From NCBI GenBank assembly GCA_013334965.1, contig JAAXWO010000004.1:1-64000 (forward strand): a stretch of 64,000 nucleotides of DNA, written 5' to 3'. This DNA comes from Chlorobiaceae bacterium (GTDB taxonomy: Bacteria > Bacteroidota > Chlorobiia > Chlorobiales > Chlorobiaceae). Positions 1-64,000 of this stretch are shown one piece after another (positions within the stretch are counted from its first letter, which is position 1; every line of letters starts with the position of its first letter). The notes under the pieces were generated by a model, which was not told the origin of the DNA, did not search any database, and was given only the letters and a program-made list of their open reading frames with translations. The position numbers and the translations under genes are program-made.

Positions 1-58
1 TCCATTATCCATTATCCATTATCCATTATCCATTATCCATTATCCATTATCCATTATC
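1..58. repeat. Heptanucleotide tandem repeat (ATTATCC)
   Basis: Seven perfect copies of ATTATCC follow an initial TCC, then a partial copy that runs into AACTGTCAACT. The array reaches the left edge of the window, so its full length is unknown. The stop codon of hypF (57-59, minus strand) lies at the end of the last partial copy, so the repeat begins exactly where the gene ends. Slippage-prone arrays like this are expected to vary in copy number between strains. Confidence 0.95.
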
Positions 59-2378
59 AACTGTCAACTCCCCTATACATTCCCTTCAGGTATTCCCTGC
101 CAATTGCGGCCTGGCCGAGCGAGAGACCTCCGTCGTTGGATGGAACCTGTTCGTGGAGCAGCACATGGTATCCGTCCATTTCCAGTACATGGGCCAGGGT
201 CTCGAGCAACAGGGGATTCTGGAATACCCCGCCGCTGAGGGCTACCGTCTTCAGGCCTGTTTCAAGATAGGCCATCCGGACCACTTCTGAAAACATGCCC
301 ACGAGCGTTCGGTGGAACCTGCGGGAGATATTGCCGGCATCCGCTCCCAACCGGACAGAGGCAGCGATCTCGCGCACCATCGGGGAGACAAGCATCTGCC
401 AACGGCCGCGCCTGTGTTCGAACCCATAGCTGTATCCCTCATCCGCGACACGCCCGCCCGCGGCCTGCATCAGCTCAATGGCAGCCTGGCCTTCGTAGCT
501 CACCTCGTGGCGAAGGCCGCATATTGAGGCGACGGCATCGAAGAGCCTTCCGCAACTGGAGGTTTCCGCGCAGCCTGTACCCTTGTCCAGAAGCTCGACG
601 ACCATTGCGGCCTGAGGCTGCGCCGAGAAGAAGAAGCCGTCGGCCGAAACCCTGCCCCGGTGAAGATAGCCGAGGGCTGTTCTCCAGACGTGGCGGACAG
701 CCGCATCACCGCCCGGCAAAGGCATCGGCTCCAGTGAAGCGAACCTGAACGCAGCGGCCGCATCGCCAACCAGGACTTCGCCGCCCCATACGGTGCCGTC
801 GGTGCCGTAACCCGATCCGTCGAGCATGATGCCGATGGCCGGGCCGTCATATCGGTTTTCGGCGAGGCACGAGGCGAGATGGGCGTGATGGTGCTGCACG
901 CCGAGGAGAGGCACCTTCTGAGTGAGGGCCCACTGGGTGGTCAGGTAGGAGGGGTGCAGGTCATGTACAACCAACTGGGCCTCCGTCCTGAAAATGCCCT
1001 GCAGGTGTCCGGCGACAGCGTCGAAGTGGCGGTACGCCTCGTAGTTCTTCATGTCGCCGATGTGCTGGCTCATGATCGCCTCAGCACCCTTCATGAGGCA
1101 GAGGGTGTTCTTCAGCTCGCCTCCGGTGCCGAGCACCGGGTCACCTCCCTCCCTCAGGAAAATCGGGGCCGGCACGTATCCACGGCTTCGCCTGACCATG
1201 CGAATCCTGCCAGCGAGGTACACGGCGACCGAGTCATCGCAGCGAAGGGCTATGGGGCGGTCGTGCATCAGGAAATGGTCGGCGATCCCTCCGAGACGTT
1301 CGAGTGCTTCGGCGTTATCACAGGCCAGAGGCTCCTCGCTCAGGTTGGCGCTGGTCATGACGAGCACTTCCGGTCCCTCGTGCAGCAGAAGCCAGTGAAG
1401 AGGCGAATAGGGCAGCATCACCCCGAGCCTGTCGTTGCCGGGGGAGATGGACGGGGCCAGCGCACTGGCCTCCTGTTTACGGAGCAGCACGATGGGCGCC
1501 TCAGGGGAAGCCAGGGCGACCGCTTCGTCTTCATTGATAAGGCAGAGCGAACGGGCAACGCCGATGTCGCGAACCATGACTGCGAAAGGCTTCTCCTCAC
1601 GTCCCTTGCGTTGCCGAAGCAGACGGACAGCATCTTCGTTTGTGGCATCGACAGCAAGATGGAACCCGCCTATCCCCTTGAGCGCGAGGATGTTCCCTGT
1701 TGCGAGCAGGGAGCAGGCTGAGACAACAGCATCTTCAGCATCGACGTCCCGACCGGCAGCATCGCAAAGCGTGAGTCTCGGCCCGCAGACCGGACAGGCG
1801 TTCGGTTGCGCATGGAACCTCCGGTCACCGGGATCATCATACTCCCGTCGGCACTCTGGGCATAGCGCGAATCCCTTCATGGTGGTCAGTGGCCGGTCGT
1901 AAGGAATCCGCTCCACGATAGTGTAACGTGGCCCGCAGTTCGTGCAGTTGGTAAAAGCGTAATGGTATCGGCGGCCCGCCGGTTCGGAGAGATCATGCAG
2001 GCAATCTTCGCAGATGGCGATGTCCGGAGGGATGAGGGTCTCCATGGCGTCCCCGTCGAGAGACCCTGAGATCAAAAAACCTGGGCCCTGTCCGACAGGT
2101 TCGATCGGTTCAGATTCGTAGCGGGTGATGCGGGCAAGCGGAGGTCGCTCGGAGAGTACGGATTCACCGAAAGCGTCAAGGCTTTCATGCATGCCTTCTA
2201 CTTCAATGAGCACGCCTGACGCGGTGTTACGGATGAATCCGTCAAGCCCGTATCGACAGGCAAGCCGCCATACGAACGGCCTGAACCCGACCCCCTGGAC
2301 GATTCCGCCGACGACAATGCGTCGACGCTCGCGACCTTCAGGGCCGGTCAGAGAGCTTCCAGTTTGGATAACAGCCAT
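57..2378 (-). CDS. hypF: Carbamoyltransferase HypF ([NiFe] hydrogenase maturation)
   Basis: HypF carbamoylates the C-terminal cysteine of HypE using carbamoyl phosphate and ATP, the first step in making the cyanide ligands of the [NiFe] active site. From the chosen start the protein has 773 residues, normal for the family. It shows an N-terminal acylphosphatase domain (about 20-110, with GIVQGVGFRPFVWRLA), two zinc-finger-like pairs (CEDC/CTNC and CPEC/CPVC), a YrdC-like domain, and a Kae1-like C-terminal domain with the metal-binding motif HHHAHLASC. An open frame extends upstream to 2468, but the ATG at 2378 sits just before the acylphosphatase domain and has GGAAAG upstream. It overlaps the end of hypB by 31 bases, fitting a hypA-hypB-hypF operon. 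The stop codon lies in the heptanucleotide repeat. Confidence 0.95.
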   Translation of the reverse strand: MAVIQTGSSLTGPEGRERRRIVVGGIVQGVGFRPFVWRLACRYGLDGFIRNTASGVLIEVEGMHESLDAFGESVLSERPPLARITRYESEPIEPVGQGPGFLISGSLDGDAMETLIPPDIAICEDCLHDLSEPAGRRYHYAFTNCTNCGPRYTIVERIPYDRPLTTMKGFALCPECRREYDDPGDRRFHAQPNACPVCGPRLTLCDAAGRDVDAEDAVVSACSLLATGNILALKGIGGFHLAVDATNEDAVRLLRQRKGREEKPFAVMVRDIGVARSLCLINEDEAVALASPEAPIVLLRKQEASALAPSISPGNDRLGVMLPYSPLHWLLLHEGPEVLVMTSANLSEEPLACDNAEALERLGGIADHFLMHDRPIALRCDDSVAVYLAGRIRMVRRSRGYVPAPIFLREGGDPVLGTGGELKNTLCLMKGAEAIMSQHIGDMKNYEAYRHFDAVAGHLQGIFRTEAQLVVHDLHPSYLTTQWALTQKVPLLGVQHHHAHLASCLAENRYDGPAIGIMLDGSGYGTDGTVWGGEVLVGDAAAAFRFASLEPMPLPGGDAAVRHVWRTALGYLHRGRVSADGFFFSAQPQAAMVVELLDKGTGCAETSSCGRLFDAVASICGLRHEVSYEGQAAIELMQAAGGRVADEGYSYGFEHRRGRWQMLVSPMVREIAASVRLGADAGNISRRFHRTLVGMFSEVVRMAYLETGLKTVALSGGVFQNPLLLETLAHVLEMDGYHVLLHEQVPSNDGGLSLGQAAIGREYLKGMYRGVDS

Positions 2379-3163
2379 GCTTTCCAGCGATCCATCCCCT
2401 CCCCTGTCCTTGCAGATACCTCGATCCATTCCAGATGGTGGTTGACCTGGGTGGCATATTCCCGACACTTCGCCGCATCGAAATCGACGTAGGGCAGAAG
2501 GTCGGTCTTGTTGAGCAGGCAGAGGTCAGCATGATGGAACATGGTCGGATACTTCAGGGGCTTGTCCTCACCTTCGGTCACGCTGATCACGACCACCCTG
2601 GCCGCCTCGCCGAGATCGAACATGGCCGGGCAGACAAGGTTGCCCACGTTCTCTATGCAGAGCAGGGAGCGTTCGGGCGGGTCGAGTTCCCTCACTGCGC
2701 GTTGGACCATCAGTGCGTCGAGATGGCAACCCGTCCCGGTGTTGACCTGGATGACCGGTACTCCGAGGGCGTGGATCCGGTCGGCGTCGTTGGTCGTCTG
2801 CTGGTCTCCTTCGATGACCGTAACGGGAGAGTGCTCCAGAATCATCGGAACCGTCTTTTCAAGGATGGTGGTCTTGCCTGATCCTGGAGAACTCAGGAAG
2901 TTGAGGGCAAGGATACGGCGCGCCTCGAACCAGCCGCGATTACGCTCGGCGAGCAGGTTGTTTTTCGACAGCACATCCTGTTCGACCTCGACCTTGCGCG
3001 AATCGCCGTGGTGATGATCATGGCTGTGGCCGTGCTCATGTTCGTGGCCATGGTCGTGGTGGTGATGATGGGGCTCCTCGCCGACATGGACATGATAGTC
3101 CGCCAACCCGGGTTTACGGAGAACCGCTCCCCCTTCAGGCGAACAACCGCAGGTATCGCACAT
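2348..3163 (-). CDS. hypB: HypB, nickel-binding GTPase for hydrogenase maturation
   Basis: HypB is a SIMIBI-class GTPase that, with HypA, delivers nickel to the hydrogenase large subunit. The 271-residue protein has the N-terminal high-affinity nickel motif CDTCGC (residues 2-7), then a histidine-rich stretch (about 32-52) with more than a dozen His that probably stores nickel. The GTPase domain begins near residue 85 with the P-loop SSPGSGKTT (91-99); the nucleotide-binding NKTD motif is present near the C-terminus. It is the middle gene of hypA-hypB-hypF: hypA lies 109 bases upstream across an inverted repeat, and hypF overlaps its 3' end. Confidence 0.96.
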   Translation of the reverse strand: MCDTCGCSPEGGAVLRKPGLADYHVHVGEEPHHHHHDHGHEHEHGHSHDHHHGDSRKVEVEQDVLSKNNLLAERNRGWFEARRILALNFLSSPGSGKTTILEKTVPMILEHSPVTVIEGDQQTTNDADRIHALGVPVIQVNTGTGCHLDALMVQRAVRELDPPERSLLCIENVGNLVCPAMFDLGEAARVVVISVTEGEDKPLKYPTMFHHADLCLLNKTDLLPYVDFDAAKCREYATQVNHHLEWIEVSARTGEGMDRWKAWLLSKLEAL

Positions 3164-3201
3164 TATTTATTACTCCCGAATGGTTTTTTGTTCTCTTTTT
3201 C

Positions 3202-3250
3202 GATCAGACAGATCAGACAGATCGGGCGGATCGGGCGGATCTGTCTGATC
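3202..3250. repeat. GATC-rich direct and inverted repeat between hypA and hypB
   Basis: GATCAGACAGATC occurs at 3202-3214 and again, overlapping, at 3211-3223. Its exact reverse complement GATCTGTCTGATC lies at 3238-3250, with two copies of GGGCGGATC between them. The transcript from either strand could fold into a 13-bp perfect hairpin. It lies in the 109-base gap between hypA and hypB and is expected in the operon mRNA. No uridine tract follows on the operon strand, so it is not a typical terminator. Confidence 0.85.
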
Positions 3251-3272
3251 GCTCCGATCGGTCCCCCATGAT

Positions 3273-3614
3273 TCATTCGATGGTGATGGATCGCACAGAC
3301 AACTCCTCGCCTGACTCGACACGCACCCTGAACTGGCCGCATGACGGGCATTTCACGTAGTAACCTGCAATCGGGAAGGTTGCACCGCACTCCTCGCATC
3401 TACCGGCCGCCTCCCGCTCCTCAATGAGCAGTTCAGCCCCTTCTGCAGGTGTATTGCGGGCTGCCGCCGAAAAACAGAATTTCAGCGACTCGACCTCCAC
3501 TCCGGCCAGGCGGCCGACAACCAGTTCGATCCCGGTCACCCTGGAGCACCCTTCCTGACGAGCCTTTTCGGTTACCGCATCGATGACCGAAATGGCTATG
3601 GACATTTCATGCAT
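3273..3614 (-). CDS. hypA: HypA, hydrogenase nickel insertion / zinc-binding protein
   Basis: HypA binds nickel through its N-terminus and a structural zinc through two CxxC pairs, and passes nickel to the hydrogenase large subunit with HypB. The 113-residue protein begins MHEMSIA, giving the conserved His2, and has Cys73/Cys76 and Cys89/Cys92 forming the zinc site. Length and motifs are standard. It is the first gene of hypA-hypB-hypF on the minus strand; the hydrogenase itself and hypCDE are not in the window. The divergent gene pyrB starts 182 bases away, so that gap should hold promoters for both. Confidence 0.95.
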   Translation of the reverse strand: MHEMSIAISVIDAVTEKARQEGCSRVTGIELVVGRLAGVEVESLKFCFSAAARNTPAEGAELLIEEREAAGRCEECGATFPIAGYYVKCPSCGQFRVRVESGEELSVRSITIE

Positions 3615-3796
3615 AAATTATATTGCGTTCCTGTTCATTCAAAAGAAAGCGAAAAAGTGCGAAATCTCACCGCAGCTTCATAAAATAGTTCCCCTGTAAA
3701 CACTAACCCGAGAAACGCTTCAGGTGATAAATGATCGGTAAAAATTTCTTAATTTCAGGAAACTTAACCCTATAACACCTAATTAATGAAGCTGTC

Positions 3797-4726
3797 TTGA
3801 AACATCTTACGGGATTATACGGGCTACCGGCAAGTTCTCTCGAAGAACTTCTCGATCTTTCCGCCCGTTACCGGGCCGGGCTCCTCAGAGAATCCGGAAC
3901 TTTTGATCCGGTGCTCGCCAACAGGCGCATCGCACTCGTTTTTTTTGAAAACTCCACCCGAACCCGTTTTTCATTCGAACTGGCCGCCAGAAACCTCGGC
4001 GCTGGGACCCTCAGCTTCACTGCTGCAGCAAGCAGCGTCACCAAGGGTGAAACCTTGTCGGACACCATCAGGAACCTCGAAGCCATGAAGGTTGACGCCT
4101 TCGTGCTTCGCCATCCGTCGTCCGGGGCGGCCGATTTCGTCGCGTCAATCACCGGACGGCCTGTCATCAACGCTGGCGACGGCACTCACGAACACCCCAC
4201 CCAGGCGTTGCTCGACATCCTGACCCTCAGGGAGTACTTCGGGCGCATCGCCGGGCTCAGGGTGATGATCCTCGGCGATATCCTGCACAGCCGTGTAGCG
4301 CGATCGAACATTTTCGGGCTCAAAACCCTCGGGGCGGAAATAGCCGTATGCGGACCGGCTACGCTTCTGCCCGGCAGGATCGACGGTCTCGGCGTCAAGG
4401 TGTTCACCAGCATCGATGAAGCCATCTCATGGGCTGATGCCGCCATCGTACTCAGGCTTCAGCTTGAGCGGGCTACCGGCGGATACATACCGTCCCTCCA
4501 GGAGTACTCATCGTCGTACGGACTGACCGACGAAAAGCTCGACCGGCTCCGCAAACACCTGCCGGTGCTTCATCCGGGACCGATCAACAGGGAAATCGAA
4601 ATATCGAACCACGTGGCAGACCGCATCCAGCCTCCCGGATATTCGAGCAGCATGCTGATGGAGCAGGTCACCAATGGCGTGGCTGTTCGCATGGCCGTGC
4701 TGCACCGCCTCATGGATGGCCGGTGA
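3797..4726 (+). CDS. pyrB: Aspartate carbamoyltransferase, catalytic subunit
   Basis: PyrB joins carbamoyl phosphate and aspartate in the committed step of pyrimidine synthesis. The 309-residue protein has the carbamoyl-phosphate loop ENSTRTRFSF (STRTR at 53-57), the motif HEHPTQALLDI, and the aspartate-domain motif HPGPINRE near the C-terminus. The start appears to be TTG at 3797. The nearby ATG at 3786 is out of frame and stops after four codons, and the translated N-terminus from TTG (KHLTGLYGLP) begins where the family usually begins. No pyrI regulatory subunit is seen next to it. Confidence 0.95.
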   Translation: MKHLTGLYGLPASSLEELLDLSARYRAGLLRESGTFDPVLANRRIALVFFENSTRTRFSFELAARNLGAGTLSFTAAASSVTKGETLSDTIRNLEAMKVDAFVLRHPSSGAADFVASITGRPVINAGDGTHEHPTQALLDILTLREYFGRIAGLRVMILGDILHSRVARSNIFGLKTLGAEIAVCGPATLLPGRIDGLGVKVFTSIDEAISWADAAIVLRLQLERATGGYIPSLQEYSSSYGLTDEKLDRLRKHLPVLHPGPINREIEISNHVADRIQPPGYSSSMLMEQVTNGVAVRMAVLHRLMDGR

Positions 4727-4785
4727 ACCGGGGCATTAAAGAACAATAAGGCAGTTTAACAACAATCAGCGACAGACCGATACCC

Positions 4786-5664
4786 ATGAACAAACGCAAC
4801 CGACTTTTTAAAACATTAATCCTTGCAGCCCTCTGCGCTGCAGGCCCGGTGAACACGGCAACGGCTGAATCACTGATCCAGCCGAAGTTCGACACCATGT
4901 TCGAACCATTGCTTGCCGACCCGATGGAACCGCGCATAGCCGTCATGCCGAAACTCGACAAGAAACAGCTCCAGCTCGACATAGGAAGCTCTGCGGATCT
5001 TTACCGGAACAAAGAGCGTACCTTTGCCGCGGGTATCGACTTCGCCACCTGGTCCCTGCTCAACCGAACCGACAATTTCAAGTTCCCGGTCGACTGCATC
5101 GATTACCTCTTCGGTTTCAATACGACGTTCAGGCAGCACCTCAAGGATAGCCTGGTGCCTTTCGACGAAGCATTCCTTCGGGTACGCCTGAGCCATATAT
5201 CGGCCCACTTCGAGGACGGTCATTATGACAAGGTTGCCCGGAACTGGATCCAGGGAGACTCCCCGTTTGAAATCCCCTACACCTTCAGCCGGGAGTTCGT
5301 CAACCTGACGGCATCGCTCAGTTCGCCAGGTCAGCGGGTCTACGTGGGATACCAGTACATGTTCCATACCATTCCCGCCGGAATCAATTCGAGTTCTTTT
5401 CAGGCAGGAGCTGAAATCGGGCTCCCGGCGAATGCCTATCTGGCAGCAGACTACAAACTGCTTCCAGTCTGGCAGGGTGGATCGACAGGAAAAACCGATT
5501 CGTTCCGGGGGACATGGAACCTCCAGACCGGAATGCGCATGAAGTCGCTTGGCCTCGAAAACGTCAGGTTAGCCTTCAACTATTTTTCCGGCATGAGCCG
5601 CCAGGGAATGTATTTCTACAAACCCGAGAGCTTTTCGTCGCTCGGCATGATCGTGGATCTGTAA
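4786..5664 (+). CDS. Exported protein, DUF1207-like
   Basis: A 292-residue protein with a clear Sec signal peptide (hydrophobic segment about residues 9-22, probable cleavage after ATA-ES near 27). The mature part contains LLADPMEPRIAV, then alternating hydrophobic segments, FPVDCIDYLFG and a tail ending in LGMIVDL, consistent with an outer-membrane beta-barrel. The LADPxEPR element resembles DUF1207 proteins, whose function is not known; the match is from memory of the motif. It follows pyrB by 59 bases but shares no obvious function with it. A hairpin at 5675-5694 lies between it and the convergent Nudix gene. Confidence 0.6.
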   Translation: MNKRNRLFKTLILAALCAAGPVNTATAESLIQPKFDTMFEPLLADPMEPRIAVMPKLDKKQLQLDIGSSADLYRNKERTFAAGIDFATWSLLNRTDNFKFPVDCIDYLFGFNTTFRQHLKDSLVPFDEAFLRVRLSHISAHFEDGHYDKVARNWIQGDSPFEIPYTFSREFVNLTASLSSPGQRVYVGYQYMFHTIPAGINSSSFQAGAEIGLPANAYLAADYKLLPVWQGGSTGKTDSFRGTWNLQTGMRMKSLGLENVRLAFNYFSGMSRQGMYFYKPESFSSLGMIVDL

Positions 5665-5674
5665 ACATCGTATC

Positions 5675-5694
5675 CCCCGGGTCGAAACCCGGGG
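5675..5694. terminator. Short hairpin between convergent genes
   Basis: CCCCGGG (5675-5681) and CCCGGGG (5688-5694) form a perfect 7-bp stem with loop TCGAAA, in the 35-base gap between the DUF1207-like gene and the convergent Nudix gene. There is no uridine tract, so termination is likely but not certain. Confidence 0.45.
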
Positions 5695-5699
5695 CGAAG

Positions 5700-6221
5700 T
5701 TACAGGCAGGAGTCGTAAAACAGGGGAGGAAGGGTATCGAAACCCTGACGGGTCCCATTTATAATGAACTCCGGAAGAAAGGGCGGATAGAGATCATAAC
5801 CCGAAAGCCCGTTTATGGGCAGCCAGCTGCTCTTCAGGATCACCTGGCGGTCATCCGGAAACTCCGGGTCACGGCCGGTCACGAGCGTCCCGCCGGTCAC
5901 TTCGCAGTGAAACCCGAGGGACACGGAATGGTGGCGACTCCCCTGGCCATCGTTACCAGGATGAGGATAGAGAAGCTCCTTGACGAAAATCATGCCTCCG
6001 ACCGTGCACTCGAGTCCAGTCTCCTCCTGCACCTCCCTCCTGACGGCCTCTTCAAGAGTCTCCCCCCGCTCAACAACACCTCCAGGCAATATCCAGTAAC
6101 TTTCCGGCAGAAGCGGATCCTCCGGGGCGAAACTTCGGTGCTCGACAAGCAGCACCTCTCCATTCCGGACACACAGTGCGCTCACCCGCAGATCAACCGA
6201 CACTCTTGATAGATGGCTCAT
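5700..6221 (-). CDS. Nudix hydrolase
   Basis: A 173-residue Nudix-family pyrophosphohydrolase. The Nudix box is complete: GGVVERGETLEEAVRREVQ followed by EETGLE (about residues 46-70), with the catalytic Glu cluster REVQEE. Such enzymes cleave nucleoside diphosphates linked to another moiety; the substrate cannot be read from the sequence. The strand segments before the box (LRVSALCVRNGEVLLVEHR) and the WILPGG preceding it are typical. It is a single gene on the minus strand, facing away from the bciB-like gene. Confidence 0.88.
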   Translation of the reverse strand: MSHLSRVSVDLRVSALCVRNGEVLLVEHRSFAPEDPLLPESYWILPGGVVERGETLEEAVRREVQEETGLECTVGGMIFVKELLYPHPGNDGQGSRHHSVSLGFHCEVTGGTLVTGRDPEFPDDRQVILKSSWLPINGLSGYDLYPPFLPEFIINGTRQGFDTLPPLFYDSCL

Positions 6222-6376
6222 ACGTTCCGTGGATTATCGGTTAATGATTCAAGTGATATTCAACAGTCAATGAACAAAATAATTCTGTACCGAAGAATGC
6301 CCCGCAACGCATTGCAAGCCCGGCCCCTCTTGCCTATCTTAAAAGCAACTCTTTTATCGTTCAGAGTCACTGCCCC

Positions 6377-7597
6377 ATGACCATGAAAATACCCTCGAAA
6401 ATTGAAAATCCCCGATACGACGAACCATTGTGCAGCAGATGCGGCCTGTGTATGGGAAATGCATGGCCTGAGGAGGAGACCCTCCAGAGCTGCGTGTTCA
6501 ATACCGGCTGGCTCGGAATACATGAAGAGAGGCTTTTCGGGCGAAGAAGGAACTCCGCCGACAAAAACGAACTTGCCTTCGGCATAACCCGCCGACGCTT
6601 CAACGCCCGGATGAATAAGCCCATAGAGGGCGCCCAGTGGGGAGGAATAATTACGAGGATCGCGTTGAAAGCCTTTGAATCCGGTCTCGTCGACGGAGTG
6701 GTTACCCTGCACGGCAGCCATCTCCAGCCGAAAGCAGCCCTGGCGACGTCAGTCGCCGAAATCATCGAATCAAAAGGAAACAGGCCTGTCCTGTCGCCAA
6801 CCCTCATTGCGCTTCACACCGCATGGAAAAAGGGAATAAAAAAACTGCTCGTCATCGGAGCCCCATGCCACATACACGCCGTCAGGGACTTCAAGTCAAG
6901 GCACCAATACCTGAAGGACACAGAGATCCACGTCGTCGGAATCCCCTGCACGGACAATCTCGAAGCGGCCCACATGCGTTACGTGTTCAGCCAGGTCAGC
7001 CGAAACCCGGAGAGCATCATAAGCCTGGAGTTCATGCAGGACTACCGGGTGCACATCAAGCATGAGAACGGCAAAACGGAAAAGATCCCCTATTTCTGCC
7101 TGCCCCCGTCAGTCCTGAAGCCGGGCGTTTTCTCCAACAGCTGCATGAGCTGTTTCGACTATCTCAACAGCCTCTCGGACATTACCGTCGGCTATTTCGG
7201 CGCGCCATTCAGCAGTGACTGGAAACTTCAATGGCTGCTCGTAAGAACGGAAAAAGGGGAACGGCTGTTTGACCTGATCAGGAATGAAGTCGAAGTTTCA
7301 GCCGAAGAGGGACGCGGTGATGCAATCCCCTCCGTCAAGGCATCAATCAAGTCAACAGAAGCCCAGATACTCAAGCCGGAACTGACAGGACAGCGGAAAT
7401 CGATGCCAAAACCGTTTGGGGAACTCCTGTGCTTCCTTCAATCGATCAAAGGACCTCGCGGCATAGAATTCGCACGTTACTCGGTCCATATCCACGCCAT
7501 CAGGAACTACCTGTTCGTCAAACACCTTACGCCTGATCGCCTGAAAATCCTTGTTCCAGAACATATACTCGAACTTGTCCGAGGCTATGGGCTTTAA
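6377..7597 (+). CDS. bciB: BciB/HCAR-type Fe-S flavoprotein, probable divinyl chlorophyllide 8-vinyl reductase
   Basis: The 406-residue protein belongs to the FrhB family (F420 hydrogenase beta subunit-like). The BciB/HCAR branch reduces the 8-vinyl group of divinyl (proto)chlorophyllide or acts on 7-hydroxymethyl chlorophyll, using reduced ferredoxin, two [4Fe-4S] clusters and FAD. Seen here: LCSRCGLCMGN near residue 18, GAQWGGIITRIA, FMQDYRVHIKH, KIPYFCLPPS, SCMSCFDYLN, and the C-terminal GPRGIEFARYSVHIHAIRNY. These blocks are characteristic of BciB/HCAR rather than of true F420 hydrogenase subunits. In a green sulfur bacterium the 8-vinyl reductase role in (bacterio)chlorophyll synthesis fits best. 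A second ATG at 6383 is an alternative start. Confidence 0.8.
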   Translation: MTMKIPSKIENPRYDEPLCSRCGLCMGNAWPEEETLQSCVFNTGWLGIHEERLFGRRRNSADKNELAFGITRRRFNARMNKPIEGAQWGGIITRIALKAFESGLVDGVVTLHGSHLQPKAALATSVAEIIESKGNRPVLSPTLIALHTAWKKGIKKLLVIGAPCHIHAVRDFKSRHQYLKDTEIHVVGIPCTDNLEAAHMRYVFSQVSRNPESIISLEFMQDYRVHIKHENGKTEKIPYFCLPPSVLKPGVFSNSCMSCFDYLNSLSDITVGYFGAPFSSDWKLQWLLVRTEKGERLFDLIRNEVEVSAEEGRGDAIPSVKASIKSTEAQILKPELTGQRKSMPKPFGELLCFLQSIKGPRGIEFARYSVHIHAIRNYLFVKHLTPDRLKILVPEHILELVRGYGL

Positions 7598-7785
7598 AAT
7601 TCAGTCATCCGTAAAGCCCCATGGATTCTTATTATCACATAATAATTACCGCACGATTCTGACCATATAACCATATCCCCACATCAGCATAAAGCAGAGA
7701 GTTCATCTTTTTTTTGGACTAATCAATACTATTTCCTTAATTTAACGTTTACCATAACCACACTTGTTCTTTTTCGTACATTTGC

Positions 7786-7826
7786 GTTGCCTTGGAGTAG
7801 GAGGCAACTGACCGCCTGAGGTGGTC
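7786..7826 (+). promoter_or_regulatory. Candidate structured 5' leader of the porin gene
   Basis: Two adjacent hairpins lie 50-90 bases upstream of the porin ATG. GTTGCCT (7786-7792) pairs with AGGCAAC (7802-7808), loop TGGAGTAGG. GACCGCC (7810-7816) pairs with GGTGGTC (7820-7826) with one G-U pair, loop TGA. The first loop carries GGAGTAGG, a purine-rich sequence. The two helices could be a cis-regulatory leader or a separate small RNA; I cannot assign them to a named RNA family. Confidence 0.4.
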
Positions 7827-7875
7827 GAATTTTGTCTTGACAACACGCATCACACAACCTAACGGAGAACACACG

Positions 7876-9015
7876 ATGAAAAAAATGCTGTCACTTGCTG
7901 CGATGTTCGCAGTACTGTCGTATGCATCCCCCGCTTCGGCTGAACTGAAACTCGGTGGCGACGCCAGCTTCAGACTTAGAGAAGTATCTTACGGTGGCGA
8001 CACCAACACGAGCCCAGACAACATGCTCTGGCAGTACCGCGTACGCCTGAATGCAGCTGCTGACCTCGGCGATGGCTACTTCTTCAAGGCTATGATCATG
8101 GATGAGGCTCCTGATGGAGATCTGGCTGGCACAACCAATGCATTCCTTGGCGCAGGTGGCTACAGGACTGTCGGTTACGGCAACACCGAGAAATTCAACC
8201 TTGCCATCTCGAATTTCTACTTCGGCCGCATGCAGAAGGACTGCCATTACATGATTGGCCGCCTTCCGTTGAACTCCTTCAACAACGCCATTTTCGACCT
8301 GACCCTCTACCCGACCCAGCCGCTTGAGAATCCTGTTGCCAACATCAACTTCGACCGCGTCTACGGTGCCAACTACGGAACCAAGATCGGCGACGGTGAC
8401 CTGAACGCAACGATCGTTGTCCTGGACAACAACAAAGCGGAAAATACGGTCCTGAAGGGCGATGGCCTCCTGAACGACGGCTATGCCCTGCACCTCGACT
8501 ACAAAGTCAAAGTCGGCACCGTTACGCTTGAGCCCCAGTACATCACGGTCCTGACCAACTCAGACCTGTGGAACTCCGGTGCGACCAACCTTGGCAACGC
8601 TGTTATCTATAGCGGTGTCACTCCTTACACCCTGGGCGCAAACATTTCGCTGCCTGCCGGCGACGCCAAGCTGACCTTCGGTGGCTTCTACACCCACTGC
8701 AACGATACCACTCCGAACACCACGACCAAAGTCGATTACAATGGTTATCAGTTCAGGGTTAAAGCAGAGGTTGGCAACTTCATGGCCTGGTACGACTACA
8801 ACCGCACCACGGACAATGCAACTGCATACGACACTCATTACACCAACAACTTCGTCTGGGCTCAGTACAAGATTCCGGTGCACTCTTCCGCTGCCGGCAC
8901 TTTCACGATCCAGCCGACGCTTCGTTACCTGACGAACAAGAAAGAGTCCAATGGCGTAACCAGTGTTGATAAGACGCGCCTGCGCTCAGAAATCGTGGCT
9001 ACCGTTACCTTCTAA
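7876..9015 (+). CDS. Outer-membrane porin-like beta-barrel protein
   Basis: A 379-residue protein from the ATG at 7876. It has a Sec signal peptide (KKMLSLAAMFAVLS, cleavage after ASA near residue 22) and a mature part of alternating polar/hydrophobic strands rich in Gly, Asn, Tyr and aromatic girdles, ending in VATVTF. A C-terminal Phe is the usual BAM-recognition signal of outer-membrane barrels. An open frame extends 13 codons upstream, but AACGGAGAA before 7876 is a good ribosome-binding site and the signal peptide begins there. A strong terminator follows, so it is probably an independent, highly expressed unit. The passenger specificity cannot be told. Confidence 0.8.
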   Translation: MKKMLSLAAMFAVLSYASPASAELKLGGDASFRLREVSYGGDTNTSPDNMLWQYRVRLNAAADLGDGYFFKAMIMDEAPDGDLAGTTNAFLGAGGYRTVGYGNTEKFNLAISNFYFGRMQKDCHYMIGRLPLNSFNNAIFDLTLYPTQPLENPVANINFDRVYGANYGTKIGDGDLNATIVVLDNNKAENTVLKGDGLLNDGYALHLDYKVKVGTVTLEPQYITVLTNSDLWNSGATNLGNAVIYSGVTPYTLGANISLPAGDAKLTFGGFYTHCNDTTPNTTTKVDYNGYQFRVKAEVGNFMAWYDYNRTTDNATAYDTHYTNNFVWAQYKIPVHSSAAGTFTIQPTLRYLTNKKESNGVTSVDKTRLRSEIVATVTF

Positions 9016-9034
9016 GGTTGCCTCGCTGCAATGA

Positions 9035-9066
9035 AAAAGCCGCAGGCAACTGCGGCTTTTTTTTTC
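9035..9066 (+). terminator. Rho-independent terminator after the porin gene
   Basis: AAAAGCCGCA (9035-9044) pairs perfectly with TGCGGCTTTT (9051-9060), loop GGCAAC, followed by an unbroken T run to 9065. It lies 20 bases after the porin stop. Confidence 0.93.
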
Positions 9067-9127
9067 CCTCCCCTAAGGGATCAAGAAAAAAATACGTATC
9101 AGCTATTGGCACAATTGAGTTATATAG

Positions 9128-9382
9128 TTATATTTGTGCTTCAATTATGAATATGCCTTTCTGAGTTTTACCTGACACGATGCTCTCGTAGGGATTATTC
9201 TCCCGTGCTCCTCGATTATTAAGGAATTTCGTACCGTCTCTAAAAGCAGTACCGTCTCCAAAAGAATTCCTGTTCTTTTCGCCGTATCCATTCATGCCGG
9301 CGAGATTTTTCAAGGCCAATACCGTATAACGCCCTTTTTCCGGACTATAGCGTCCTATGGGGATATACCCCCTGCGCGACAA
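9128..9382 (-). CDS. Unrecognised short open frame in the porin-usp gap
   Basis: The gap 9067-9457 has no recognised gene. The only open frame with a protein-like look encodes up to 84 residues on the minus strand from a TTG; an internal ATG at residue 30 (minus-strand position 9295) would give 55 residues. It contains a near-repeat (FGDGTAF, then FRDGTKF) reflecting the direct DNA repeat around 9235-9260, and ends GIFIIEAQI. No clear ribosome-binding site or family motif is seen. It may equally be non-coding sequence; treat as tentative. Confidence 0.2.
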   Translation of the reverse strand: MSRRGYIPIGRYSPEKGRYTVLALKNLAGMNGYGEKNRNSFGDGTAFRDGTKFLNNRGARENNPYESIVSGKTQKGIFIIEAQI

Positions 9383-9457
9383 GCAGGACTATGGGGTTGT
9401 TTTATGGTTTCTGGCATCGTTTTCGCAGTTCAATCAACCAAAACCATTTGACTGGCT

Positions 9458-9895
9458 ATGATTAAAATCCAGAAAATCATCTGCCCGGTTGACTTTTCCG
9501 GCCTCTCTCGCAAGGCAATGCAGTACGCAAACGAATTTGCCAAGCTGTCAGACGCAAAAGTCTTCCTGGTCGGCGTCGTTGAGAACGACCCGACGATCAA
9601 CTACTCACACGGCCTTGAAAAGGAAAGGGCCGATGAAGAGCAGAAACTCGCAGCCCTTATCGACGAAGAGCAGATGGCCGGCATCGTCGCCGATTACGCC
9701 ATTTACGAGGGATTTGCCGAAGAGTGCATTCTCGATTATGCAAAGCGTCAGGATGCTGACATCATCATCATGGGCTCACACGGGCGCCGTGGCCTGAAAC
9801 GCATGATCCTCGGCAGCGTTGCCGAACATGTCATCAGGCGCTCTCCCTGCCCGGTACTCATAGTCAAGGAAAACGAACACGAGTTCATCCAGTAA
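9458..9895 (+). CDS. Universal stress protein (UspA family)
   Basis: A 145-residue single-domain Usp. It opens with IKIQKIICPVDFSG, the usual first strand with the conserved Asp, and has the ATP-binding signature GSHGRRGLKRMILGS followed by CPVLIVK near the C-terminus (G-2x-G-9x-G-S type). Such proteins bind ATP and respond to energy or envelope stress. It lies 78 bases upstream of an MHS-type transporter gene on the same strand. Usp genes next to carriers are common, so a regulatory link is plausible, though only inferred. Confidence 0.92.
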   Translation: MIKIQKIICPVDFSGLSRKAMQYANEFAKLSDAKVFLVGVVENDPTINYSHGLEKERADEEQKLAALIDEEQMAGIVADYAIYEGFAEECILDYAKRQDADIIIMGSHGRRGLKRMILGSVAEHVIRRSPCPVLIVKENEHEFIQ

Positions 9896-9973
9896 CCCCC
9901 TCGCTGCAAGTGCAGCAGGAACGCTTTCATCAACTGATTTTCTGTCCATTATTCAATAATCTAGGAGAACTTT

Positions 9974-11554
9974 ATGGCACATAATGTATCGGCCGTCTCC
10001 CAAAACGAAGAGGTTACCAGCACGCGGAGGGTCATTGCGGCCTCTTCCGTCGGTACGCTCATCGAGTGGTATGACTTTTATATCTTCGGATCCCTCGCAA
10101 AAATCATTTCCGAGCAGTTCTTCCCGAAAGACAACCCGACAGCAGCCTTGCTGGCCACACTGGCCACCTTCGCCGCAGGTTTCGTCGTCCGTCCTTTCGG
10201 TGCGCTCTTCTTCGGTCGCCTTGGCGACATCATCGGTCGTAAGTACACCTTCCTGGTAACCCTGGTCATCATGGGCGGTTCGACCTTCCTTATCGGTCTT
10301 ATTCCCGGTTATGCCATCATTGGGTTCTGGGCTCCTGCAATCGTGTTTGTGCTTCGACTGCTGCAGGGCCTTGCTCTCGGAGGTGAGTATGGCGGCGCGG
10401 CAACCTATGTGGCTGAACACTCCCCTGCTGAACAGCGCGGATTCTGGACCAGCTGGATCCAGACCACAGCAACCTTCGGTCTTTTCATTTCACTGGGTGT
10501 GATCCTGATCGTACGTCAGTCGCTCGGTCTTGAGAAGTTCAACGACTGGGGCTGGCGTATTCCGTTCCTGCTTTCGATCTTCCTCGTTGCCGTTTCGGTC
10601 TTCATCCGCATGAAGATGTCCGAATCACCGCTTTTCGCCAAGCTGAAAAAAGAGGGCAAAACCTCTGCAAACCCGCTTGCTGAGAGCTTCCAGAAGAAAG
10701 ACAACCTGAAAATGGTTCTGCTGGCCCTTCTTGGTGCCACAGCCGGTCAGGGCGTCGTCTGGTACACCGGACAGTTCTATGCCCTTTCGTTCCTCCAGAA
10801 CGCATGTAACGTCGAGTTCGTCCAGAGCAACATCATCATCTCTATCGCACTGATCATCGGCACTCCGTTCTTCGTACTTTTCGGCTCACTGTCAGACAAA
10901 ATCGGCAGAAAATGGATCATGATGGCCGGTATGATTATCGCCGTCGTCGCCTATCGTCCGATCTACACCATGATGTACGATATGGGCAGCGTCAAAAAGA
11001 AGGTTGAAGTCAAGGAAAAGACGGTTATCGAACACAAGGCTGAGCTTAAAGGCGCAGACTCCCTGAAGACAACCATCACCAAGAAAACATTCGAAGACGG
11101 CACCACCTACAAGGAAGTCAAGAAAGAGAAATTCCCTGTAGATCCGGTAAAGAAAGCCGAACTGGCTGCAGCCAAAAAGCTGAAACCTGAGGTCAAGAAG
11201 GAAACTACCCTTCCTCAGGACCTCTTTTACAAGATGATCGGTCTTGTGTTCATCCAGGTCATATTCGTGACCATGGTGTACGGCCCGATCGCAGCATTCC
11301 TCGTCGAGCTGTTCCCGACAAGGATCCGCTACACCTCGATGTCGCTGCCTTACCACATCGGTAACGGCGTCTTCGGTGGTCTTGTTCCGCTGATCTCGAC
11401 CAGGCTCGTCGAAGCGACCAGGCTTACCCCTGACACCCCTCCGACTGACCCGCTTGCCGGTCTGTGGTACCCGATCATCATTGCTGCAGTATGCTTCGTG
11501 ATCGGCTCGCTCTACATCTCCAACAAGCCAGCAGCCGACATGGATGTCGAATAA
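9974..11554 (+). CDS. MFS transporter, metabolite:H+ symporter (MHS) type, with charged insert
   Basis: A 526-residue major facilitator protein. The N-terminal motif SSVGTLIEWYDFYIFG and the loop-2 motif GRLGDIIGRK mark the MHS subfamily, which imports organic acids, proline/betaine or related small molecules with protons. LALGGEYGGAATYVAEHSP is the typical fifth-helix motif, and SDKIGRK repeats the loop motif in the second half. Between about residues 338 and 414 there is a Lys/Glu/Thr-rich hydrophilic insert, which breaks the normal helix 9-10 spacing. The ribosome-binding site AGGAGA precedes the ATG. A small membrane-protein gene follows after 29 bases. The substrate is unknown. Confidence 0.88.
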   Translation: MAHNVSAVSQNEEVTSTRRVIAASSVGTLIEWYDFYIFGSLAKIISEQFFPKDNPTAALLATLATFAAGFVVRPFGALFFGRLGDIIGRKYTFLVTLVIMGGSTFLIGLIPGYAIIGFWAPAIVFVLRLLQGLALGGEYGGAATYVAEHSPAEQRGFWTSWIQTTATFGLFISLGVILIVRQSLGLEKFNDWGWRIPFLLSIFLVAVSVFIRMKMSESPLFAKLKKEGKTSANPLAESFQKKDNLKMVLLALLGATAGQGVVWYTGQFYALSFLQNACNVEFVQSNIIISIALIIGTPFFVLFGSLSDKIGRKWIMMAGMIIAVVAYRPIYTMMYDMGSVKKKVEVKEKTVIEHKAELKGADSLKTTITKKTFEDGTTYKEVKKEKFPVDPVKKAELAAAKKLKPEVKKETTLPQDLFYKMIGLVFIQVIFVTMVYGPIAAFLVELFPTRIRYTSMSLPYHIGNGVFGGLVPLISTRLVEATRLTPDTPPTDPLAGLWYPIIIAAVCFVIGSLYISNKPAADMDVE

Positions 11555-11583
11555 AAACAGGTAACTATTAAAAACCTTACACT

Positions 11584-11808
11584 ATGTCAGTTATAAAAAA
11601 ATTATTCGGTATCGTCTGGGCTGCGATGGGTTTGGGAATCATCCCGCTCGTCGTTATGCGGGCAATGCAGGAGATTGCCGCAAAGCCTAACGAAGAAAAC
11701 TGGATCTTCTGGTCTATCGTGATCGTGGTGCTCATGCCCATCATCTCGTTCAGCCTGATCACTTTCGGAGTATTTGCGCTCAAGGGTGAGTACGAGTACA
11801 TCGATTGA
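11584..11808 (+). CDS. Small two-helix membrane protein
   Basis: A 74-residue protein with two predicted membrane helices (about residues 7-25 and 39-62), an N-terminal SVIKKLFG and an acidic tail ending YEYID. It starts 29 bases after the MFS gene and is followed by a strong terminator, so the two are very likely co-transcribed. No family is recognised. Its size and position suggest an accessory subunit of the carrier, comparable to small partners of other transporters, but that is inference only. Confidence 0.7.
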   Translation: MSVIKKLFGIVWAAMGLGIIPLVVMRAMQEIAAKPNEENWIFWSIVIVVLMPIISFSLITFGVFALKGEYEYID

Positions 11809-11865
11809 TCTGGCCTCGTCAGATTGAACCATCGATGACTATCCCAAAAGAATAGTCGCCAACAG

Positions 11866-11896
11866 AAAAGGGCTGCCACCAAAGGCGGCCCTTTTT
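11866..11896 (+). terminator. Rho-independent terminator after the MFS/small-protein unit
   Basis: AAAAGGGCTGCC (11866-11877) pairs with GGCGGCCCTTTT (11884-11895) with one G-T pair, loop ACCAAA, followed by T. It lies 57 bases after the small membrane protein. Confidence 0.9.
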
Positions 11897-12038
11897 GTTG
11901 GGGTATTCCCGCCTGACAGGTCGTCATTTCCATAAAACGCGAAGAGACCTTCTGATCCTGATCCATGAGACCGCCTCTTTTTATCGAGGGATTCCATACA
12001 TTGCCATAAGGCAACCCCCAACATTCAGTCGAAGTATA

Positions 12039-13919
12039 ATGGACCCCGAATCCGGCGACACCCCTTACAACACTCCCCTGAACGAAAAGCTGCGTTCTCT
12101 TCCCACCTCTCCCGGGGTTTATCGCTTTATCAATGCAAAAGGGACGGTAATCTACGTAGGCAAAGCCAAGAACCTGAGAAACCGTGTCCGCTCCTATTTT
12201 CGAGATCCTGCCCATCTTCCCGGTAAAACAGGCGTACTGGTAAGCCATATCGCTGATCTCGAGTTGATCATCACCTCTTCGGAGGTTGAGGCGCTTATCC
12301 TCGAAAACAACCTGATCAAAGAGCTTCGCCCGCGATATAACGTCAATCTGAAAGATGACAAAACCTACCCCTACCTTGTAATTACGAACGAACGGTTTCC
12401 GAGGATATTCCTGACACGTCAGGTGAGACGGGACGGCTCACGCTATTTCGGCCCTTACACCGAAGCCCACCAGCTTCGCCTGATCCTCGACCTTATCGGG
12501 ACAATCTTTCCGGTACGGAGCTGCAAATACAAACTGACCGAAGCCGCAGTGGAAGCAAAAAAGTACCGTGTCTGCCTCGACTACCATATCCACAAGTGCA
12601 AGGGGCCCTGCGAAGGGCTGCAGGGCGAAGAGGATTACCAGGCGATGATCAGGGAGATCGTTACCTTGCTCAAAGGCAAAACCGGCGGACTCATCCGTGA
12701 TCTTACGACCGAGATGCAGCAGAAAGCCGCTGCGCTTAAATTCGAGGAAGCCGCTGCCCTCAAAGCCCAGATAGACGGGCTGAAGCGTTATGCGGAAAAG
12801 CAGAAGATCGTCAGCGCCGATTCCGTCGACAGGGATGTGTTTGCCGTGGCGACCGGGGAAGACGATGCCTGCGGAGTCGTCTTCAAAATCCGTGAAGGCA
12901 AGCTGATCGGTTCGCAGCACGTGTATCTCTCAAATACGGGAAACACCGACATAACCGGCCTGCTCTCATCGTTCATGGAACACTACTACCTTGAAACCCC
13001 TGACCTTATCCCCCAGGAAATCATGATGCAGGTGCAACTGCCGGAAGATGAAACCGAAGCGCTGCGGCAGCTGATCTTATCGAAACAACCCGAGAGTCGA
13101 CATGTACGGTTCCTTGTCCCCCGAATAGGTGAAAAGGCCGAGTTGCTGGCCATGTGCCTGAAAAATGCCGGTCACCACCTGCACGAGTTCATGGTCCAGA
13201 AACAGAAACGGGGGGAGATCGCCCGCATCCCGCCTGCACTGGAAGCGATCAAAAAAGTCCTGCGGCTCGAACGCCTGCCGGAGCGTATCGAATGTTTTGA
13301 CAACTCCCACATGCAGGGATCTGACTACGTGAGTTCAATGGTCACTTTCGTGTCCGGGAAACCGAAAAAATCGGAGTACAGAAAATTCAAACTGAAGAGC
13401 TTTGAGGGATCCGACGACTACGCGGCGATGCATGAAGCCATAACGAGGCGATACTCGGGTTCGCTTTCCAATGAGCTGCCGATGCCGGACCTGGTGATCG
13501 TCGACGGGGGCAAAGGGCAGGTAAACACCGCATGGAAAGCCCTTCGCGAAATGGGTATCGACATTCCCGTTGCCGGTCTGGCCAAACGACTGGAAGAGAT
13601 ATGGACACCTCACGAACGCGATCCCTTCAACCTCCCGAAAACATCGCCCGCGCTGAAACTGCTCCAGCAGATGCGGGACGAAGCGCACCGCTTCGCCATC
13701 ACCTACCACAGAAAACTCAGGACCGACCGGACCATCCGGACCGAGCTGACCGATATAGACGGAATAGGGGAAAAAACGGCCGAGCGCCTGCTGTCACGCT
13801 TCGGCTCGGTCGAAGCCATAACGAATTCATCGATGGAAGAGTTGGCTGCTGTTGCCGGGGGAAAAACTGCGGAAAACATTTACCGTTATTTCCACGAACA
13901 AATCACCGACAACTCCTGA
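12039..13919 (+). CDS. uvrC: UvrABC system protein C (excinuclease subunit)
   Basis: UvrC makes the 3' and 5' incisions flanking a DNA lesion in nucleotide excision repair. The 626-residue protein shows the GIY-YIG domain (SPGVYRFINAKGTVIYVGKAKNL, residues about 25-47), a UVR motif that binds UvrB (EMQQKAAALKFEEAAALKAQ), the RNase H-like C-terminal nuclease (ERIECFDNSHMQGSD and LVIVDGGKGQ), and two helix-hairpin-helix elements at the end (IDGIGEKTAERLLSRFGS). The frame is open from 11895, but only the ATG at 12039 gives a normal N-terminus directly before the GIY-YIG domain; the upstream part overlaps the preceding terminator. Confidence 0.97.
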   Translation: MDPESGDTPYNTPLNEKLRSLPTSPGVYRFINAKGTVIYVGKAKNLRNRVRSYFRDPAHLPGKTGVLVSHIADLELIITSSEVEALILENNLIKELRPRYNVNLKDDKTYPYLVITNERFPRIFLTRQVRRDGSRYFGPYTEAHQLRLILDLIGTIFPVRSCKYKLTEAAVEAKKYRVCLDYHIHKCKGPCEGLQGEEDYQAMIREIVTLLKGKTGGLIRDLTTEMQQKAAALKFEEAAALKAQIDGLKRYAEKQKIVSADSVDRDVFAVATGEDDACGVVFKIREGKLIGSQHVYLSNTGNTDITGLLSSFMEHYYLETPDLIPQEIMMQVQLPEDETEALRQLILSKQPESRHVRFLVPRIGEKAELLAMCLKNAGHHLHEFMVQKQKRGEIARIPPALEAIKKVLRLERLPERIECFDNSHMQGSDYVSSMVTFVSGKPKKSEYRKFKLKSFEGSDDYAAMHEAITRRYSGSLSNELPMPDLVIVDGGKGQVNTAWKALREMGIDIPVAGLAKRLEEIWTPHERDPFNLPKTSPALKLLQQMRDEAHRFAITYHRKLRTDRTIRTELTDIDGIGEKTAERLLSRFGSVEAITNSSMEELAAVAGGKTAENIYRYFHEQITDNS

Positions 13920-14476
13920 AAAAGAGTCTGAAGTAAAACTGGTTTGTCTAGAACATCCTATTGAACCATAGCTTACCAATCCTCCTCGTTCTGAATTATA
14001 ACCCACATATTATTCAGCCCGACCATTTCAGCTCACCCATTATCTGCCCTGTTATCCCCAATCAATCCTATATAAAAAAACTGTGTTTTTATCGATTATT
14101 TAAATCGCTCGCATATGAATCTGTATTTGTTTTATGACATTTTCATATATTTGACGTAGTAGTATTTCGAGCAGTACCGATTCAAAAATCATCAACTCTC
14201 GGATATGAATATCTCCCCTTTCCGTTACTGTTTCCCCTCGGCTTCCAGCCAGTTTAAAACTTCATCGTTCAGACTCTGACCAGACGCAATCAGAATACAT
14301 TTTTTTTGTGCATCAAGATCCATGATCAGTCACAACTGATCTGAGATAATATTGAATTCAGGTATTACGCATTATATACTCTTTCTGTTCGTGGCTTTTT
14401 CATTATTGGAGCTTGAGTCATATAAGCGATAAGCGGTCTTATCTATCAATACATATTCATTCTAAAGAAAAACAAT
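13920..14476. other. AT-rich intergenic region upstream of the RTX gene
   Basis: This 557-base stretch is noticeably more AT-rich than its neighbours and marks the left edge of an accessory stretch. No tRNA, transposase or repeat is recognised. One short minus-strand frame, 14323 to 14225, would encode 32 residues (MDLDAQKKCILIASGQ... ending NWLEAEGKQ). Its codon use looks protein-like, but it lacks a clear ribosome-binding site and could be a gene remnant. The right end should contain the promoter of the giant RTX gene; no consensus promoter can be assigned with confidence. Confidence 0.5.
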
Positions 14477-17400
14477 ATGGCCATAGTTAACGACAAGGGT
14501 CTGGTTACCACTGACTTTGGTGGTGCTTTCGATGCTGGGGCTGGTGTAACGGTTCAGACCGATGGCAAGATTCTCGTAACGGCAATGAGCAACCACGAGT
14601 TCGCATTGTTGCGTTACAACACTGACGGTAGCCTCGACACGAGCTTTTCCGGTGACGGGAAGCTCACAACCGATTTTGGGGGAACGGACGAATGTGCTTT
14701 AAAGGCCGTTGTGCAGTCTGATGGAAAGATTCTTGTCGCAGGTCAAAGTAACAACGGAGCTCACTATGTACTTGCCCTTGCCCGATATAATACTGATGGA
14801 AGCCTCGACACATCCTTCGGCGGGGGTGATGGCAAAGTGACTGGCGTTATTTGTGCTACGAGCATTGCCCTGCAAAGCGACGGCATGATCCTGATTGCCG
14901 GCAACACTCCAGACTCAGCCGCTGTGGCAAGATATGACACTGATGGAAACATTGACACATCCTTAGGGGGGGGAGACGGCATCGCGACCTATGGTTCCAA
15001 TACATCTGCCCAAAGCGTCGTCGTATCCGGAGGAAGAATCTTCGTCGGTGGAGCCGTAGGAAATGGCTCCAACATTGATTTTACCATCACCTGCTTCGAC
15101 TCAACCGGCATTCCTGATCCCACATTTGGAAGTGGTGGAACAATCACCACTAATTTCGGGGCCAATGATATCGGTAGCAGCATGGTAGTCCAGCCTGACG
15201 GAAAGATTCTCCTTGCAGGTTACTCTTATTCTGGATCGATAGCAGGGAACTTCGCAGTGTCTCGTTATAACACAGACGGCACTCTTGATACCTCCTTCTC
15301 CGGGGATGGCAAACTCACGACCAACCTGGGCACAAACTATGATCGAGGTTATTGTATAACCTTGCAGCCGGACGGGAAGATTCTCGTATCCGGACACAGC
15401 AATACCGCCATCGGTCTGGTACGATACAACGCTGACGGAACTCTCGACACCGGCTTTTCCGGCGATGGCATAGTGATCGCCGGCATTGGCGGCATAATGG
15501 ATATCAACGGCGATCACAAGATTTATACCGGCATGGGAGTGACGGTGCAGGAGGACGGCAAAATCCTTGTCACGGGTCAGAGCAACGGAGATGTCGCCCT
15601 GGTAAGATTCAACAGCGACGGCAATTTCGACTCCAGCTTCTCCAGCGGCCATCTGTTGGTCGGTACAGCATCTGATGACACGATAGCCGGCGTCGGCGGC
15701 AACGACACGCTCATTGGTGGTGACGGAAATGACCAGCTCAACGGAGGTGACGGAAATGACGTCATCGATGGAAACGCCAGTAACGATACTGTGGGATTAA
15801 GGGGTAACTTCAGCGACTACACCTTCAGTTATGATGCAGACAAAAATGTTTTGACAGTGACCGATACTGTTGCCGGCCGCGATGGCACGGACCTTGTCAA
15901 GGATGTTGAAAACTTCAGGTTTGCCGATACGACAAAAACAGCAGCAGATATAGGTGCGGTAAAGATGATTTCCAACAAAGGCCTGGTAACCACGGACTTC
16001 AATGGAGGCCTTGATGTCGGGATAGGCGTAACGATGCAGAGCGATGGCAAGATTCTGGTGACATCAATCGCCGATTTCAAATTTGCGCTCACACGCCACA
16101 ACACAGACGGCAGTCTCGATTCAACCTTTTCCGGCGATGGCAAGCTCACAACCGATTTTGGCGGTACCAATGAATGTGCCCTTAAGGCACTGGAACAGGC
16201 CGATCACAAGATTATTGCTGTTGGACAAAGTTACAAGGGAACTGACTATACCCTCGCACTGGCACGATACAATCCTGACGGAAGCCTCGATACTACCTTT
16301 GATGGTGACGGTATCGTAACCGGTGATATTTGTCCTTATGACATGGCATTGAAAAGCGATGGCAAAATCCTGGTTCTGGGAAGTATATCCGGTGCCCCTG
16401 CAATAGCACGATATAACTCTGACGGTAGCCTCGACACATCATTTGGCGTCGATGGGTTGGTAATAGGTATCCCCAACGTTTATCTGGGTTGTTTAGTCGA
16501 AATCGCTGACCATAAAATCCTCTTGGGAGGATATGTATTAAGCGGCAGTTACAGCAACAATGATTTCGGCCTTATCTGCCTTGACGAAAACGGCAATCTC
16601 GACACGGGCTTCGGTACTGACGGCGTGGTCTGGACTGGCTTTGGAGGAATAACCGGGGATGGAGCCAATGACAGGGCGCAAAGAATGGTAATACAGGCTG
16701 ACGGCAAGATTCTTCTGGCAGGGTACCGAATGAGCGGGAGCAATGACATAGCCCTCGCACGCTTTAATGCCGATGGAAGCCTCGATACAACCTTTGGTGG
16801 AGGCGATGGCAAAATCGTTACCGACCTGGGTGGTTATGACCAGGGCTACAGTATGGCTTTGCAGGACGACGGCAAGATACTCGTGTCAGGGCACAGCAAT
16901 ACCTCCATTGCCCTGGTTCGGTACAATGCTGACGGCAGCCTTGACAATACCTTCTCGAACGATGGCATTGTTATCGAAGGCATTGGTGGCATCTTTGATA
17001 TCAATGGAAGCGGCAACATCTTTACCGGCATGGGCGTTGCGGTACAATCCGACGGCAAGATTGTCGTTACGGGACAGAGCAGCGGAGATGTCGCATTGTT
17101 AAGGGTCAACAGCGACGGCAGTCTCGACCAAAGCTTCTCGAGCGGCCACAGGCTGGTCGGCGCCAATCCTGACGATTCGATCAATGGCTATGGCGGCGAT
17201 GACACGCTCATCGGTGGAGCAGGTAATGACACGCTGTCGGGCGGAACGGGCAATGACGTCATCGACGGAGGAGATGGCAATCATGATACGGCGGTGTTCA
17301 GCGGTAATTTTGCCGATTACGCCTTCAGTTATGATGCAGACAAAAACGTCCTCACTGTAACTGATAAAGTAACCGGTCGTGATGGCACGGATCTTCTGAA

Positions 17401-20400
17401 TGATGTTGAATACTTCAGGTTTGCCGATACGACAAAAACAGCGGCAGAGGTGGATGCTGTAAAGATGATTTCCGATAAAGGCCTGGTAACCACGGACTTT
17501 GGCAGCGGAATTGATGGCAGTATGGGTGTTACCGTGCAGGACGATGACAAGATTCTCGTTACAGGGAGCGGCAACAGTCATTTCGCCATCGCGCGCTACA
17601 ACCCTGACGGCTCACTCGACAACTCCTTTTCCGGCGACGGCAAACTCTCCGCAGATTTCGGCGGCTCGCCCGAATGTATCGTCAGTAATGCAATACAACC
17701 ACTTGACCAGAAGATCGTTGTTGTCGGACAGAGTTACACCGGAAGTGAGTACACCCTCGTCCTCGCCCGCTACAACGCTGACGGAAGCCTCGACACCTCT
17801 TTTGGCGAAGGCGATGGCATGGTGACCGGCAATATTTGTCCTTACCATGTAGCCTTGCAGAGCGATGGTAAAATTCTGGTTGTGGGTGCAAATGCCGGTT
17901 ATTCGGCACTGGAACGATATAATTCTGACGGAACCCTGGATCTTTCCTTCGGCGGAGGCGATGGCATATCAACAGCCAGCCCTGCGGCTTCTCCGCAGAG
18001 CGTAGTCGAGCTCTCAGATCACAGGATTCTCGTTGGGGGGTATGCCTGGAATGGTTCAAACAATGATTTCGGCTTTATTTGCTTTGACGCAGACGGCAAT
18101 ATCGATACGAGCTTCGGTACCAGCGGCGTTGTCCTGACTGACTTCGGCGCGAATGAAAAAGGAATGAGCATGGTGTTAAGACCCGACGGCCATATACTCC
18201 TTGCTGGTTTCCGGATAAGCGTAAGCGGATTGCATAAAGAAGATTTCGTACTCGCGCTTTATAATACAGATGGAAGCCTGGATACGACGTTTGGGGGTGG
18301 TGATGGCAAAGTCGGTACCTCCCTCGGTGGTTATGACCAGGGCTACAGCGTAGCGATGCAGGACGACGGCAAAATTCTGGTGTCCGGACACAGCGATAAT
18401 TCGATTGCCCTTGTTCGTTACAATGCTGATGGCAGCTTTGACACGACCTTCTCGAACGATGGCATCGTGACCGTGGATATCGGCACTGTCCTGGATATCA
18501 ACGGCTCAGGGAACATCTATACCGGCTTGGGCGTAACAGTACAGAACGATGGGAAGATCCTCGTCACGGGCCAGAGCAACGGCGACTTCGCCGTGGTAAG
18601 ATTCAACAGCGACGGCAGTCTCGATACTGGCTTCTCCAGCGGCCACACCTTGACCGGCACCGATCAGGCCGATTCAATATATGGCTATGGAGGCAACGAC
18701 ACGCTTATTGGCGGTGCCGGCAATGATATCCTTGATGGTGGTGCCGGAATGGATTGGGCCGACTATAGCGGCAAAACCCTGGATGTATCGGTTACCCTTA
18801 ACGGCCCCATAAACGCTACGGTCAAGGTGGGTGGCATTGCTGAAGATACTATCCGGAGCATTGAAAATCTGAAAGGCGGATCCGGCAACGATACCTTCAT
18901 TGGTGACAGTGCCGACAACTCATTTGAAGGCGGCGCTGGCAACGACGCCCTGAATGGCGGAACCGGGAACGACACTCTGGACGGCGGGACAGGAAACGAT
19001 ACGCTTATCGGGGGAACGGGCAATGACACCTTGGTCGTGGACACCCTCGGTGATATCGTTAAAGAATCCGCCTCCGCCGGTATTGATACCGTGCAATCAA
19101 GCATTACCTACACGATAGGGGCCAATATTGAAAACCTCACACTGACGGGTTCATCCAACATTAATGGAACCGGCAACACGCTGGATAATATCCTTATCGG
19201 CAACAGCGGCAACAATATCCTCGACGGTGGCGCGGGAAATGATACGATGCAGGGTGGAGATGGAAACGACACCTATATCGTCGACAGAATCGGAGATGTC
19301 GTCAGAATCGGAGATGTCGTCACGGAATCGGTTTCTGCCGGCATCGACACCGTGCAATCAAAAGTTTCATTCACGTTGGCTGCCAACATAGAAAACCTTA
19401 CCCTGACAGGCACTACCAGCATTAACGGGACCGGCAACGAACTTGACAATATCCTTGTCGGCAACAATGGGAACAATATCCTCGACGGTAGCGCGGGAAA
19501 TGACACGATGCAGGGTGGAGCTGGAAACGACACCTATATTGTCGACAGCGCTGGTGATGTCGTCACGGAATCAGTTTCAGCCGGAATCGATACCCTGCAA
19601 TCAAGCATTACCTATGCCTTGGGAACAAACGTTGAAAACCTGACGCTGATGGGGTCAGATGACATTAACGGAACCGGCAACTCCCTGGTCAACACCCTTA
19701 TCGGCAACAGCGGCAACAATATCCTTGACGGTGGCGCGGGAAATGACACGATGCTGGGTGGAACCGGAAACGATATCTATGTTGTCGACAATGTCAGGGA
19801 TGTGGTCACTGAATCAGTTTCAGCCGGAATTGATACCGTCCTATCCAGTATTACCTACACGATAGGGTTAAATATTGAAAACCTCACACTGACAGGTTCA
19901 TCAAACATTAATGGAACCGGCAATATTCTGGATAATACCCTTATCGGCAACAGCGGAAACAATTTCCTCAACGGAGGAGCTGGTAATGATACGATGGAGG
20001 GCGGAACTGGAAATGACACCTACATTGTCGACAGCACCTACGATGTGGTGAATGAGTCGGCCTCTGCAGGAACAGATACCGTACAATCGACTGCTACATT
20101 CACTTTAGGAAATAACGTCGAAAACCTGACACTGACGGGATCGACCCACATCAATGGAACCGGCAACGAACTGGATAATGTGCTTATCGGCAACAGCGGA
20201 AACAACATCCTCGATGGTGGCGCGGGAAATGATACGATGCTGGGCGGAGCTGGAAACGACACCTATCTTGTCGACAGCACCCATGATGTGGTGATTGAGT
20301 CGGCCTCTGCAGGAACAGATACCGTACAATCAACTGCTTCGTTCACTTTAGGGGCTAACGTGGAAAACCTGACGCTGACCGGTTCATCAGACGTAAATGC

Positions 20401-20887
20401 TACTGGCAATTCCCTGGCCAATATCCTTGTCGGTAACAGCGGCAGCAATATCCTCAACGGAGGAGCCGGCAATGATACGATCCAGGGAGGGGACAATGAT
20501 GATACATTAATCGGAGGCAACGGCAACGACATTCTGACGGGTGGGACAGGATCTGATTGTTTCGTCTTCAATGCAGTGGCGAATGCACTTTCGAACAAAG
20601 ATACCGTGACCGATTTTGAGTTGGGGATAGATGAACTTCAATTCAGTAAAGCTGTTTATGTCGGTCTCGGAACAATTGCAGGTGATCTTGACGCGACGAA
20701 ATTCTGGTCGGGCGCCGGAGTGGTGAAGGCTCATGACGCAGATGATCGAATCGTCTATAACACCTCCACGGGTGCGCTATACTACGATGCTGATGGATTG
20801 GGTGGAATGGCTGCAATCCAGATTGCTGTTATCGGCACAGTCTCGCATCCTGGCCTGGCGTTTACTGATATCAATATCATCAATTGA
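14477..20887 (+). CDS. Giant RTX-type secreted protein with three delta-60 propeller modules
   Basis: A 2,136-residue protein without a Sec signal. It begins with three tandem homologous modules starting at residues 1, 497 and 997 (about 496 and 500 residues apart). Each module has seven delta-60 repeats of the type LDTSFGGDGK...DGKILVAG, so each is predicted to form a seven-bladed beta-propeller. Modules one and two end with a short GGxGNDxL RTX block and a conserved linker containing FRFADTTKTAA. After about residue 1395 come dense calcium-binding GGxGxD nonapeptides, then six 81-residue repeats (1515-2006), and a C-terminal domain (about 2020-2136) with FVFNAV, VTDFELGIDELQF and ALYYDADG, typical of type I secretion substrates. 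No ABC/HlyD/TolC exporter genes lie in the window. A role in adhesion or as a cell-surface protein is inferred; toxicity is not indicated. Confidence 0.88.
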   Translation: MAIVNDKGLVTTDFGGAFDAGAGVTVQTDGKILVTAMSNHEFALLRYNTDGSLDTSFSGDGKLTTDFGGTDECALKAVVQSDGKILVAGQSNNGAHYVLALARYNTDGSLDTSFGGGDGKVTGVICATSIALQSDGMILIAGNTPDSAAVARYDTDGNIDTSLGGGDGIATYGSNTSAQSVVVSGGRIFVGGAVGNGSNIDFTITCFDSTGIPDPTFGSGGTITTNFGANDIGSSMVVQPDGKILLAGYSYSGSIAGNFAVSRYNTDGTLDTSFSGDGKLTTNLGTNYDRGYCITLQPDGKILVSGHSNTAIGLVRYNADGTLDTGFSGDGIVIAGIGGIMDINGDHKIYTGMGVTVQEDGKILVTGQSNGDVALVRFNSDGNFDSSFSSGHLLVGTASDDTIAGVGGNDTLIGGDGNDQLNGGDGNDVIDGNASNDTVGLRGNFSDYTFSYDADKNVLTVTDTVAGRDGTDLVKDVENFRFADTTKTAADIGAVKMISNKGLVTTDFNGGLDVGIGVTMQSDGKILVTSIADFKFALTRHNTDGSLDSTFSGDGKLTTDFGGTNECALKALEQADHKIIAVGQSYKGTDYTLALARYNPDGSLDTTFDGDGIVTGDICPYDMALKSDGKILVLGSISGAPAIARYNSDGSLDTSFGVDGLVIGIPNVYLGCLVEIADHKILLGGYVLSGSYSNNDFGLICLDENGNLDTGFGTDGVVWTGFGGITGDGANDRAQRMVIQADGKILLAGYRMSGSNDIALARFNADGSLDTTFGGGDGKIVTDLGGYDQGYSMALQDDGKILVSGHSNTSIALVRYNADGSLDNTFSNDGIVIEGIGGIFDINGSGNIFTGMGVAVQSDGKIVVTGQSSGDVALLRVNSDGSLDQSFSSGHRLVGANPDDSINGYGGDDTLIGGAGNDTLSGGTGNDVIDGGDGNHDTAVFSGNFADYAFSYDADKNVLTVTDKVTGRDGTDLLNDVEYFRFADTTKTAAEVDAVKMISDKGLVTTDFGSGIDGSMGVTVQDDDKILVTGSGNSHFAIARYNPDGSLDNSFSGDGKLSADFGGSPECIVSNAIQPLDQKIVVVGQSYTGSEYTLVLARYNADGSLDTSFGEGDGMVTGNICPYHVALQSDGKILVVGANAGYSALERYNSDGTLDLSFGGGDGISTASPAASPQSVVELSDHRILVGGYAWNGSNNDFGFICFDADGNIDTSFGTSGVVLTDFGANEKGMSMVLRPDGHILLAGFRISVSGLHKEDFVLALYNTDGSLDTTFGGGDGKVGTSLGGYDQGYSVAMQDDGKILVSGHSDNSIALVRYNADGSFDTTFSNDGIVTVDIGTVLDINGSGNIYTGLGVTVQNDGKILVTGQSNGDFAVVRFNSDGSLDTGFSSGHTLTGTDQADSIYGYGGNDTLIGGAGNDILDGGAGMDWADYSGKTLDVSVTLNGPINATVKVGGIAEDTIRSIENLKGGSGNDTFIGDSADNSFEGGAGNDALNGGTGNDTLDGGTGNDTLIGGTGNDTLVVDTLGDIVKESASAGIDTVQSSITYTIGANIENLTLTGSSNINGTGNTLDNILIGNSGNNILDGGAGNDTMQGGDGNDTYIVDRIGDVVRIGDVVTESVSAGIDTVQSKVSFTLAANIENLTLTGTTSINGTGNELDNILVGNNGNNILDGSAGNDTMQGGAGNDTYIVDSAGDVVTESVSAGIDTLQSSITYALGTNVENLTLMGSDDINGTGNSLVNTLIGNSGNNILDGGAGNDTMLGGTGNDIYVVDNVRDVVTESVSAGIDTVLSSITYTIGLNIENLTLTGSSNINGTGNILDNTLIGNSGNNFLNGGAGNDTMEGGTGNDTYIVDSTYDVVNESASAGTDTVQSTATFTLGNNVENLTLTGSTHINGTGNELDNVLIGNSGNNILDGGAGNDTMLGGAGNDTYLVDSTHDVVIESASAGTDTVQSTASFTLGANVENLTLTGSSDVNATGNSLANILVGNSGSNILNGGAGNDTIQGGDNDDTLIGGNGNDILTGGTGSDCFVFNAVANALSNKDTVTDFELGIDELQFSKAVYVGLGTIAGDLDATKFWSGAGVVKAHDADDRIVYNTSTGALYYDADGLGGMAAIQIAVIGTVSHPGLAFTDINIIN
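19019..20494 (+). repeat. Six in-frame 81-residue RTX repeats with an 18-base tandem duplication
   Basis: Six copies of a 243-base unit, each encoding a block of the form GNDTYIVDSxxDVV...SAGIDTVQS...NVENLTLTG...INGTGN...LIGNSGNNILDGGAGNDTM. The homologous CTGG motif recurs at 19181, 19442, 19685, 19928, 20171 and 20414: spacing is exactly 243 bases except the first, which is 261. The extra 18 bases are a perfect tandem duplication of AGAATCGGAGATGTCGTC at 19286-19303 and 19304-19321. Confidence 0.93.
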
Positions 20888-20945
20888 GCCGCGGCTACAG
20901 GATTGAATCAATCTGGCATGAACAGCTTCGCTGATTATAGCAGAA

Positions 20946-20985
20946 AGAAAGCCGGGGATTTCCTCCCGGCTTTCTCTGTTGTTTC
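20946..20985 (+). terminator. Hairpin terminator after the RTX gene
   Basis: AGAAAGCCGGG (20946-20956) pairs perfectly with CCCGGCTTTCT (20965-20975), an 11-bp stem with loop GATTTCCT, followed by CTGTTGTTT. The T-rich tail is imperfect, but the stem is strong and placed 58 bases after the stop. Confidence 0.75.
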
Positions 20986-21149
20986 AGCTCTTCCCAATCA
21001 GTTGAGTATGTTGCATAACAAAGCTTTTTCCACAATTTTCAGTAACAATACATCAGATAATGTTGCGGGAAAACTGCTATTTTTCATGGGATGTTAAGGA
21101 TTCAGGGTATTATTGATTTCCAAACACCATCAACCCCGGAAATTGCACT

Positions 21150-22181
21150 ATGAAGCACTACATCGTCGGTATACTGGCTGCATACCTGATCCTTTCCCCA
21201 ATAACGGGTTATTGCGAACCTCCATCACAGGAGCAAGTCTCGGAATGGCGCAAGGACGCGGCTCAAGGCAAGGCATATGCGCAATTCAATCTCGGGCAGA
21301 TGTACGACAACGGGGATGGGGTGGCGCAGAACTATTCCGAAGCCCTGAAGTGGTATGAGAAGGCTGCTTCGCAGGGGGATTCAAATGCGCTGTACAATAT
21401 CGGACAGATGTACAACAATGGCCATGGGGTCCGGCAGAACTATTTCATAGCGCTGAAATGGTATAAAAAGGCTGCCGAACTCGGAAACTCAAAGGCATTT
21501 TTCAGTCTCGGAGTGATGTACGATAACGGCCATGGGGTACTGAGAAGCAATGCTGAAGCCGTGAAGTGGTACAAAAAAGCCGCGTTGCAGGGTGATAAGC
21601 AGGCACAGTTAAATCTTGGCGTCATGTTTGAAAACGGCATCGGACAGCAGAACTATGCCGAATCGGTAAACTGGTACCGGATGGCTGCCGAACAGGGCAA
21701 TACGAACGCACAATACAATCTCGGATTGATGTACAGCGCCGGTCGTGGTGTTCCACAGAACTATACCGAGGCGTCAAAATGGTTTCTTATGGCGGCCCGG
21801 AATGGCAATGCACAGGCACAATTCAATCTTGGTGTAATGTACACGGACGGTCAGGGGGTTCCGCAGGACTATGCGGAATCTTTGAAGTGGTATCAACAGG
21901 CTGCCGCAAACGGGATTCTCAAGGCATCATACAACATTGGCGTGATGTACGCTGCCGGCAGGGGGGTGACGCAGGATTATGCCGAGGCAATGAAATGGTA
22001 TCAGCAGGCCGCAACAAAGGGAATGCTCAAGGCACAATTCAATATCGCCCAGATGTATGAAAACGGGCAGGGCGTCCCGCAGGACAAACAAAAGGCAAAG
22101 ATATGGTACGGCAAGGCGTGCGTCAATGGTGACAAGCAAAGCTGCGACGCCTTCCGAAGGCTGAGCGCTGCCGGATATTGA
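21150..22181 (+). CDS. Exported Sel1-like repeat protein
   Basis: A 343-residue protein with a Sec signal peptide (VGILAAYLILSPITG, cleavage near residue 23 at YC-EP). The mature part is eight consecutive Sel1-like repeats of 36 residues, each of the pattern AQxNLGxMYxxGxGVxQNYxEAxKWYxxAAxxG. These alpha-solenoids scaffold protein interactions in the periplasm or at the surface. The Cys before the cleavage site could allow lipid attachment but lacks a convincing lipobox. It lies on the same strand downstream of the RTX gene, separated by a terminator. A second Sel1 protein is encoded at 45557-46489. Confidence 0.88.
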   Translation: MKHYIVGILAAYLILSPITGYCEPPSQEQVSEWRKDAAQGKAYAQFNLGQMYDNGDGVAQNYSEALKWYEKAASQGDSNALYNIGQMYNNGHGVRQNYFIALKWYKKAAELGNSKAFFSLGVMYDNGHGVLRSNAEAVKWYKKAALQGDKQAQLNLGVMFENGIGQQNYAESVNWYRMAAEQGNTNAQYNLGLMYSAGRGVPQNYTEASKWFLMAARNGNAQAQFNLGVMYTDGQGVPQDYAESLKWYQQAAANGILKASYNIGVMYAAGRGVTQDYAEAMKWYQQAATKGMLKAQFNIAQMYENGQGVPQDKQKAKIWYGKACVNGDKQSCDAFRRLSAAGY

Positions 22182-22525
22182 GAAGTTGCCGGAAAAGAGC
22201 GCGCACCTCGATGCCTGTGAATCACCGGGCATGACGTGAATGCAAGGACTCCCTGAATGTGCGGAACCGGGCAACGTGTATGAGGCGACCTTCCGGGAAG
22301 GCCAGGACAGCAAATCGGCCGTACCGGTTTTAAGCCGGTTTGGCGAGGACCGATACCATTATATCCGGCCTTTTTGGGCGACGCGCCGTTTTCCATTTTT
22401 TGCGTTTACACTATCCTTTTATGGCAAAATGCTTTACTAAAGGGTGTGCAAATGTTTCCGGAAATCTGCTATATTTTAGCGATGATCGTTCGTATGATCG
22501 TGAAATTTGCCATGAAGAAGAGTGT
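22182..22525. other. Intergenic region before the TPR gene
   Basis: No gene is supported in these 344 bases. A frame continuous with the TPR gene is open from 22340, but its first 62 codons have no conserved character and the ATG at 22526 has a good ribosome-binding site. A small hairpin ACCGG/CCGGT lies near 22323-22339. AT content rises near 22390-22520, where the promoter of the TPR-aroE-lspA-tatD unit is expected. Confidence 0.5.
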
Positions 22526-23923
22526 ATGAGTCTGCTTGATTTTTTTGATGATGAACAAACCAACTCGGCAGGTTCTTTCCCGGACCGTCCGGAGGGTTTT
22601 GCTGACCCCAATTCGATCACCGATCCCGAAGAACTGATCGATATGATCAGCCAGCTCAATGAAGACGGGTTGCACGAGAAATCCCTTGTGGCAGCGCGTC
22701 GTCTTGAGGAAGTCGCCCCATTCAACGCCGAGACCTGGTTTCATCTCGGCAACAGCCTGACGCTGAACGGCCTCTTCGAGGAGGCCCTTGAGTCGTTCCG
22801 GCATGCTGCTGTGCTCAGCCCGGCGGACAGCGAAATGACCCTCAACCTCGCCCTTGCCTATTTCAACACCGGCAACCTCGAAGAGGCTCTTGAAGAGATC
22901 GAACGGGTCATCACCGACTCCTCGACAGAAAAAGAGACCTTTTTTTATCGGGGACTTATCCTGCAAAGGCTTGAGCGCTTCAATGAAGCTGAAGACAACT
23001 TCAGGCAATGCCTCGATCTGGATAACGAGTTCCCCGAAGCATGGTATGAACTCGCCTATTCGCAGGATATTCTCGGCAGGCTCGAAGAGAGCCTCGAGTC
23101 ATACCGCAAGGCCATCGACCTCGACCCTTACAATATCAATGCCTGGTACAACAACGGCCTGGTACTGAGCAAACTCAAACGCTACAAGGAAGCTCTCGAG
23201 TCGTACGACATGTCTCTGGCTATTTCGGAGGAGTTCAGTTCCGCCTGGTACAACAGGGCCAACGTGCTGGCGATTACCGGCCGCATCGAGGAGGCTGCCG
23301 ACAGCTACATGAAGACCCTCGAAATCGAACCGGACGACATCAACGCGCTCTATAACCTCGGCATTGCAAGGGAGGAGCTCGAAGAGTACGATCATGCCAT
23401 AACCTGTTACAGCCGCTGTATCGAGCTGAACCCGGAGTTTGCGGACGCATGGTTCGCCCTCTCCTGCTGTCATGAGGCGCTCGAGGATTACGTCGCCTCT
23501 CTCGACGCCATCGACCACGCAATTGCGGAAATGCCGGAGTGCGTCGAATTCCTTCTGCTCAAGGCTGAAATCGAATATAACCTCGGACTCCTTGAACAGT
23601 CGCTCCTGACCTACAGGACGGTGATCAACCTTGATCCGGAAAGCCCGCAGATCTGGCTCGATTACGCCATGGTCCTGCGTGAGGCCGGAGCCATGGATGA
23701 ATCGATCCTCGCCCTTGAAGAGTCGATCGTGCTACAACCGCTTTCGGCTGACGCCCACTTCGAAATCGCTGCCGCCTATTTTGCCATGGGCGACAACCAG
23801 AGCACCCTCAAGGCGCTCAGCAAGGCATTCAAGATCGATCCTGACAAAAAACAGCTCTTCCAGAGCACATTCCCTGAACTCTACCAGCAGGATGCCGTGC
23901 GCAGGCTGCTCGGGATCTCCTGA
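22526..23923 (+). CDS. Tetratricopeptide-repeat protein
   Basis: A 465-residue soluble protein made almost wholly of TPR units from residue 40 onward, about eleven of them. Recurrent patterns are [23 protein letters not shown], with the A8-x-G and Y/A20 signature positions. The acidic N-terminus begins [10 protein letters not shown]. The chosen ATG is preceded by GAAGAAGAG; the longer upstream frame is not supported. There is no signal peptide or enzymatic domain, so it is a protein-interaction scaffold of unknown partner. aroE begins 19 bases after its stop, suggesting co-transcription. Confidence 0.85.
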
Positions 23924-23942
23924 ACCACAGGCAAACCCGCCC

Positions 23943-24848
23943 GTGTCGAAACGCCAGGCCAAAAAGGTATTCGGACTCATCGGCAGGAATGTCGATTATT
24001 CGTGGTCTCCGCTGATACACAACACCGGGTTTGATACCCTCGCGCTTCCCTGTTTCTATACGATCTTCAACATCGCCGCACCCGAACTGGTTGCCGATGC
24101 CCTCAAGGGATGTCGTGCGCTCGGCATTGCCGGATTCAATGTGACCATCCCCTACAAAAAAACCGTGGTACCGCTGCTCGACGAGCTATCTCCGGAAGCG
24201 AAGGCGATCCAGGCGGTCAACACCATCGTCAACGAAAACGGCCGGCTTGTGGGGCACAACACGGACATCGCGGGATTCGCAGCGCCCCTCATGCCATGGG
24301 CCGACAGGATCCACGGCAAACGGGTCTGCATTTTCGGCAACGGCGGCGCAGCACTGGCCGCGGTCGAAGCCTTCAGGATCCATTTCCGCCCATCCTCCAT
24401 ACTCCTCTTTGTCAGGGATCTTCACAAGGCCGACGAAATGCTCGACGGATACGAACACCGCGAGCTGGTAACTCCCTGCCTGACCGGAGACCTCGATATG
24501 CCCCTTGGCGGCCAGCAGCTCCAGGAGTGCAGCGTCATCGTCAACGCCACGCCGATCGGTACCGCAGGCCGCAGCGATTCGATCCGAAGCATCGTTCCTG
24601 CCGGACGCGACCTGCTCCACAAAGGACAGATTGTTTACGACATGGTGTACAACCCGATCGATACGCCCCTTCTTGCCGAGGCCCGCGCTGCAGGAGCGAC
24701 CACCATATCAGGGATCGAAATGCTCATCGCCCAGGCGGCCCGCTCATTTTTTATCTGGACCGGCCGTGAACTTCCCGTCGATGCCGTCCGAAAAACGGTC
24801 CTGGATGAAATCGCCCGGCTTGCCGCCCCGGCATCAAGTTTGAAATAA
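23943..24848 (+). CDS. aroE: Shikimate dehydrogenase
   Basis: AroE reduces 3-dehydroshikimate to shikimate with NADPH in aromatic amino-acid synthesis. The 301-residue protein has the substrate loop [19 protein letters not shown] with the catalytic Lys, NTDIAGF with the catalytic Asp, the Rossmann motif [10 protein letters not shown], and VNATPIGT. The start is taken as GTG at 23943, 19 bases after the TPR gene, because the KKVFGLIG first strand follows at once; no in-frame ATG lies between it and the domain. It is slightly longer than the common 270-290 residues. Confidence 0.94.
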
Positions 24849-24930
24849 GCGTTGGCGGTAATACATTCCTGTTCCCTGATTCCGGACGGTGCAAGACTGC
24901 CCGACAACAAGAACATACTCTATCTGCCCC

Positions 24931-25413
24931 ATGGCTCTTTTTTATCTGCTCGCCCTGCTTTTCGTCCTTCTTGACCGGCTGACCAAAATCCTTGCCATCC
25001 GCTACCTGCGTGACCTGAACGACAGCATCGTCATCGTACCCGACTGGCTCAAGCTGACCTACGCTGAAAACCTGGGCATAGCTTTCGGAGTGAAGTTCCT
25101 CCCGCCCGGCGGGCTTCTGCTGCTCACGTTCGCAATCTCTGCCGGCGTGGTCTGGTTCGTATGGAAATCAAACAACCGAAACCCGCTCTTCATCACTGCG
25201 TTTGCGCTCATCCTCGGCGGAGGGGCTGGCAACCTGATCGACAGGATGATGCTCGGTCACGTGGTCGACTTCATCCATTTCGACCTGTATCAGGGAGTGA
25301 TCTTCGGAAGGTACATGTCGCTCTGGCCGATCTTCAACGTTGCAGACTCGTGCATTACCGTTGGCGCATGCCTGCTGATCCTGTTCCATGAAAGGGTTTT
25401 CGGCACAAAATGA
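24931..25413 (+). CDS. lspA: Lipoprotein signal peptidase (signal peptidase II)
   Basis: LspA is the inner-membrane aspartyl protease that removes signal peptides from prolipoproteins. The 160-residue protein has four membrane helices and conserved blocks: DRLTKILA, ENLGIAFGV, GGGAGNLIDR, VVDFIHF with catalytic Asp113, and FNVADS with catalytic Asp139. The ATG at 24931 starts directly at the first helix; the 14 extra upstream codons are unlikely to be used. Its stop overlaps the start of the tatD-family gene (ATGA), indicating translational coupling. Confidence 0.96.
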   Translation: MALFYLLALLFVLLDRLTKILAIRYLRDLNDSIVIVPDWLKLTYAENLGIAFGVKFLPPGGLLLLTFAISAGVVWFVWKSNNRNPLFITAFALILGGGAGNLIDRMMLGHVVDFIHFDLYQGVIFGRYMSLWPIFNVADSCITVGACLLILFHERVFGTK

Positions 25414-26195
25414 ACGGCGGCATGACCATGTATACCGACATCCACTGCCACCTCTCGTTTCCTGAATTCGACGCGGACCGCGATGAAACAATCGCCCGTC
25501 TGAAAGAGGCCGGAGTAGGAATCGTGATCGATCCGGGCACCGATGCCGTATCGAGCAGACGATCGATCGGGCTTGCCGAAAGGCACGACTTCATCTATGC
25601 GAACGTCGGCCTGCACCCCAATGAGGTCACGACTCCTTTCAAAGCTGAGCTTTACGATGAGCTCTCCGCTCTCGCCCGTTCTGAAAAGGTGGTCGGCATC
25701 GGCGAGATCGGCCTCGACTACCACTGGCCGGATCATGACCGGAAACTTCAGGCTGACGCGTTCCGCGAAATGCTGCGGATGGCTCGTTCCCTCGATCTCC
25801 CGGTGGTCATCCATTGCCGTGACGCCTGGCCGGACATGCTCCAGATTCTTTCCGAGGAGCGCTCTTCAAACCTCAGGGGCGCAATGCACTGCTTTTCCGG
25901 AGACCTTGAGATCGCCCGGCAGTGCATCGGGTCGGGTCTGAAAATTTCGGTACCCGGCACCGTTACCTATAAAAAATCGCTTCTCCCGGAGGTCGTTGCG
26001 AATCTCGGCCTGGACGAGCTGCTGTCAGAAACAGACGCACCGTACCTCTCCCCCGTTCCCATGCGGGGCAAGCGGAACGAACCGGCATACGTCGCGCATA
26101 CCGTGCGGGCTATCGCAGACCTCCGCAGGGAGCCCTTCGAAGAGGTAGCCGAAACCCTGGTCAGCAATGCGCGTGCCCTGTTCGGATTACCGTAA
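25410..26195 (+). CDS. tatD: TatD-family metal-dependent hydrolase (DNase)
   Basis: A 261-residue TatD/YcfH-family TIM-barrel nuclease. Metal-binding motifs are present: TDIHCHL near the start, VGLHPNEV, GEIGLDYHW, VIHCRDAW, MHCFSG, and SETDAPYLSP near the C-terminus. Family members are 3'-5' exonucleases acting on single-stranded or damaged DNA. The first ATG overlaps the lspA stop; in-frame ATGs at 25422 and 25428 also precede the domain, so the start is uncertain by six codons. It is probably the last gene of the TPR-aroE-lspA-tatD run. Confidence 0.92.
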   Translation: MNGGMTMYTDIHCHLSFPEFDADRDETIARLKEAGVGIVIDPGTDAVSSRRSIGLAERHDFIYANVGLHPNEVTTPFKAELYDELSALARSEKVVGIGEIGLDYHWPDHDRKLQADAFREMLRMARSLDLPVVIHCRDAWPDMLQILSEERSSNLRGAMHCFSGDLEIARQCIGSGLKISVPGTVTYKKSLLPEVVANLGLDELLSETDAPYLSPVPMRGKRNEPAYVAHTVRAIADLRREPFEEVAETLVSNARALFGLP

Positions 26196-26307
26196 TCCAT
26201 ACATCGGTCATATTTTGAAATTCATCGTAACTTGCTTAGGTTGAATGCCATTGCAGTCCATCGGACGCGACCGGCAGGCAGGAGCCTGCGTCAGGGCGTC
26301 GGCAACG

Positions 26308-27036
26308 ATGCAAACGAACCTTGAGAACACGACACCACAGAACGACATGAATACATCCCAGCCCCAGAAGGCACTTCCTGCACCGACAATTTCCGACAGA
26401 TTGCTCGAACTTTACATCAAACAGCAAAAGCTGATCATCACCATCCTCGTCGTGCTCTGCGTTGGAGCCGGAGGCTATTTCCTCTGGATGCAGAAAACGA
26501 AAGCCGATGAGAATGCTGCAGCGCTCGCACTTGCCAAAGCGACGACATTGATCCAGGCCGGCGACCTCGCAAAAGCCGTCGACGGAGACGGTACGACGAA
26601 AGGCCTCAAAGGGATCGTCGGCAGCTACGGCGGCACCCCGAGCGGCAATATGGCCCGACTTTACCTGGGAACCATCTTTTTTAATTCGAACAAGCCCGAC
26701 GAAGCGCTCGTGATGTACAACGCGTTCAGCAGTCCCAACAAGGATCTGCAGGCGTCTGCGCTTGCCGGGGCCGCCGCATGCCATATCCAGAAAAAAGCAT
26801 TCGCGGAGGCTGCCGCAGGATATGAAAAGGCCTCTGCCGCTGCCGAAAATGAGGCCCTCAAGGCGATGTACCTCAACAAGGCGGCTGAAAGCTACGTCGC
26901 TGCCGGGACTCCCGACAAGGCAGTAAACCTCTTTGACCAGGTCATCAAGAGGTGGCCCGGGACATCTTCCGCAGGAGTCTCCCAGCGCTCGCTATGGCGA
27001 CTGTCTGGTGAAGGAGTCCAGGGCACAAAGCATTAA
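26308..27036 (+). CDS. Membrane-anchored TPR-like protein
   Basis: A 242-residue protein with a short polar N-terminus, one membrane helix (LIITILVVLCVGAGGYFLW, about residues 41-59) and a C-terminal domain of alanine-rich helical pairs resembling TPRs (ARLYLGTIFFNSNKPDEALVMY; EALKAMYLNKAAESY). The layout resembles YfgM/BamD-neighbour type proteins that work at the membrane as chaperone scaffolds, but the sequence does not decide this. The start may be the ATG at 26308 or 26347; neither has a clear ribosome-binding site. It is followed by a cyclophilin gene after 33 bases, consistent with a role in protein folding. Confidence 0.7.
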   Translation: MQTNLENTTPQNDMNTSQPQKALPAPTISDRLLELYIKQQKLIITILVVLCVGAGGYFLWMQKTKADENAAALALAKATTLIQAGDLAKAVDGDGTTKGLKGIVGSYGGTPSGNMARLYLGTIFFNSNKPDEALVMYNAFSSPNKDLQASALAGAAACHIQKKAFAEAAAGYEKASAAAENEALKAMYLNKAAESYVAAGTPDKAVNLFDQVIKRWPGTSSAGVSQRSLWRLSGEGVQGTKH

Positions 27037-27069
27037 TCCGGCCAGACAACTTTTTACGATTCAACCATT

Positions 27070-27558
27070 ATGCCAGCAAAGTTCATCATCAAGACCAGCA
27101 TGGGCGATATCGCCGTCTCACTCTACGACGACACACCCCAGCACCGGGACAATTTCGTCAAGCTCGTCGGTGAGGGCTATTATGACGGCATCCGTTTTCA
27201 CCGCGTCATCGAAGGGTTCATGATCCAGACCGGCGATCCGCTGTCACGCCATGACGACAAACGCCAACTGCACGGCACAGGCGGACCCGAGTACCGCGTT
27301 CCCGCTGAAATCAGGCACCCCAACAAGAAAGGCACCCTGGCCGCAGCAAGGGACAACAACCCAAAGAAGGCATCGTCAGGCAGCCAGTTCTACATCAACC
27401 AGGCTGACAACGCATTCCTTGACGGCGAGTACACCGTATTCGGCATCGTGGAATCGGGAATCGACGTCGTCGACGCAATCGCAGTGGTGGATACGGATTT
27501 CAACGACAACCCGATCTCTCCGGTGACCATCGAAACCATCACTCCAGTAACTGCCTGA
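27070..27558 (+). CDS. Peptidyl-prolyl cis-trans isomerase, cyclophilin type
   Basis: A 162-residue cyclophilin without a signal peptide, hence cytoplasmic. Active-site blocks are visible: GIRFHRVIEGFMIQTGDP (Arg and Phe of the catalytic centre), GTLAAARDNNPKKASSGSQFYIN, and YTVFGIVESGIDVVDAI. It catalyses proline isomerisation during folding. It lies between the membrane-anchored TPR-like gene and the yggS-type gene, all on the plus strand with short gaps. Confidence 0.95.
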   Translation: MPAKFIIKTSMGDIAVSLYDDTPQHRDNFVKLVGEGYYDGIRFHRVIEGFMIQTGDPLSRHDDKRQLHGTGGPEYRVPAEIRHPNKKGTLAAARDNNPKKASSGSQFYINQADNAFLDGEYTVFGIVESGIDVVDAIAVVDTDFNDNPISPVTIETITPVTA

Positions 27559-27568
27559 TTTCAAACCG

Positions 27569-28258
27569 ATGGAAAGCATCGCCTCGAACCTGGCCGCAAT
27601 CAGGGAACAGATCGCGTCTGCCTGCCGCAAGGCCGGCAGGCGTGACGATGAGGTAACTCTCATCGCTGTCTCCAAGACCAAAAGCGCCGCAGCCATCAGG
27701 GAAGCATGGGACGCCGGTCAGCGAGTGTTCGGCGAAAGCTACGTCCAGGAGTTCCTCGAAAAGCAGCAGGATCCGCTGCTCTCTTCGCTGCCCCTGTCAT
27801 GGCATTTCATAGGCCACCTGCAGTCAAACAAGGTGAGACAGGTCGCCGGCAAGGTTGCAATGGTCCACGGAATCGATAAAGTCTCGACCGCAGAGGAGTT
27901 GTCGAGGCGCGCCGTTCAGCACGACCTGCAGATCGACTACCTCCTTGAGGTGAACGTATCTCGTGAAAGCTCCAAGTATGGGTTGGATCCCTCATCGCTC
28001 ATCCAGGCTGCAGAAGAGTGTTTTCTGATGCCGAACATCACGCTGCGGGGCCTCATGACCATCGCCGCTCCCGACCCCGACCAGGCACGCAGGGAATTCG
28101 CCGAACTGCGCGAAGCCCTTGAAAAACTCAGATGTGCCGCACCTGAACCGGCATCGCTCACCGAACTCTCCATGGGCATGAGCCAGGATTTCGAGGAGGC
28201 CATCCTCGAAGGGGCCACCATGATCCGCATCGGCACGGCCATATTCGGCTGGCGCTGA
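27569..28258 (+). CDS. YggS/PLPBP-family pyridoxal phosphate homeostasis protein
   Basis: A 229-residue member of the YggS/PROSC family, a single-domain alanine-racemase-like barrel that binds PLP and buffers vitamin B6. The PLP lysine lies in VTLIAVSKTKSAA; other conserved blocks are FGESYVQEF, WHFIGHLQSNKV, LLEVNVSRESSKYG, GLMTIAAP, and LSMGMSQDFEEAI followed by MIRIGTAIFG. It starts 11 bases after the cyclophilin gene. The family has no known catalytic activity. Confidence 0.95.
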   Translation: MESIASNLAAIREQIASACRKAGRRDDEVTLIAVSKTKSAAAIREAWDAGQRVFGESYVQEFLEKQQDPLLSSLPLSWHFIGHLQSNKVRQVAGKVAMVHGIDKVSTAEELSRRAVQHDLQIDYLLEVNVSRESSKYGLDPSSLIQAAEECFLMPNITLRGLMTIAAPDPDQARREFAELREALEKLRCAAPEPASLTELSMGMSQDFEEAILEGATMIRIGTAIFGWR

Positions 28259-28456
28259 CCCCCGGCTGTTTTTACATCTTTTTTTCGCCACTGATCAGGA
28301 ACAGCTGTTTTTAACTCTTCACAAAACAGCTTATATTGCATGTTTTTCCGTATGTAGGCGCTCCGCCTGTTGAACACACATCGTGGAGCCCCCATGCAGG
28401 TTGAAACAAGAATCTCCGCAAGACCTTTCAATCAACAATTAATTATTGAGCGCATC

Positions 28457-29278
28457 ATGACTGATCAAAGGGAAAAAATCCGGTTAGCCGTAGAGTACAT
28501 CAGAAAACAGACCACTGCGGAATATCCGGTGGGCATTGTGCTCGGCACCGGCCTCGGCGGGCTCGTCAAGGAGATCGAGATCGATTTCGCACTCGACTAT
28601 GCCGACATCCCCTATTTCCCGATCTCGACGGTCGAAACCCATCACGGCAAGCTGATCTTCGGAACGCTCGCCGGCAAGAAAGTGGTGGCCATGCAGGGCC
28701 GCTTCCATTTCTATGAAGGCTATTCGATGACGCAGATCGTCTTCCCGATCAGGGTGATGAAACAGCTCGGCGTCAGGACGCTCGGTATCACCAACGCATG
28801 CGGCGGCCTCAATCCCGGTTACAGGAAAGGCGACATCATGCTCATCGACGACCATATCAACATGCTCGGCGGCAACCCGCTCATCGGTCCGAACGATCAG
28901 GAGATCGGGCCACGCTTCCCCGACATGTGCGAACCGTACTCGAACCGCATTCTCGGTATCGCCGAAAAAGTCGCCCTTGATAACGGCATCAAGGTCCAGC
29001 GCGGCGTCTATGTGGCCCTTCCCGGCCCATGCCTTGAAACGCGTGCAGAGTATCGTATGCTCAGGGCTCTCGGTGCAGACGTCGTCGGCATGTCGACCGT
29101 GCCGGAAGTGATCGCTGCCGTACACCAGGGCACCGAAGTCTTCGGCATGTCCATCATCACCGACGAGTGCTTCCCGGACTGCCTTGCCGCCGTCAGCATC
29201 GCCGAGATCATTGAGGTCTCGAACCAGGCGGAACCGAAAATGACCACCATATTCAGGAACGTCGTAGCAAACCTTTAA
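28457..29278 (+). CDS. Purine nucleoside phosphorylase family, possibly methylthioadenosine phosphorylase
   Basis: A 273-residue trimeric-type PNP/MTAP family enzyme, which cleaves a purine nucleoside with phosphate. Seen: VLGTGLGGL (phosphate loop), TVETHHGKL, GRFHFYEGY, ITNACGGLNPG, PGPCLETRAEYRM with Glu194, and MSTVPEVIAA. At the position equivalent to Asn243 of human PNP, which reads 6-oxopurines, this protein has Asp236 (IITDEC), 42 residues after Glu194 as in human PNP. Methylthioadenosine phosphorylases use Asp there to recognise adenine. The next gene is mtnA, which uses the product of methylthioadenosine cleavage. The frame is open upstream to 28370; the ATG at 28457 gives the usual length. 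Confidence 0.88.
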   Translation: MTDQREKIRLAVEYIRKQTTAEYPVGIVLGTGLGGLVKEIEIDFALDYADIPYFPISTVETHHGKLIFGTLAGKKVVAMQGRFHFYEGYSMTQIVFPIRVMKQLGVRTLGITNACGGLNPGYRKGDIMLIDDHINMLGGNPLIGPNDQEIGPRFPDMCEPYSNRILGIAEKVALDNGIKVQRGVYVALPGPCLETRAEYRMLRALGADVVGMSTVPEVIAAVHQGTEVFGMSIITDECFPDCLAAVSIAEIIEVSNQAEPKMTTIFRNVVANL

Positions 29279-29351
29279 TAACCATCAATGCTTAAGGGCA
29301 GTTCAAAACGCTGTTTTGGGCTGCCCTTAACCGGAAAATTCTCTACTGCAC

Positions 29352-30416
29352 ATGATAGACGCCATATCCTTTTCCAACGGTACGTTCCGCTATCTCGACC
29401 AGCGATTCCTCCCCCTGCAGGTGATTCACGTGGAGACGAGGGATCATCAGGAGGCCATCGAAGCGATCAAGACGCTCGCCGTCAGGGGTGCACCGCTGAT
29501 CGGCGCCTCGGCAGGCTATACGGTGATCCTCGGCATCAACAGCTACAAGGGCGACAAGGATGGGTTCCCGGCTTTCTTCAGCCGTCTCATCGCCGACGTC
29601 GAAGCATCCCGTCCGACGGCAGTGAACCTCTTCTTCGCCACAAAAAAGCTCAAGGCGGTATATGACGCCAACTTCGAGGCAGACTCCCTTGAAACCCTGT
29701 TTGCGAAAATGCTCGCCGAAGCGCACAAGATCCATGAGGACGAAATCGACAACTGCGACCGCATTGCGCGTCACGGCGTCGAGCTCATTAAACGCGATTT
29801 CGCCGATGTGCTGAAAACACGCAAGCTCACCGTGCTGACCCACTGCAACACCGGCACCCTCGCATGCTGCGGCATCGGCACTGCCCTCGGCGTCATCAGG
29901 CTCGCATGGCAGGAAGGGCTGATCGAAAAGGTGATCACCTCCGAGAGCCGCCCGCTTCTCCAGGGGCTCCGTCTGACGGCCTGGGAACTTGAGCATGACG
30001 GCATTCCGTTCCTGTCGATCTCCGATTCGTCCTCAGCATTCATCATGCATCAGGGAAAAATCGATTTCGGCGTTGTAGGCGCGGACCGCATCACGGCCAA
30101 CGGCGACACGGCCAACAAGATCGGCACCTATGCCCATGCCGTCAGCGCACGCCACCACGGCATACCGTTCTATATCGCGGCCCCGGTTTCCACCATCGAC
30201 ATCACGATGAGCGACGGTTCGCTGATCCCGATCGAGGAGAGAAACGCAGACGAACTGCGCACCATCTTCGGCACCCAGGTCGCCACGCCGACCACCCCGG
30301 TGCTGAACTATGCGTTCGACGTCACTCCGGGCACGCTTATCCGCGGCATCATCACCGAGAAAGAGGCTGTCGTCGGCAACTACAACGAGTCGCTTGCACG
30401 CATCTGCAAAGGCTGA
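29352..30416 (+). CDS. mtnA: Methylthioribose-1-phosphate isomerase
   Basis: MtnA converts 5-methylthioribose-1-phosphate to methylthioribulose-1-phosphate in methionine salvage. The 354-residue protein is of the eIF2B-alpha-like fold with conserved blocks LAVRGAPLIGASAGY, THCNTGTLACCGIGTALG (catalytic Cys), ESRPLLQGLRLTAWEL, FGVVGADRITANGDTANKIGTY (catalytic Asp), and FYIAAPVSTID. It lies 73 bases after the nucleoside phosphorylase gene, matching the order of the two salvage reactions. The later mtn genes are not in the window. Confidence 0.94.
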   Translation: MIDAISFSNGTFRYLDQRFLPLQVIHVETRDHQEAIEAIKTLAVRGAPLIGASAGYTVILGINSYKGDKDGFPAFFSRLIADVEASRPTAVNLFFATKKLKAVYDANFEADSLETLFAKMLAEAHKIHEDEIDNCDRIARHGVELIKRDFADVLKTRKLTVLTHCNTGTLACCGIGTALGVIRLAWQEGLIEKVITSESRPLLQGLRLTAWELEHDGIPFLSISDSSSAFIMHQGKIDFGVVGADRITANGDTANKIGTYAHAVSARHHGIPFYIAAPVSTIDITMSDGSLIPIEERNADELRTIFGTQVATPTTPVLNYAFDVTPGTLIRGIITEKEAVVGNYNESLARICKG

Positions 30417-30444
30417 AAAGCCCTACCAGCATATCTTCTTCAGG

Positions 30445-30467
30445 AATCCCCGGCGCCCCCGGGGATT
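30445..30467 (+). terminator. Hairpin after mtnA
   Basis: AATCCCCGG (30445-30453) pairs perfectly with CCGGGGATT (30459-30467), loop CGCCC, 28 bases after the mtnA stop and followed by GCCTTTGTAT. The T tract is weak but position and stem suit a terminator. Confidence 0.65.
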
Positions 30468-30728
30468 GCCTTTGTATACCCCCCTCCCCTAAAATCTTAT
30501 ACATTATTCATTTAAATGATTTCATTTTTGGAATCGTTTATTACATTTTCAATAGTGATAAGCTGTATCTGTCCTTTTCTATCGCTGCCCCCTGGCAAAC
30601 CATTTTATGGACACCTCCAACCTCCCGCCATTCCCTGCATTCAGGACGTTTTCCGCCCCATTTCGGAATCGCGTCTGATTTGAGGTCTCCTTTCACCATT
30701 TTTTCCAACAAGAACTCAGGAGAAAGGT
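30468..30728. promoter_or_regulatory. Upstream region of the cbb3 oxidase operon
   Basis: These 261 bases hold no recognised gene. The left half is AT-rich and contains the perfect 12-base palindrome TCATTTAAATGA at 30508-30519, a possible operator. No FNR-type site (TTGAT-N4-ATCAA) was found. The ribosome-binding site of ccoN, AGGAGAAAGG, lies at 30718-30727. A 23-codon frame at 30607-30678 lacks a ribosome-binding site and is not called. Confidence 0.4.
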
Positions 30729-32120
30729 ATGAAAGACAGCGGTTATGAGTATTCTGTCGTTCGGGGTTTTGCTTTTTCAGCGCTGTTCTGGCTCGTCGTC
30801 GGCCTTGTCATCGGGCTATGGATCGCGTTCGAAATGTTCAACCCGGCCCTCAACATCACCCCGTGGCTCAGCTTTGGACGCCTGCGCGTCGTGCACACCA
30901 ACGGACTCGGGCTCGGCTTCGGCCTGGCAGCAATTTTTGCCACCGCCTATTACATGCTGCAGCGCCTGACGCGCAGTCCCCTTGCGTTCCCCAGGCTTGC
31001 CACGGCGCATCTCTGGCTCTTCAACGCCGCCATCGCCCTTGCAGCAGTAAGCCTCATGGCAGGCATGAACACCACAAAGGAGTACGCGGAACTGGAGTGG
31101 CCGCTGGATATCGGAGTGGTGATCATCTGGGTCATGTTCGCAATCAACGTCTTCGGCACCCTGATCAAGCGTCAGGAGAAGCAGATGTACATCTCGCTCT
31201 GGTACCTGATCGCCATGACCGTGACCATCGCCGTCCTCTATATCGTCAACAACCTCGAAATTCCGGTCACCCTCTTCAAATCTTACAGCCTCTATGCCGG
31301 CGCCAACGATGCCAACGTCGAGTGGTGGTACGCGCACAACATCGTAGGCTTCATCTTCACCGTACCTGTGCTCGCGATGTTCTACTACTTCCTGCCGAAG
31401 GCCACGGGCCTGCCGATCTACAGCCACAGGCTTTCGATCGTCTCGTTCTGGTCGCTCATCTTCGCCTATCTCTGGACCGGAGCCCATCATCTCATGCTGA
31501 CTCCCCTGCCCGAATGGATCCAGACTGTGGCCATCGCATTCAGCATCTTTCTGATCGCGCCGTCATGGGGCTCCGTGATGAACGGATACTATACGCTCCA
31601 GGGAAACTGGGAGCAGATGCGCTCCAACTACCTGGTCAAGTTCTTCATCATCGGCATCACCTTCTACGGACTTCAGACCCTCCAGGGACCCCTTCAGGGG
31701 CTCAGGACGCTCAACGCCTTCTTCCACTATACCGACTGGGTCGTCGGACACGTACACATGGGTACGATGGGGTGGGTGACGATGATCATCTCCGCGTCGT
31801 TCTACTACATGATCCCCAAAGTTACCGGCACGAAACTCTACAGCGTCAAAATGGCCAACGTGCACTTCTGGCTCATTCTTGCAGGCCAGCTCGTCTGGAC
31901 CATCACGATGTGGATCGGCGGCATCCAGCAAGGGGCGATGTGGAAGGCGACCAACCCTGACGGCTCGCTGATGTACAGCTTCCTCGACGGGCTAACATCG
32001 CTCTACCCCTATTACCGCATCCGATTCGCGGCCGGGATCGTATACTTCATCGGCATCCTGATCTTCGCCTGGAACCTCATCCAGACCGTAAGACAGGCAC
32101 CGGCAAACGCAGAAGCATAA
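30729..32120 (+). CDS. ccoN: cbb3-type cytochrome c oxidase subunit I
   Basis: CcoN is the catalytic membrane subunit that reduces O2 to water and carries heme b, heme b3 and CuB. The 463-residue protein has about 12 membrane helices and every expected ligand: His56 and His343 for heme b, His341 for heme b3, His203, His253 and His254 for CuB, and Tyr247 for the covalent His-Tyr cofactor. Spacing between these residues matches the well-studied Pseudomonas enzyme. There is no CuA domain, as expected for cbb3. It is the first gene of ccoN-O-Q-P and has a strong ribosome-binding site. An intact catalytic centre argues for real oxygen reduction or detoxification. Confidence 0.97.
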   Translation: MKDSGYEYSVVRGFAFSALFWLVVGLVIGLWIAFEMFNPALNITPWLSFGRLRVVHTNGLGLGFGLAAIFATAYYMLQRLTRSPLAFPRLATAHLWLFNAAIALAAVSLMAGMNTTKEYAELEWPLDIGVVIIWVMFAINVFGTLIKRQEKQMYISLWYLIAMTVTIAVLYIVNNLEIPVTLFKSYSLYAGANDANVEWWYAHNIVGFIFTVPVLAMFYYFLPKATGLPIYSHRLSIVSFWSLIFAYLWTGAHHLMLTPLPEWIQTVAIAFSIFLIAPSWGSVMNGYYTLQGNWEQMRSNYLVKFFIIGITFYGLQTLQGPLQGLRTLNAFFHYTDWVVGHVHMGTMGWVTMIISASFYYMIPKVTGTKLYSVKMANVHFWLILAGQLVWTITMWIGGIQQGAMWKATNPDGSLMYSFLDGLTSLYPYYRIRFAAGIVYFIGILIFAWNLIQTVRQAPANAEA

Positions 32121-32147
32121 CCCAACCCACAAAAAGGAGCATCAATC

Positions 32148-32819
32148 ATGGGTATCAATTCCAAACCGGTTGTCTTTGCGGCTTTGTCGGCAGTAGTGAT
32201 CCTTGTCGGAACGGTGGTCACCGTCTTCGTTCCGCTCTTCATGCCTTCGACCCAGCCAGTCAGCAGCTTTGTCAAGCCATATACGGCCATTGAACTCGAA
32301 GGACGTGACATCTATATCCGCGAAGGCTGCAACAACTGCCATACGCAGACGGTCAGGCCCCTGAGGACCGAAGTGCTCAGGTACGGCGAATACTCCAAAG
32401 GAGAGGAGTTTGCATACGACCGCCCGTTCCTCTGGGGATCCCGCAGGACCGGACCCGACCTGAACCGCGTAGGCGGCAAATATCCCGACTCATGGCATTA
32501 CAAGCACATGCAGAGCCCGCAAAGCATGTTCGAACTCTCCAACATGCCTCCTTACGGATGGCTTGCCTCCAACAAGCTCGATACATCAGTTTCGTTCAGG
32601 AAAACATCAATCCAGCGCTTCGGCTACACAGAGGATCAGGTGAAGCAGCAGATCGCCGACTATAAAACCCGCGTCACAGCGCAAGACTACGATTCGAAAG
32701 AGACGCGCGACCTTGTCACGCCGGCGAACCTCAGGGGTGACCTGACCGAGATGGACGCCATCATCGCCTACATGCAGAAGCTGGGCCGGGACGTCAAGTC
32801 GATGGGAGCCGGGCAATGA
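32148..32819 (+). CDS. ccoO: cbb3-type oxidase monoheme cytochrome c subunit
   Basis: CcoO passes electrons to CcoN through a covalently bound heme c. The 223-residue protein has one N-terminal membrane helix (about residues 8-31) and the heme site CNNCH (Cys61, Cys64, His65) in the family context LEGRDIYIREGC. Further conserved blocks are GEEFAYDRPFLWGSRRTGPDLNRVGGKY and SNMPPYGWL with the axial Met. It starts 27 bases after ccoN with AAAAAGGAG upstream, and its stop overlaps the ccoQ start (ATGA). Confidence 0.97.
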   Translation: MGINSKPVVFAALSAVVILVGTVVTVFVPLFMPSTQPVSSFVKPYTAIELEGRDIYIREGCNNCHTQTVRPLRTEVLRYGEYSKGEEFAYDRPFLWGSRRTGPDLNRVGGKYPDSWHYKHMQSPQSMFELSNMPPYGWLASNKLDTSVSFRKTSIQRFGYTEDQVKQQIADYKTRVTAQDYDSKETRDLVTPANLRGDLTEMDAIIAYMQKLGRDVKSMGAGQ

Positions 32820-32959
32820 ACTTCCAGATCATTGCATATACAGGATTCACCTTTATCCTGGCAACCGTCTTCGCGGGAATCATCATCTACTATTACAACC
32901 CGAAGCGGAAAAAAGAGGTAGAGGAACCGAAACACCGGATGCTCCGCAACGACGATTGA
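32816..32959 (+). CDS. ccoQ: CcoQ-type small membrane subunit
   Basis: A 47-residue protein beginning MNFQIIAYTGF, with one membrane helix (about residues 7-26), the basic segment YYNPKRKKE typical of FixQ/CcoQ, and a tail ending PKHRMLRNDD. It overlaps the ccoO stop by four bases and lies directly between ccoO and ccoP, the standard position for ccoQ. CcoQ stabilises the oxidase complex. The tail resembles that of CcoS in the same cluster (APKYRMLDDDD). Confidence 0.85.
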   Translation: MNFQIIAYTGFTFILATVFAGIIIYYYNPKRKKEVEEPKHRMLRNDD

Positions 32960-33007
32960 CGGATGCGTCCAGGGAAGATTGAAAACATCGAAATCAAGGA
33001 GGTTCAT

Positions 33008-33469
33008 ATGAGCGATTCCGGAATTCCGCATGAAGGCCACAACAAAATCCCCAAAGGATGGCTGGCGTTCTTTTTCGGCATGATCGTATTTGTCATCTGG
33101 TATATCGTATCGTTTACCCCCGGCATCTCCGGCTGGTCATTCTACAAGGTGTATGAACAGGAGATGAAAGCCGGCGAAAAGCTGGCGGCATCAGCGGCTG
33201 CGACCCCCGGCAAATACCTCGGAGACGCAAAGGCGATCGCCGAAGGAAAGGCGGAATTTGCGACCAGTTGCGCCGCCTGCCATATGGCCGACGCCAGCGG
33301 AGGAATCGGACCGAACCTGAAGGTCGCGCTGAAATACGGATCGACTCCCGACAATCTCTACGAATCGATCGCAAAAGGGAGACCGAACGGCATGCCTCCC
33401 TTCCAGCAACAGCTTGGCAACGAACGCGTCTACAAACTCGTCGCCCTGCTTTCCAGCCTGAGATCATGA
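33008..33469 (+). CDS. ccoP: cbb3-type oxidase subunit CcoP, short single-heme form
   Basis: CcoP is the membrane-anchored cytochrome c subunit that accepts electrons from soluble cytochrome. This version has only 153 residues: an N-terminal segment with PKGWLAFFFG typical of CcoP, one membrane helix (about 17-37), and a single cytochrome c domain with CAACH (Cys88, Cys91, His92) and GMPPF (Met129 as axial ligand). Usual CcoP is near 300 residues with two CxxCH sites. The frame is intact and ends normally, so it is a compact form rather than a truncation. AAGGAGG precedes the ATG at 33008; the upstream extension to 32963 is rejected. Confidence 0.93.
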   Translation: MSDSGIPHEGHNKIPKGWLAFFFGMIVFVIWYIVSFTPGISGWSFYKVYEQEMKAGEKLAASAAATPGKYLGDAKAIAEGKAEFATSCAACHMADASGGIGPNLKVALKYGSTPDNLYESIAKGRPNGMPPFQQQLGNERVYKLVALLSSLRS

Positions 33470-33476
33470 ACCCTGC

Positions 33477-33507
33477 CGCTGCCCCGGGAACCTTTTCCGG
33501 GGCAGCG
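33477..33507 (+). terminator. Strong hairpin between ccoP and ccoG
   Basis: CGCTGCCCCGG (33477-33487) and CCGGGGCAGCG (33497-33507) form a perfect 11-bp GC-rich stem with loop GAACCTTTT, eight bases after the ccoP stop. No T tract follows, so it more likely stabilises the ccoNOQP part of the mRNA or attenuates transcription into the assembly genes than ends transcription fully. Confidence 0.8.
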
Positions 33508-33530
33508 ACGTCTAATGCAATCAAAGAAGT

Positions 33531-34643
33531 ATGCAGATTGTCTGGAAACGATACAGAAGAACGGTAGAGATTCTTCAGGCCATGCTCCTGACCGGGTTGC
33601 CGTTCCTCAGGATCAACGGGCAGAGCGCGTTCAGGTTCGATATCCGTGAGCTGAACCTCTATTTCTTCGGCACGATCATCAGGATCGACGAGTTCTACCT
33701 CATTCTTGCAGCCATACTGTTCCTCCTGCTGCTGGTCGCCTGGGTGACGGCGATCCTCGGACGGGTCTGGTGCGGCTGGCTCTGCCCGCAAACCGTCCTG
33801 CTGGACCTGACGGAAGATCTTGCGGCTATTTTCGGTCGGAAGCATCGTGAAACGGTAAAGAAAATCATCCTGCTGCCGCTTTCGGCCCTGATCTCAATAA
33901 CCATGATCTGGTACTTCGTTCCGCCGAACGAAGCCGGTGCGGCACTCTTCGTCTCACCGGTGGTCACCGCTTTTTTCCTGATACTCTGGCTTCTGGTCTA
34001 CCTCGAACTCGCATTCCTCGGCAGAAGCTTCTGTACCTCCGTCTGTCCCTATGCCATGATGCAGAACGCCCTGTTCGACAGCGATACCCTGGTCATCGAG
34101 TACGACAGATCACGAGACGCGACCTGCATGAAATGCAATGATTGCGTCCGGGCATGCCCGGTCGGCATCGACATCAAGCAAGGTCTGAGCAACCGCTGCA
34201 TCGCCTGCGCGGAGTGCATCGATGCCTGCTATGTGAAAAGCAGCCGGAGGAACCTCCCCCCCTTCCCGAACTACAAGGGCAGGATCCTGCGCGCCAAGAC
34301 CTTCTGGATGGGAGGAATCACCGCCTCGGCGGCCCTGGTTATGGCTTTGCTCATCTCCATGCGCCCGCCGGTGGAGTTCATGCTCAACCGGATCCAGGAG
34401 CCATTGCCGACCGGCGTGAACCGCTATGCCTGCACGATATCCAACAACACCGGGAAAACCCTCGACCTGAAGCTTTCAGCCCCTGAAGGAGTAACGATCA
34501 TCGGCGAACGCACGGTGACCGTCTCCCCTTACGGCGTCGTCAGGAACAAACTTCTGCTCAAATCCGAAGCCCCTCGTGACAAGGTAAGGTTGACCCTCGA
34601 AGGCAACGGCATTTCAATCGGCAAGGAGGCCGGGTTCCTGTGA
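33531..34643 (+). CDS. ccoG: CcoG, cbb3 oxidase assembly iron-sulfur protein
   Basis: CcoG (FixG/RdxA) is a membrane protein with two [4Fe-4S] clusters that reduces Cu(II) to Cu(I) for oxidase assembly. The 370-residue protein has an FRFDIRELNLYFFG start, several helices with the NapH-like motif GRVWCGWLCPQT and SFCTSVCPYAMMQ, and two ferredoxin motifs (CMKCNDCVRACP and CIACAECIDAC). The C-terminal part is an immunoglobulin-like periplasmic domain. It is shorter than the common ~470 residues, mainly in the C-terminal domain. It overlaps ccoH by four bases. Confidence 0.94.
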   Translation: MQIVWKRYRRTVEILQAMLLTGLPFLRINGQSAFRFDIRELNLYFFGTIIRIDEFYLILAAILFLLLLVAWVTAILGRVWCGWLCPQTVLLDLTEDLAAIFGRKHRETVKKIILLPLSALISITMIWYFVPPNEAGAALFVSPVVTAFFLILWLLVYLELAFLGRSFCTSVCPYAMMQNALFDSDTLVIEYDRSRDATCMKCNDCVRACPVGIDIKQGLSNRCIACAECIDACYVKSSRRNLPPFPNYKGRILRAKTFWMGGITASAALVMALLISMRPPVEFMLNRIQEPLPTGVNRYACTISNNTGKTLDLKLSAPEGVTIIGERTVTVSPYGVVRNKLLLKSEAPRDKVRLTLEGNGISIGKEAGFL

Positions 34644-35083
34644 AGATGAAGATGTTTATCGGCGGGCTCTACTGCCTGTTTTTCTTCGCGATGGTCAGCG
34701 GCATCGCGATTGCGTTTCGACAGTCAGAAGGGCTTGTCGAGACAAACTACTACGAGAAAGGCAATGGATGGTTTAAGGCCAAGGCGACCGAACAACAGCT
34801 CGGTCTCGAGATCACGGCTCCGGAATCCCTTGCGGCTGGGGTCAATGAAGTCAGTATACGCATCACTTCGCACGGAAAGCCATACGACGGAGCTGACGCC
34901 AAACTATTCGTAGGCAACGTTTCGTCCGGCGATCAAGACGTTTCGTACGTCATGCGGGAAACGGCCCCGGGAGTCTATCATGCCAGGGCGGTCATTCCCT
35001 TCAAGGGTAAATGGCTGGTCAGGATGGACCTTGCCGGCAACACACTCAAGACGAGCAGGTCATGGTTCTACGACATCCGTTGA
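34640..35083 (+). CDS. ccoH: CcoH/FixH, cbb3 oxidase assembly protein
   Basis: A 147-residue FixH-family protein with one N-terminal helix (FIGGLYCLFFFAMVSGIAIAF) followed by EGLVETNYYEKG, the family hallmark. The rest is a beta-rich periplasmic domain ending SWFYDIR. CcoH interacts with CcoN during assembly. The start is GTG at 34640, overlapping the ccoG stop, with AAGGAGG ten bases upstream; the ATG at 34646 is an alternative. The next gene begins within its stop codon. Confidence 0.9.
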   Translation: MKMKMFIGGLYCLFFFAMVSGIAIAFRQSEGLVETNYYEKGNGWFKAKATEQQLGLEITAPESLAAGVNEVSIRITSHGKPYDGADAKLFVGNVSSGDQDVSYVMRETAPGVYHARAVIPFKGKWLVRMDLAGNTLKTSRSWFYDIR

Positions 35084-35514
35084 AGATCCGGTCTTCCGTG
35101 ACACGCAGTTGCCGCGTTGGACTCATCCTTATGTCCCTGCTGGGTGCGACGACGGCAAGTTCTGAACCCATAGCGGACAGCAACGCTCTCCATAGTGGCC
35201 CCTGCACGAAAAAGCTTGCCGGTCGAAACGTCACGCTTGAAATTAACCCGAAACCGGTCAGGCATATGAACGACCTCTCGTTCAGGGTCACCGTCGATCC
35301 ATCGACAGCATTGCCTTCCGCGCTCCTGCTCGACCTCTCCATGCCAGGCATGCCCATGGGAAAAAACCAGGTGAAGCTGGCAAAAAAGAGCCCTGAAACG
35401 TGGGAAGGACGGGGGGTGATCGTCAGGTGCATGAGCGGAAGGAGGCTCTGGAAGGCGACCGTTCTGTCGTCCGATCTCGGCAATCCTGCATTTACCTTCG
35501 ATGTCCGTGACTGA
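35080..35514 (+). CDS. Exported FixH/YtkA-like protein in the cco cluster
   Basis: A 144-residue protein with a Sec signal peptide (VGLILMSLLGATTA, cleavage near SS-EP) and a small beta-sandwich domain of the YtkA/FixH type. The motif MPGMPMGKNQ in the middle is Met-rich and recalls Cu(I)-binding sequences; Cys near the mature N-terminus (GPCTKK) and a later VRCMSG may also bind metal or form a disulfide. The start is TTG at 35080 overlapping the ccoH stop, because it gives a complete signal peptide. It overlaps ccoI by 14 bases. It is not part of the standard ccoGHIS set and probably serves copper handling for CcoN. Confidence 0.75.
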   Translation: MKIRSSVTRSCRVGLILMSLLGATTASSEPIADSNALHSGPCTKKLAGRNVTLEINPKPVRHMNDLSFRVTVDPSTALPSALLLDLSMPGMPMGKNQVKLAKKSPETWEGRGVIVRCMSGRRLWKATVLSSDLGNPAFTFDVRD

Positions 35515-37924
35515 GGCCTCGCAATCCGGGACGGCCCGCTGCGCTCACTGCCTGCAGGAGATCGACACCGCCAGGGCGCTGACCGCCCTCATCGACGGCA
35601 AGAGGCTCAGCTTTTGCTGCCATGGCTGCCTCGGGGTCTATGAGCTCGTCCACAGCCAGTCCCTCGACGCCTTCTACAACCAGCGCTGCGATTGGAAGCC
35701 TGGCCGACCGGCCTTTGCCAGGGTCGACCCGGCTGCGTTTGCCGGCCAGGTTTCCGATGACGGCCGAACGAGCCGGATCGACGTCGTCCTGTCGGGAATC
35801 CGTTGCGCATCCTGCGTATGGCTGGTTGAAAAGGTCATCGGCCGTATCGATGGGGTGCTCTCTGCCCGGGTCAATTACGCTACCCGTCGCGCCCTCATCG
35901 AATGGCTGCCCGAAACCGTCCGGCTTGACGAGATCCTGCAGACGCTCTCTGGCATCGGCTATACCCCCCGCCCGGGAAGCCAGGCGGCATCGCTCGAATT
36001 CTCCGCCATTGAAAAAAGGGACCTGCTTCTCCGGTTCGGAACGGCAGGATTCTTTTCGATGCAGCTGATGCTCTTCACCGCAGCCCTCTATGCCGGTTTC
36101 TTCCAGGGAATGGAGTCTCGCTACCGCCTCGTGTTCCAGCTCATCTCATGGGCTTTGGCGACCCCGGTGATCTTCTACGCAGGATTCCCGTTCATCGCCG
36201 GCGCAATCCGTTCCGTCAGGGCCGGAGCGCTGAACATGGACGTGCTCGTCGCCCTCGGCTCCCTCTCTGCCTACGGTTACAGCGTCGCCATGATCTTCAC
36301 CGGCGGAGAGGTTTTCTTCGACACCTCCGCCATGATCGTCACCTTCATCCTGCTCGGGCGGTTCATCGAGGCGGGTTCAAGGCTGAAGGCTGGAAGCGCG
36401 CTGGTCTCACTGGCCGAGCTTCAGCCGAACGAAGCGCTCCTCGTCCAGGAAACAGGAGAGACGATTGTCGTCCCGCTCGACCGCGTCCGGACCGGCGACC
36501 TCATCGAAGTGATTCCCGGAGACCGGCTGCCGCTCGACGGAACGGTCGTCGAAGGAACCGCCGACGTCGACGAATCGATGCTGACGGGGGAATCCGCTCC
36601 TGTCCTGAAAACTCCAGGCAGCACGGTCTATGCCGGGACATCTTCACTGACCGGGCACATGAAGATAAAGGTTGCCGGCGACGCAAGGGAGACGATGCTC
36701 TCGAAAATCGTCAGGACGGTCGAGGATGCCCAGGCACGAAAAGCGCCGATCCAGGGAGTCGCCGACAGGACGGCCGGCCTGTTTGTTCCGGGCATCCTGC
36801 TCCTCGCCATGGCCACCCTCGCCTGGTGGCTCTCCGCAAAGGCCTCACCGGTGACGGCGGTCATGAACGCCGTGTCGGTCCTTGTCATCGCCTGCCCCTG
36901 CGCGCTTGGCCTGGCGACGCCGCTGGCCATCCTCGTCGCCACCACGGCCATCGGGAAAAAAGGGATACTCGTCAAAGGTGGAGATATCTTCGAGTCGGTC
37001 TCGAAAACGACGACCATCGTACTCGACAAGACAGGCACCCTCACCAGGGGAAAACCAACGATCGTCGACTGTTTCGACTATGGCGTTTCAGACCGGTTCA
37101 TGCAGCACTGCGCATCCCTGGAAGCATGGTCTGAGCATCCCGCCGGAAAAGCGATAGCAGCGTCATGGAAGGGAGATCGACTCGACGTCGATGATTTCAG
37201 GGCGACCCCCGGCATGGGTGTCTCCGGATTCATGGACGGATGCGAGTGGCATGCCGGAACGCCGGCTCTGCTCGAACGACAGGGAGTGACCGTCGATCCT
37301 GAATGCCTCCGTCAGGCCGGGTTCCTCGAAAAAGCGGGCAAGACCACTGTCTTCGTGGCCTGCGGCGGCAAGGTCGCCGGATTGGTCGGACTGATCGACG
37401 ATCTCCGTGAAGATGCCGTCGAAATGATCACATCCCTCAGGAGTCCGGGACTTCGACTCGTCATGATGACTGGAGACAATGAGGGCGTCGCCCGATATGT
37501 CGCGTCCCAGTGCGGCATTACCGATGTCAGGGCCGCACTTGGCCCCATCGGTAAATCCGAGGCGATCAGGCATCTGAAAAAACACGGCGAAACCGTCATG
37601 ATGGCCGGAGACGGCATCAACGACGCCCCTGCGCTCACTGAAGCCGACACGGGGGTTACCCTCGGAACAGCGACAGGCATCGCGCTGGAAAGCGCCGGTG
37701 TGGCCATACTCAACGACGACCTCAGGCTCATCGCGACCCTTTTCGCCCACTCCAGAAAATGCTTTTCAATCATCCGCCAGAACCTCGCATGGGCATTCGG
37801 CTACAACATGGTCGCCATTCCGCTGGCCGTTTCCGGCCTGCTGCACCCGATCGTATCTGCACTGCTCATGGCATTGAGCTCACTGGTGGTCGTAGCCAAC
37901 TCGCTGCGTCTGAGAACATCCTGA
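35501..37924 (+). CDS. ccoI: CcoI-type copper-transporting P-type ATPase
   Basis: CcoI exports Cu(I) across the inner membrane for CuB insertion into CcoN. The 807-residue protein has a cysteine-rich N-terminal metal-binding domain (CAHC at 14-17, CCHGC at 39-43), a heavy-metal-associated domain with GIRCASCVW (Cys102, Cys105), eight membrane helices, the transport motif CPC near residue 465, the phosphorylation motif DKTGTLT near 509, and AGDGINDAPAL. The family-specific TGES loop (MLTGESAPV) is present. It follows the YtkA-like gene with a 14-base overlap and is followed by ccoS. Confidence 0.96.
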   Translation: MSVTEASQSGTARCAHCLQEIDTARALTALIDGKRLSFCCHGCLGVYELVHSQSLDAFYNQRCDWKPGRPAFARVDPAAFAGQVSDDGRTSRIDVVLSGIRCASCVWLVEKVIGRIDGVLSARVNYATRRALIEWLPETVRLDEILQTLSGIGYTPRPGSQAASLEFSAIEKRDLLLRFGTAGFFSMQLMLFTAALYAGFFQGMESRYRLVFQLISWALATPVIFYAGFPFIAGAIRSVRAGALNMDVLVALGSLSAYGYSVAMIFTGGEVFFDTSAMIVTFILLGRFIEAGSRLKAGSALVSLAELQPNEALLVQETGETIVVPLDRVRTGDLIEVIPGDRLPLDGTVVEGTADVDESMLTGESAPVLKTPGSTVYAGTSSLTGHMKIKVAGDARETMLSKIVRTVEDAQARKAPIQGVADRTAGLFVPGILLLAMATLAWWLSAKASPVTAVMNAVSVLVIACPCALGLATPLAILVATTAIGKKGILVKGGDIFESVSKTTTIVLDKTGTLTRGKPTIVDCFDYGVSDRFMQHCASLEAWSEHPAGKAIAASWKGDRLDVDDFRATPGMGVSGFMDGCEWHAGTPALLERQGVTVDPECLRQAGFLEKAGKTTVFVACGGKVAGLVGLIDDLREDAVEMITSLRSPGLRLVMMTGDNEGVARYVASQCGITDVRAALGPIGKSEAIRHLKKHGETVMMAGDGINDAPALTEADTGVTLGTATGIALESAGVAILNDDLRLIATLFAHSRKCFSIIRQNLAWAFGYNMVAIPLAVSGLLHPIVSALLMALSSLVVVANSLRLRTS

Positions 37925-37933
37925 ACCACTCCC

Positions 37934-38104
37934 ATGGAAAGCACCTTCTACCTGATCGGCATAGGATTCGTCTTCGGCCTCGCCGCATGGCTCCTGTTCC
38001 TCTGGGCAGTCAAAAGCGGCCAGTTCGACGACGCAGAAGCGCCGAAATACCGGATGCTCGACGACGATGACGAACCGCCGCACAAAACAACGCCGAAATC
38101 ATGA
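37934..38104 (+). CDS. ccoS: CcoS, cbb3 oxidase maturation protein
   Basis: A 56-residue protein with one N-terminal helix (about 6-26) followed by LWAVKSGQFDDAEAPKYRML and an Asp-rich tail. The WAVKSGQFDD block is the CcoS signature. CcoS is needed to insert heme and copper into CcoN. It starts nine bases after ccoI and its stop overlaps the next gene (ATGA). Confidence 0.92.
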   Translation: MESTFYLIGIGFVFGLAAWLLFLWAVKSGQFDDAEAPKYRMLDDDDEPPHKTTPKS

Positions 38105-38781
38105 ACGGTGAAGCCTTTGCCATGCTCATGGCCGGACTTGCCGGAGGATTCGGCCACTGCATCGGCATGTGCGGGCCGGTGGTCGCATCGTACTCCCTTG
38201 GCGAAAACCGCCAAGGAGTGCTTCACCACCTGCTCTACAACCTTGGAAGGATCATGACCTACACCTTCCTTGGAGCGCTGGTCGGCCTGACGGGTTCGTT
38301 TCTCGGAATCGCTACCTCAATCGCTCCTGTCCAGAAAGCCGTCATGGCGCTGACCGGCGTTGCCGTCGTCCTTATGGGCATGGCAACGGCCGACTGGCTC
38401 CCGTTCGGGCGTTCAATTGCAGGTTGCGCCCCGGTCTTGCCGACCATCCGCAAAACCTTGTCGCTCTTCAGAGGCCCGCGATCGATCGGCAGCTACTTCC
38501 CCATGGGTGTCGTGCTCGGGTTTCTCCCTTGCGGCCTGACCTATACGGCGCTTCTGGCCGCAGCACGCGCTGCAATGGACGGGCACGACCGATTTTCGGG
38601 AATGATGCAGGGCGGGATCATGTTGTTTCTCTTCGGCCTTGGTACGACGCCAGCGCTCTTGTTCGTCGGCACACTTGCCGGAGGCATGGGTGAAAAGAGC
38701 CGGACATGGTTATACCGGCTGGCGAGCCTGATCATGATCGGGACAGGAATATGGTTCATTGCCGGTGCGTTCCGCTCCTGA
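38101..38781 (+). CDS. TauE/SafE-family membrane protein linked to cbb3 assembly
   Basis: A 226-residue membrane protein with about six helices and the motif GGFGHCIGMCGPVV, characteristic of the SafE/COG2836 branch often found after ccoS. Later blocks are LGFLPCGLTYTAL and GGIMLFLFGLGTTPALL. It starts within the ccoS stop. The GHCxGMCGP and PCG motifs suggest a metal or thiol role; a transport or copper-assembly function is likely from context but not shown. It is the last gene of the cluster; cydD begins 127 bases further on. Confidence 0.85.
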   Translation: MNGEAFAMLMAGLAGGFGHCIGMCGPVVASYSLGENRQGVLHHLLYNLGRIMTYTFLGALVGLTGSFLGIATSIAPVQKAVMALTGVAVVLMGMATADWLPFGRSIAGCAPVLPTIRKTLSLFRGPRSIGSYFPMGVVLGFLPCGLTYTALLAAARAAMDGHDRFSGMMQGGIMLFLFGLGTTPALLFVGTLAGGMGEKSRTWLYRLASLIMIGTGIWFIAGAFRS

Positions 38782-38908
38782 AAATCACCCGTTACCGAAA
38801 GCCTCGTCAGGTCAAATCGTTTCGGTGAATTTTTTAGATTAATTTCATATTATTACAACCGTTCACCGCATTCACCCCGGCTCCGACAGGAGCTGACAAT
38901 TCCAGTAC

Positions 38909-40645
38909 ATGAACCTTGACAAGAACCTCATCAGGCTTCTCAAAGAGGAGAAACGGCCGTTCATCCTTTCGGGCATTCTTGGCTCGATCGGGGCCCTGAT
39001 GCTCATCTGTCAGGCATGGGCCCTGGGCGGCATCATCGAACAGCTTTTTAAAGCCTCCGGTGACGGCAGCGGCATCCTGCCCCTTTCCGGGCTATTCGCG
39101 CTCTTCAGCCTTCTTCGCATGCTTACGAACTGGGCGGGAAGCCAGGCCGCCAAACGCGGGACGATCCGGATCAGGCAGAAACTTTCACATCGGCTGGCCG
39201 AAGCGGTAGCCGATCTCGGGCCCACATTCGCACGTTCCGAACAGAGCGGCAGACTTGTGACAACGATGCTCAAGGGGGTAGAATCGATCGATGCCTATTT
39301 CAGCCAATACATCCCTCAACTCCTCCTGGCGCTGGTGACACCGGTGCTGATCCTTGCTGCCGTTTTTCCATCGGACTGGATTGCAGGCGCAATCATGGTC
39401 GTATCCGCTCCCCTGATCCCCTTCTTCATGATCGTGATCGGTCGTTCAGCCAAAGCGGCTACCGAAAAGCAGTGGACGACGATGAGCAGGATGAGCGGCT
39501 ACTTCCTCGACATGCTCCAGGGGCTGACGACCCTGAAACTTTTCGCACAGGAAAAAACTCGACGGAACGGCATTGAAGAGGCGAGCGAAAACTTCCGGCG
39601 CTCAACAATGAAAGTGCTCAAGATAGCCTTTCTCTCCTCCCTGACGCTTGAACTGGTCGGCACCATAGGCATCGCCGTCGTCGCCGTCAACATCGGCCTC
39701 CGACTGACCTCAGGCGCCATACCTTTCCGCCCGGCAGTGTTCATTCTCCTGCTGATACCTGACTTCTACCTCACCCTGAGACAGCTCGGCACGAAGTTCC
39801 ACGCAGGCATGGAAGGGGTCACCGCATCGAAAGAGATGCACGAGATCCTCGACAGGAGCGCCAGCCTCAAGAGAGCCGCGGGCAAGCTCGACCTGCCGAA
39901 AGCAGCAATAAGCCGCCCTATCGTCCTCGACGACATCGGCTTTACCTTCCCCGGCAGCCAGAAACCAGCGCTCGAAGCGGTCAGTTGCACCCTCTTGCCA
40001 GGAACGGTAACGGCGCTGACAGGTCCCAGCGGTGCGGGGAAAAGCACACTCATGAACCTCCTGCTGCGGTTTATCGAACCAGGCGAGGGGAAGCTTTCGC
40101 TCGGCGACGTCCCTGTCGCCAATTACTGTCAGGCGGCCTGGTACCGCAACATTGCCTGGGTTCCCCAGCACCCGTTCCTGTTCAATGCCACCATCAGGGA
40201 TAACCTTCTGATGGCGAGGCCTGAGGCGACATACGAAGAGATCGAAACAGCGCTCCGCCAGGCGGGACTTGTCGAAATGGTAAGTTCGCTTCCCGATGGA
40301 CTTGAGACCATGATCGGCGAGCAGGGTGCTCGCCTGAGCGGCGGTGAGGCCCAGAGGCTATCCCTTGCCAGGGCGTTCCTCAAAGACGCACCGATCCTTT
40401 TGCTCGACGAACCGACCTCGCACACCGATCCGATCCTCGAAACCCGACTGCGTGCAGCCATGGCTGAGCTGATGCGTGGGCGGACCGTCGTCATGATCGC
40501 CCACAGGCTTGAAAGCATCAGAAACGCCGACCGGATCATCGTGCTCGACAGCGGGCGGGTAGTACAGTCCGGAACACATGAAGAGCTGACTGCAACCGAT
40601 GGTTTTTATCGTCGCGCCGTGCTTTCATCGATGGAGGCGGCATGA
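38909..40645 (+). CDS. cydD: Thiol reductant ABC exporter, CydD subunit
   Basis: CydD and CydC form a heterodimeric ABC exporter of glutathione/cysteine to the periplasm, needed for assembly of cytochrome bd and c-type hemes. The 578-residue protein has an N-terminal six-helix exporter domain and an ATPase domain with Walker A TGPSGAGKS, signature RLSGGEAQRLSLA and Walker B ILLLDEPTSH. The D-loop has TDP. It overlaps cydC by four bases. No cydAB genes are in the window; next to a cbb3 cluster its job may be c-type heme maturation. Confidence 0.92.
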   Translation: MNLDKNLIRLLKEEKRPFILSGILGSIGALMLICQAWALGGIIEQLFKASGDGSGILPLSGLFALFSLLRMLTNWAGSQAAKRGTIRIRQKLSHRLAEAVADLGPTFARSEQSGRLVTTMLKGVESIDAYFSQYIPQLLLALVTPVLILAAVFPSDWIAGAIMVVSAPLIPFFMIVIGRSAKAATEKQWTTMSRMSGYFLDMLQGLTTLKLFAQEKTRRNGIEEASENFRRSTMKVLKIAFLSSLTLELVGTIGIAVVAVNIGLRLTSGAIPFRPAVFILLLIPDFYLTLRQLGTKFHAGMEGVTASKEMHEILDRSASLKRAAGKLDLPKAAISRPIVLDDIGFTFPGSQKPALEAVSCTLLPGTVTALTGPSGAGKSTLMNLLLRFIEPGEGKLSLGDVPVANYCQAAWYRNIAWVPQHPFLFNATIRDNLLMARPEATYEEIETALRQAGLVEMVSSLPDGLETMIGEQGARLSGGEAQRLSLARAFLKDAPILLLDEPTSHTDPILETRLRAAMAELMRGRTVVMIAHRLESIRNADRIIVLDSGRVVQSGTHEELTATDGFYRRAVLSSMEAA

Positions 40646-42360
40646 AAACCTTTCTCAGGCTGACCGGCCTCACCAGGCCATTCGCATGGTGGATGCTCCT
40701 TGCAGCCCTCATCGGCTTCGCCGCCATCGGCAGCAGCATCGGCTTGCTGATGACCTCGGCATGGCTGATATCCAGGGCCTCCCTGCTCCCTCCCGCCTCG
40801 GCGCTGAAGTTCGGAATCGTTGGAGTCCGCGTCTTCGGTGGCGCCCGTGGGTTGCTGCGCTATGCTGAACGGCTCATTTCGCACAACACCACCTTCAGGA
40901 TACTGACCAGGCTGCGTCTATGGTTTTACGATGCCCTGGAACCCCTGGCTCCGGCCCGTCTGGCGTCCTTCAGAAGCGCAGACCTGCTCAAACGCATCAC
41001 CGACGATATCCAGAGCCTCGAAAACATCTACTCCAGGGTGCTCGCACCGCCGATCACGGCAATGCTGGTCACGGCGCTGGTCTGGGCCATTGTGGGCACA
41101 TGGTCGCTCAACGCCGCTGTCGGCGTACTCTTTTGCCAGCTCATGGCTGGCATCCTGGTGCCGTTCATCACCGTTAAAGCCGCACAAGGAACCGCCAAAG
41201 GCATCATGCAACAGCAGGCCGAACAGCAGCTCCTGGCCGTCGACATGGTTCAGGGCCTCGGCGAACTGCATGTTTTCGGGATGCTCGAAAACCACCTTCA
41301 GCGGATGCACGAGGCGGAGGAGAAAAAGCTCGCCCTTGAAAAAAAGAGCGCATTTTTCGAAGGGCTTCATGAATCGCTGAGCGGGTTGGCCATGAATGCG
41401 GCCGTCATATGGGTACTCTGGTCGATGCTTCCCATGATCAAAACCGGCATGGTCAGCAGCATCACCCTTACCGCAATCATCTTTGGCGTGATCGCCTCCT
41501 TCGAGGCATTCCTGCCCCTGACCGGTGCGATGCAGCACATGGAGGCCGATATCCGGGCCGGGGACCGCCTGTTTGAGATCATCGACGCTGAACCGGAAGT
41601 GAAGGCCCCCCAACACCCGGAACCGCTACCGGTTCATCATGACATCGTGGTGAAAGCGCTCTGCTTCACCTATCCCGGCAGCACAATTCCAGCAATCGAC
41701 GGCGTCTCGTTCTCAGTGCCCCAGGGAGGAAGAACTGCCATCGTCGGGCCCAGCGGAGCAGGTAAATCGACGATCACCTCATTGCTTGTGCGGTTCTGGA
41801 ACCCATCAGCCGGCTCCATCTCTATTGGCGGCAGGGATATGGCCTCTCTCGATCCGGAAGGAGTCCGCAGGGGCATCGCGGTCGTCTCGCAACGCACCTA
41901 CCTCTTCGGTCAGACGGTTCGCGAGAACCTTCTGCTCGCTGCACCAGGAGCAGACGACAAAACATTGAAAGCGGCTCTCTCGGCTGCCGGGCTTGAAAGC
42001 CTGCACGATCGGCTCGACGACTGGGCGGGACAGTACGGAATGAACCTCAGCGGCGGCGAAAGGCAGCGTCTCGCCATAGCGCGCATGATCCTTCAGGACG
42101 CGCCGGTGATCGTGCTGGACGAGGCGACGGCCAACCTGGACGCAGTCAACGAACAGGCGGTACTGGACACCATCGACAGGGTATCGGCAGGGAAAACCCT
42201 CATTGCCATCACGCATCGCCTGCAACGAATGGAGCGATTCAACCAGATCATCGTACTGAACAAGGGAGTGGTAGTGGAAGAGGGAGGGCACGAAGATTTA
42301 CTGCGACTCAACGGCTTCTATGCCGGAATGTGGCGTCTCCAGCACGAAACGATGCTGTAA
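40642..42360 (+). CDS. cydC: Thiol reductant ABC exporter, CydC subunit
   Basis: The 572-residue partner of CydD. It has a six-helix membrane domain beginning LRLTGLTRPFAWWML, Walker A VGPSGAGKS, signature NLSGGERQRLAIA and Walker B VIVLDEATANLD. The start overlaps the cydD stop (ATGA), showing tight coupling. A hairpin lies about 54 bases after its stop (CCTGCGTT...AACGCAACAGG, 42414-42438), possibly terminating the cydDC unit. Confidence 0.92.
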   Translation: MKTFLRLTGLTRPFAWWMLLAALIGFAAIGSSIGLLMTSAWLISRASLLPPASALKFGIVGVRVFGGARGLLRYAERLISHNTTFRILTRLRLWFYDALEPLAPARLASFRSADLLKRITDDIQSLENIYSRVLAPPITAMLVTALVWAIVGTWSLNAAVGVLFCQLMAGILVPFITVKAAQGTAKGIMQQQAEQQLLAVDMVQGLGELHVFGMLENHLQRMHEAEEKKLALEKKSAFFEGLHESLSGLAMNAAVIWVLWSMLPMIKTGMVSSITLTAIIFGVIASFEAFLPLTGAMQHMEADIRAGDRLFEIIDAEPEVKAPQHPEPLPVHHDIVVKALCFTYPGSTIPAIDGVSFSVPQGGRTAIVGPSGAGKSTITSLLVRFWNPSAGSISIGGRDMASLDPEGVRRGIAVVSQRTYLFGQTVRENLLLAAPGADDKTLKAALSAAGLESLHDRLDDWAGQYGMNLSGGERQRLAIARMILQDAPVIVLDEATANLDAVNEQAVLDTIDRVSAGKTLIAITHRLQRMERFNQIIVLNKGVVVEEGGHEDLLRLNGFYAGMWRLQHETML

Positions 42361-42895
42361 GGCTTTCGATGTAATGCTGCTCCAATCATGACCATAAACA
42401 CCCTTAAGACTTTCCTGCGTTGACATGAACGCAACAGGGTAAAGGTCTGTATTATTATTGGTGAAAAATCTTTCTCAGTATCCTGTCACAAGGCGTTGAG
42501 CTTATTGGCGGTGATTGTTCTTCAAGCAATAAAAAGATTCATTATGCCGGAAATAACGACAAGGTTTTAAGCAATAAGTGTAGCAAGCACAACTCCCCAT
42601 CAAACCATCAGATTCCAGAGCCACAAACAGTTCTGATCGACATCCGGAATTCATTTCATTACATTTATGTGAACCATTATCTACTTTATTTCGTTATGGT
42701 TTTTTACAGTAAATTGTGTAAGTGAAACAAATAAAGGGATGATATATACATCGCCACAAAGCATACACCAAACACATATAAGATCAGCGCTCTTTATAAT
42801 AAAGCAATCGAATAGTGGATCCGTGCTTCTTACAACCTGAGACTCTGCAACTGGAAAACCCGTTGCCGGGCAAACCCGATTCAAGTAGTCAAGGG
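42361..42895. other. AT-rich intergenic region, no gene recognised
   Basis: About 535 bases without a supported gene. An imperfect hairpin CCTGCGTT/AACGCAACAGG at 42414-42438 is the probable cydC terminator. The rest is more AT-rich than the flanks and marks the start of a second accessory stretch. A frame joined to the following protease gene is open from 42815, but the signal peptide begins only at 42896. Confidence 0.5.
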
Positions 42896-44347
42896 ATGCG
42901 CTTTATTAAATTTTACGTCTGCCTGCTTTCTATTCTTTTCGCTGCACTGGTGATAACCGAGAGTAAGGTTACCGCCAAAACGCCGTCTGAAGTCTTTAAA
43001 CTTGTGTCAAAAAGCGTCGTTGTCATCAAGTCATATGATGACAGGGACAAACTGCTCACATCCGGCAGCGGTATCGTTATAGAGAAGTCAAGCGATGTAG
43101 TAACGAATTACCATGTTATCGAACGAGCAGCAAGAATCGTCGTCCTTTATAACAACAGGGAATATAATGCGACACTCAGGCATGTTGACCAGATCAGGGA
43201 TATCTGCTCACTCTCGGTACCGGGATTGAATGCCGTTCCCGTGTCGCTGGGAACCGCCTCATCGATCGAAATAGGCGCTACGGTTTATGCCATCGGATTT
43301 CCAATGGGCGTAGGCCTGACGTTTTCAGATGGTATAGTTTCCTGTTTACGGGAGACATCGGGAGGAAATTATATACAGTTCACCGCACCGATTTCATCGG
43401 GATCAAGCGGGGGGGGGCTGTTTGATGAACAGGGCAAGTTGATCGGCATACCGACATACTTCGTGTCACAGGGACAACTGTTGAATTTCGCGTTACCCGT
43501 TGAATGGGTGATCGATCTGCCAAACCGTATCAGCGACAAATCCTTCGATCACAAGAAAGAGAATAAGAGTGAAAACGACTATCAGCGCAAAGCTGCTGCC
43601 ATGGAAGAAAAAGAGGATTGGGTGGCGCAGATTGCGCTTTGCGAACGATGGACAAAAGAATTTCCTGCAAGTATGCGCTCCTGGGAGTTACTGGGCGCAG
43701 CATACGCCAACAACGGAGATTTAAACAAGGCTATCGAAGCTTACCGACAAGCGGTCATGATCAATCAGGATTCAATGCAGACATGGTTGGAACTGGGCCT
43801 TCTCTACGGCAAAACCGGACAGGTTGAGAAACAGGTCGACGCATACCGCAAGGCGGTACGCATCAATCATGATTATGCTGGCGCCTGGTATAAGCTGGCC
43901 ATCGTCTATCGGGATACGGATCAGTTCAGCAATGCATTGGAAGCATCGAAGCAAGTCGTAAGAATTAACCCTTCGCATCTCTCGACCTGGATGGTTCTGG
44001 GATATCTGTATGGCAGATTGGGTCAGTATGACCAACAGATCGACGCATATTTGCAGGCGCTCCACCTCAATAGGTATTCAGCTGACGCCTATGTCTGCCT
44101 TGGCATTGCATACAAGAACGCCCATCGGGAAGAAGAAGAGAAAGAAGCGTTCCATCAGGCGCTTCGCTTAAAACCCGATAACCCCATTGCCCTGTTCAAC
44201 CTCGCTCATGATTATATGCAGCACGGGGAGAAGGAAAAAGGAATGGAATATTATTCCCGGTTACAGGCCATTGATCCGGAAATAGCCAAATTATTTTTTA
44301 ACGACCTGAACTATCGAATGGATTGCAGGACAGGCCGAAAAAATTAG
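42896..44347 (+). CDS. Exported trypsin-like serine protease with TPR domain
   Basis: A 483-residue protein with a signal peptide (FYVCLLSILFAALVI, residues 6-20), a trypsin-like domain of the HtrA/S1C type and about six C-terminal TPR units. The catalytic triad is complete: His73 (TNYHVIE), Asp102 (IRDICSL) and Ser171 (SSGSSGGGLF). There is no PDZ domain, unlike HtrA; the TPRs (NGDLNKAIEAYRQAV; YSADAYVCLGIAYKNAH) take its place from about residue 230. A periplasmic, regulated protease is likely. The ATG at 42896 is chosen for the signal peptide, though its ribosome-binding site is poor. The next gene follows after 49 bases. Confidence 0.85.
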   Translation: MRFIKFYVCLLSILFAALVITESKVTAKTPSEVFKLVSKSVVVIKSYDDRDKLLTSGSGIVIEKSSDVVTNYHVIERAARIVVLYNNREYNATLRHVDQIRDICSLSVPGLNAVPVSLGTASSIEIGATVYAIGFPMGVGLTFSDGIVSCLRETSGGNYIQFTAPISSGSSGGGLFDEQGKLIGIPTYFVSQGQLLNFALPVEWVIDLPNRISDKSFDHKKENKSENDYQRKAAAMEEKEDWVAQIALCERWTKEFPASMRSWELLGAAYANNGDLNKAIEAYRQAVMINQDSMQTWLELGLLYGKTGQVEKQVDAYRKAVRINHDYAGAWYKLAIVYRDTDQFSNALEASKQVVRINPSHLSTWMVLGYLYGRLGQYDQQIDAYLQALHLNRYSADAYVCLGIAYKNAHREEEEKEAFHQALRLKPDNPIALFNLAHDYMQHGEKEKGMEYYSRLQAIDPEIAKLFFNDLNYRMDCRTGRKN

Positions 44348-44396
44348 CGGCCCTATCTGACTGCGGCCAGATATAAACAGTTAACAAGTGGAATCA

Positions 44397-45392
44397 ATGC
44401 GTCGTTTTATAAGCAATACTATCTTTTTTGTCTGTACCGTTTTAGGTCTGATCGTAAGCGTTGATGTTTCGGCATCGGCGCTACCGTCCCAATTGAATGT
44501 TGATTATGCCGTATACAGTCCATTGAGCCTTGTCATTAAAAAATTCAACTGGCTTGAGAAGGAGTTCGAAAACGACGATGTTCACATAAACTGGGTTTTC
44601 ACTCCCGGAAGTACTGTCGCGTTGAAAAACCTGAAAAACGACAGCATCAATTTCGCATCAACCGCCAGCCTGTCATCAGTCTGGAGCCGGTCCGGAGACA
44701 ACCGCATAAAGTCTGTTTACGTTGTCGCACGTGCTGAATGGGCATCTCTCCTCGTTCCCCGGGACTCCCCAATAAGTTCAGTTAAAGAGCTGAAAGGCAA
44801 AAGGGTAGGGGCAACTCTGGGTACGGATCATTATTTCTTTCTATTACGTGCCCTGAAAGAGGTCGGTTTGCACAAGAATGATCTGGAAATTGTGCCGTTG
44901 CAGCAGAATGAAGAACGAACAACTCGTGAATTCAACTCTGTTGATGCCTGGTCAGGCCTCGAACCCGAGGTAAGCATGAGCCAGATGAAAAACGGCTCAC
45001 GGGTGATTTACCGGAACATTCTTTTTAATTCTTTCGGCGTTTTGAACGTAACCGAGGCATTTGCAGACAAATATCCTGACGCGGTCAGCCGGGTCATCAA
45101 AGTCTATGAAAGGGCTCGCAGATGGGTTCTCAAGTATCCTGACGACTTTGAGGCCTTATACGCCGAAGAGGCGAAATTGCCGCTGCAGGTGGCGCGAGTG
45201 GCGCTCAACAAGTATGATTTCTTTAACCCTGTCATCGACAGGAATGATATGGCGATGCTGAGAGCTGCGTCTTCCGTTTTGAAGGAGGAAGAGCTGATCA
45301 ATCCGGACACGGATTTGGATAAGGTGATTTCCGATCTTGTTGACAGAAATTTTGTATTGAAGCAGCTCACCTCAGGATCGGTCAAGCCGTAG
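44397..45392 (+). CDS. Orphan ABC transporter substrate-binding protein (SsuA/NrtA-like)
   Basis: A 331-residue periplasmic binding protein of the sulfonate/nitrate/taurine group. It has a signal peptide (NTIFFVCTVLGLIVSVDVSA), VDYAVYSPLSLVIKKFNWLEKEF, a TPGSTVALKNL ligand loop, ISSVKELKGKRVGATLGTDHYFFLLRALKEVG and a C-terminal helical tail. No permease or ATPase gene is adjacent, so it is an orphan; it may supply another transporter or act as a sensor. The GTG at 44388 is an alternative start three codons upstream. It follows the protease gene by 49 bases and may be co-transcribed. Confidence 0.82.
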   Translation: MRRFISNTIFFVCTVLGLIVSVDVSASALPSQLNVDYAVYSPLSLVIKKFNWLEKEFENDDVHINWVFTPGSTVALKNLKNDSINFASTASLSSVWSRSGDNRIKSVYVVARAEWASLLVPRDSPISSVKELKGKRVGATLGTDHYFFLLRALKEVGLHKNDLEIVPLQQNEERTTREFNSVDAWSGLEPEVSMSQMKNGSRVIYRNILFNSFGVLNVTEAFADKYPDAVSRVIKVYERARRWVLKYPDDFEALYAEEAKLPLQVARVALNKYDFFNPVIDRNDMAMLRAASSVLKEEELINPDTDLDKVISDLVDRNFVLKQLTSGSVKP

Positions 45393-45556
45393 TTCAACCC
45401 TGCTTGATTCCGGATATTTACAGTCATGAGTCTGTGACTGCTTCCGGGGCTTCAAAAGATTTCGGATGGTCGGGGGCGAAGCGAAGGATCTGAGGCGCCT
45501 CACCTTGGCGAGCAGCAACCCACAACGGGAGATGGCACCTCATATCAAGGTACCTC

Positions 45557-46489
45557 TTATTTTTGAGCTGAGAATATAAACATCCGCAATCGTTTCAGTG
45601 CCCGCCGTGCATGTTCATTCCCCTGCATTGCAGATTTTCGATACCATTTTGCCGCCATGTACTCATCCGCCGGTACCCCGATGCCAAACTGATAGAAGCA
45701 GCCCAGATTCAACTGGGCAATCGGATCGCCCTGCGCTGAAGCCAAGGTGAACCACTTGAGGGCCTCGGCCGGATTCTCAGCCACTCCCTGGCCATTGAAA
45801 TACATATATCCAAGGTCGCACTGAGCCATGGCATTTCCCTGTAAAGCGGACTTATGGAACCATTTGACAGCCTCCCGGCTGCTATGGGGCACACCTTCGC
45901 CCATTTCATACATCTTGCCCAGTCTGAACTGAGCCATCGCGTCTCCCTGGTCGGCAGCTTTTGTTAACCACCAGGCAGCTTCCCTGAAGCTCCGGGAAAC
46001 CCCCTCTCCGACCATATACAGATAAGCGAGCTCACGTTGGGCATTCGGCTCTCCCTGTTCGGCGGCTTTACGAAACCACACCGCAGCCTCCCTGAAGCTT
46101 TTGGAAACACCACAACCTTTTGCATACATGAACCCGACGACAAACTGCGCTTCAGGGTCTCCCTGTTCAGCGACCTTACGAAACCATGTCCCATCGAAAT
46201 CAGCTCCCCCCAGGACTCCGATATCCAGCAAAGAGTTATCCCCGGATTGGTTTTGTACGAGACCCCTTACAGACTCGGCAGCTTGACGACTCGACCTCAC
46301 CTCCAGCGAACCTGGTGTCGATGTAACATGAACCTTGTAACGCTTTAAACCATCGCCCGACCGGTCATCCTCATCCCCGTGCCTGGCGCTTACACCCAAC
46401 GTATCAAGCCTTGCAGGAGTAGCTGCCCGTACTGACACGAACGGGTAGAAGACGCACAGTGCGGCGCATAAAAGAATTTTTTTCAGCAT
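45557..46489 (-). CDS. Exported Sel1-like repeat protein
   Basis: A 310-residue protein with a signal peptide (KKILLCAALCVFYPFVSVRA), a disordered polar segment to about residue 95, and five Sel1-like repeats (for example AQFVVGFMYAKGCGVSKSFREAAVWFRKAAEQG). It is the second Sel1 protein of the window but is not a close copy of the one at 21150. The start at 46489 is preferred over the upstream ATG at 46513 because the basic-hydrophobic signal begins there. It is convergent with the binding-protein gene. Confidence 0.83.
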   Translation of the reverse strand: MLKKILLCAALCVFYPFVSVRAATPARLDTLGVSARHGDEDDRSGDGLKRYKVHVTSTPGSLEVRSSRQAAESVRGLVQNQSGDNSLLDIGVLGGADFDGTWFRKVAEQGDPEAQFVVGFMYAKGCGVSKSFREAAVWFRKAAEQGEPNAQRELAYLYMVGEGVSRSFREAAWWLTKAADQGDAMAQFRLGKMYEMGEGVPHSSREAVKWFHKSALQGNAMAQCDLGYMYFNGQGVAENPAEALKWFTLASAQGDPIAQLNLGCFYQFGIGVPADEYMAAKWYRKSAMQGNEHARRALKRLRMFIFSAQK

Positions 46490-46825
46490 GGGTCTCATCA
46501 GGGGTTGAGCCACGTTTGAAGAGTATTGTTCCGAAAGCTTGTCCGGCTTCGGAGATCATCGTGAAATAAAGCTCGAAAAGGAGTAAAGGATAATGGCTCC
46601 GCCATCCATACGATGGGCAGAAGACATATCCAGAAATCCGTTCACCAGTTGAAAGAGCGGCGTTGTGATCTGAAAGTGATAAACTCATTGTCGCTCCGGT
46701 TCAGGGGAAACTGATGCAACATATCAGAGGATATCATTATGGACCTGTACAGAGCATGATACCAGGTCAAATATACGACAATTCATACATTTTTATTACA
46801 TCGCCACAATAAAAAGCCGGTCAGG
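46490..46825. other. Intergenic region, nothing recognised
   Basis: These 336 bases lie between the lipocalin gene and the Sel1 gene, both on the minus strand. Minus-strand frames here, for example to 46688, lack conserved character. The region should hold the terminator of the lipocalin unit and the promoter of the Sel1 gene; neither can be assigned from sequence alone. Confidence 0.5.
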
Positions 46826-47350
46826 TTACCTGACCGGAACCTGCCTGGTGCGTATGACCTTGAGGGTATCGAATCCTTTGGAGTGGGCTTCGGCGAGCAG
46901 GCGTTCGAGGAGCCCTCTGTCCATGACCGGAGTCCTCGACAAGATCCAGAGATATGAGAGATTTGATCCAGACACCATGGCCCATGAGTAGTTCTCACGG
47001 TCAAGGTCGAACACGGTGTAGCTTCCGTAGAAAGGGCCGAAGAAAGAGACCTCCAACGCACCGACCGTCGGCTCTCCCGCAAACTTTGCCTTGCCTTCAG
47101 CGGTTTTCCACTCCTTCTTCACTGGATCATACCCCTTGTTGAACACTCGCACCTTGCCGTCTTGCCTGAGGGAGTAATCGGCCGAAACCTGTTCGGTGCC
47201 TCGCTCGAACCGATTGTCCGTCCTGACGATCTCATACCAGGTGCCGAGATACCTGTTGAGCTCAAACCGGTCTACAGCGACAATGCCTTCCGGAACGCCG
47301 GTGCAACCGACAAGCACCAGAAAAAGCAAAGAGAGCATTAAACGTTTCAT
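46826..47350 (-). CDS. blc: Outer-membrane lipocalin lipoprotein
   Basis: A 174-residue lipoprotein of the bacterial lipocalin (Blc) family. The signal peptide ends in the lipobox LVGC, so Cys16 is acylated. The first lipocalin signature LNRYLGTWYEIVRTDNRFERG is cut by the usual conserved Gly-x-Trp, and a later SWAMVSGSNLSYLWILSRTP matches the second. Blc proteins bind lysophospholipids or fatty acids and help membrane repair under envelope stress. It is followed on the same strand by no close gene; the CDF transporter gene lies 56 bases upstream and may share its transcript. Confidence 0.92.
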   Translation of the reverse strand: MKRLMLSLLFLVLVGCTGVPEGIVAVDRFELNRYLGTWYEIVRTDNRFERGTEQVSADYSLRQDGKVRVFNKGYDPVKKEWKTAEGKAKFAGEPTVGALEVSFFGPFYGSYTVFDLDRENYSWAMVSGSNLSYLWILSRTPVMDRGLLERLLAEAHSKGFDTLKVIRTRQVPVR

Positions 47351-47406
47351 TATGGGCTCCTCCGTTCTTTATTGGCCCCCAATGGGGAGATTGCTGAAAA
47401 TCACCG

Positions 47407-48330
47407 TCAGCGGTAATGCGGTTCGTTGCGGCACGCCTCACCGGGGAACTCTATTTCAACCGTCGAATGGAATAATCCGTGCCGCTTTACGATGCTGCGG
47501 ATCGCGTCCTTGATATAGCTGTACCCTGAAGAATCGAAACAGCTATCGACGACGAGGTGAGCCGTAAATACGTTATGCTCGCCGTCGAGGGTCCAGACGT
47601 GTGCCTGATGCACCGCCTGCACATGATCAAGTTGTTCTATCTCATTGACGACCGTATCGAGACTGACGTTGTCAGGCACGGCCTGGAGAAAGATAGGCAA
47701 CATCGACTTCAGGTTTTTCACGACATTCGAGAGAATATAGAGCGTGATCAGCACGGCGAGGATCGGGTCGAGCACCGGTATGTCGACGAAAAGCAGGACG
47801 ACGGAAACGATGAGCACGGCCATCCAGCCAAGCACATCCTCAAGCAGATGCAGGGCCACGACCTTCGTGTTCATACCTTTCTCACGGGAAAGCCGAAGCA
47901 TGGCCATGCCATTGATGGCCACCCCGCCCAGTGCGAGCAGCACCATGCCCCTGGCGTCAGGATGGCTTGGCGCAAGAATCCTTGGAATGGCCTGTGAGAG
48001 AATGAATATCGAACTGATCAGGAGCAGAACCGTGCTGACAAGCGCACCGAAGGTCGAAAACCGCCGGTAGCCGTAGGAGTAGCGGGCATTGCCCTTTTCA
48101 CCCGACAAGCGCTCGAAGTACCATGCCTGCCCAAGCGCGAAACAGTCACCGAGATCATGCGCCGCATCGGCAAGGATGGCCGTGCTGTTGGTCAGGAACC
48201 CGCCGACGATTTCCACGATGGTGAACCCGAGGTTCAGGAAAAACGCCGTCCGGATGCTTCCCGCCGCATGGTGGTGGATATGATCATGACCGTGTTGCCG
48301 GTGATGATCGTTATGGTGATGATCGCGCAT
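47407..48330 (-). CDS. Cation diffusion facilitator, probable zinc efflux
   Basis: A 307-residue CDF-family exporter. It begins with a His-rich segment (DHHHNDHHRQHGHDHIHHH) followed by six membrane helices and a C-terminal cytosolic domain. The metal-site motif in helix 2 is DAAHDLGD and in helix 5 HLLEDVLG, matching the HxxxD pairs of zinc-type transporters. Such proteins expel Zn, Co or Cd by proton exchange. It lies 89 bases downstream of purU and upstream of the lipocalin gene, all on the minus strand. Confidence 0.92.
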   Translation of the reverse strand: MRDHHHNDHHRQHGHDHIHHHAAGSIRTAFFLNLGFTIVEIVGGFLTNSTAILADAAHDLGDCFALGQAWYFERLSGEKGNARYSYGYRRFSTFGALVSTVLLLISSIFILSQAIPRILAPSHPDARGMVLLALGGVAINGMAMLRLSREKGMNTKVVALHLLEDVLGWMAVLIVSVVLLFVDIPVLDPILAVLITLYILSNVVKNLKSMLPIFLQAVPDNVSLDTVVNEIEQLDHVQAVHQAHVWTLDGEHNVFTAHLVVDSCFDSSGYSYIKDAIRSIVKRHGLFHSTVEIEFPGEACRNEPHYR

Positions 48331-48419
48331 GTACTGCCGGACCGATATGTATTTGTTCAGGATCTCTCATGATGACAAAAAACGGAAACGATATGGAAAA
48401 TTCATTCCGGGAGTGCGGA

Positions 48420-49295
48420 TCAGTCGAATATGACGGTTTTTCGTCCGTTGACCAGAATGCGATGCTCGCTGTGCAGACGCAGGGCCCTTGCCAGCACAAG
48501 CCTCTCCAGGTCCCGCCCTTTGCGCACAAGGTCGTCAAGCGTGTCCTTGTGGGATATGCGGATGATGTCCTGCTCGATGATCTGGCCCTCGTCAAGTTCA
48601 TCGGTGACGTAGTGGCTTGTTGCCCCGATGATCTTCACTCCCCTATGGTAAGCCTGACGGTATGGGTTCCCCCCGATAAACGCCGGAAGAAACGAATGGT
48701 GGATATTGATGATCCTGCCGGGATAGCGTTCGGTGAACTGTGGAGACAGAACCTGCATGTAACGGGCCAGCACGATCGTATCGATGTCGTTGGCTTCGCA
48801 GAGTTCAATCTGCCGGCGCTCCGCTTCCGGCTTGCCCTCTGGCGTAACCGGAATGACCTGGAATGGTATGCCGTTATGTTCAGCCATTGGCCTGAGGTCC
48901 GGATGGTTCGAAACGATAAGGGGAATCTCGATCCCGAACTCTCCGAGACTGTGCCGCCACAGAATCTCCCTGAGACAGTGATCATATTTCGAAACGAAAA
49001 CAGCCGTCCTGAGCTTTCTGCCTGAAAGACGGATTTTCCATGTCGCACCGAACTCACGCGCAAGAGGGGCGAATGCCTCCTCAAGGTCGGAGGCGGGTAT
49101 GGAAAACCGGTCGAGGCTCCATGAGACGCGAAGAAAAAAATGGCGCTCTTCGACATCGACATGTTCGTCGAGGTCAAGGATGTTTCCGCCTCTTTCATAA
49201 ATGAAATGGGCAATCCGCGCGACAAGTCCTACACGGTCAGGGCACGAAAGCAGAAGGATGGCAGTGGAGCCGGACCCTACAGGGCTGGATAACAT
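48420..49295 (-). CDS. purU: Formyltetrahydrofolate deformylase
   Basis: PurU hydrolyses 10-formyl-tetrahydrofolate to formate and tetrahydrofolate, balancing one-carbon pools and supplying formate. The 291-residue protein has an N-terminal ACT domain (LLLSCPDRVGLVARIAHFIYERG) and a formyltransferase-like domain with SNHPDLRPMAE, LARYMQVLSPQF, and INIHHSFLPAFIGGNPY (catalytic His region), then GATSHYVTDELDEGQIIEQ. Length and order are standard. Confidence 0.95.
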   Translation of the reverse strand: MLSSPVGSGSTAILLLSCPDRVGLVARIAHFIYERGGNILDLDEHVDVEERHFFLRVSWSLDRFSIPASDLEEAFAPLAREFGATWKIRLSGRKLRTAVFVSKYDHCLREILWRHSLGEFGIEIPLIVSNHPDLRPMAEHNGIPFQVIPVTPEGKPEAERRQIELCEANDIDTIVLARYMQVLSPQFTERYPGRIINIHHSFLPAFIGGNPYRQAYHRGVKIIGATSHYVTDELDEGQIIEQDIIRISHKDTLDDLVRKGRDLERLVLARALRLHSEHRILVNGRKTVIFD

Positions 49296-49581
49296 AAAGT
49301 GAGACGATGATTATGATTGAACTTCCGAAAATAGTCAATCCTGCCCAAACGAACTATTCCTGTTCATAATCTCATCCGCCGAATAACCTTGGAAAGAAGG
49401 GCAAGCAGCCAGGAAGCTGTTCGAGGTTCCGGCAGGAAAATCCACATCGTCATCACCCGGAAGCAACATTTCAACAATGGAGGCGTGGCTGTTCAGAATG
49501 AACTTTATCTGCCACAACACCCTGAAAAGCGACGACAGGATGTTTTGGCAATACGATTGCGACCGGACAGGGCCGGATTGT

Positions 49582-51765
49582 TCAGACGATATGAACCTCC
49601 ATATCCGTTGCGTACTCCGGAGAGACCACGCCGATCAGAACGACTGGCTCGGAATCATCTCCATAACCGACAAACGCTTCCCCTGAAGCAGACGAAGTCG
49701 AACCGTTTCCCGAATGGTAGAGGGAGTCCGTAGAGAGGCTCTGGCTGGTTGAAACACTACCCGTTACGCCAAGAATCCCGGCACTCCCCAAAGGTTGAGC
49801 TGTTGTGGTCAGGAAATTTTCCAGCTGTTCAAGAGACCATGCGGACGCATAATCGTCATGTGCCGACAAGAGCAGCGCTGCTGCTCCGGAAACGTACGGC
49901 GTAGCCATCGAGGTCCCGCTCAGCACTTTATAGATTCCGCCCTTGTAGGTGCTATAAACATTCACTCCGGGAGCCACGACATAATCGTAAGGGCCATTCG
50001 CTCCTGCGTCGTTACTGAATGAAGCCACGACATTGCTGCTGTTGACTGCTCCGACAGCAACTCCTCCAACGGTTTCAGCCAGGACGGCCGGATAGGTCGG
50101 AGATGTCCGGTTGTCGTTGCCTGATGCCATGCAAACGATAACCCCGTGATTGATGGCGTAGGTAATTGCGCTGGAAAGATCAGGTGATGATGCACCGAAA
50201 GCACCCAAAGACATGCTTATGATATTTGCACCATTGTTCACGGCATACATTACCCCGGCCGCAACCCCGGAAAAAGATCCGCTCCCGGAAGAGTTCAGCA
50301 CCTTGACCGGCATAATCGTCGCATCATAGGCAACACCCGTCACCCCAGAACCGTTGTTCAATCCGGCAATTATTCCTGAAACGTGGGTACCGTGGCCGTT
50401 GTCGTCAAGCGCATAGCCGTCCTTGTTGACAAAATCATAACCGTAAATGTCATCGATATATCCGTTTCCATCGTCATCCAAACCGTTTCCAGCAATTTCG
50501 AGCTTGTTTATCCAGATATTGCTGCCAAGGTCACTGTGCGTATAATCGACGCCGGTGTCGACGACCGCCACGATGACGCCTTTTCCGGTATACCCTGCCT
50601 GCCATGCGTCAGGGGCCTGAATGTTGTTGAGTCCCCAATCATTGGAACCGGCAAGGGGTGATGCGTCGGCGATAACCTTGTTGGTAGCCTTTTCCAGCAT
50701 CGCGTCCACATTGAGAAGTCCATACCCTGTTACCGTATTCCAGATCGCCCCGGAAGTAATTGTCCTGAAGTCATAGGTTGCTGTGCCAGCATATTTGTTG
50801 CCGGAAAGATCCGTAACGGTTCCCTGATCAAGGGTCACAAAGTACTGGGTGGCGTTGTCAAGGTCATGGAGAGGATCGATCTTAAGGGTAGAGCCTGAGA
50901 AAAGCAGCCTGTCGCTGGTTGAGACATCAAAGCTTTCGAAAATCGCTCCATCCGCCGATCCGGTATGGATTTCGACCAGACCTGCGCCAGCTTTGATCGT
51001 TTCGTTGAACGTCAACGTAATATTGGCCCCAACCGAAGCGTTGGTGCTGCCGTCAGCAGGGCTGAACCTGGTTACAACCGGCGCGCTCGTATCGACATTA
51101 CTGGTTCTAAAGTCATAGGAAGCCGTCCCCGCATAACTGTTTCCGGCCAGATCGACAACAGCCCCCTTGGCCACTGTCACGAAATACCTTGTATAGCCTG
51201 AGAGGTTGTTAACAGGATCGATGGTCAGCTTTGTTCCAAGGAAGGTGACCCTGTCGCTTGATGCGGTATTGAAGCTTTCTACGACGACTCCCGAAGAAGA
51301 GCCGATACGGATCTGGATCAGCCCTGAACCGGCCTTGACTGATTCGTTGAACGTCATGGTAATATTGGTACCAACCGCGACATTGCTCATTCCGTCGGCA
51401 GGACTGAAAGCAGTAAGCCTTGGTGCGACAGAATCTCTTGATATCTTCACAGCCGCCTCAAATATATCGCCGTCACTGCTCCATTGAGCCGGAGAAAAAC
51501 CACCGTCAGCAAACCCGGAACAGATGCCGAACATATCATTCCGAACATTGATGGTTTCGCCATGTCCCCTGTCAGGCAGAGAACCGTGCAAAGCGTTTTC
51601 CGAATAATCGGTTTGACTCAAAAAGGCAATTCCATCAAATTCGGACAACAAGTCTGCTTTGCCCTCTTCATTGATGGTGCGGCCCCCTCTTGCTGCAACA
51701 ATACCCGTTTCAGTCTGATTAACGAGCAATGAACCTTTATACAGAACATTTCTGGACATAAGCAT
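49582..51765 (-). CDS. Subtilisin-like serine protease with N-terminal Ig-like domains
   Basis: A 727-residue protein without an obvious Sec signal. After about 110 residues of unassigned sequence come two similar Ig-like (Big_5/SwmB type) domains near 112-220 and 225-335, each with PADG...VGxNIT(M/L)TFNE. The peptidase S8 domain spans about 380-660 with Asp403 (VVDTG), His458 (GHGTHVSG), Asn550 (ASGN) and Ser619 (GTSMATP), so it should be active. The segment GLDDDGNGYIDD is a likely calcium loop. In most bacterial subtilases Ig-like domains follow the catalytic domain; here they come first. Non-classical or type I export is likely. The 286 bases between its stop and purU hold no confident gene. 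Confidence 0.87.
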   Translation of the reverse strand: MLMSRNVLYKGSLLVNQTETGIVAARGGRTINEEGKADLLSEFDGIAFLSQTDYSENALHGSLPDRGHGETINVRNDMFGICSGFADGGFSPAQWSSDGDIFEAAVKISRDSVAPRLTAFSPADGMSNVAVGTNITMTFNESVKAGSGLIQIRIGSSSGVVVESFNTASSDRVTFLGTKLTIDPVNNLSGYTRYFVTVAKGAVVDLAGNSYAGTASYDFRTSNVDTSAPVVTRFSPADGSTNASVGANITLTFNETIKAGAGLVEIHTGSADGAIFESFDVSTSDRLLFSGSTLKIDPLHDLDNATQYFVTLDQGTVTDLSGNKYAGTATYDFRTITSGAIWNTVTGYGLLNVDAMLEKATNKVIADASPLAGSNDWGLNNIQAPDAWQAGYTGKGVIVAVVDTGVDYTHSDLGSNIWINKLEIAGNGLDDDGNGYIDDIYGYDFVNKDGYALDDNGHGTHVSGIIAGLNNGSGVTGVAYDATIMPVKVLNSSGSGSFSGVAAGVMYAVNNGANIISMSLGAFGASSPDLSSAITYAINHGVIVCMASGNDNRTSPTYPAVLAETVGGVAVGAVNSSNVVASFSNDAGANGPYDYVVAPGVNVYSTYKGGIYKVLSGTSMATPYVSGAAALLLSAHDDYASAWSLEQLENFLTTTAQPLGSAGILGVTGSVSTSQSLSTDSLYHSGNGSTSSASGEAFVGYGDDSEPVVLIGVVSPEYATDMEVHIV

Positions 51766-52074
51766 CAGTACATTTATTCCTTGTCTTTACCCCAACAAAA
51801 CACACCATATTCTCTTTAATATATAGAGCCATCAAATAATTTCACTACGTAAGACTCACTCCTTAGAGTTAAATATTTCTGCACACCACCATTACCCTCA
51901 TGGCAAATATGCCTATAAATAATTATTTAATTTGAAGTTATATTCTACCTGACAACTCTTTTTCAAAAAATGGTTATTTTAGGCGCATGACGCTCCGGCA
52001 GCTCTGGCCGGAGGAAACGAAACGGCCCGACACCTTGCTGATTTAAGCCAAAGAGGAAAATCTCTGGTAAATAA
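51766..52074. other. AT-rich divergent promoter region
   Basis: These 309 bases separate the divergent subtilase and PAP2 genes. The left two thirds are strongly AT-rich. A small hairpin CTCCGGC/GCCGGAG with loop AGCTCTG lies at 51993-52013 upstream of the PAP2 gene. No gene is supported; promoters for both directions are expected. Confidence 0.5.
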
Positions 52075-52704
52075 ATGAATGAACGACGAACTGAACCAGT
52101 CATACTTCTGACTTCCGCCGTGTTCTGCATCGCCTCTTTTTATTTTTTTGATCGGGCTGTAGCGCTCTTTTTCCAGCAATTCAACGACATTCTCTGGACA
52201 GGAGCATGGAAAGCGATCACCAAGGCCGGAGAGTCGCAATGGTACCTCGTGGGAGGAATCGCCATCTATGCCTGGTTCAGGAAAAAGAACCATCGTAAGG
52301 CCCAGTCCGGTCTCTTCCTGTTGAGCACAGTTGCCGTTTCGGGACTGGCCGCAGACCTCCTGAAATTCATCTTCGGAAGGGCCAGGCCGAAGTTGCTGCT
52401 GGAGCAGGGAATCTACGGTTTCGGATTTTTCCATATCGACCATGCATGGATTTCGTTTCCCTCCGGCCATTCCGCTACCGCCTTGAGCGCGGCCCTCACC
52501 CTCTCCCTGCTCATGCCCCGATTCAAGTCGGCATTCATTGCAGGAGGCATCATTATCGCCGCAAGCCGGGTAGTGCTCGACCAGCATTACCTCAGCGACA
52601 TAGTAGCAGGTTCGACGCTCGGCATAGTGACGGTCACCATGCTTTACCAACGATATTTCAAGACTGCACTCGATGAAACCCGAATCTTACAAGCTGAACC
52701 GTAA
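52075..52704 (+). CDS. PAP2-superfamily membrane phosphatase
   Basis: A 209-residue integral membrane phosphatase with about six helices. The three PAP2 motifs are present: KFIFGRARPK, SFPSGHSAT and SRVVLDQHYLSD, giving the catalytic His residues. Family members dephosphorylate undecaprenyl pyrophosphate or remove lipid A phosphates. Its 3' end overlaps the GT39-type gene by 32 bases, and it begins a four-gene run of lipid-linked sugar genes. Recycling of the lipid carrier or lipid A dephosphorylation are both plausible. Confidence 0.92.
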   Translation: MNERRTEPVILLTSAVFCIASFYFFDRAVALFFQQFNDILWTGAWKAITKAGESQWYLVGGIAIYAWFRKKNHRKAQSGLFLLSTVAVSGLAADLLKFIFGRARPKLLLEQGIYGFGFFHIDHAWISFPSGHSATALSAALTLSLLMPRFKSAFIAGGIIIAASRVVLDQHYLSDIVAGSTLGIVTVTMLYQRYFKTALDETRILQAEP

Positions 52705-54238
52705 CACCCTCCTTCTGGGACTCGGCGTCATCACCTTCATAAGCTTTTTTGCCGGGCTCGGCTCCGGCCCGCTGTTCGATGTGGATGAGGGGGCTTTCAG
52801 TGAAGCCACTCGTGAGATGCTCGTTTCAAAAAACTATCTGACGACCTACCTGAACGGCCTGCCCCGTTTCGACAAGCCGATCCTGATCTACTGGCTGCAA
52901 CTGCTCTCGGTCAGCACATTCGGTATCAGCGAGTTCGCTTTCCGGTTGCCGTCAGCCCTTGCTGCAGCAATATGGGCGATGACCACCTACCTCTTCGTCC
53001 GAAGGGAACGCAACGAAAGCGAGGCGCTTCTTGCTACGGCCCTCCTGGTGCTGTCGTTGCAGGTTTCGATCATCGCCAAGGCGGCCATCGCCGACGCACT
53101 GCTCAACTGCTGCCTTGCCATCAGCCTGCTGGCCATCTTCAGATACTGGCGCGACAAAAGGAGATCATCAGTATATATCGCATTCACGGCCATCGGACTC
53201 GGGGTGCTGACCAAAGGACCTATCGCCATACTCATCCCGGTTGCAGTCTCATTGCCGTTTTTTCTGCTGCAGGGGGAACTCAAGGCATGGTTCAGGGCCG
53301 TACTGAACCCGACGGCAATCGCCCTGTTCCTGACGATCGTACTTCCATGGTACACCCTCGAATACATGGACCAGGGGCAGGCGTTCATCGAAGGCTTTTT
53401 CATGAAACACAACATCAGCCGTTTCAGCGGATCGATGGAAGGGCACTCCGGTTCGCTCTTTTACTATCTGCCGGTCATTCTTATCGGCGTCATGCCTTCG
53501 ACAGGTCTACTGCTTACGGCAATCGCGAGGTTCCGGTCGCGGCTCGCCGATCCGCTCTACCAGTTCTGCCTGATCTGGTTCGGCTTCGTGTTCGCCTTTT
53601 TCTCGCTCTCCGGCACAAAGCTGCCGCACTACATGATTTACGGCTATACTCCCCTGTTCATAATTCTCGGCTATGAACTGGCGAGATCCGAGCGTCCATG
53701 GCTTCATGCCCTGTGGCCTGCAGGATTGCTGCTGATACTTGCCGCCGTCCCGCCTGTGCTGGCAAGGGTGATCCCGACGATGGCGAGCCTCTTCGTCAGG
53801 ACGCAGCTTCAGGGGCTCCTGGACCAGATGGCCGCCGGACACTTTTCGATCCTCATGGTCGCGGCTTCGATCCTCTGCATGCTCATCCAGGCTGTTCCGG
53901 TCATGGCTCCCTCTCTCCGCTTCCTGCTGGGAGGGGCCCTTCTGACCTTTTCCTTCAATTTCATCGCCATGCCGATGGCCGCCAGGGTGATGCAGGAGCC
54001 AGTCAGGGAGGCCGCGGCGATAGCCAGGAAAGGCGGGCTCAAAATCGTGATGTGGCAGGTCTATTACCCCTCTTTTTTAGTATATTCGGAAGCACTTGCC
54101 GAACGGCGACGCCCTGAACCGGGAGAGGTGATGCTGACGAACATCGACCACATCGACGATTTCGGACAGTGTGAGCGTCTGTACGGGAAGTACGGAATAA
54201 TCCTGGCAAAAGTGCCAGACCAACAAGCACCCCGATGA
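52673..54238 (+). CDS. GT39/ArnT-like glycosyltransferase, membrane
   Basis: A 521-residue protein of the PMT/ArnT (GT39/GT83) group with about 12 membrane helices. The first luminal/periplasmic loop carries DVDEGAFSEATREML, the acidic catalytic motif of these lipid-linked sugar transferases, followed by RFDKPILIYWLQ. The enzymes transfer a sugar from undecaprenyl phosphate to lipid A or another acceptor in the periplasm. It starts inside the PAP2 gene and its stop overlaps the next gene (ATGA). The sugar and acceptor are not evident. Confidence 0.9.
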   Translation: MKPESYKLNRNTLLLGLGVITFISFFAGLGSGPLFDVDEGAFSEATREMLVSKNYLTTYLNGLPRFDKPILIYWLQLLSVSTFGISEFAFRLPSALAAAIWAMTTYLFVRRERNESEALLATALLVLSLQVSIIAKAAIADALLNCCLAISLLAIFRYWRDKRRSSVYIAFTAIGLGVLTKGPIAILIPVAVSLPFFLLQGELKAWFRAVLNPTAIALFLTIVLPWYTLEYMDQGQAFIEGFFMKHNISRFSGSMEGHSGSLFYYLPVILIGVMPSTGLLLTAIARFRSRLADPLYQFCLIWFGFVFAFFSLSGTKLPHYMIYGYTPLFIILGYELARSERPWLHALWPAGLLLILAAVPPVLARVIPTMASLFVRTQLQGLLDQMAAGHFSILMVAASILCMLIQAVPVMAPSLRFLLGGALLTFSFNFIAMPMAARVMQEPVREAAAIARKGGLKIVMWQVYYPSFLVYSEALAERRRPEPGEVMLTNIDHIDDFGQCERLYGKYGIILAKVPDQQAPR

Positions 54239-55167
54239 AACTGTCTGTTGTCATACCGGTCATGAACGAGGCCGAAAGCATCAAACCGCTTTTCGATGCA
54301 CTTGCCTCTTCGCTCTCCGGCATCGACCATGAAATCATCCTCGTCGACGACGGTTCAACGGACTCGACAGTGGCCGAAATCGAAAAGTATGCGCCCTCCA
54401 ACGTACGACTGGTCGTACTGAACAAGAACTACGGCCAGACTCCGGCATTGTCGGCAGGCATCGATCAGGCCCAGGGGGATCTGATCGCCACCATGGACGG
54501 CGACCTGCAGAACGACCCCGCAGACATCCCCATGATGATCCGCCACATGGAAGAGCGGGGGCTCGACGTCGTCGCCGGCAGGCGGGCAGGAAGGCAGGAC
54601 GGAATGATCCTGCGAAAAATCCCGAGCAAGATCGCCAATGCCCTCATCAGGAACATGACCAACGTCCACATCCGTGACTACGGATGTACGCTCAAGGTCT
54701 TCAAGAAAGATGTCGCCAAGAATCTCGGCCTTTATGGGGAACTGCACCGCTTCATCCCGGTGCTCGTGCAGCTTTACGGCGGTAAAATGGAAGAGGTCGA
54801 CGTCCGGCACCATGCGAGAAAGTTCGGCACATCCAAATACGGTATCGACAGGACCCTGAAAGTGATGAGCGACCTGCTGTTCATGGTCTTCTTCCAGAAA
54901 TACAGCCAGAAACCCATGCACCTGTTCGGTTCGCTCGGGTTCCTGACCCTCTTCGCCGGTCTCGGCATTGACCTCTACCTGCTCATAGTGAAGATCTTCG
55001 GCCAGGAGATCGGAGGGCGCCCCCTGCTGAGCCTCGGAGTGATCCTTACCTTCATCGGCATCCAGCTGATCACGACAGGGTTCATCGCCGAGTTCATCAT
55101 GAGAACCTACTACGAATCGCAGAACAAGAAACCCTATATCATCCGACAGATCGTTGACAAAGAGTAG
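54235..55167 (+). CDS. GT2-family glycosyltransferase, dolichol-phosphate-mannose/ArnC type
   Basis: A 310-residue transferase with a cytosolic GT-A domain and two C-terminal membrane helices (about 235-265 and 275-300). Motifs: VVIPVMNEAESIKPL, VDDGSTDST, MDGDLQNDPADIP (metal-binding DxD context), and RAGRQDG. It should load a sugar onto undecaprenyl phosphate. Its position between the GT39-type gene and the YbhN-type gene, with overlaps at both ends, supports one pathway. Confidence 0.93.
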   Translation: MKLSVVIPVMNEAESIKPLFDALASSLSGIDHEIILVDDGSTDSTVAEIEKYAPSNVRLVVLNKNYGQTPALSAGIDQAQGDLIATMDGDLQNDPADIPMMIRHMEERGLDVVAGRRAGRQDGMILRKIPSKIANALIRNMTNVHIRDYGCTLKVFKKDVAKNLGLYGELHRFIPVLVQLYGGKMEEVDVRHHARKFGTSKYGIDRTLKVMSDLLFMVFFQKYSQKPMHLFGSLGFLTLFAGLGIDLYLLIVKIFGQEIGGRPLLSLGVILTFIGIQLITTGFIAEFIMRTYYESQNKKPYIIRQIVDKE

Positions 55168-56056
55168 CAGTTTCAGGGGCAAGGCACTCAAGGTAGCGAT
55201 TCAGCTCCTGCTGACCGTGGCCGCACTGGCCATCGTGCTGAGCAAGACAGATCTGCCCAGGCTGACGACCATCATCCGCAATGCGAATCTCTGGCATCTT
55301 CTTGCCGCACTGCTGTTTTTCAACATCTCCAAGATCGTGAACGCCCTGAGGCTGAACCGGTTTTTCATGGCCATCGGCCTGCAGCTTTCAACCTGGTACA
55401 ACCTGAAGCTTTACTATCTGGGCATGTTCTACAACCTGTTCCTGCCAGGAGGCGTCGGGGGCGACGGATACAAGATCTACGTCCTGAGGAAGCATCACGA
55501 CATCGCGATGCTGAACATCTTCAATGCGGTGTTCTGGGACAGGATCAGCGGAATTTTCGCCCTGGTGTTCCTCTCGGCAGCCCTGCTCGTCCCAAGCTCG
55601 TTTGCCGCCCTTTATCCTGACAAGGTGCATCTGGTATGGCTGGTCGCCGGTGCAGCTTATCCGCTGTCGTTTCTCCTGACAAGGCTCTTCTATCGCCAGT
55701 TCGTCCCGGTCTTTTTCATAACGGCGTTCGAATCGATCGTCGTACAGGGCACCCAGGTGATCTCGGCGTGGTTCATCCTCATGGCCCTGTCGGCGACTAC
55801 TCACCAGATCGACTTCCTGGCTATCTTCCTGATTTCGACCATCGCAACCATCCTCCCGCTCACCATCGGGGGAGCCGGCGCAAGGGAAGCCACCTTCTTT
55901 TATGCCCTCAGCCACCTGGGACTCGACACCAACGTCGGCGTAGCGCTGTCGCTGATCTTTTTTGCCATTTCGGCAATCTCTTCCCTGGCAGGAATCCTGT
56001 CCAGAATAAGGCACGAAAAAAGCGAGGAGAGGGCTGACGGGCTGCCCGCAGCCTGA
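55154..56056 (+). CDS. YbhN/UPF0104-type membrane protein (lysyl-PG synthase TM-like)
   Basis: A 300-residue protein with about eight helices and the family motifs NLFLPGGVGGDGYK and PLTIGGAGAREATFFY. Members (COG0392) are membrane proteins suggested to move or modify lipids. The start is TTG at 55154, overlapping the GT2 stop by 14 bases; the ORF has no other good start near. As the fourth gene of the PAP2-GT39-GT2 run, it may flip the lipid-linked sugar. A hairpin follows at 56071-56099. Confidence 0.85.
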   Translation: MTKSSSFRGKALKVAIQLLLTVAALAIVLSKTDLPRLTTIIRNANLWHLLAALLFFNISKIVNALRLNRFFMAIGLQLSTWYNLKLYYLGMFYNLFLPGGVGGDGYKIYVLRKHHDIAMLNIFNAVFWDRISGIFALVFLSAALLVPSSFAALYPDKVHLVWLVAGAAYPLSFLLTRLFYRQFVPVFFITAFESIVVQGTQVISAWFILMALSATTHQIDFLAIFLISTIATILPLTIGGAGAREATFFYALSHLGLDTNVGVALSLIFFAISAISSLAGILSRIRHEKSEERADGLPAA

Positions 56057-56070
56057 CAACGGCTTGCCTG

Positions 56071-56099
56071 TCAGGTTTCGCATGCAGTTGGAAACCTGA
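56071..56099. terminator. Hairpin between convergent genes
   Basis: TCAGGTTTC (56071-56079) and GAAACCTGA (56091-56099) form a perfect 9-bp stem with an 11-base loop, between the envelope cassette and recJ on the opposite strand. It could serve as a bidirectional terminator though no long T run follows. Confidence 0.55.
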
Positions 56100-56157
56100 A
56101 CGACCGCCATCCCGAATTTTTCAGGAGACGGGAGAATGGATGCATCGAGAGAAGAAT

Positions 56158-57864
56158 CTATACGAGCGACATATCCTTGAGGCGCAGCTGCACGTACTCC
56201 CTCCCGTTCCACTGCTTCCTTTCCGGAATGCATACCAGGACGACGCGAGGCGCCCCCTCGTGACGTTCAAGATCGGCGAAGATATCCGGACGATCGAAAC
56301 CGATGACCTCAAAAGCGGAACTCTTCTCACCCTGGACCATGAACTTTACGTGCCTCTCCTTGAGAAGTTTCGGTTTACCGACAAGACGACACGGTTTTGT
56401 AACGAACAACGGCTCGCGGTTTCCGAACCCTAACGGGGAGAACTGTTCAAGGACCTTCATGAAGTTCGGCGTGATATCGGCAAGCGACAGCTCTGCGTCG
56501 ATCTGAAGCTCTTTCTGTCGTTCCTCTACAGGAAGCAGCTCGCTGCACACCTCGTCGAAGCGCCTCCTGAAAGCCGAAAGTTTCTCCGGCCTGAGAGTCA
56601 GGCCTGCGGCCTGGTGATGCCCCCCGAACTGTTCGAGATGTTCGCTGCATGCGTGCAGGACGTCATAAATGTTCAGCTTGTCGACGCTTCTGACGGAGCC
56701 CTTGATCAGTTCGTTCATTCTACCCATGATCACGGTCGGAAGGGCATATTTGTCGATAATTTTTGAAGCGACTATCCCGAGTACGCCAAGGTGCCAATCC
56801 TCGTCATAGAGCACGATCGAAGAGCAGTAGCTTGCACAATGTCCCGCAACCATTGAATCAGCCTTGGCTGTAATCCCGGCATCGATCTCCCGCCTCCGTG
56901 TGTTCAGCTCTTCAAGTTCCGTCGCATAACGACGAGCTTCTTCCCGCCCGGACGACAGCATCCACTGGATGGCCGTGTTTGCCGACTCCATTCTTCCGGC
57001 AGCGTTGATCCGGGGTGCGATCCCGAACGCGATGTTCATCATGGCGAGATCGGAGGTGCTGACCTTGATGAACTCGGTCATCTCGCTCAGGCTCTCCCTC
57101 GGCGATGTCCGCATCAGTTTGAGACCTTCGCTCAGGTAGGCACGGTTCTCCCGCTGAAGCGAAACCAGGTCGGCAGCTGTTGCGATGGCGACAAAATCGA
57201 GGTATCGGGTCCATCCATCCCTGTCGCCCCCCTCACTGGAGACAATTGCCTGCATGAGCTTGAGGGCGACGCCGCAGCCGCACAGTTCCCTGAAAGGATA
57301 ACCGCAGCCCTCCACTTTGGGATTGAGAATGGCATAGGCGTCAGGAAGTTCGTCGGCTTCATGGTGGTCGCAGACAATGACGTCGATCCCCTTTTCCCTG
57401 CACTGCCTGACCTCTTCGACAGCGCGGATACCGCAATCCACTGAAATGACAAGCGTCACCTTGCGCTCTTCGGCATAGGCGATGCCGGCTTCCGAAAGGC
57501 CGTACCCCTCCCTGAACCTGTCATTGATATAGTAGCAGACATCGGCGCCGCGTTCGCCAAGAAACAACGACAGCATGGCCGTGCCTGTAGTGCCGTCAAC
57601 ATCGTAATCCCCGTAGATCATGATCCGCTCACCTTCCGAAACAGCCCTGGTCGTACGTTCCACAGCACGCTCCATGTGATGGAACAGGAACGGCGAAGGC
57701 ACATTGTCGAGCGAGGGACGGAAAAAAAGACGAGCCTCCTCGAAGCTTGATATTCCCCTGTTGCAGAGCGAAGCTGCTATCGGTGCGCTGACGTTGATCG
57801 CCTCGGAAAGGCTCTGGACCATCGTGGCGTCAGGCTCAAGACGGGTCCATCGATATCGTTTCAT
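56158..57864 (-). CDS. recJ: Single-stranded-DNA-specific exonuclease RecJ
   Basis: RecJ is a 5'-3' single-strand exonuclease in recombination and repair. The 568-residue protein has the DHH phosphoesterase motifs: GDYDVDGTTGTAM, VSVDCGI, and VCDHHEADELPDAYA, followed by a DHHA1 domain with FGGHHQAAGLTL. The C-terminal OB-like domain contains the RHVKFMV block. Length and motif order are normal. Confidence 0.95.
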   Translation of the reverse strand: MKRYRWTRLEPDATMVQSLSEAINVSAPIAASLCNRGISSFEEARLFFRPSLDNVPSPFLFHHMERAVERTTRAVSEGERIMIYGDYDVDGTTGTAMLSLFLGERGADVCYYINDRFREGYGLSEAGIAYAEERKVTLVISVDCGIRAVEEVRQCREKGIDVIVCDHHEADELPDAYAILNPKVEGCGYPFRELCGCGVALKLMQAIVSSEGGDRDGWTRYLDFVAIATAADLVSLQRENRAYLSEGLKLMRTSPRESLSEMTEFIKVSTSDLAMMNIAFGIAPRINAAGRMESANTAIQWMLSSGREEARRYATELEELNTRRREIDAGITAKADSMVAGHCASYCSSIVLYDEDWHLGVLGIVASKIIDKYALPTVIMGRMNELIKGSVRSVDKLNIYDVLHACSEHLEQFGGHHQAAGLTLRPEKLSAFRRRFDEVCSELLPVEERQKELQIDAELSLADITPNFMKVLEQFSPLGFGNREPLFVTKPCRLVGKPKLLKERHVKFMVQGEKSSAFEVIGFDRPDIFADLERHEGAPRVVLVCIPERKQWNGREYVQLRLKDMSLV

Positions 57865-57985
57865 GAAAGATTCCTGGAGTCGTGGATACGGGTCGATGAA
57901 TGTACAGATTATTTACGCGTTTCGGTACGAAAAAACAGATTCCAACCAAGGAAAGCCATACCGGGTTTGAAATACGGCAAGAAAT

Positions 57986-58001
57986 ACCATAAATTTATGG
58001 T
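57986..58001. promoter_or_regulatory. Perfect 16-base palindrome upstream of fbp
   Basis: ACCATAAATTTATGGT is a perfect palindrome centred about 58 bases before the fbp start codon. Its position and symmetry suit a dimeric regulator binding site. No known operator consensus is recognised. Confidence 0.45.
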
Positions 58002-58051
58002 TTACCCATATCAGCACCTCATGGGCATACAACCCTCTGAACGACCTTGCG

Positions 58052-59053
58052 ATGAACAAGCTCACCACTATCGAAAGCCATTTTCTCAACCAGCAGAAAC
58101 TCTACCCTGAAGTCAACAGCGAAGTCACCGACCTCCTGAACGACGTCGCCTTCGCAGCCAAACTTGTACGTCGTGAAGTCGTACGTGCAGGACTGGCGGA
58201 CATTCTCGGTCTGGCCGGTTCTACAAATGTTCAGGGTGAAGAGGTCAAGAAACTCGACCTTTTCGCCAACGATCAGATCATCAGCGCAATCGGCCAGCAC
58301 GGCAGGTTCGCCATCATGGGCTCTGAAGAGAACGACAGCATCATCATCCCGCCGCAGAACGAAACCGGCCATTACGCATTGCTCTTCGATCCGCTCGACG
58401 GATCATCGAACATCGACGTCAACGTCAGCGTAGGCACCATCTTCTCAATCTACCATCTCAAGGGCAACGACCCCGGCAAGGCAAGCCTCGCAGACTGCCT
58501 TCAGAGCGGTGCAGAGCAGGTTGCCGCAGGGTACGTCATCTACGGTTCGTCGGTCGTGCTGGTCTATACCACCGGCCACGGAGTGCACGGCTTCACCTAT
58601 GACCCGACCGTCGGCGAGTTCCTCCTCTCTCACGAAAACATCGTCACGCCGGCACGCGGCAAATACTACTCGATCAACGAAGGATCCTGGGCGCAGTTCA
58701 ACGACGGCACGAAGCGCTTCATCGACTACCTCAAGGAAGAGGACGCATCGACCGGCCGCCCCTACAGCACCCGTTACATCGGTTCACTGGTCGCGGACTT
58801 CCACAGGAACCTGCTGACCGGAGGCGTCTTTGTCTATCCCGCGACTGACAAGCATAAAAACGGCAAGCTGAGACTCATGTACGAAGCCAATCCGCTGGCA
58901 TTCATCTGCGAACAGGCCGGAGGACGTGCCACAGACGGACAACGGAGAATCCTCGACATCAGGCCCGAAGAGCTTCACCAGAGAACGCCCCTCTATATCG
59001 GCAGCACGCAGGACGTGATCGTCGCCGAGGAGTTTGAAAACGGGGTACGATGA
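58052..59053 (+). CDS. fbp: Fructose-1,6-bisphosphatase, class I
   Basis: FBPase hydrolyses fructose-1,6-bisphosphate in gluconeogenesis, needed by an autotroph that builds sugars from acetyl-CoA. The 333-residue protein has [29 protein letters not shown] (metal-binding DPLDG), [15 protein letters not shown], and [10 protein letters not shown]-like ([18 protein letters not shown]) near the C-terminus. The length is normal and a strong terminator follows. It is divergent from recJ. Confidence 0.96.
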
Positions 59054-59072
59054 TTCCCCCAGCAAAGAAAAT

Positions 59073-59102
59073 AAAAAGGCGCCCGATGGAGCGCCTTTTT
59101 TT
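59073..59102 (+). terminator. Rho-independent terminator after fbp
   Basis: AAAAAGGCGC (59073-59082) pairs with GCGCCTTTTT (59091-59100), loop CCGATGGA, followed by further T. It lies 19 bases after the fbp stop and could also serve the convergent YmdB-type gene. Confidence 0.93.
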
Positions 59103-59117
59103 ATGCATGTTCCGGGT

Positions 59118-59936
59118 TCACACAGGACGCCCGGCATCGAACTCCGGATAGAATATCCGCTGCATCGAAAGCGTCTTGCCGCTTGAAACATCCAGGGTGA
59201 CCAGCACCGCCGAAAGGTGTACATCATCCGTCGCGCACTCATATTTGTGCGGCGTCTGGTAAAGCATCCTGTCCACTGCAGATTTGACCTGCATACCAAT
59301 TACGGATTCGTGCGGCCCGGTCATCCCTACGTCGCTCAGGTACCCCGTCCCTTTTGGCAGAATACGTTCATCGGCCGTCTGCACATGGGTATGGGTACCG
59401 ATAATCGCAGAGACCTTGCCGTCAAGATACCATGCGAGTGCCAGCTTCTCAGCCGTAGCCTCGGCATGGAAATCGACGACGATGACCTGGGACTGCTCCT
59501 TCACCTGCTTGATCACCCAGTCCGCAGTACGGAAAGGGCAATCGATCGGGGACATGAAAGTCCGGCCCTGAAGATTGAGTACGGTGATACTGCCGAGACC
59601 CCTCGGCAGCTTATAGACGCCATACCCCTTGCCGTAGGTGCCTTTTGGGTAGTTCTGCGGCCTGAGCACCCGTTCGTGGGTTTTCAGTGTATCGAAAAAA
59701 TTGAAGTTGTTCCACGTATGGTTTCCGCCCGTCACGACATCGACGCCCGCCTCCGTCATCTGGTTCAGGGCTTCAAGGCTCATGCCCTTTCCGTTGTGTG
59801 CATTCTCCCCGTTGCAGATCACGAAGTCTACCTCGTATTTCGAAATGAATCCTTTGAGCATGCGACTGACGATCTGCAGGCCGGGAGTTCCGACGACGTC
59901 GCCGATGAACAGGATGTTTGCTGTTTTTATACTCAT
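59118..59936 (-). CDS. YmdB-family metallophosphoesterase
   Basis: A 272-residue protein of the YmdB (TIGR00282) family, dinuclear-metal phosphodiesterases that act on 2',3'-cyclic nucleotides. Motifs: LFIGDVVGTPG, ICNGENAHNGKG, TGGNHTWNN, VVDFHAEATAEK and GTHTHVQTADER. The open frame continues upstream to 60053, but the ATG at 59936 directly precedes the metal-binding first strand and gives the usual length. It lies convergent to fbp. Confidence 0.92.
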   Translation of the reverse strand: MSIKTANILFIGDVVGTPGLQIVSRMLKGFISKYEVDFVICNGENAHNGKGMSLEALNQMTEAGVDVVTGGNHTWNNFNFFDTLKTHERVLRPQNYPKGTYGKGYGVYKLPRGLGSITVLNLQGRTFMSPIDCPFRTADWVIKQVKEQSQVIVVDFHAEATAEKLALAWYLDGKVSAIIGTHTHVQTADERILPKGTGYLSDVGMTGPHESVIGMQVKSAVDRMLYQTPHKYECATDDVHLSAVLVTLDVSSGKTLSMQRIFYPEFDAGRPV

Positions 59937-60092
59937 GGTAAAATCTAAAACGTTAACGGTCAGCTTGACTTCGACAGAGCTAAGGTACGCAATGAAGGCC
60001 TCATTCTGAAGGAAGATTCCACCGGCGTATATTGGGAAGAGATCTTGATCCACTAAAGAACGCGAGACAACTCGAACAAGACCGTACCATCG

Positions 60093-60731
60093 ATGCGTAA
60101 AGGCGCCATCACCATATTACGAAGCATATCCGTTGTCCTGCTCATGCTTCTGCCTCTCGTCGTTGCCGCTTTGTTTCGCGATGCAGGCCATGTTCCCGAC
60201 GAGGCCGTCGCTGAAGCCAGGTCTTCACTCGAACAGTATATGATGCTGCATCCGGAGTATTCTGCCCGGACCCTTGCGGTAGTGGATTTCTCAAGACCCT
60301 CATTCCTGAAAAGGATGGAAGTCATCGACCTGCAGACAGGCAAACGCTGGACGTATCGCGTAGCCCACGGTAAAAACAGCGGGGAGATCCAGGCACGTCG
60401 ATTTTCCAATGTTCCTGAATCCAACATGAGCAGCCTCGGCCTGTTCCGCGTCGACGAGGCCTATTATGGCGACCACGGCCTTGCCATGAGGCTGGATGGC
60501 CTCGACTCGCTCCAGAACGGCAATGCCGCCATGCGCGACATCGTGCTGCACTCGGCTGACTACGTCTCGATTCCCTACATCCTCCTGAACCTGTTCACCT
60601 TCTCCGGCCCGAGGATCGGCCGCAGCAACGGATGCTTCGTCGTTGCACGTGACGACGTGACTCCTGTCGTCAGCAAGCTCACCGGGGGCGGGTTCATCTA
60701 CGCGTGGGACGGCAAGGCGAAACAGCACTGA
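60093..60731 (+). CDS. Murein L,D-transpeptidase catalytic-domain family (YkuD_2 type)
   Basis: A 212-residue exported protein with an N-terminal membrane/signal helix (ISVVLLMLLPLVVAALF). The domain has VAHGKNSG, FSNVPESNMSSLGLFRV, IVLHSADYVS (catalytic His) and IGRSNGCFVV (catalytic Cys in SNGC), as in YkuD_2/L,D-transpeptidase-like proteins. These act on peptidoglycan in the periplasm. The function is inferred from motifs alone. It is divergent from the YmdB-type gene, 156 bases away. Confidence 0.87.
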   Translation: MRKGAITILRSISVVLLMLLPLVVAALFRDAGHVPDEAVAEARSSLEQYMMLHPEYSARTLAVVDFSRPSFLKRMEVIDLQTGKRWTYRVAHGKNSGEIQARRFSNVPESNMSSLGLFRVDEAYYGDHGLAMRLDGLDSLQNGNAAMRDIVLHSADYVSIPYILLNLFTFSGPRIGRSNGCFVVARDDVTPVVSKLTGGGFIYAWDGKAKQH

Positions 60732-60878
60732 AATATCCGGAATCTTTCCTGGGAGCGCCAGGTACCAGCCTGGGATCTTCTCTTCTCTCTCATGTTTGCA
60801 CCGCCACCAATGTTGATTCAGCGGCAAGCTTGAAAAGTTCATTTGCCAAGCCGGTGCCTGGCGTTCCCGGGGAGAAAC

Positions 60879-60907
60879 AAAGAAACCCGGCCAGGCCGGG
60901 CTTCTTT
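60879..60907. terminator. Hairpin between convergent YkuD_2 and icd genes
   Basis: AAAGAAACCCGG (60879-60890) pairs with CCGGGCTTCTTT (60896-60907) with one G-T pair and loop CCAGG. It lies 25 bases beyond the icd stop on the minus strand and 147 bases after the YkuD_2-type gene, and probably ends icd transcription. Confidence 0.75.
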
Positions 60908-60932
60908 GAGGATGTACCTACATACCTGAATA

Positions 60933-63500
<2,568 letters not shown>

Positions 63501-64000
63501 TTACTTGGATGGATAATACTCATCGAGCCCGACCCTCTGGGCAAGCTCTTTGTCATGCAGAACTTCATGCGCCAGCTTGATCATGGGAATGGTTGCCCCC
63601 ATGGAGCTGTAACCGCCGTCGTGGAAAAGGTTCTGCATGGTAACCTTGCGGGTCAGGTCGCTCAGCATGGTCATCGTGTATTCAGCACACTCCTCTGCGC
63701 TGGCATTGCCGAGCGGAGACATCAGGTCGCTGTATTCGTACATTTTCTCGAAACCGGGAATACCGCTTCCGGCCTTGGTGTAGGTCGGGCTCTGGGAAAT
63801 GGTGTTGATCCTGATTCCGCGGGAAGCGAGCCTTGGTCCGAAACTGCGGGCAATCGACTCAAGAAGCGATTTGGCGTCGCCCATGTCGGAATAGGTCCAG
63901 TAGTTCCGCTGCGATGCGATGTAGGAAAGCGCAAGGATGCTTCCGCCGTCATTGATCGCTTCGTTCTTGAGGGCATAGGCCACAAGCCTGTGGAACGAAA
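63501..64000 (-). CDS. fabI: Enoyl-[acyl-carrier-protein] reductase, 3' part
   Basis: The gene is cut by the right edge of the window: the frame is open through 64000 and reads SFHRLVAYALKNEAIND before the first possible internal start. About 166 residues are seen. FabI reduces enoyl-ACP with NADH in fatty acid synthesis. Present are ILALSYIASQRNYWTYSDMGDAKSLLES-like active-site segments (Tyr-x6-Lys, YSDMGDAK), GIRINTISQSPTYTKAG and NLFHDGGYSSMG. The first half with the nucleotide-binding glycine motif is outside the window. Confidence 0.85.
   Translation of the reverse strand, partial: SFHRLVAYALKNEAINDGGSILALSYIASQRNYWTYSDMGDAKSLLESIARSFGPRLASRGIRINTISQSPTYTKAGSGIPGFEKMYEYSDLMSPLGNASAEECAEYTMTMLSDLTRKVTMQNLFHDGGYSSMGATIPMIKLAHEVLHDKELAQRVGLDEYYPSK

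What the first reader, a model, noticed from the sequence alone, without database searches (positions are those of the whole stretch)
14477..20887. Three tandem seven-repeat propeller modules fused to an RTX export tail
Each of three ~500-residue modules contains exactly seven DGKIL-type delta-60 repeats (counted by eye), the number expected for a closed seven-bladed propeller. The protein would be three propellers in a row, separated by short calcium-binding RTX linkers, then a long RTX stalk and a type I secretion tail. A three-propeller RTX surface protein is not a standard architecture that I know of.
Basis: partly seen in the sequence, partly recalled or inferred. Interest (0 to 1): 0.75.

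Follow-up and report, generated by a model that had tools for sequence, protein, structure and literature searches.

The report
Three-propeller secreted RTX protein
A green sulfur bacterium carries a gene for a large, probably calcium-binding and exported protein that strings three ring-shaped seven-bladed propellers ahead of a repeat-rich stalk; the building blocks are known and similar strings occur in relatives, so it is a tidy new example rather than a new kind of thing.

Summary
One ORF (14477-20887, 2136 aa) has 21 delta-60 repeats (TIGR02608, E 8e-280), seven in each of three modules. AlphaFold2 gives 28 strands (7 x 4) per module, blade 7 being completed by the module's N-terminal strand; no open solenoid. 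Linkers and stalk are RTX, and the tail matches Peptidase_M10_C.

Pfam already names the repeat a beta-propeller. In 122 fetched stretches, 172 of 182 clusters of five or more repeats held 7, 8, 14 or 15 hits. Two- to four-propeller proteins occur in other Chlorobiaceae and in Proteobacteria, some with RTX. 'Surface protein' is only inferred.

Best lead: the closest solved fold is CylK, an RTX-like/propeller enzyme (Z 42; next 32), though sequence searches did not show it.

The gene looks recently gained: 1 of 21 genus genomes, between uvrC and a TPR gene adjacent in 17 of 20 relatives. Most likely a type I-exported ligand-binding or adhesion protein; function untested.

The parts
14477..20887 (+). 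ORF, 2136 aa, predicted 217 kDa, pI 4.05: three delta-60 propellers plus RTX stalk and tail
14352..14380 (+). sigma-70-like promoter match TTGAAT-17-TATACT upstream of the ORF (9 of 12)
   Evidence: 15 found, 11.3 expected by chance, so weak
14477..15652 (+). propeller 1, residues 1-392, 7 delta-60 repeats
14501..14512 (+). closing strand of propeller 1 (residues 9-12), completes blade 7
   Evidence: strand list; pairing inferred
15653..15964 (+). RTX linker 1, residues 393-496
   Evidence: low-confidence fold
15965..17146 (+). propeller 2, residues 497-890, 7 repeats
15983..15994 (+). closing strand of propeller 2 (residues 503-506)
   Evidence: strand list; pairing inferred
17147..17464 (+). 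RTX linker 2, residues 891-996
   Evidence: low-confidence fold
17465..18649 (+). propeller 3, residues 997-1391, 7 repeats
17483..17494 (+). closing strand of propeller 3 (residues 1003-1006)
   Evidence: strand list; pairing inferred
18650..20470 (+). RTX stalk, residues 1392-1998, with six ENLTL-type repeats spaced 81 aa apart (the first spacing is 87)
20471..20884 (+). C-terminal tail, residues 1999-2136: last RTX motifs and type I-type export region (Peptidase_M10_C match at about residues 1998-2058)
   Evidence: export signal inferred
20946..20975 (+). intrinsic-terminator-like hairpin, 12-pair stem, after the gene
   Evidence: 5 found, 7.4 expected by chance, so weak as a scan

Best explanation
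It is an exoprotein of the RTX class. It is made without an evident Sec signal, exported unfolded through a type I secretion system encoded elsewhere in the genome, and folds outside the cell as calcium nucleates its C-terminal RTX beta-rolls. Once folded it presents three closed seven-bladed delta-60 propellers in a row, spaced by short RTX rolls, at the end of an RTX stalk. The propellers most likely act as repeated ligand-binding heads, which gives avidity for a polysaccharide or for partner-cell surfaces, so the protein probably serves adhesion or cell-cell contact. Three copies arose by duplicating a whole propeller-plus-linker unit. Shown by sequence: repeat counts, RTX content, whole-module duplication, and that the gene lies between two genes adjacent in sister genomes. 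Shown by prediction only: closed propellers. Inferred: type I export, calcium-dependent folding, ligand binding, adhesion.
For: Repeats 7+7+7. 28 strands per module, with the split blade completed by the N-terminal strand. Modules 1 and 3 align end to end onto seven-bladed PDB rings, e.g. streptogramin B lyase 2qc5, rmsd 2.2-2.3 over 285-286 residues. RTX linkers and stalk, serralysin-type tail. Acidic pI 4.05; the N-terminus runs directly into the propeller's closing strand. Two PrtD-type ABC exporters over cut-off beside a HlyD on C6, and a HlyD over cut-off on C12. Same blade between modules 64.7% identical on average (21 pairs) against 46.6% for different blades (126 pairs); the three modules form one clade, SH-aLRT 96, in a quick tree of 69 modules. 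Published context: large RTX adhesin-like genes of green sulfur bacteria are proposed contact proteins (PMC7762298; PMC4053972; passages read); the propeller-bearing BapP of Pseudoalteromonas tunicata is a calcium-dependent biofilm adhesin (PMC12153261, passages read).
Against: No HlyD match lies on the window's contig, and only two weak, below-cut-off ABC matches lie in the window, about 19 kb away; TolC was not searched. No anchor domain was listed by Pfam and the propeller starts at residue 9, so the protein may simply be released. The propellers carry 4, 4 and 3 cysteines, which from general knowledge is unusual for type I substrates. Only one other ORF of the genome shares the tail, and it is not beside the exporters found. 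The closest solved propeller, CylK, is an enzyme, not an adhesin. No ligand-binding site was identified. The linker folds are low confidence (pLDDT blocks 31-73), so the arrangement of the propellers is unknown.
Confidence: 0.55

Rival explanations
1. Enzyme, CylK-like: the propellers are catalytic or substrate-holding domains, each with its active cleft at the interface with a neighbouring RTX roll, as in the alkylating enzyme CylK. RTX then serves export and folding of a secreted enzyme.
For: CylK is the top solved match by a wide margin: Z 42.5 over 336 residues at 20% identity, against 32.3 over 283 at 11% for the next family. For module 3, Z 41.4 over 335 against 31.6 over 285. CylK is itself an RTX-like domain plus a propeller with the active site between them (PMC8916777, passages). 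Linker 2 followed by propeller 3 has CylK's domain order.
Against: Sequence searches do not show CylK: not among 60 of 66 rows at E up to 10 for the family profile, not among 18 rows at E up to 1 for the window modules, nor among 10 and 3 rows for two relatives' modules. By sequence the profile's best PDB hits are the designed propeller v31Bagel8 (5.9e-11) and TRIM71 (8.2e-9). The predicted packing of linker on propeller has no confidence (linker pLDDT blocks 31-53). Catalytic residues (Arg105, Tyr473, Asp440 in the paper) were not mapped, and the genome was not searched for a CylC halogenase.
Confidence: 0.15
2. Structural or S-layer-like matrix protein: the propellers are spacers in an RTX protein that coats the cell or its extracellular matrix, without a specific ligand.
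For: Strongly repetitive, acidic RTX protein without a recognised anchor or catalytic domain. In fetched relatives the number of propellers varies from 1 to 4, with variable neighbouring domains in the seven relatives scanned.
Against: Only 1 of 21 genus genomes has the repeat, unlike a core surface layer. Modules have diverged to 61-65% identity while keeping blade order.
Confidence: 0.2
3. The gene is a decaying or unexpressed acquired gene with no present role.
For: Repeat found in one of 21 genus genomes; GC3 0.55 against 0.65-0.72 in neighbouring conserved genes. Split copies exist in relatives (L054, L055).
Against: The 6.4-kb frame is intact and all 21 repeats score well. A promoter-like site and a terminator-like hairpin flank it, though the scans as a whole are not above chance.
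Confidence: 0.1

Closest known systems
TIGR02608 delta-60 repeat / Pfam DUF5122 (PF17164) propeller family
   Same: The 21 repeats are matched by TIGR02608 (20 stretches by DUF5122); seven per module
   Different: Nothing in the repeat itself; only the number of modules and the RTX context
CylK, Friedel-Crafts alkylating enzyme of Cylindrospermum licheniforme (7RON, 7ROO, 7FH6)
   Same: Closest solved fold: seven-bladed propeller, fused to an RTX-like calcium domain (PMC8916777 passages)
   Different: One propeller, C-terminal to one modified RTX-like domain; not shown by sequence searches; an enzyme
RTX exoproteins exported by type I secretion (review PMC3034196, passages only)
   Same: Nonapeptide repeats, serralysin-type C-terminus, acidic pI
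   Different: Propellers as N-terminal cargo, where the known ones I recall carry toxin, protease, lipase or Ig-type adhesin domains
BapP of Pseudoalteromonas tunicata (PMC12153261, passages)
   Same: Propeller plus repeated calcium-binding domains, proposed type I export, adhesin
   Different: One five-bladed propeller by prediction and twelve Ig-like domains; no homology tested here
L184 Sulfuritalea MAG 2440-aa ORF, and L053 same-family ORF of 1696 aa cut by the contig end
   Same: Three delta-60 modules plus RTX; L184 also has Peptidase_M10_C
   Different: L184 modules score 6,7,7 and it has an Ig-type domain; L053 has Ig-type Big_5 domains and its C-terminal end is missing

Membership tests
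delta-60 repeat family (TIGR02608) / DUF5122 | profile match over the curated whole-protein cut-off | tested here: met
   903 bits against 76.5; DUF5122 605 bits against 27
seven-bladed beta-propeller | seven four-stranded blades | tested here: met
   28 strands in each of three predicted modules; prediction, not experiment
seven-bladed beta-propeller | ring closure rather than open solenoid | tested here: met
   Split-blade closing strand in all three; modules 1 and 3 align end to end on rings at 2.2-2.3 A. Module 2 rests on strand pattern and 61-65% identity.
RTX proteins | tandem GGxGxD nonapeptide repeats over the family cut-off | tested here: met
   PF00353 258 bits, cut-off 23
RTX proteins | calcium binding and calcium-dependent folding | not testable with these tools
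   needs protein
type I secretion substrates | C-terminal export region, no Sec signal | tested here: inconclusive
   Peptidase_M10_C match 25.1 bits over cut-off 20.7; N-terminus runs into the propeller strand; no signal-peptide predictor or secretion test was run
type I secretion substrates | exporter genes in the genome | tested here: met
   two PrtD-type ABC and two HlyD loci over cut-off, on contigs other than the window's; TolC not searched
RTX adhesins (LapA/Bap type) | N-terminal retention module and Ig-like extender domains | tested here: not met
   Pfam matches over cut-off are DUF5122, HemolysinCabind, ANAPC4_WD40 and, in the tail, Peptidase_M10_C; no Ig-type domain at E up to 1, and the propeller begins at residue 9. 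Not filed as a LapA/Bap-type adhesin
CylK family | fold of the propeller | tested here: met
   Z 42.5 and 41.4, well above other propellers
CylK family | sequence homology | tested here: inconclusive
   not shown (60 of 66 rows seen); 18-20% identity in the structural alignments
CylK family | catalytic Arg105, Tyr473, Asp440 | not tested
   no residue-level structural alignment available
CylK family | calcium at blade junctions | not testable with these tools
   for the first repeat, N48 in 59, D50 in 54, G51 in 69 and D54 in 67 of 69 aligned modules would suit a metal site, but this is inference

The most novel reading that the evidence does not exclude
Delta-60 propellers are a broad family of CylK-type, calcium-stapled propellers, and this protein repeats the CylK unit (RTX roll packed on a propeller face) in tandem, making an exported array with a binding or catalytic cleft at each roll-propeller interface. 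If so, the family's fold, its calcium use and its place of action would all be predicted at once from CylK.
Probability: 0.15. Interest if true: 0.65.

Novelty: new member of a known kind. Interest (0 to 1): 0.38.

Why it matters
The module size of seven, seen across many phyla, gives a clear structural meaning to a repeat for which 'delta-60 repeat' and TIGR02608 return no paper, and DUF5122 one, in the library searched. The strong fold match to CylK offers a solved template, and a testable idea that each blade junction holds calcium, for a widespread family that Pfam still lists as of unknown function. For green sulfur bacteria it adds a medium-sized, tractable protein to the list of large RTX proteins proposed to mediate cell contacts.

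Tried and rejected

The first genome contigs and viral-contig scans with the three window modules confirmed no relatives; the second genome-contig scan with a wider alignment gave 80 loci. The viral result is weak evidence of absence, since the genome-contig scan failed with the same alignment.

Considered and rejected: an open solenoid; chance repeats (weakest domain E 9.5e-18); independent recruitment of each propeller (same-blade identity and tree). The tree is the quick one, as the careful search did not finish, and many of its deeper forks are open.

The module cysteines as a family-wide feature were rejected: at the places of C73, C126 and C206 a cysteine stands in 3, 5 and 3 of 69 modules, the window's own three included.

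A shared export tail linking this gene to RTX genes beside secretion genes was not found: one other ORF (C9, 35% identity) matched the last 105 residues.

A sequence link to CylK was sought and not seen.

Regex counts of RTX motifs overcall: L138 had 5 by pattern but no PF00353 match, and L092's 4 compare with 2.4 in shuffles; I therefore name only Pfam-confirmed RTX examples.

No Rfam family at gathering score and no tRNA in the window. Phage, plasmid, E. coli and metagenome collections were not searched.
Full report
What is there. The window holds one ORF at 14477-20887 on the + strand, 2136 aa. NCBIfam TIGR02608 (delta-60 repeat) matches it with 21 stretches and E 7.9e-280. Pfam DUF5122, whose description already says beta-propeller, gives 20 stretches. 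The 21 genomic hits fall at 14531-15652, 16013-17146 and 17513-18649, seven in each; none passes the curated cut-off alone (best 75.5 of 76.5 bits), and there are no others in the genome at E <= 0.001. A profile built from these same repeats recovers 7+7+7 with a weakest domain E of 9.5e-18.

Ring closure from sequence. Each module starts with a lone strand (KGLVTTDF-type), which is the end of a repeat, and its seventh repeat lacks that strand. This is the split-blade closure known from many propellers (general knowledge).

Ring closure from prediction. AlphaFold2 on residues 1-496 with 69 aligned modules gives mean pLDDT 85.2, mostly 95-99 in the propeller, and 28 strands that read as 7 x 4 once residues 9-12 complete blade 7. 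Residues 497-1395 give 28 strands in each of modules 2 and 3, with lower confidence (mean 80.5, pTM 0.51) from a 13-row alignment. Modules 1 and 3 align end to end on seven-bladed structures, for example streptogramin B lyase 2qc5 at rmsd 2.2 over 285 residues and 2.3 over 286. I had no coordinates to measure closure directly, and module 2 rests on its strand pattern and 61-65% identity to its neighbours. The RTX linkers are low confidence (pLDDT blocks 31-73), so how the three rings are arranged is unknown.

RTX and export. Linkers 1 and 2 each give two PF00353 stretches, and the last 741 residues give ten plus Peptidase_M10_C a little over its cut-off. The stalk holds six ENLTL-type repeats spaced 81 aa apart, the first spacing being 87. 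The protein is very acidic (pI 4.05) and starts directly in the propeller. The window has no type I secretion operon: no HlyD match lies on its contig, and its two ABC matches are below the PrtD cut-off. The genome has two PrtD-type ABC exporters next to a HlyD on contig C6. On C12 an ABC match (below the PrtD cut-off) and a HlyD (over cut-off) lie near a 2140-aa RTX frame. TolC was not searched. Type I export is plausible but not shown.

Relatives and the number seven. TIGR02608 hits occur in 1 of 21 genus genomes (the own one), 18 of 86 family genomes and 53 of 198 sampled phylum genomes. In 122 fetched stretches, some overlapping or covering the same gene, the profile found 249 repeat clusters at a lenient threshold. 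Of the 182 with five or more hits, 172 had 7 (100), 8 (53), 14 (11) or 15 (8); the other ten had 5 (five), 6 (four) or 10 (one). The remaining 67 had one to four hits, 54 of them single hits; they include broken or contig-cut modules and some on the opposite strand. In 50 of the 53 eights, the first or last hit covers under 60% of the model, as expected for a split blade. Seven is thus the usual module size of the family.

Multi-propeller architectures. Among 126 distinct ORFs with at least five full repeats (not all independent), ten have three or four propellers by repeat count. I scanned seven relatives with Pfam. RTX repeats are confirmed in four: L053 (three propellers, contig-cut), L184 (three, Sulfuritalea MAG), L166 and L121 (two each). 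They are not found in L138, L087 and L127. L053 comes from a genome of the same family. The fetched family genomes correspond to Chlorobiaceae: G216 contig C102 and CAILRB010000102.1, titled uncultured Chlorobiaceae, have the same length of 104409. The host is therefore taken to be a member of that family; its own name was not looked up.

Origin. The same blade in different modules is 64.7% identical on average (21 pairs), against 46.6% for different blades (126 pairs). In a quick tree of 69 modules the three form one clade (SH-aLRT 96), next to a module of a Chlorobiaceae MAG, L117. The two linkers are also closely alike by eye. So a propeller-plus-linker unit was probably duplicated twice. 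In 17 of 20 sister genomes the TPR gene lies next to uvrC. In one (G199) a Sel1 gene sits beside uvrC, and two loci are cut by contig ends. Here the propeller gene and a Sel1 gene lie in between. GC3 of the gene is 0.55, against 0.65-0.72 for the conserved genes around it. This looks like a gain in this lineage, though loss elsewhere is not excluded.

Closest solved fold. Foldseek and VIA-align put CylK first for both models: Z 42.5 over 336 residues and 41.4 over 335, against 32.3 and 31.6 for the next family. CylK is a fusion of an RTX-like calcium domain and a seven-bladed propeller with calcium at the blade junctions, long loops folded over the outside, and its active site between the domains (PMC8916777, passages read). 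Sequence does not show this link. CylK is not among 60 of 66 PDB rows at E up to 10 for the family profile, 18 rows for the window modules, or 10 and 3 rows for two relatives' modules. By sequence the best PDB hits of the profile are a designed propeller (v31Bagel8, 5.9e-11) and TRIM71 (8.2e-9). Kinship with CylK is therefore suggested by structure only. In the first repeat, N48, D50, G51 and D54 are kept in 59, 54, 69 and 67 of 69 modules; a calcium role for them is my inference.

How it probably works. The most likely picture is an exported RTX protein that folds in calcium outside the cell and displays three propellers as binding heads. Large RTX adhesin-like proteins are proposed contact proteins in green sulfur bacteria (PMC7762298; PMC4053972; passages), and a propeller-bearing calcium adhesin is known in Pseudoalteromonas (PMC12153261; passages). 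None of this shows what our protein binds. An enzymatic role like CylK's and a purely structural role remain open.

Literature search. 'delta-60 repeat', 'delta 60 repeat' and 'TIGR02608' gave no paper, and 'delta-60' with 'repeat' gave six that are unrelated by title. 'DUF5122' gave one, a contact-based modelling study (PMC8078820, passages) that lists template 2ymu_A, a WD40 protein as I recall. The library holds open-licence PMC papers only. Among the eleven listed papers no title reports a multi-propeller RTX protein, but I read passages of only two of them (PMC3034196, PMC12153261).

Verdict. The architecture is a new member of a known kind. The CylK link is the most useful new lead.

Noticed in passing
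window 21150-22181: Sel1-repeat protein (8 Sel1 stretches) directly after the propeller gene; in sister genome G199 a Sel1 gene (68% identical) sits next to uvrC without the propeller gene, suggesting stepwise insertion at one site.
   Followed up: partly
window 14477-18649: The three propellers share cysteines at equivalent places (73, 126, 206 in module 1) that are rare in other delta-60 modules; unusual for a type I substrate.
   Followed up: partly
L092 (G237 contig C27): A relative has an open frame of about 9840 aa with four delta-60 propellers near its start; the rest was not analysed.
   Followed up: no
L054 and L055: Delta-60 modules in two relatives are split over adjacent short frames, so decaying copies of the family seem to exist.
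   Followed up: no
L087 and L138: DUF4347 stands at the N-terminus of multi-propeller proteins in a same-family genome and in Sulfurisoma.
   Followed up: no
window 45557-46513: A second Sel1-repeat gene about 24 kb away, on the other strand, beside another low-GC stretch (42-46 kb).
   Followed up: no
window 49582-51765: Subtilase-family protease with two Big_5 Ig-like domains; Big_5 is also found in multi-propeller proteins of relatives.
   Followed up: no
G000 contigs C12, C13, C6: Other RTX-repeat frames in the same genome (2140, 1488, 1658 and 5712 aa); on C12 the 2140-aa frame is followed by an ABC transporter and a HlyD-like gene.
   Followed up: partly
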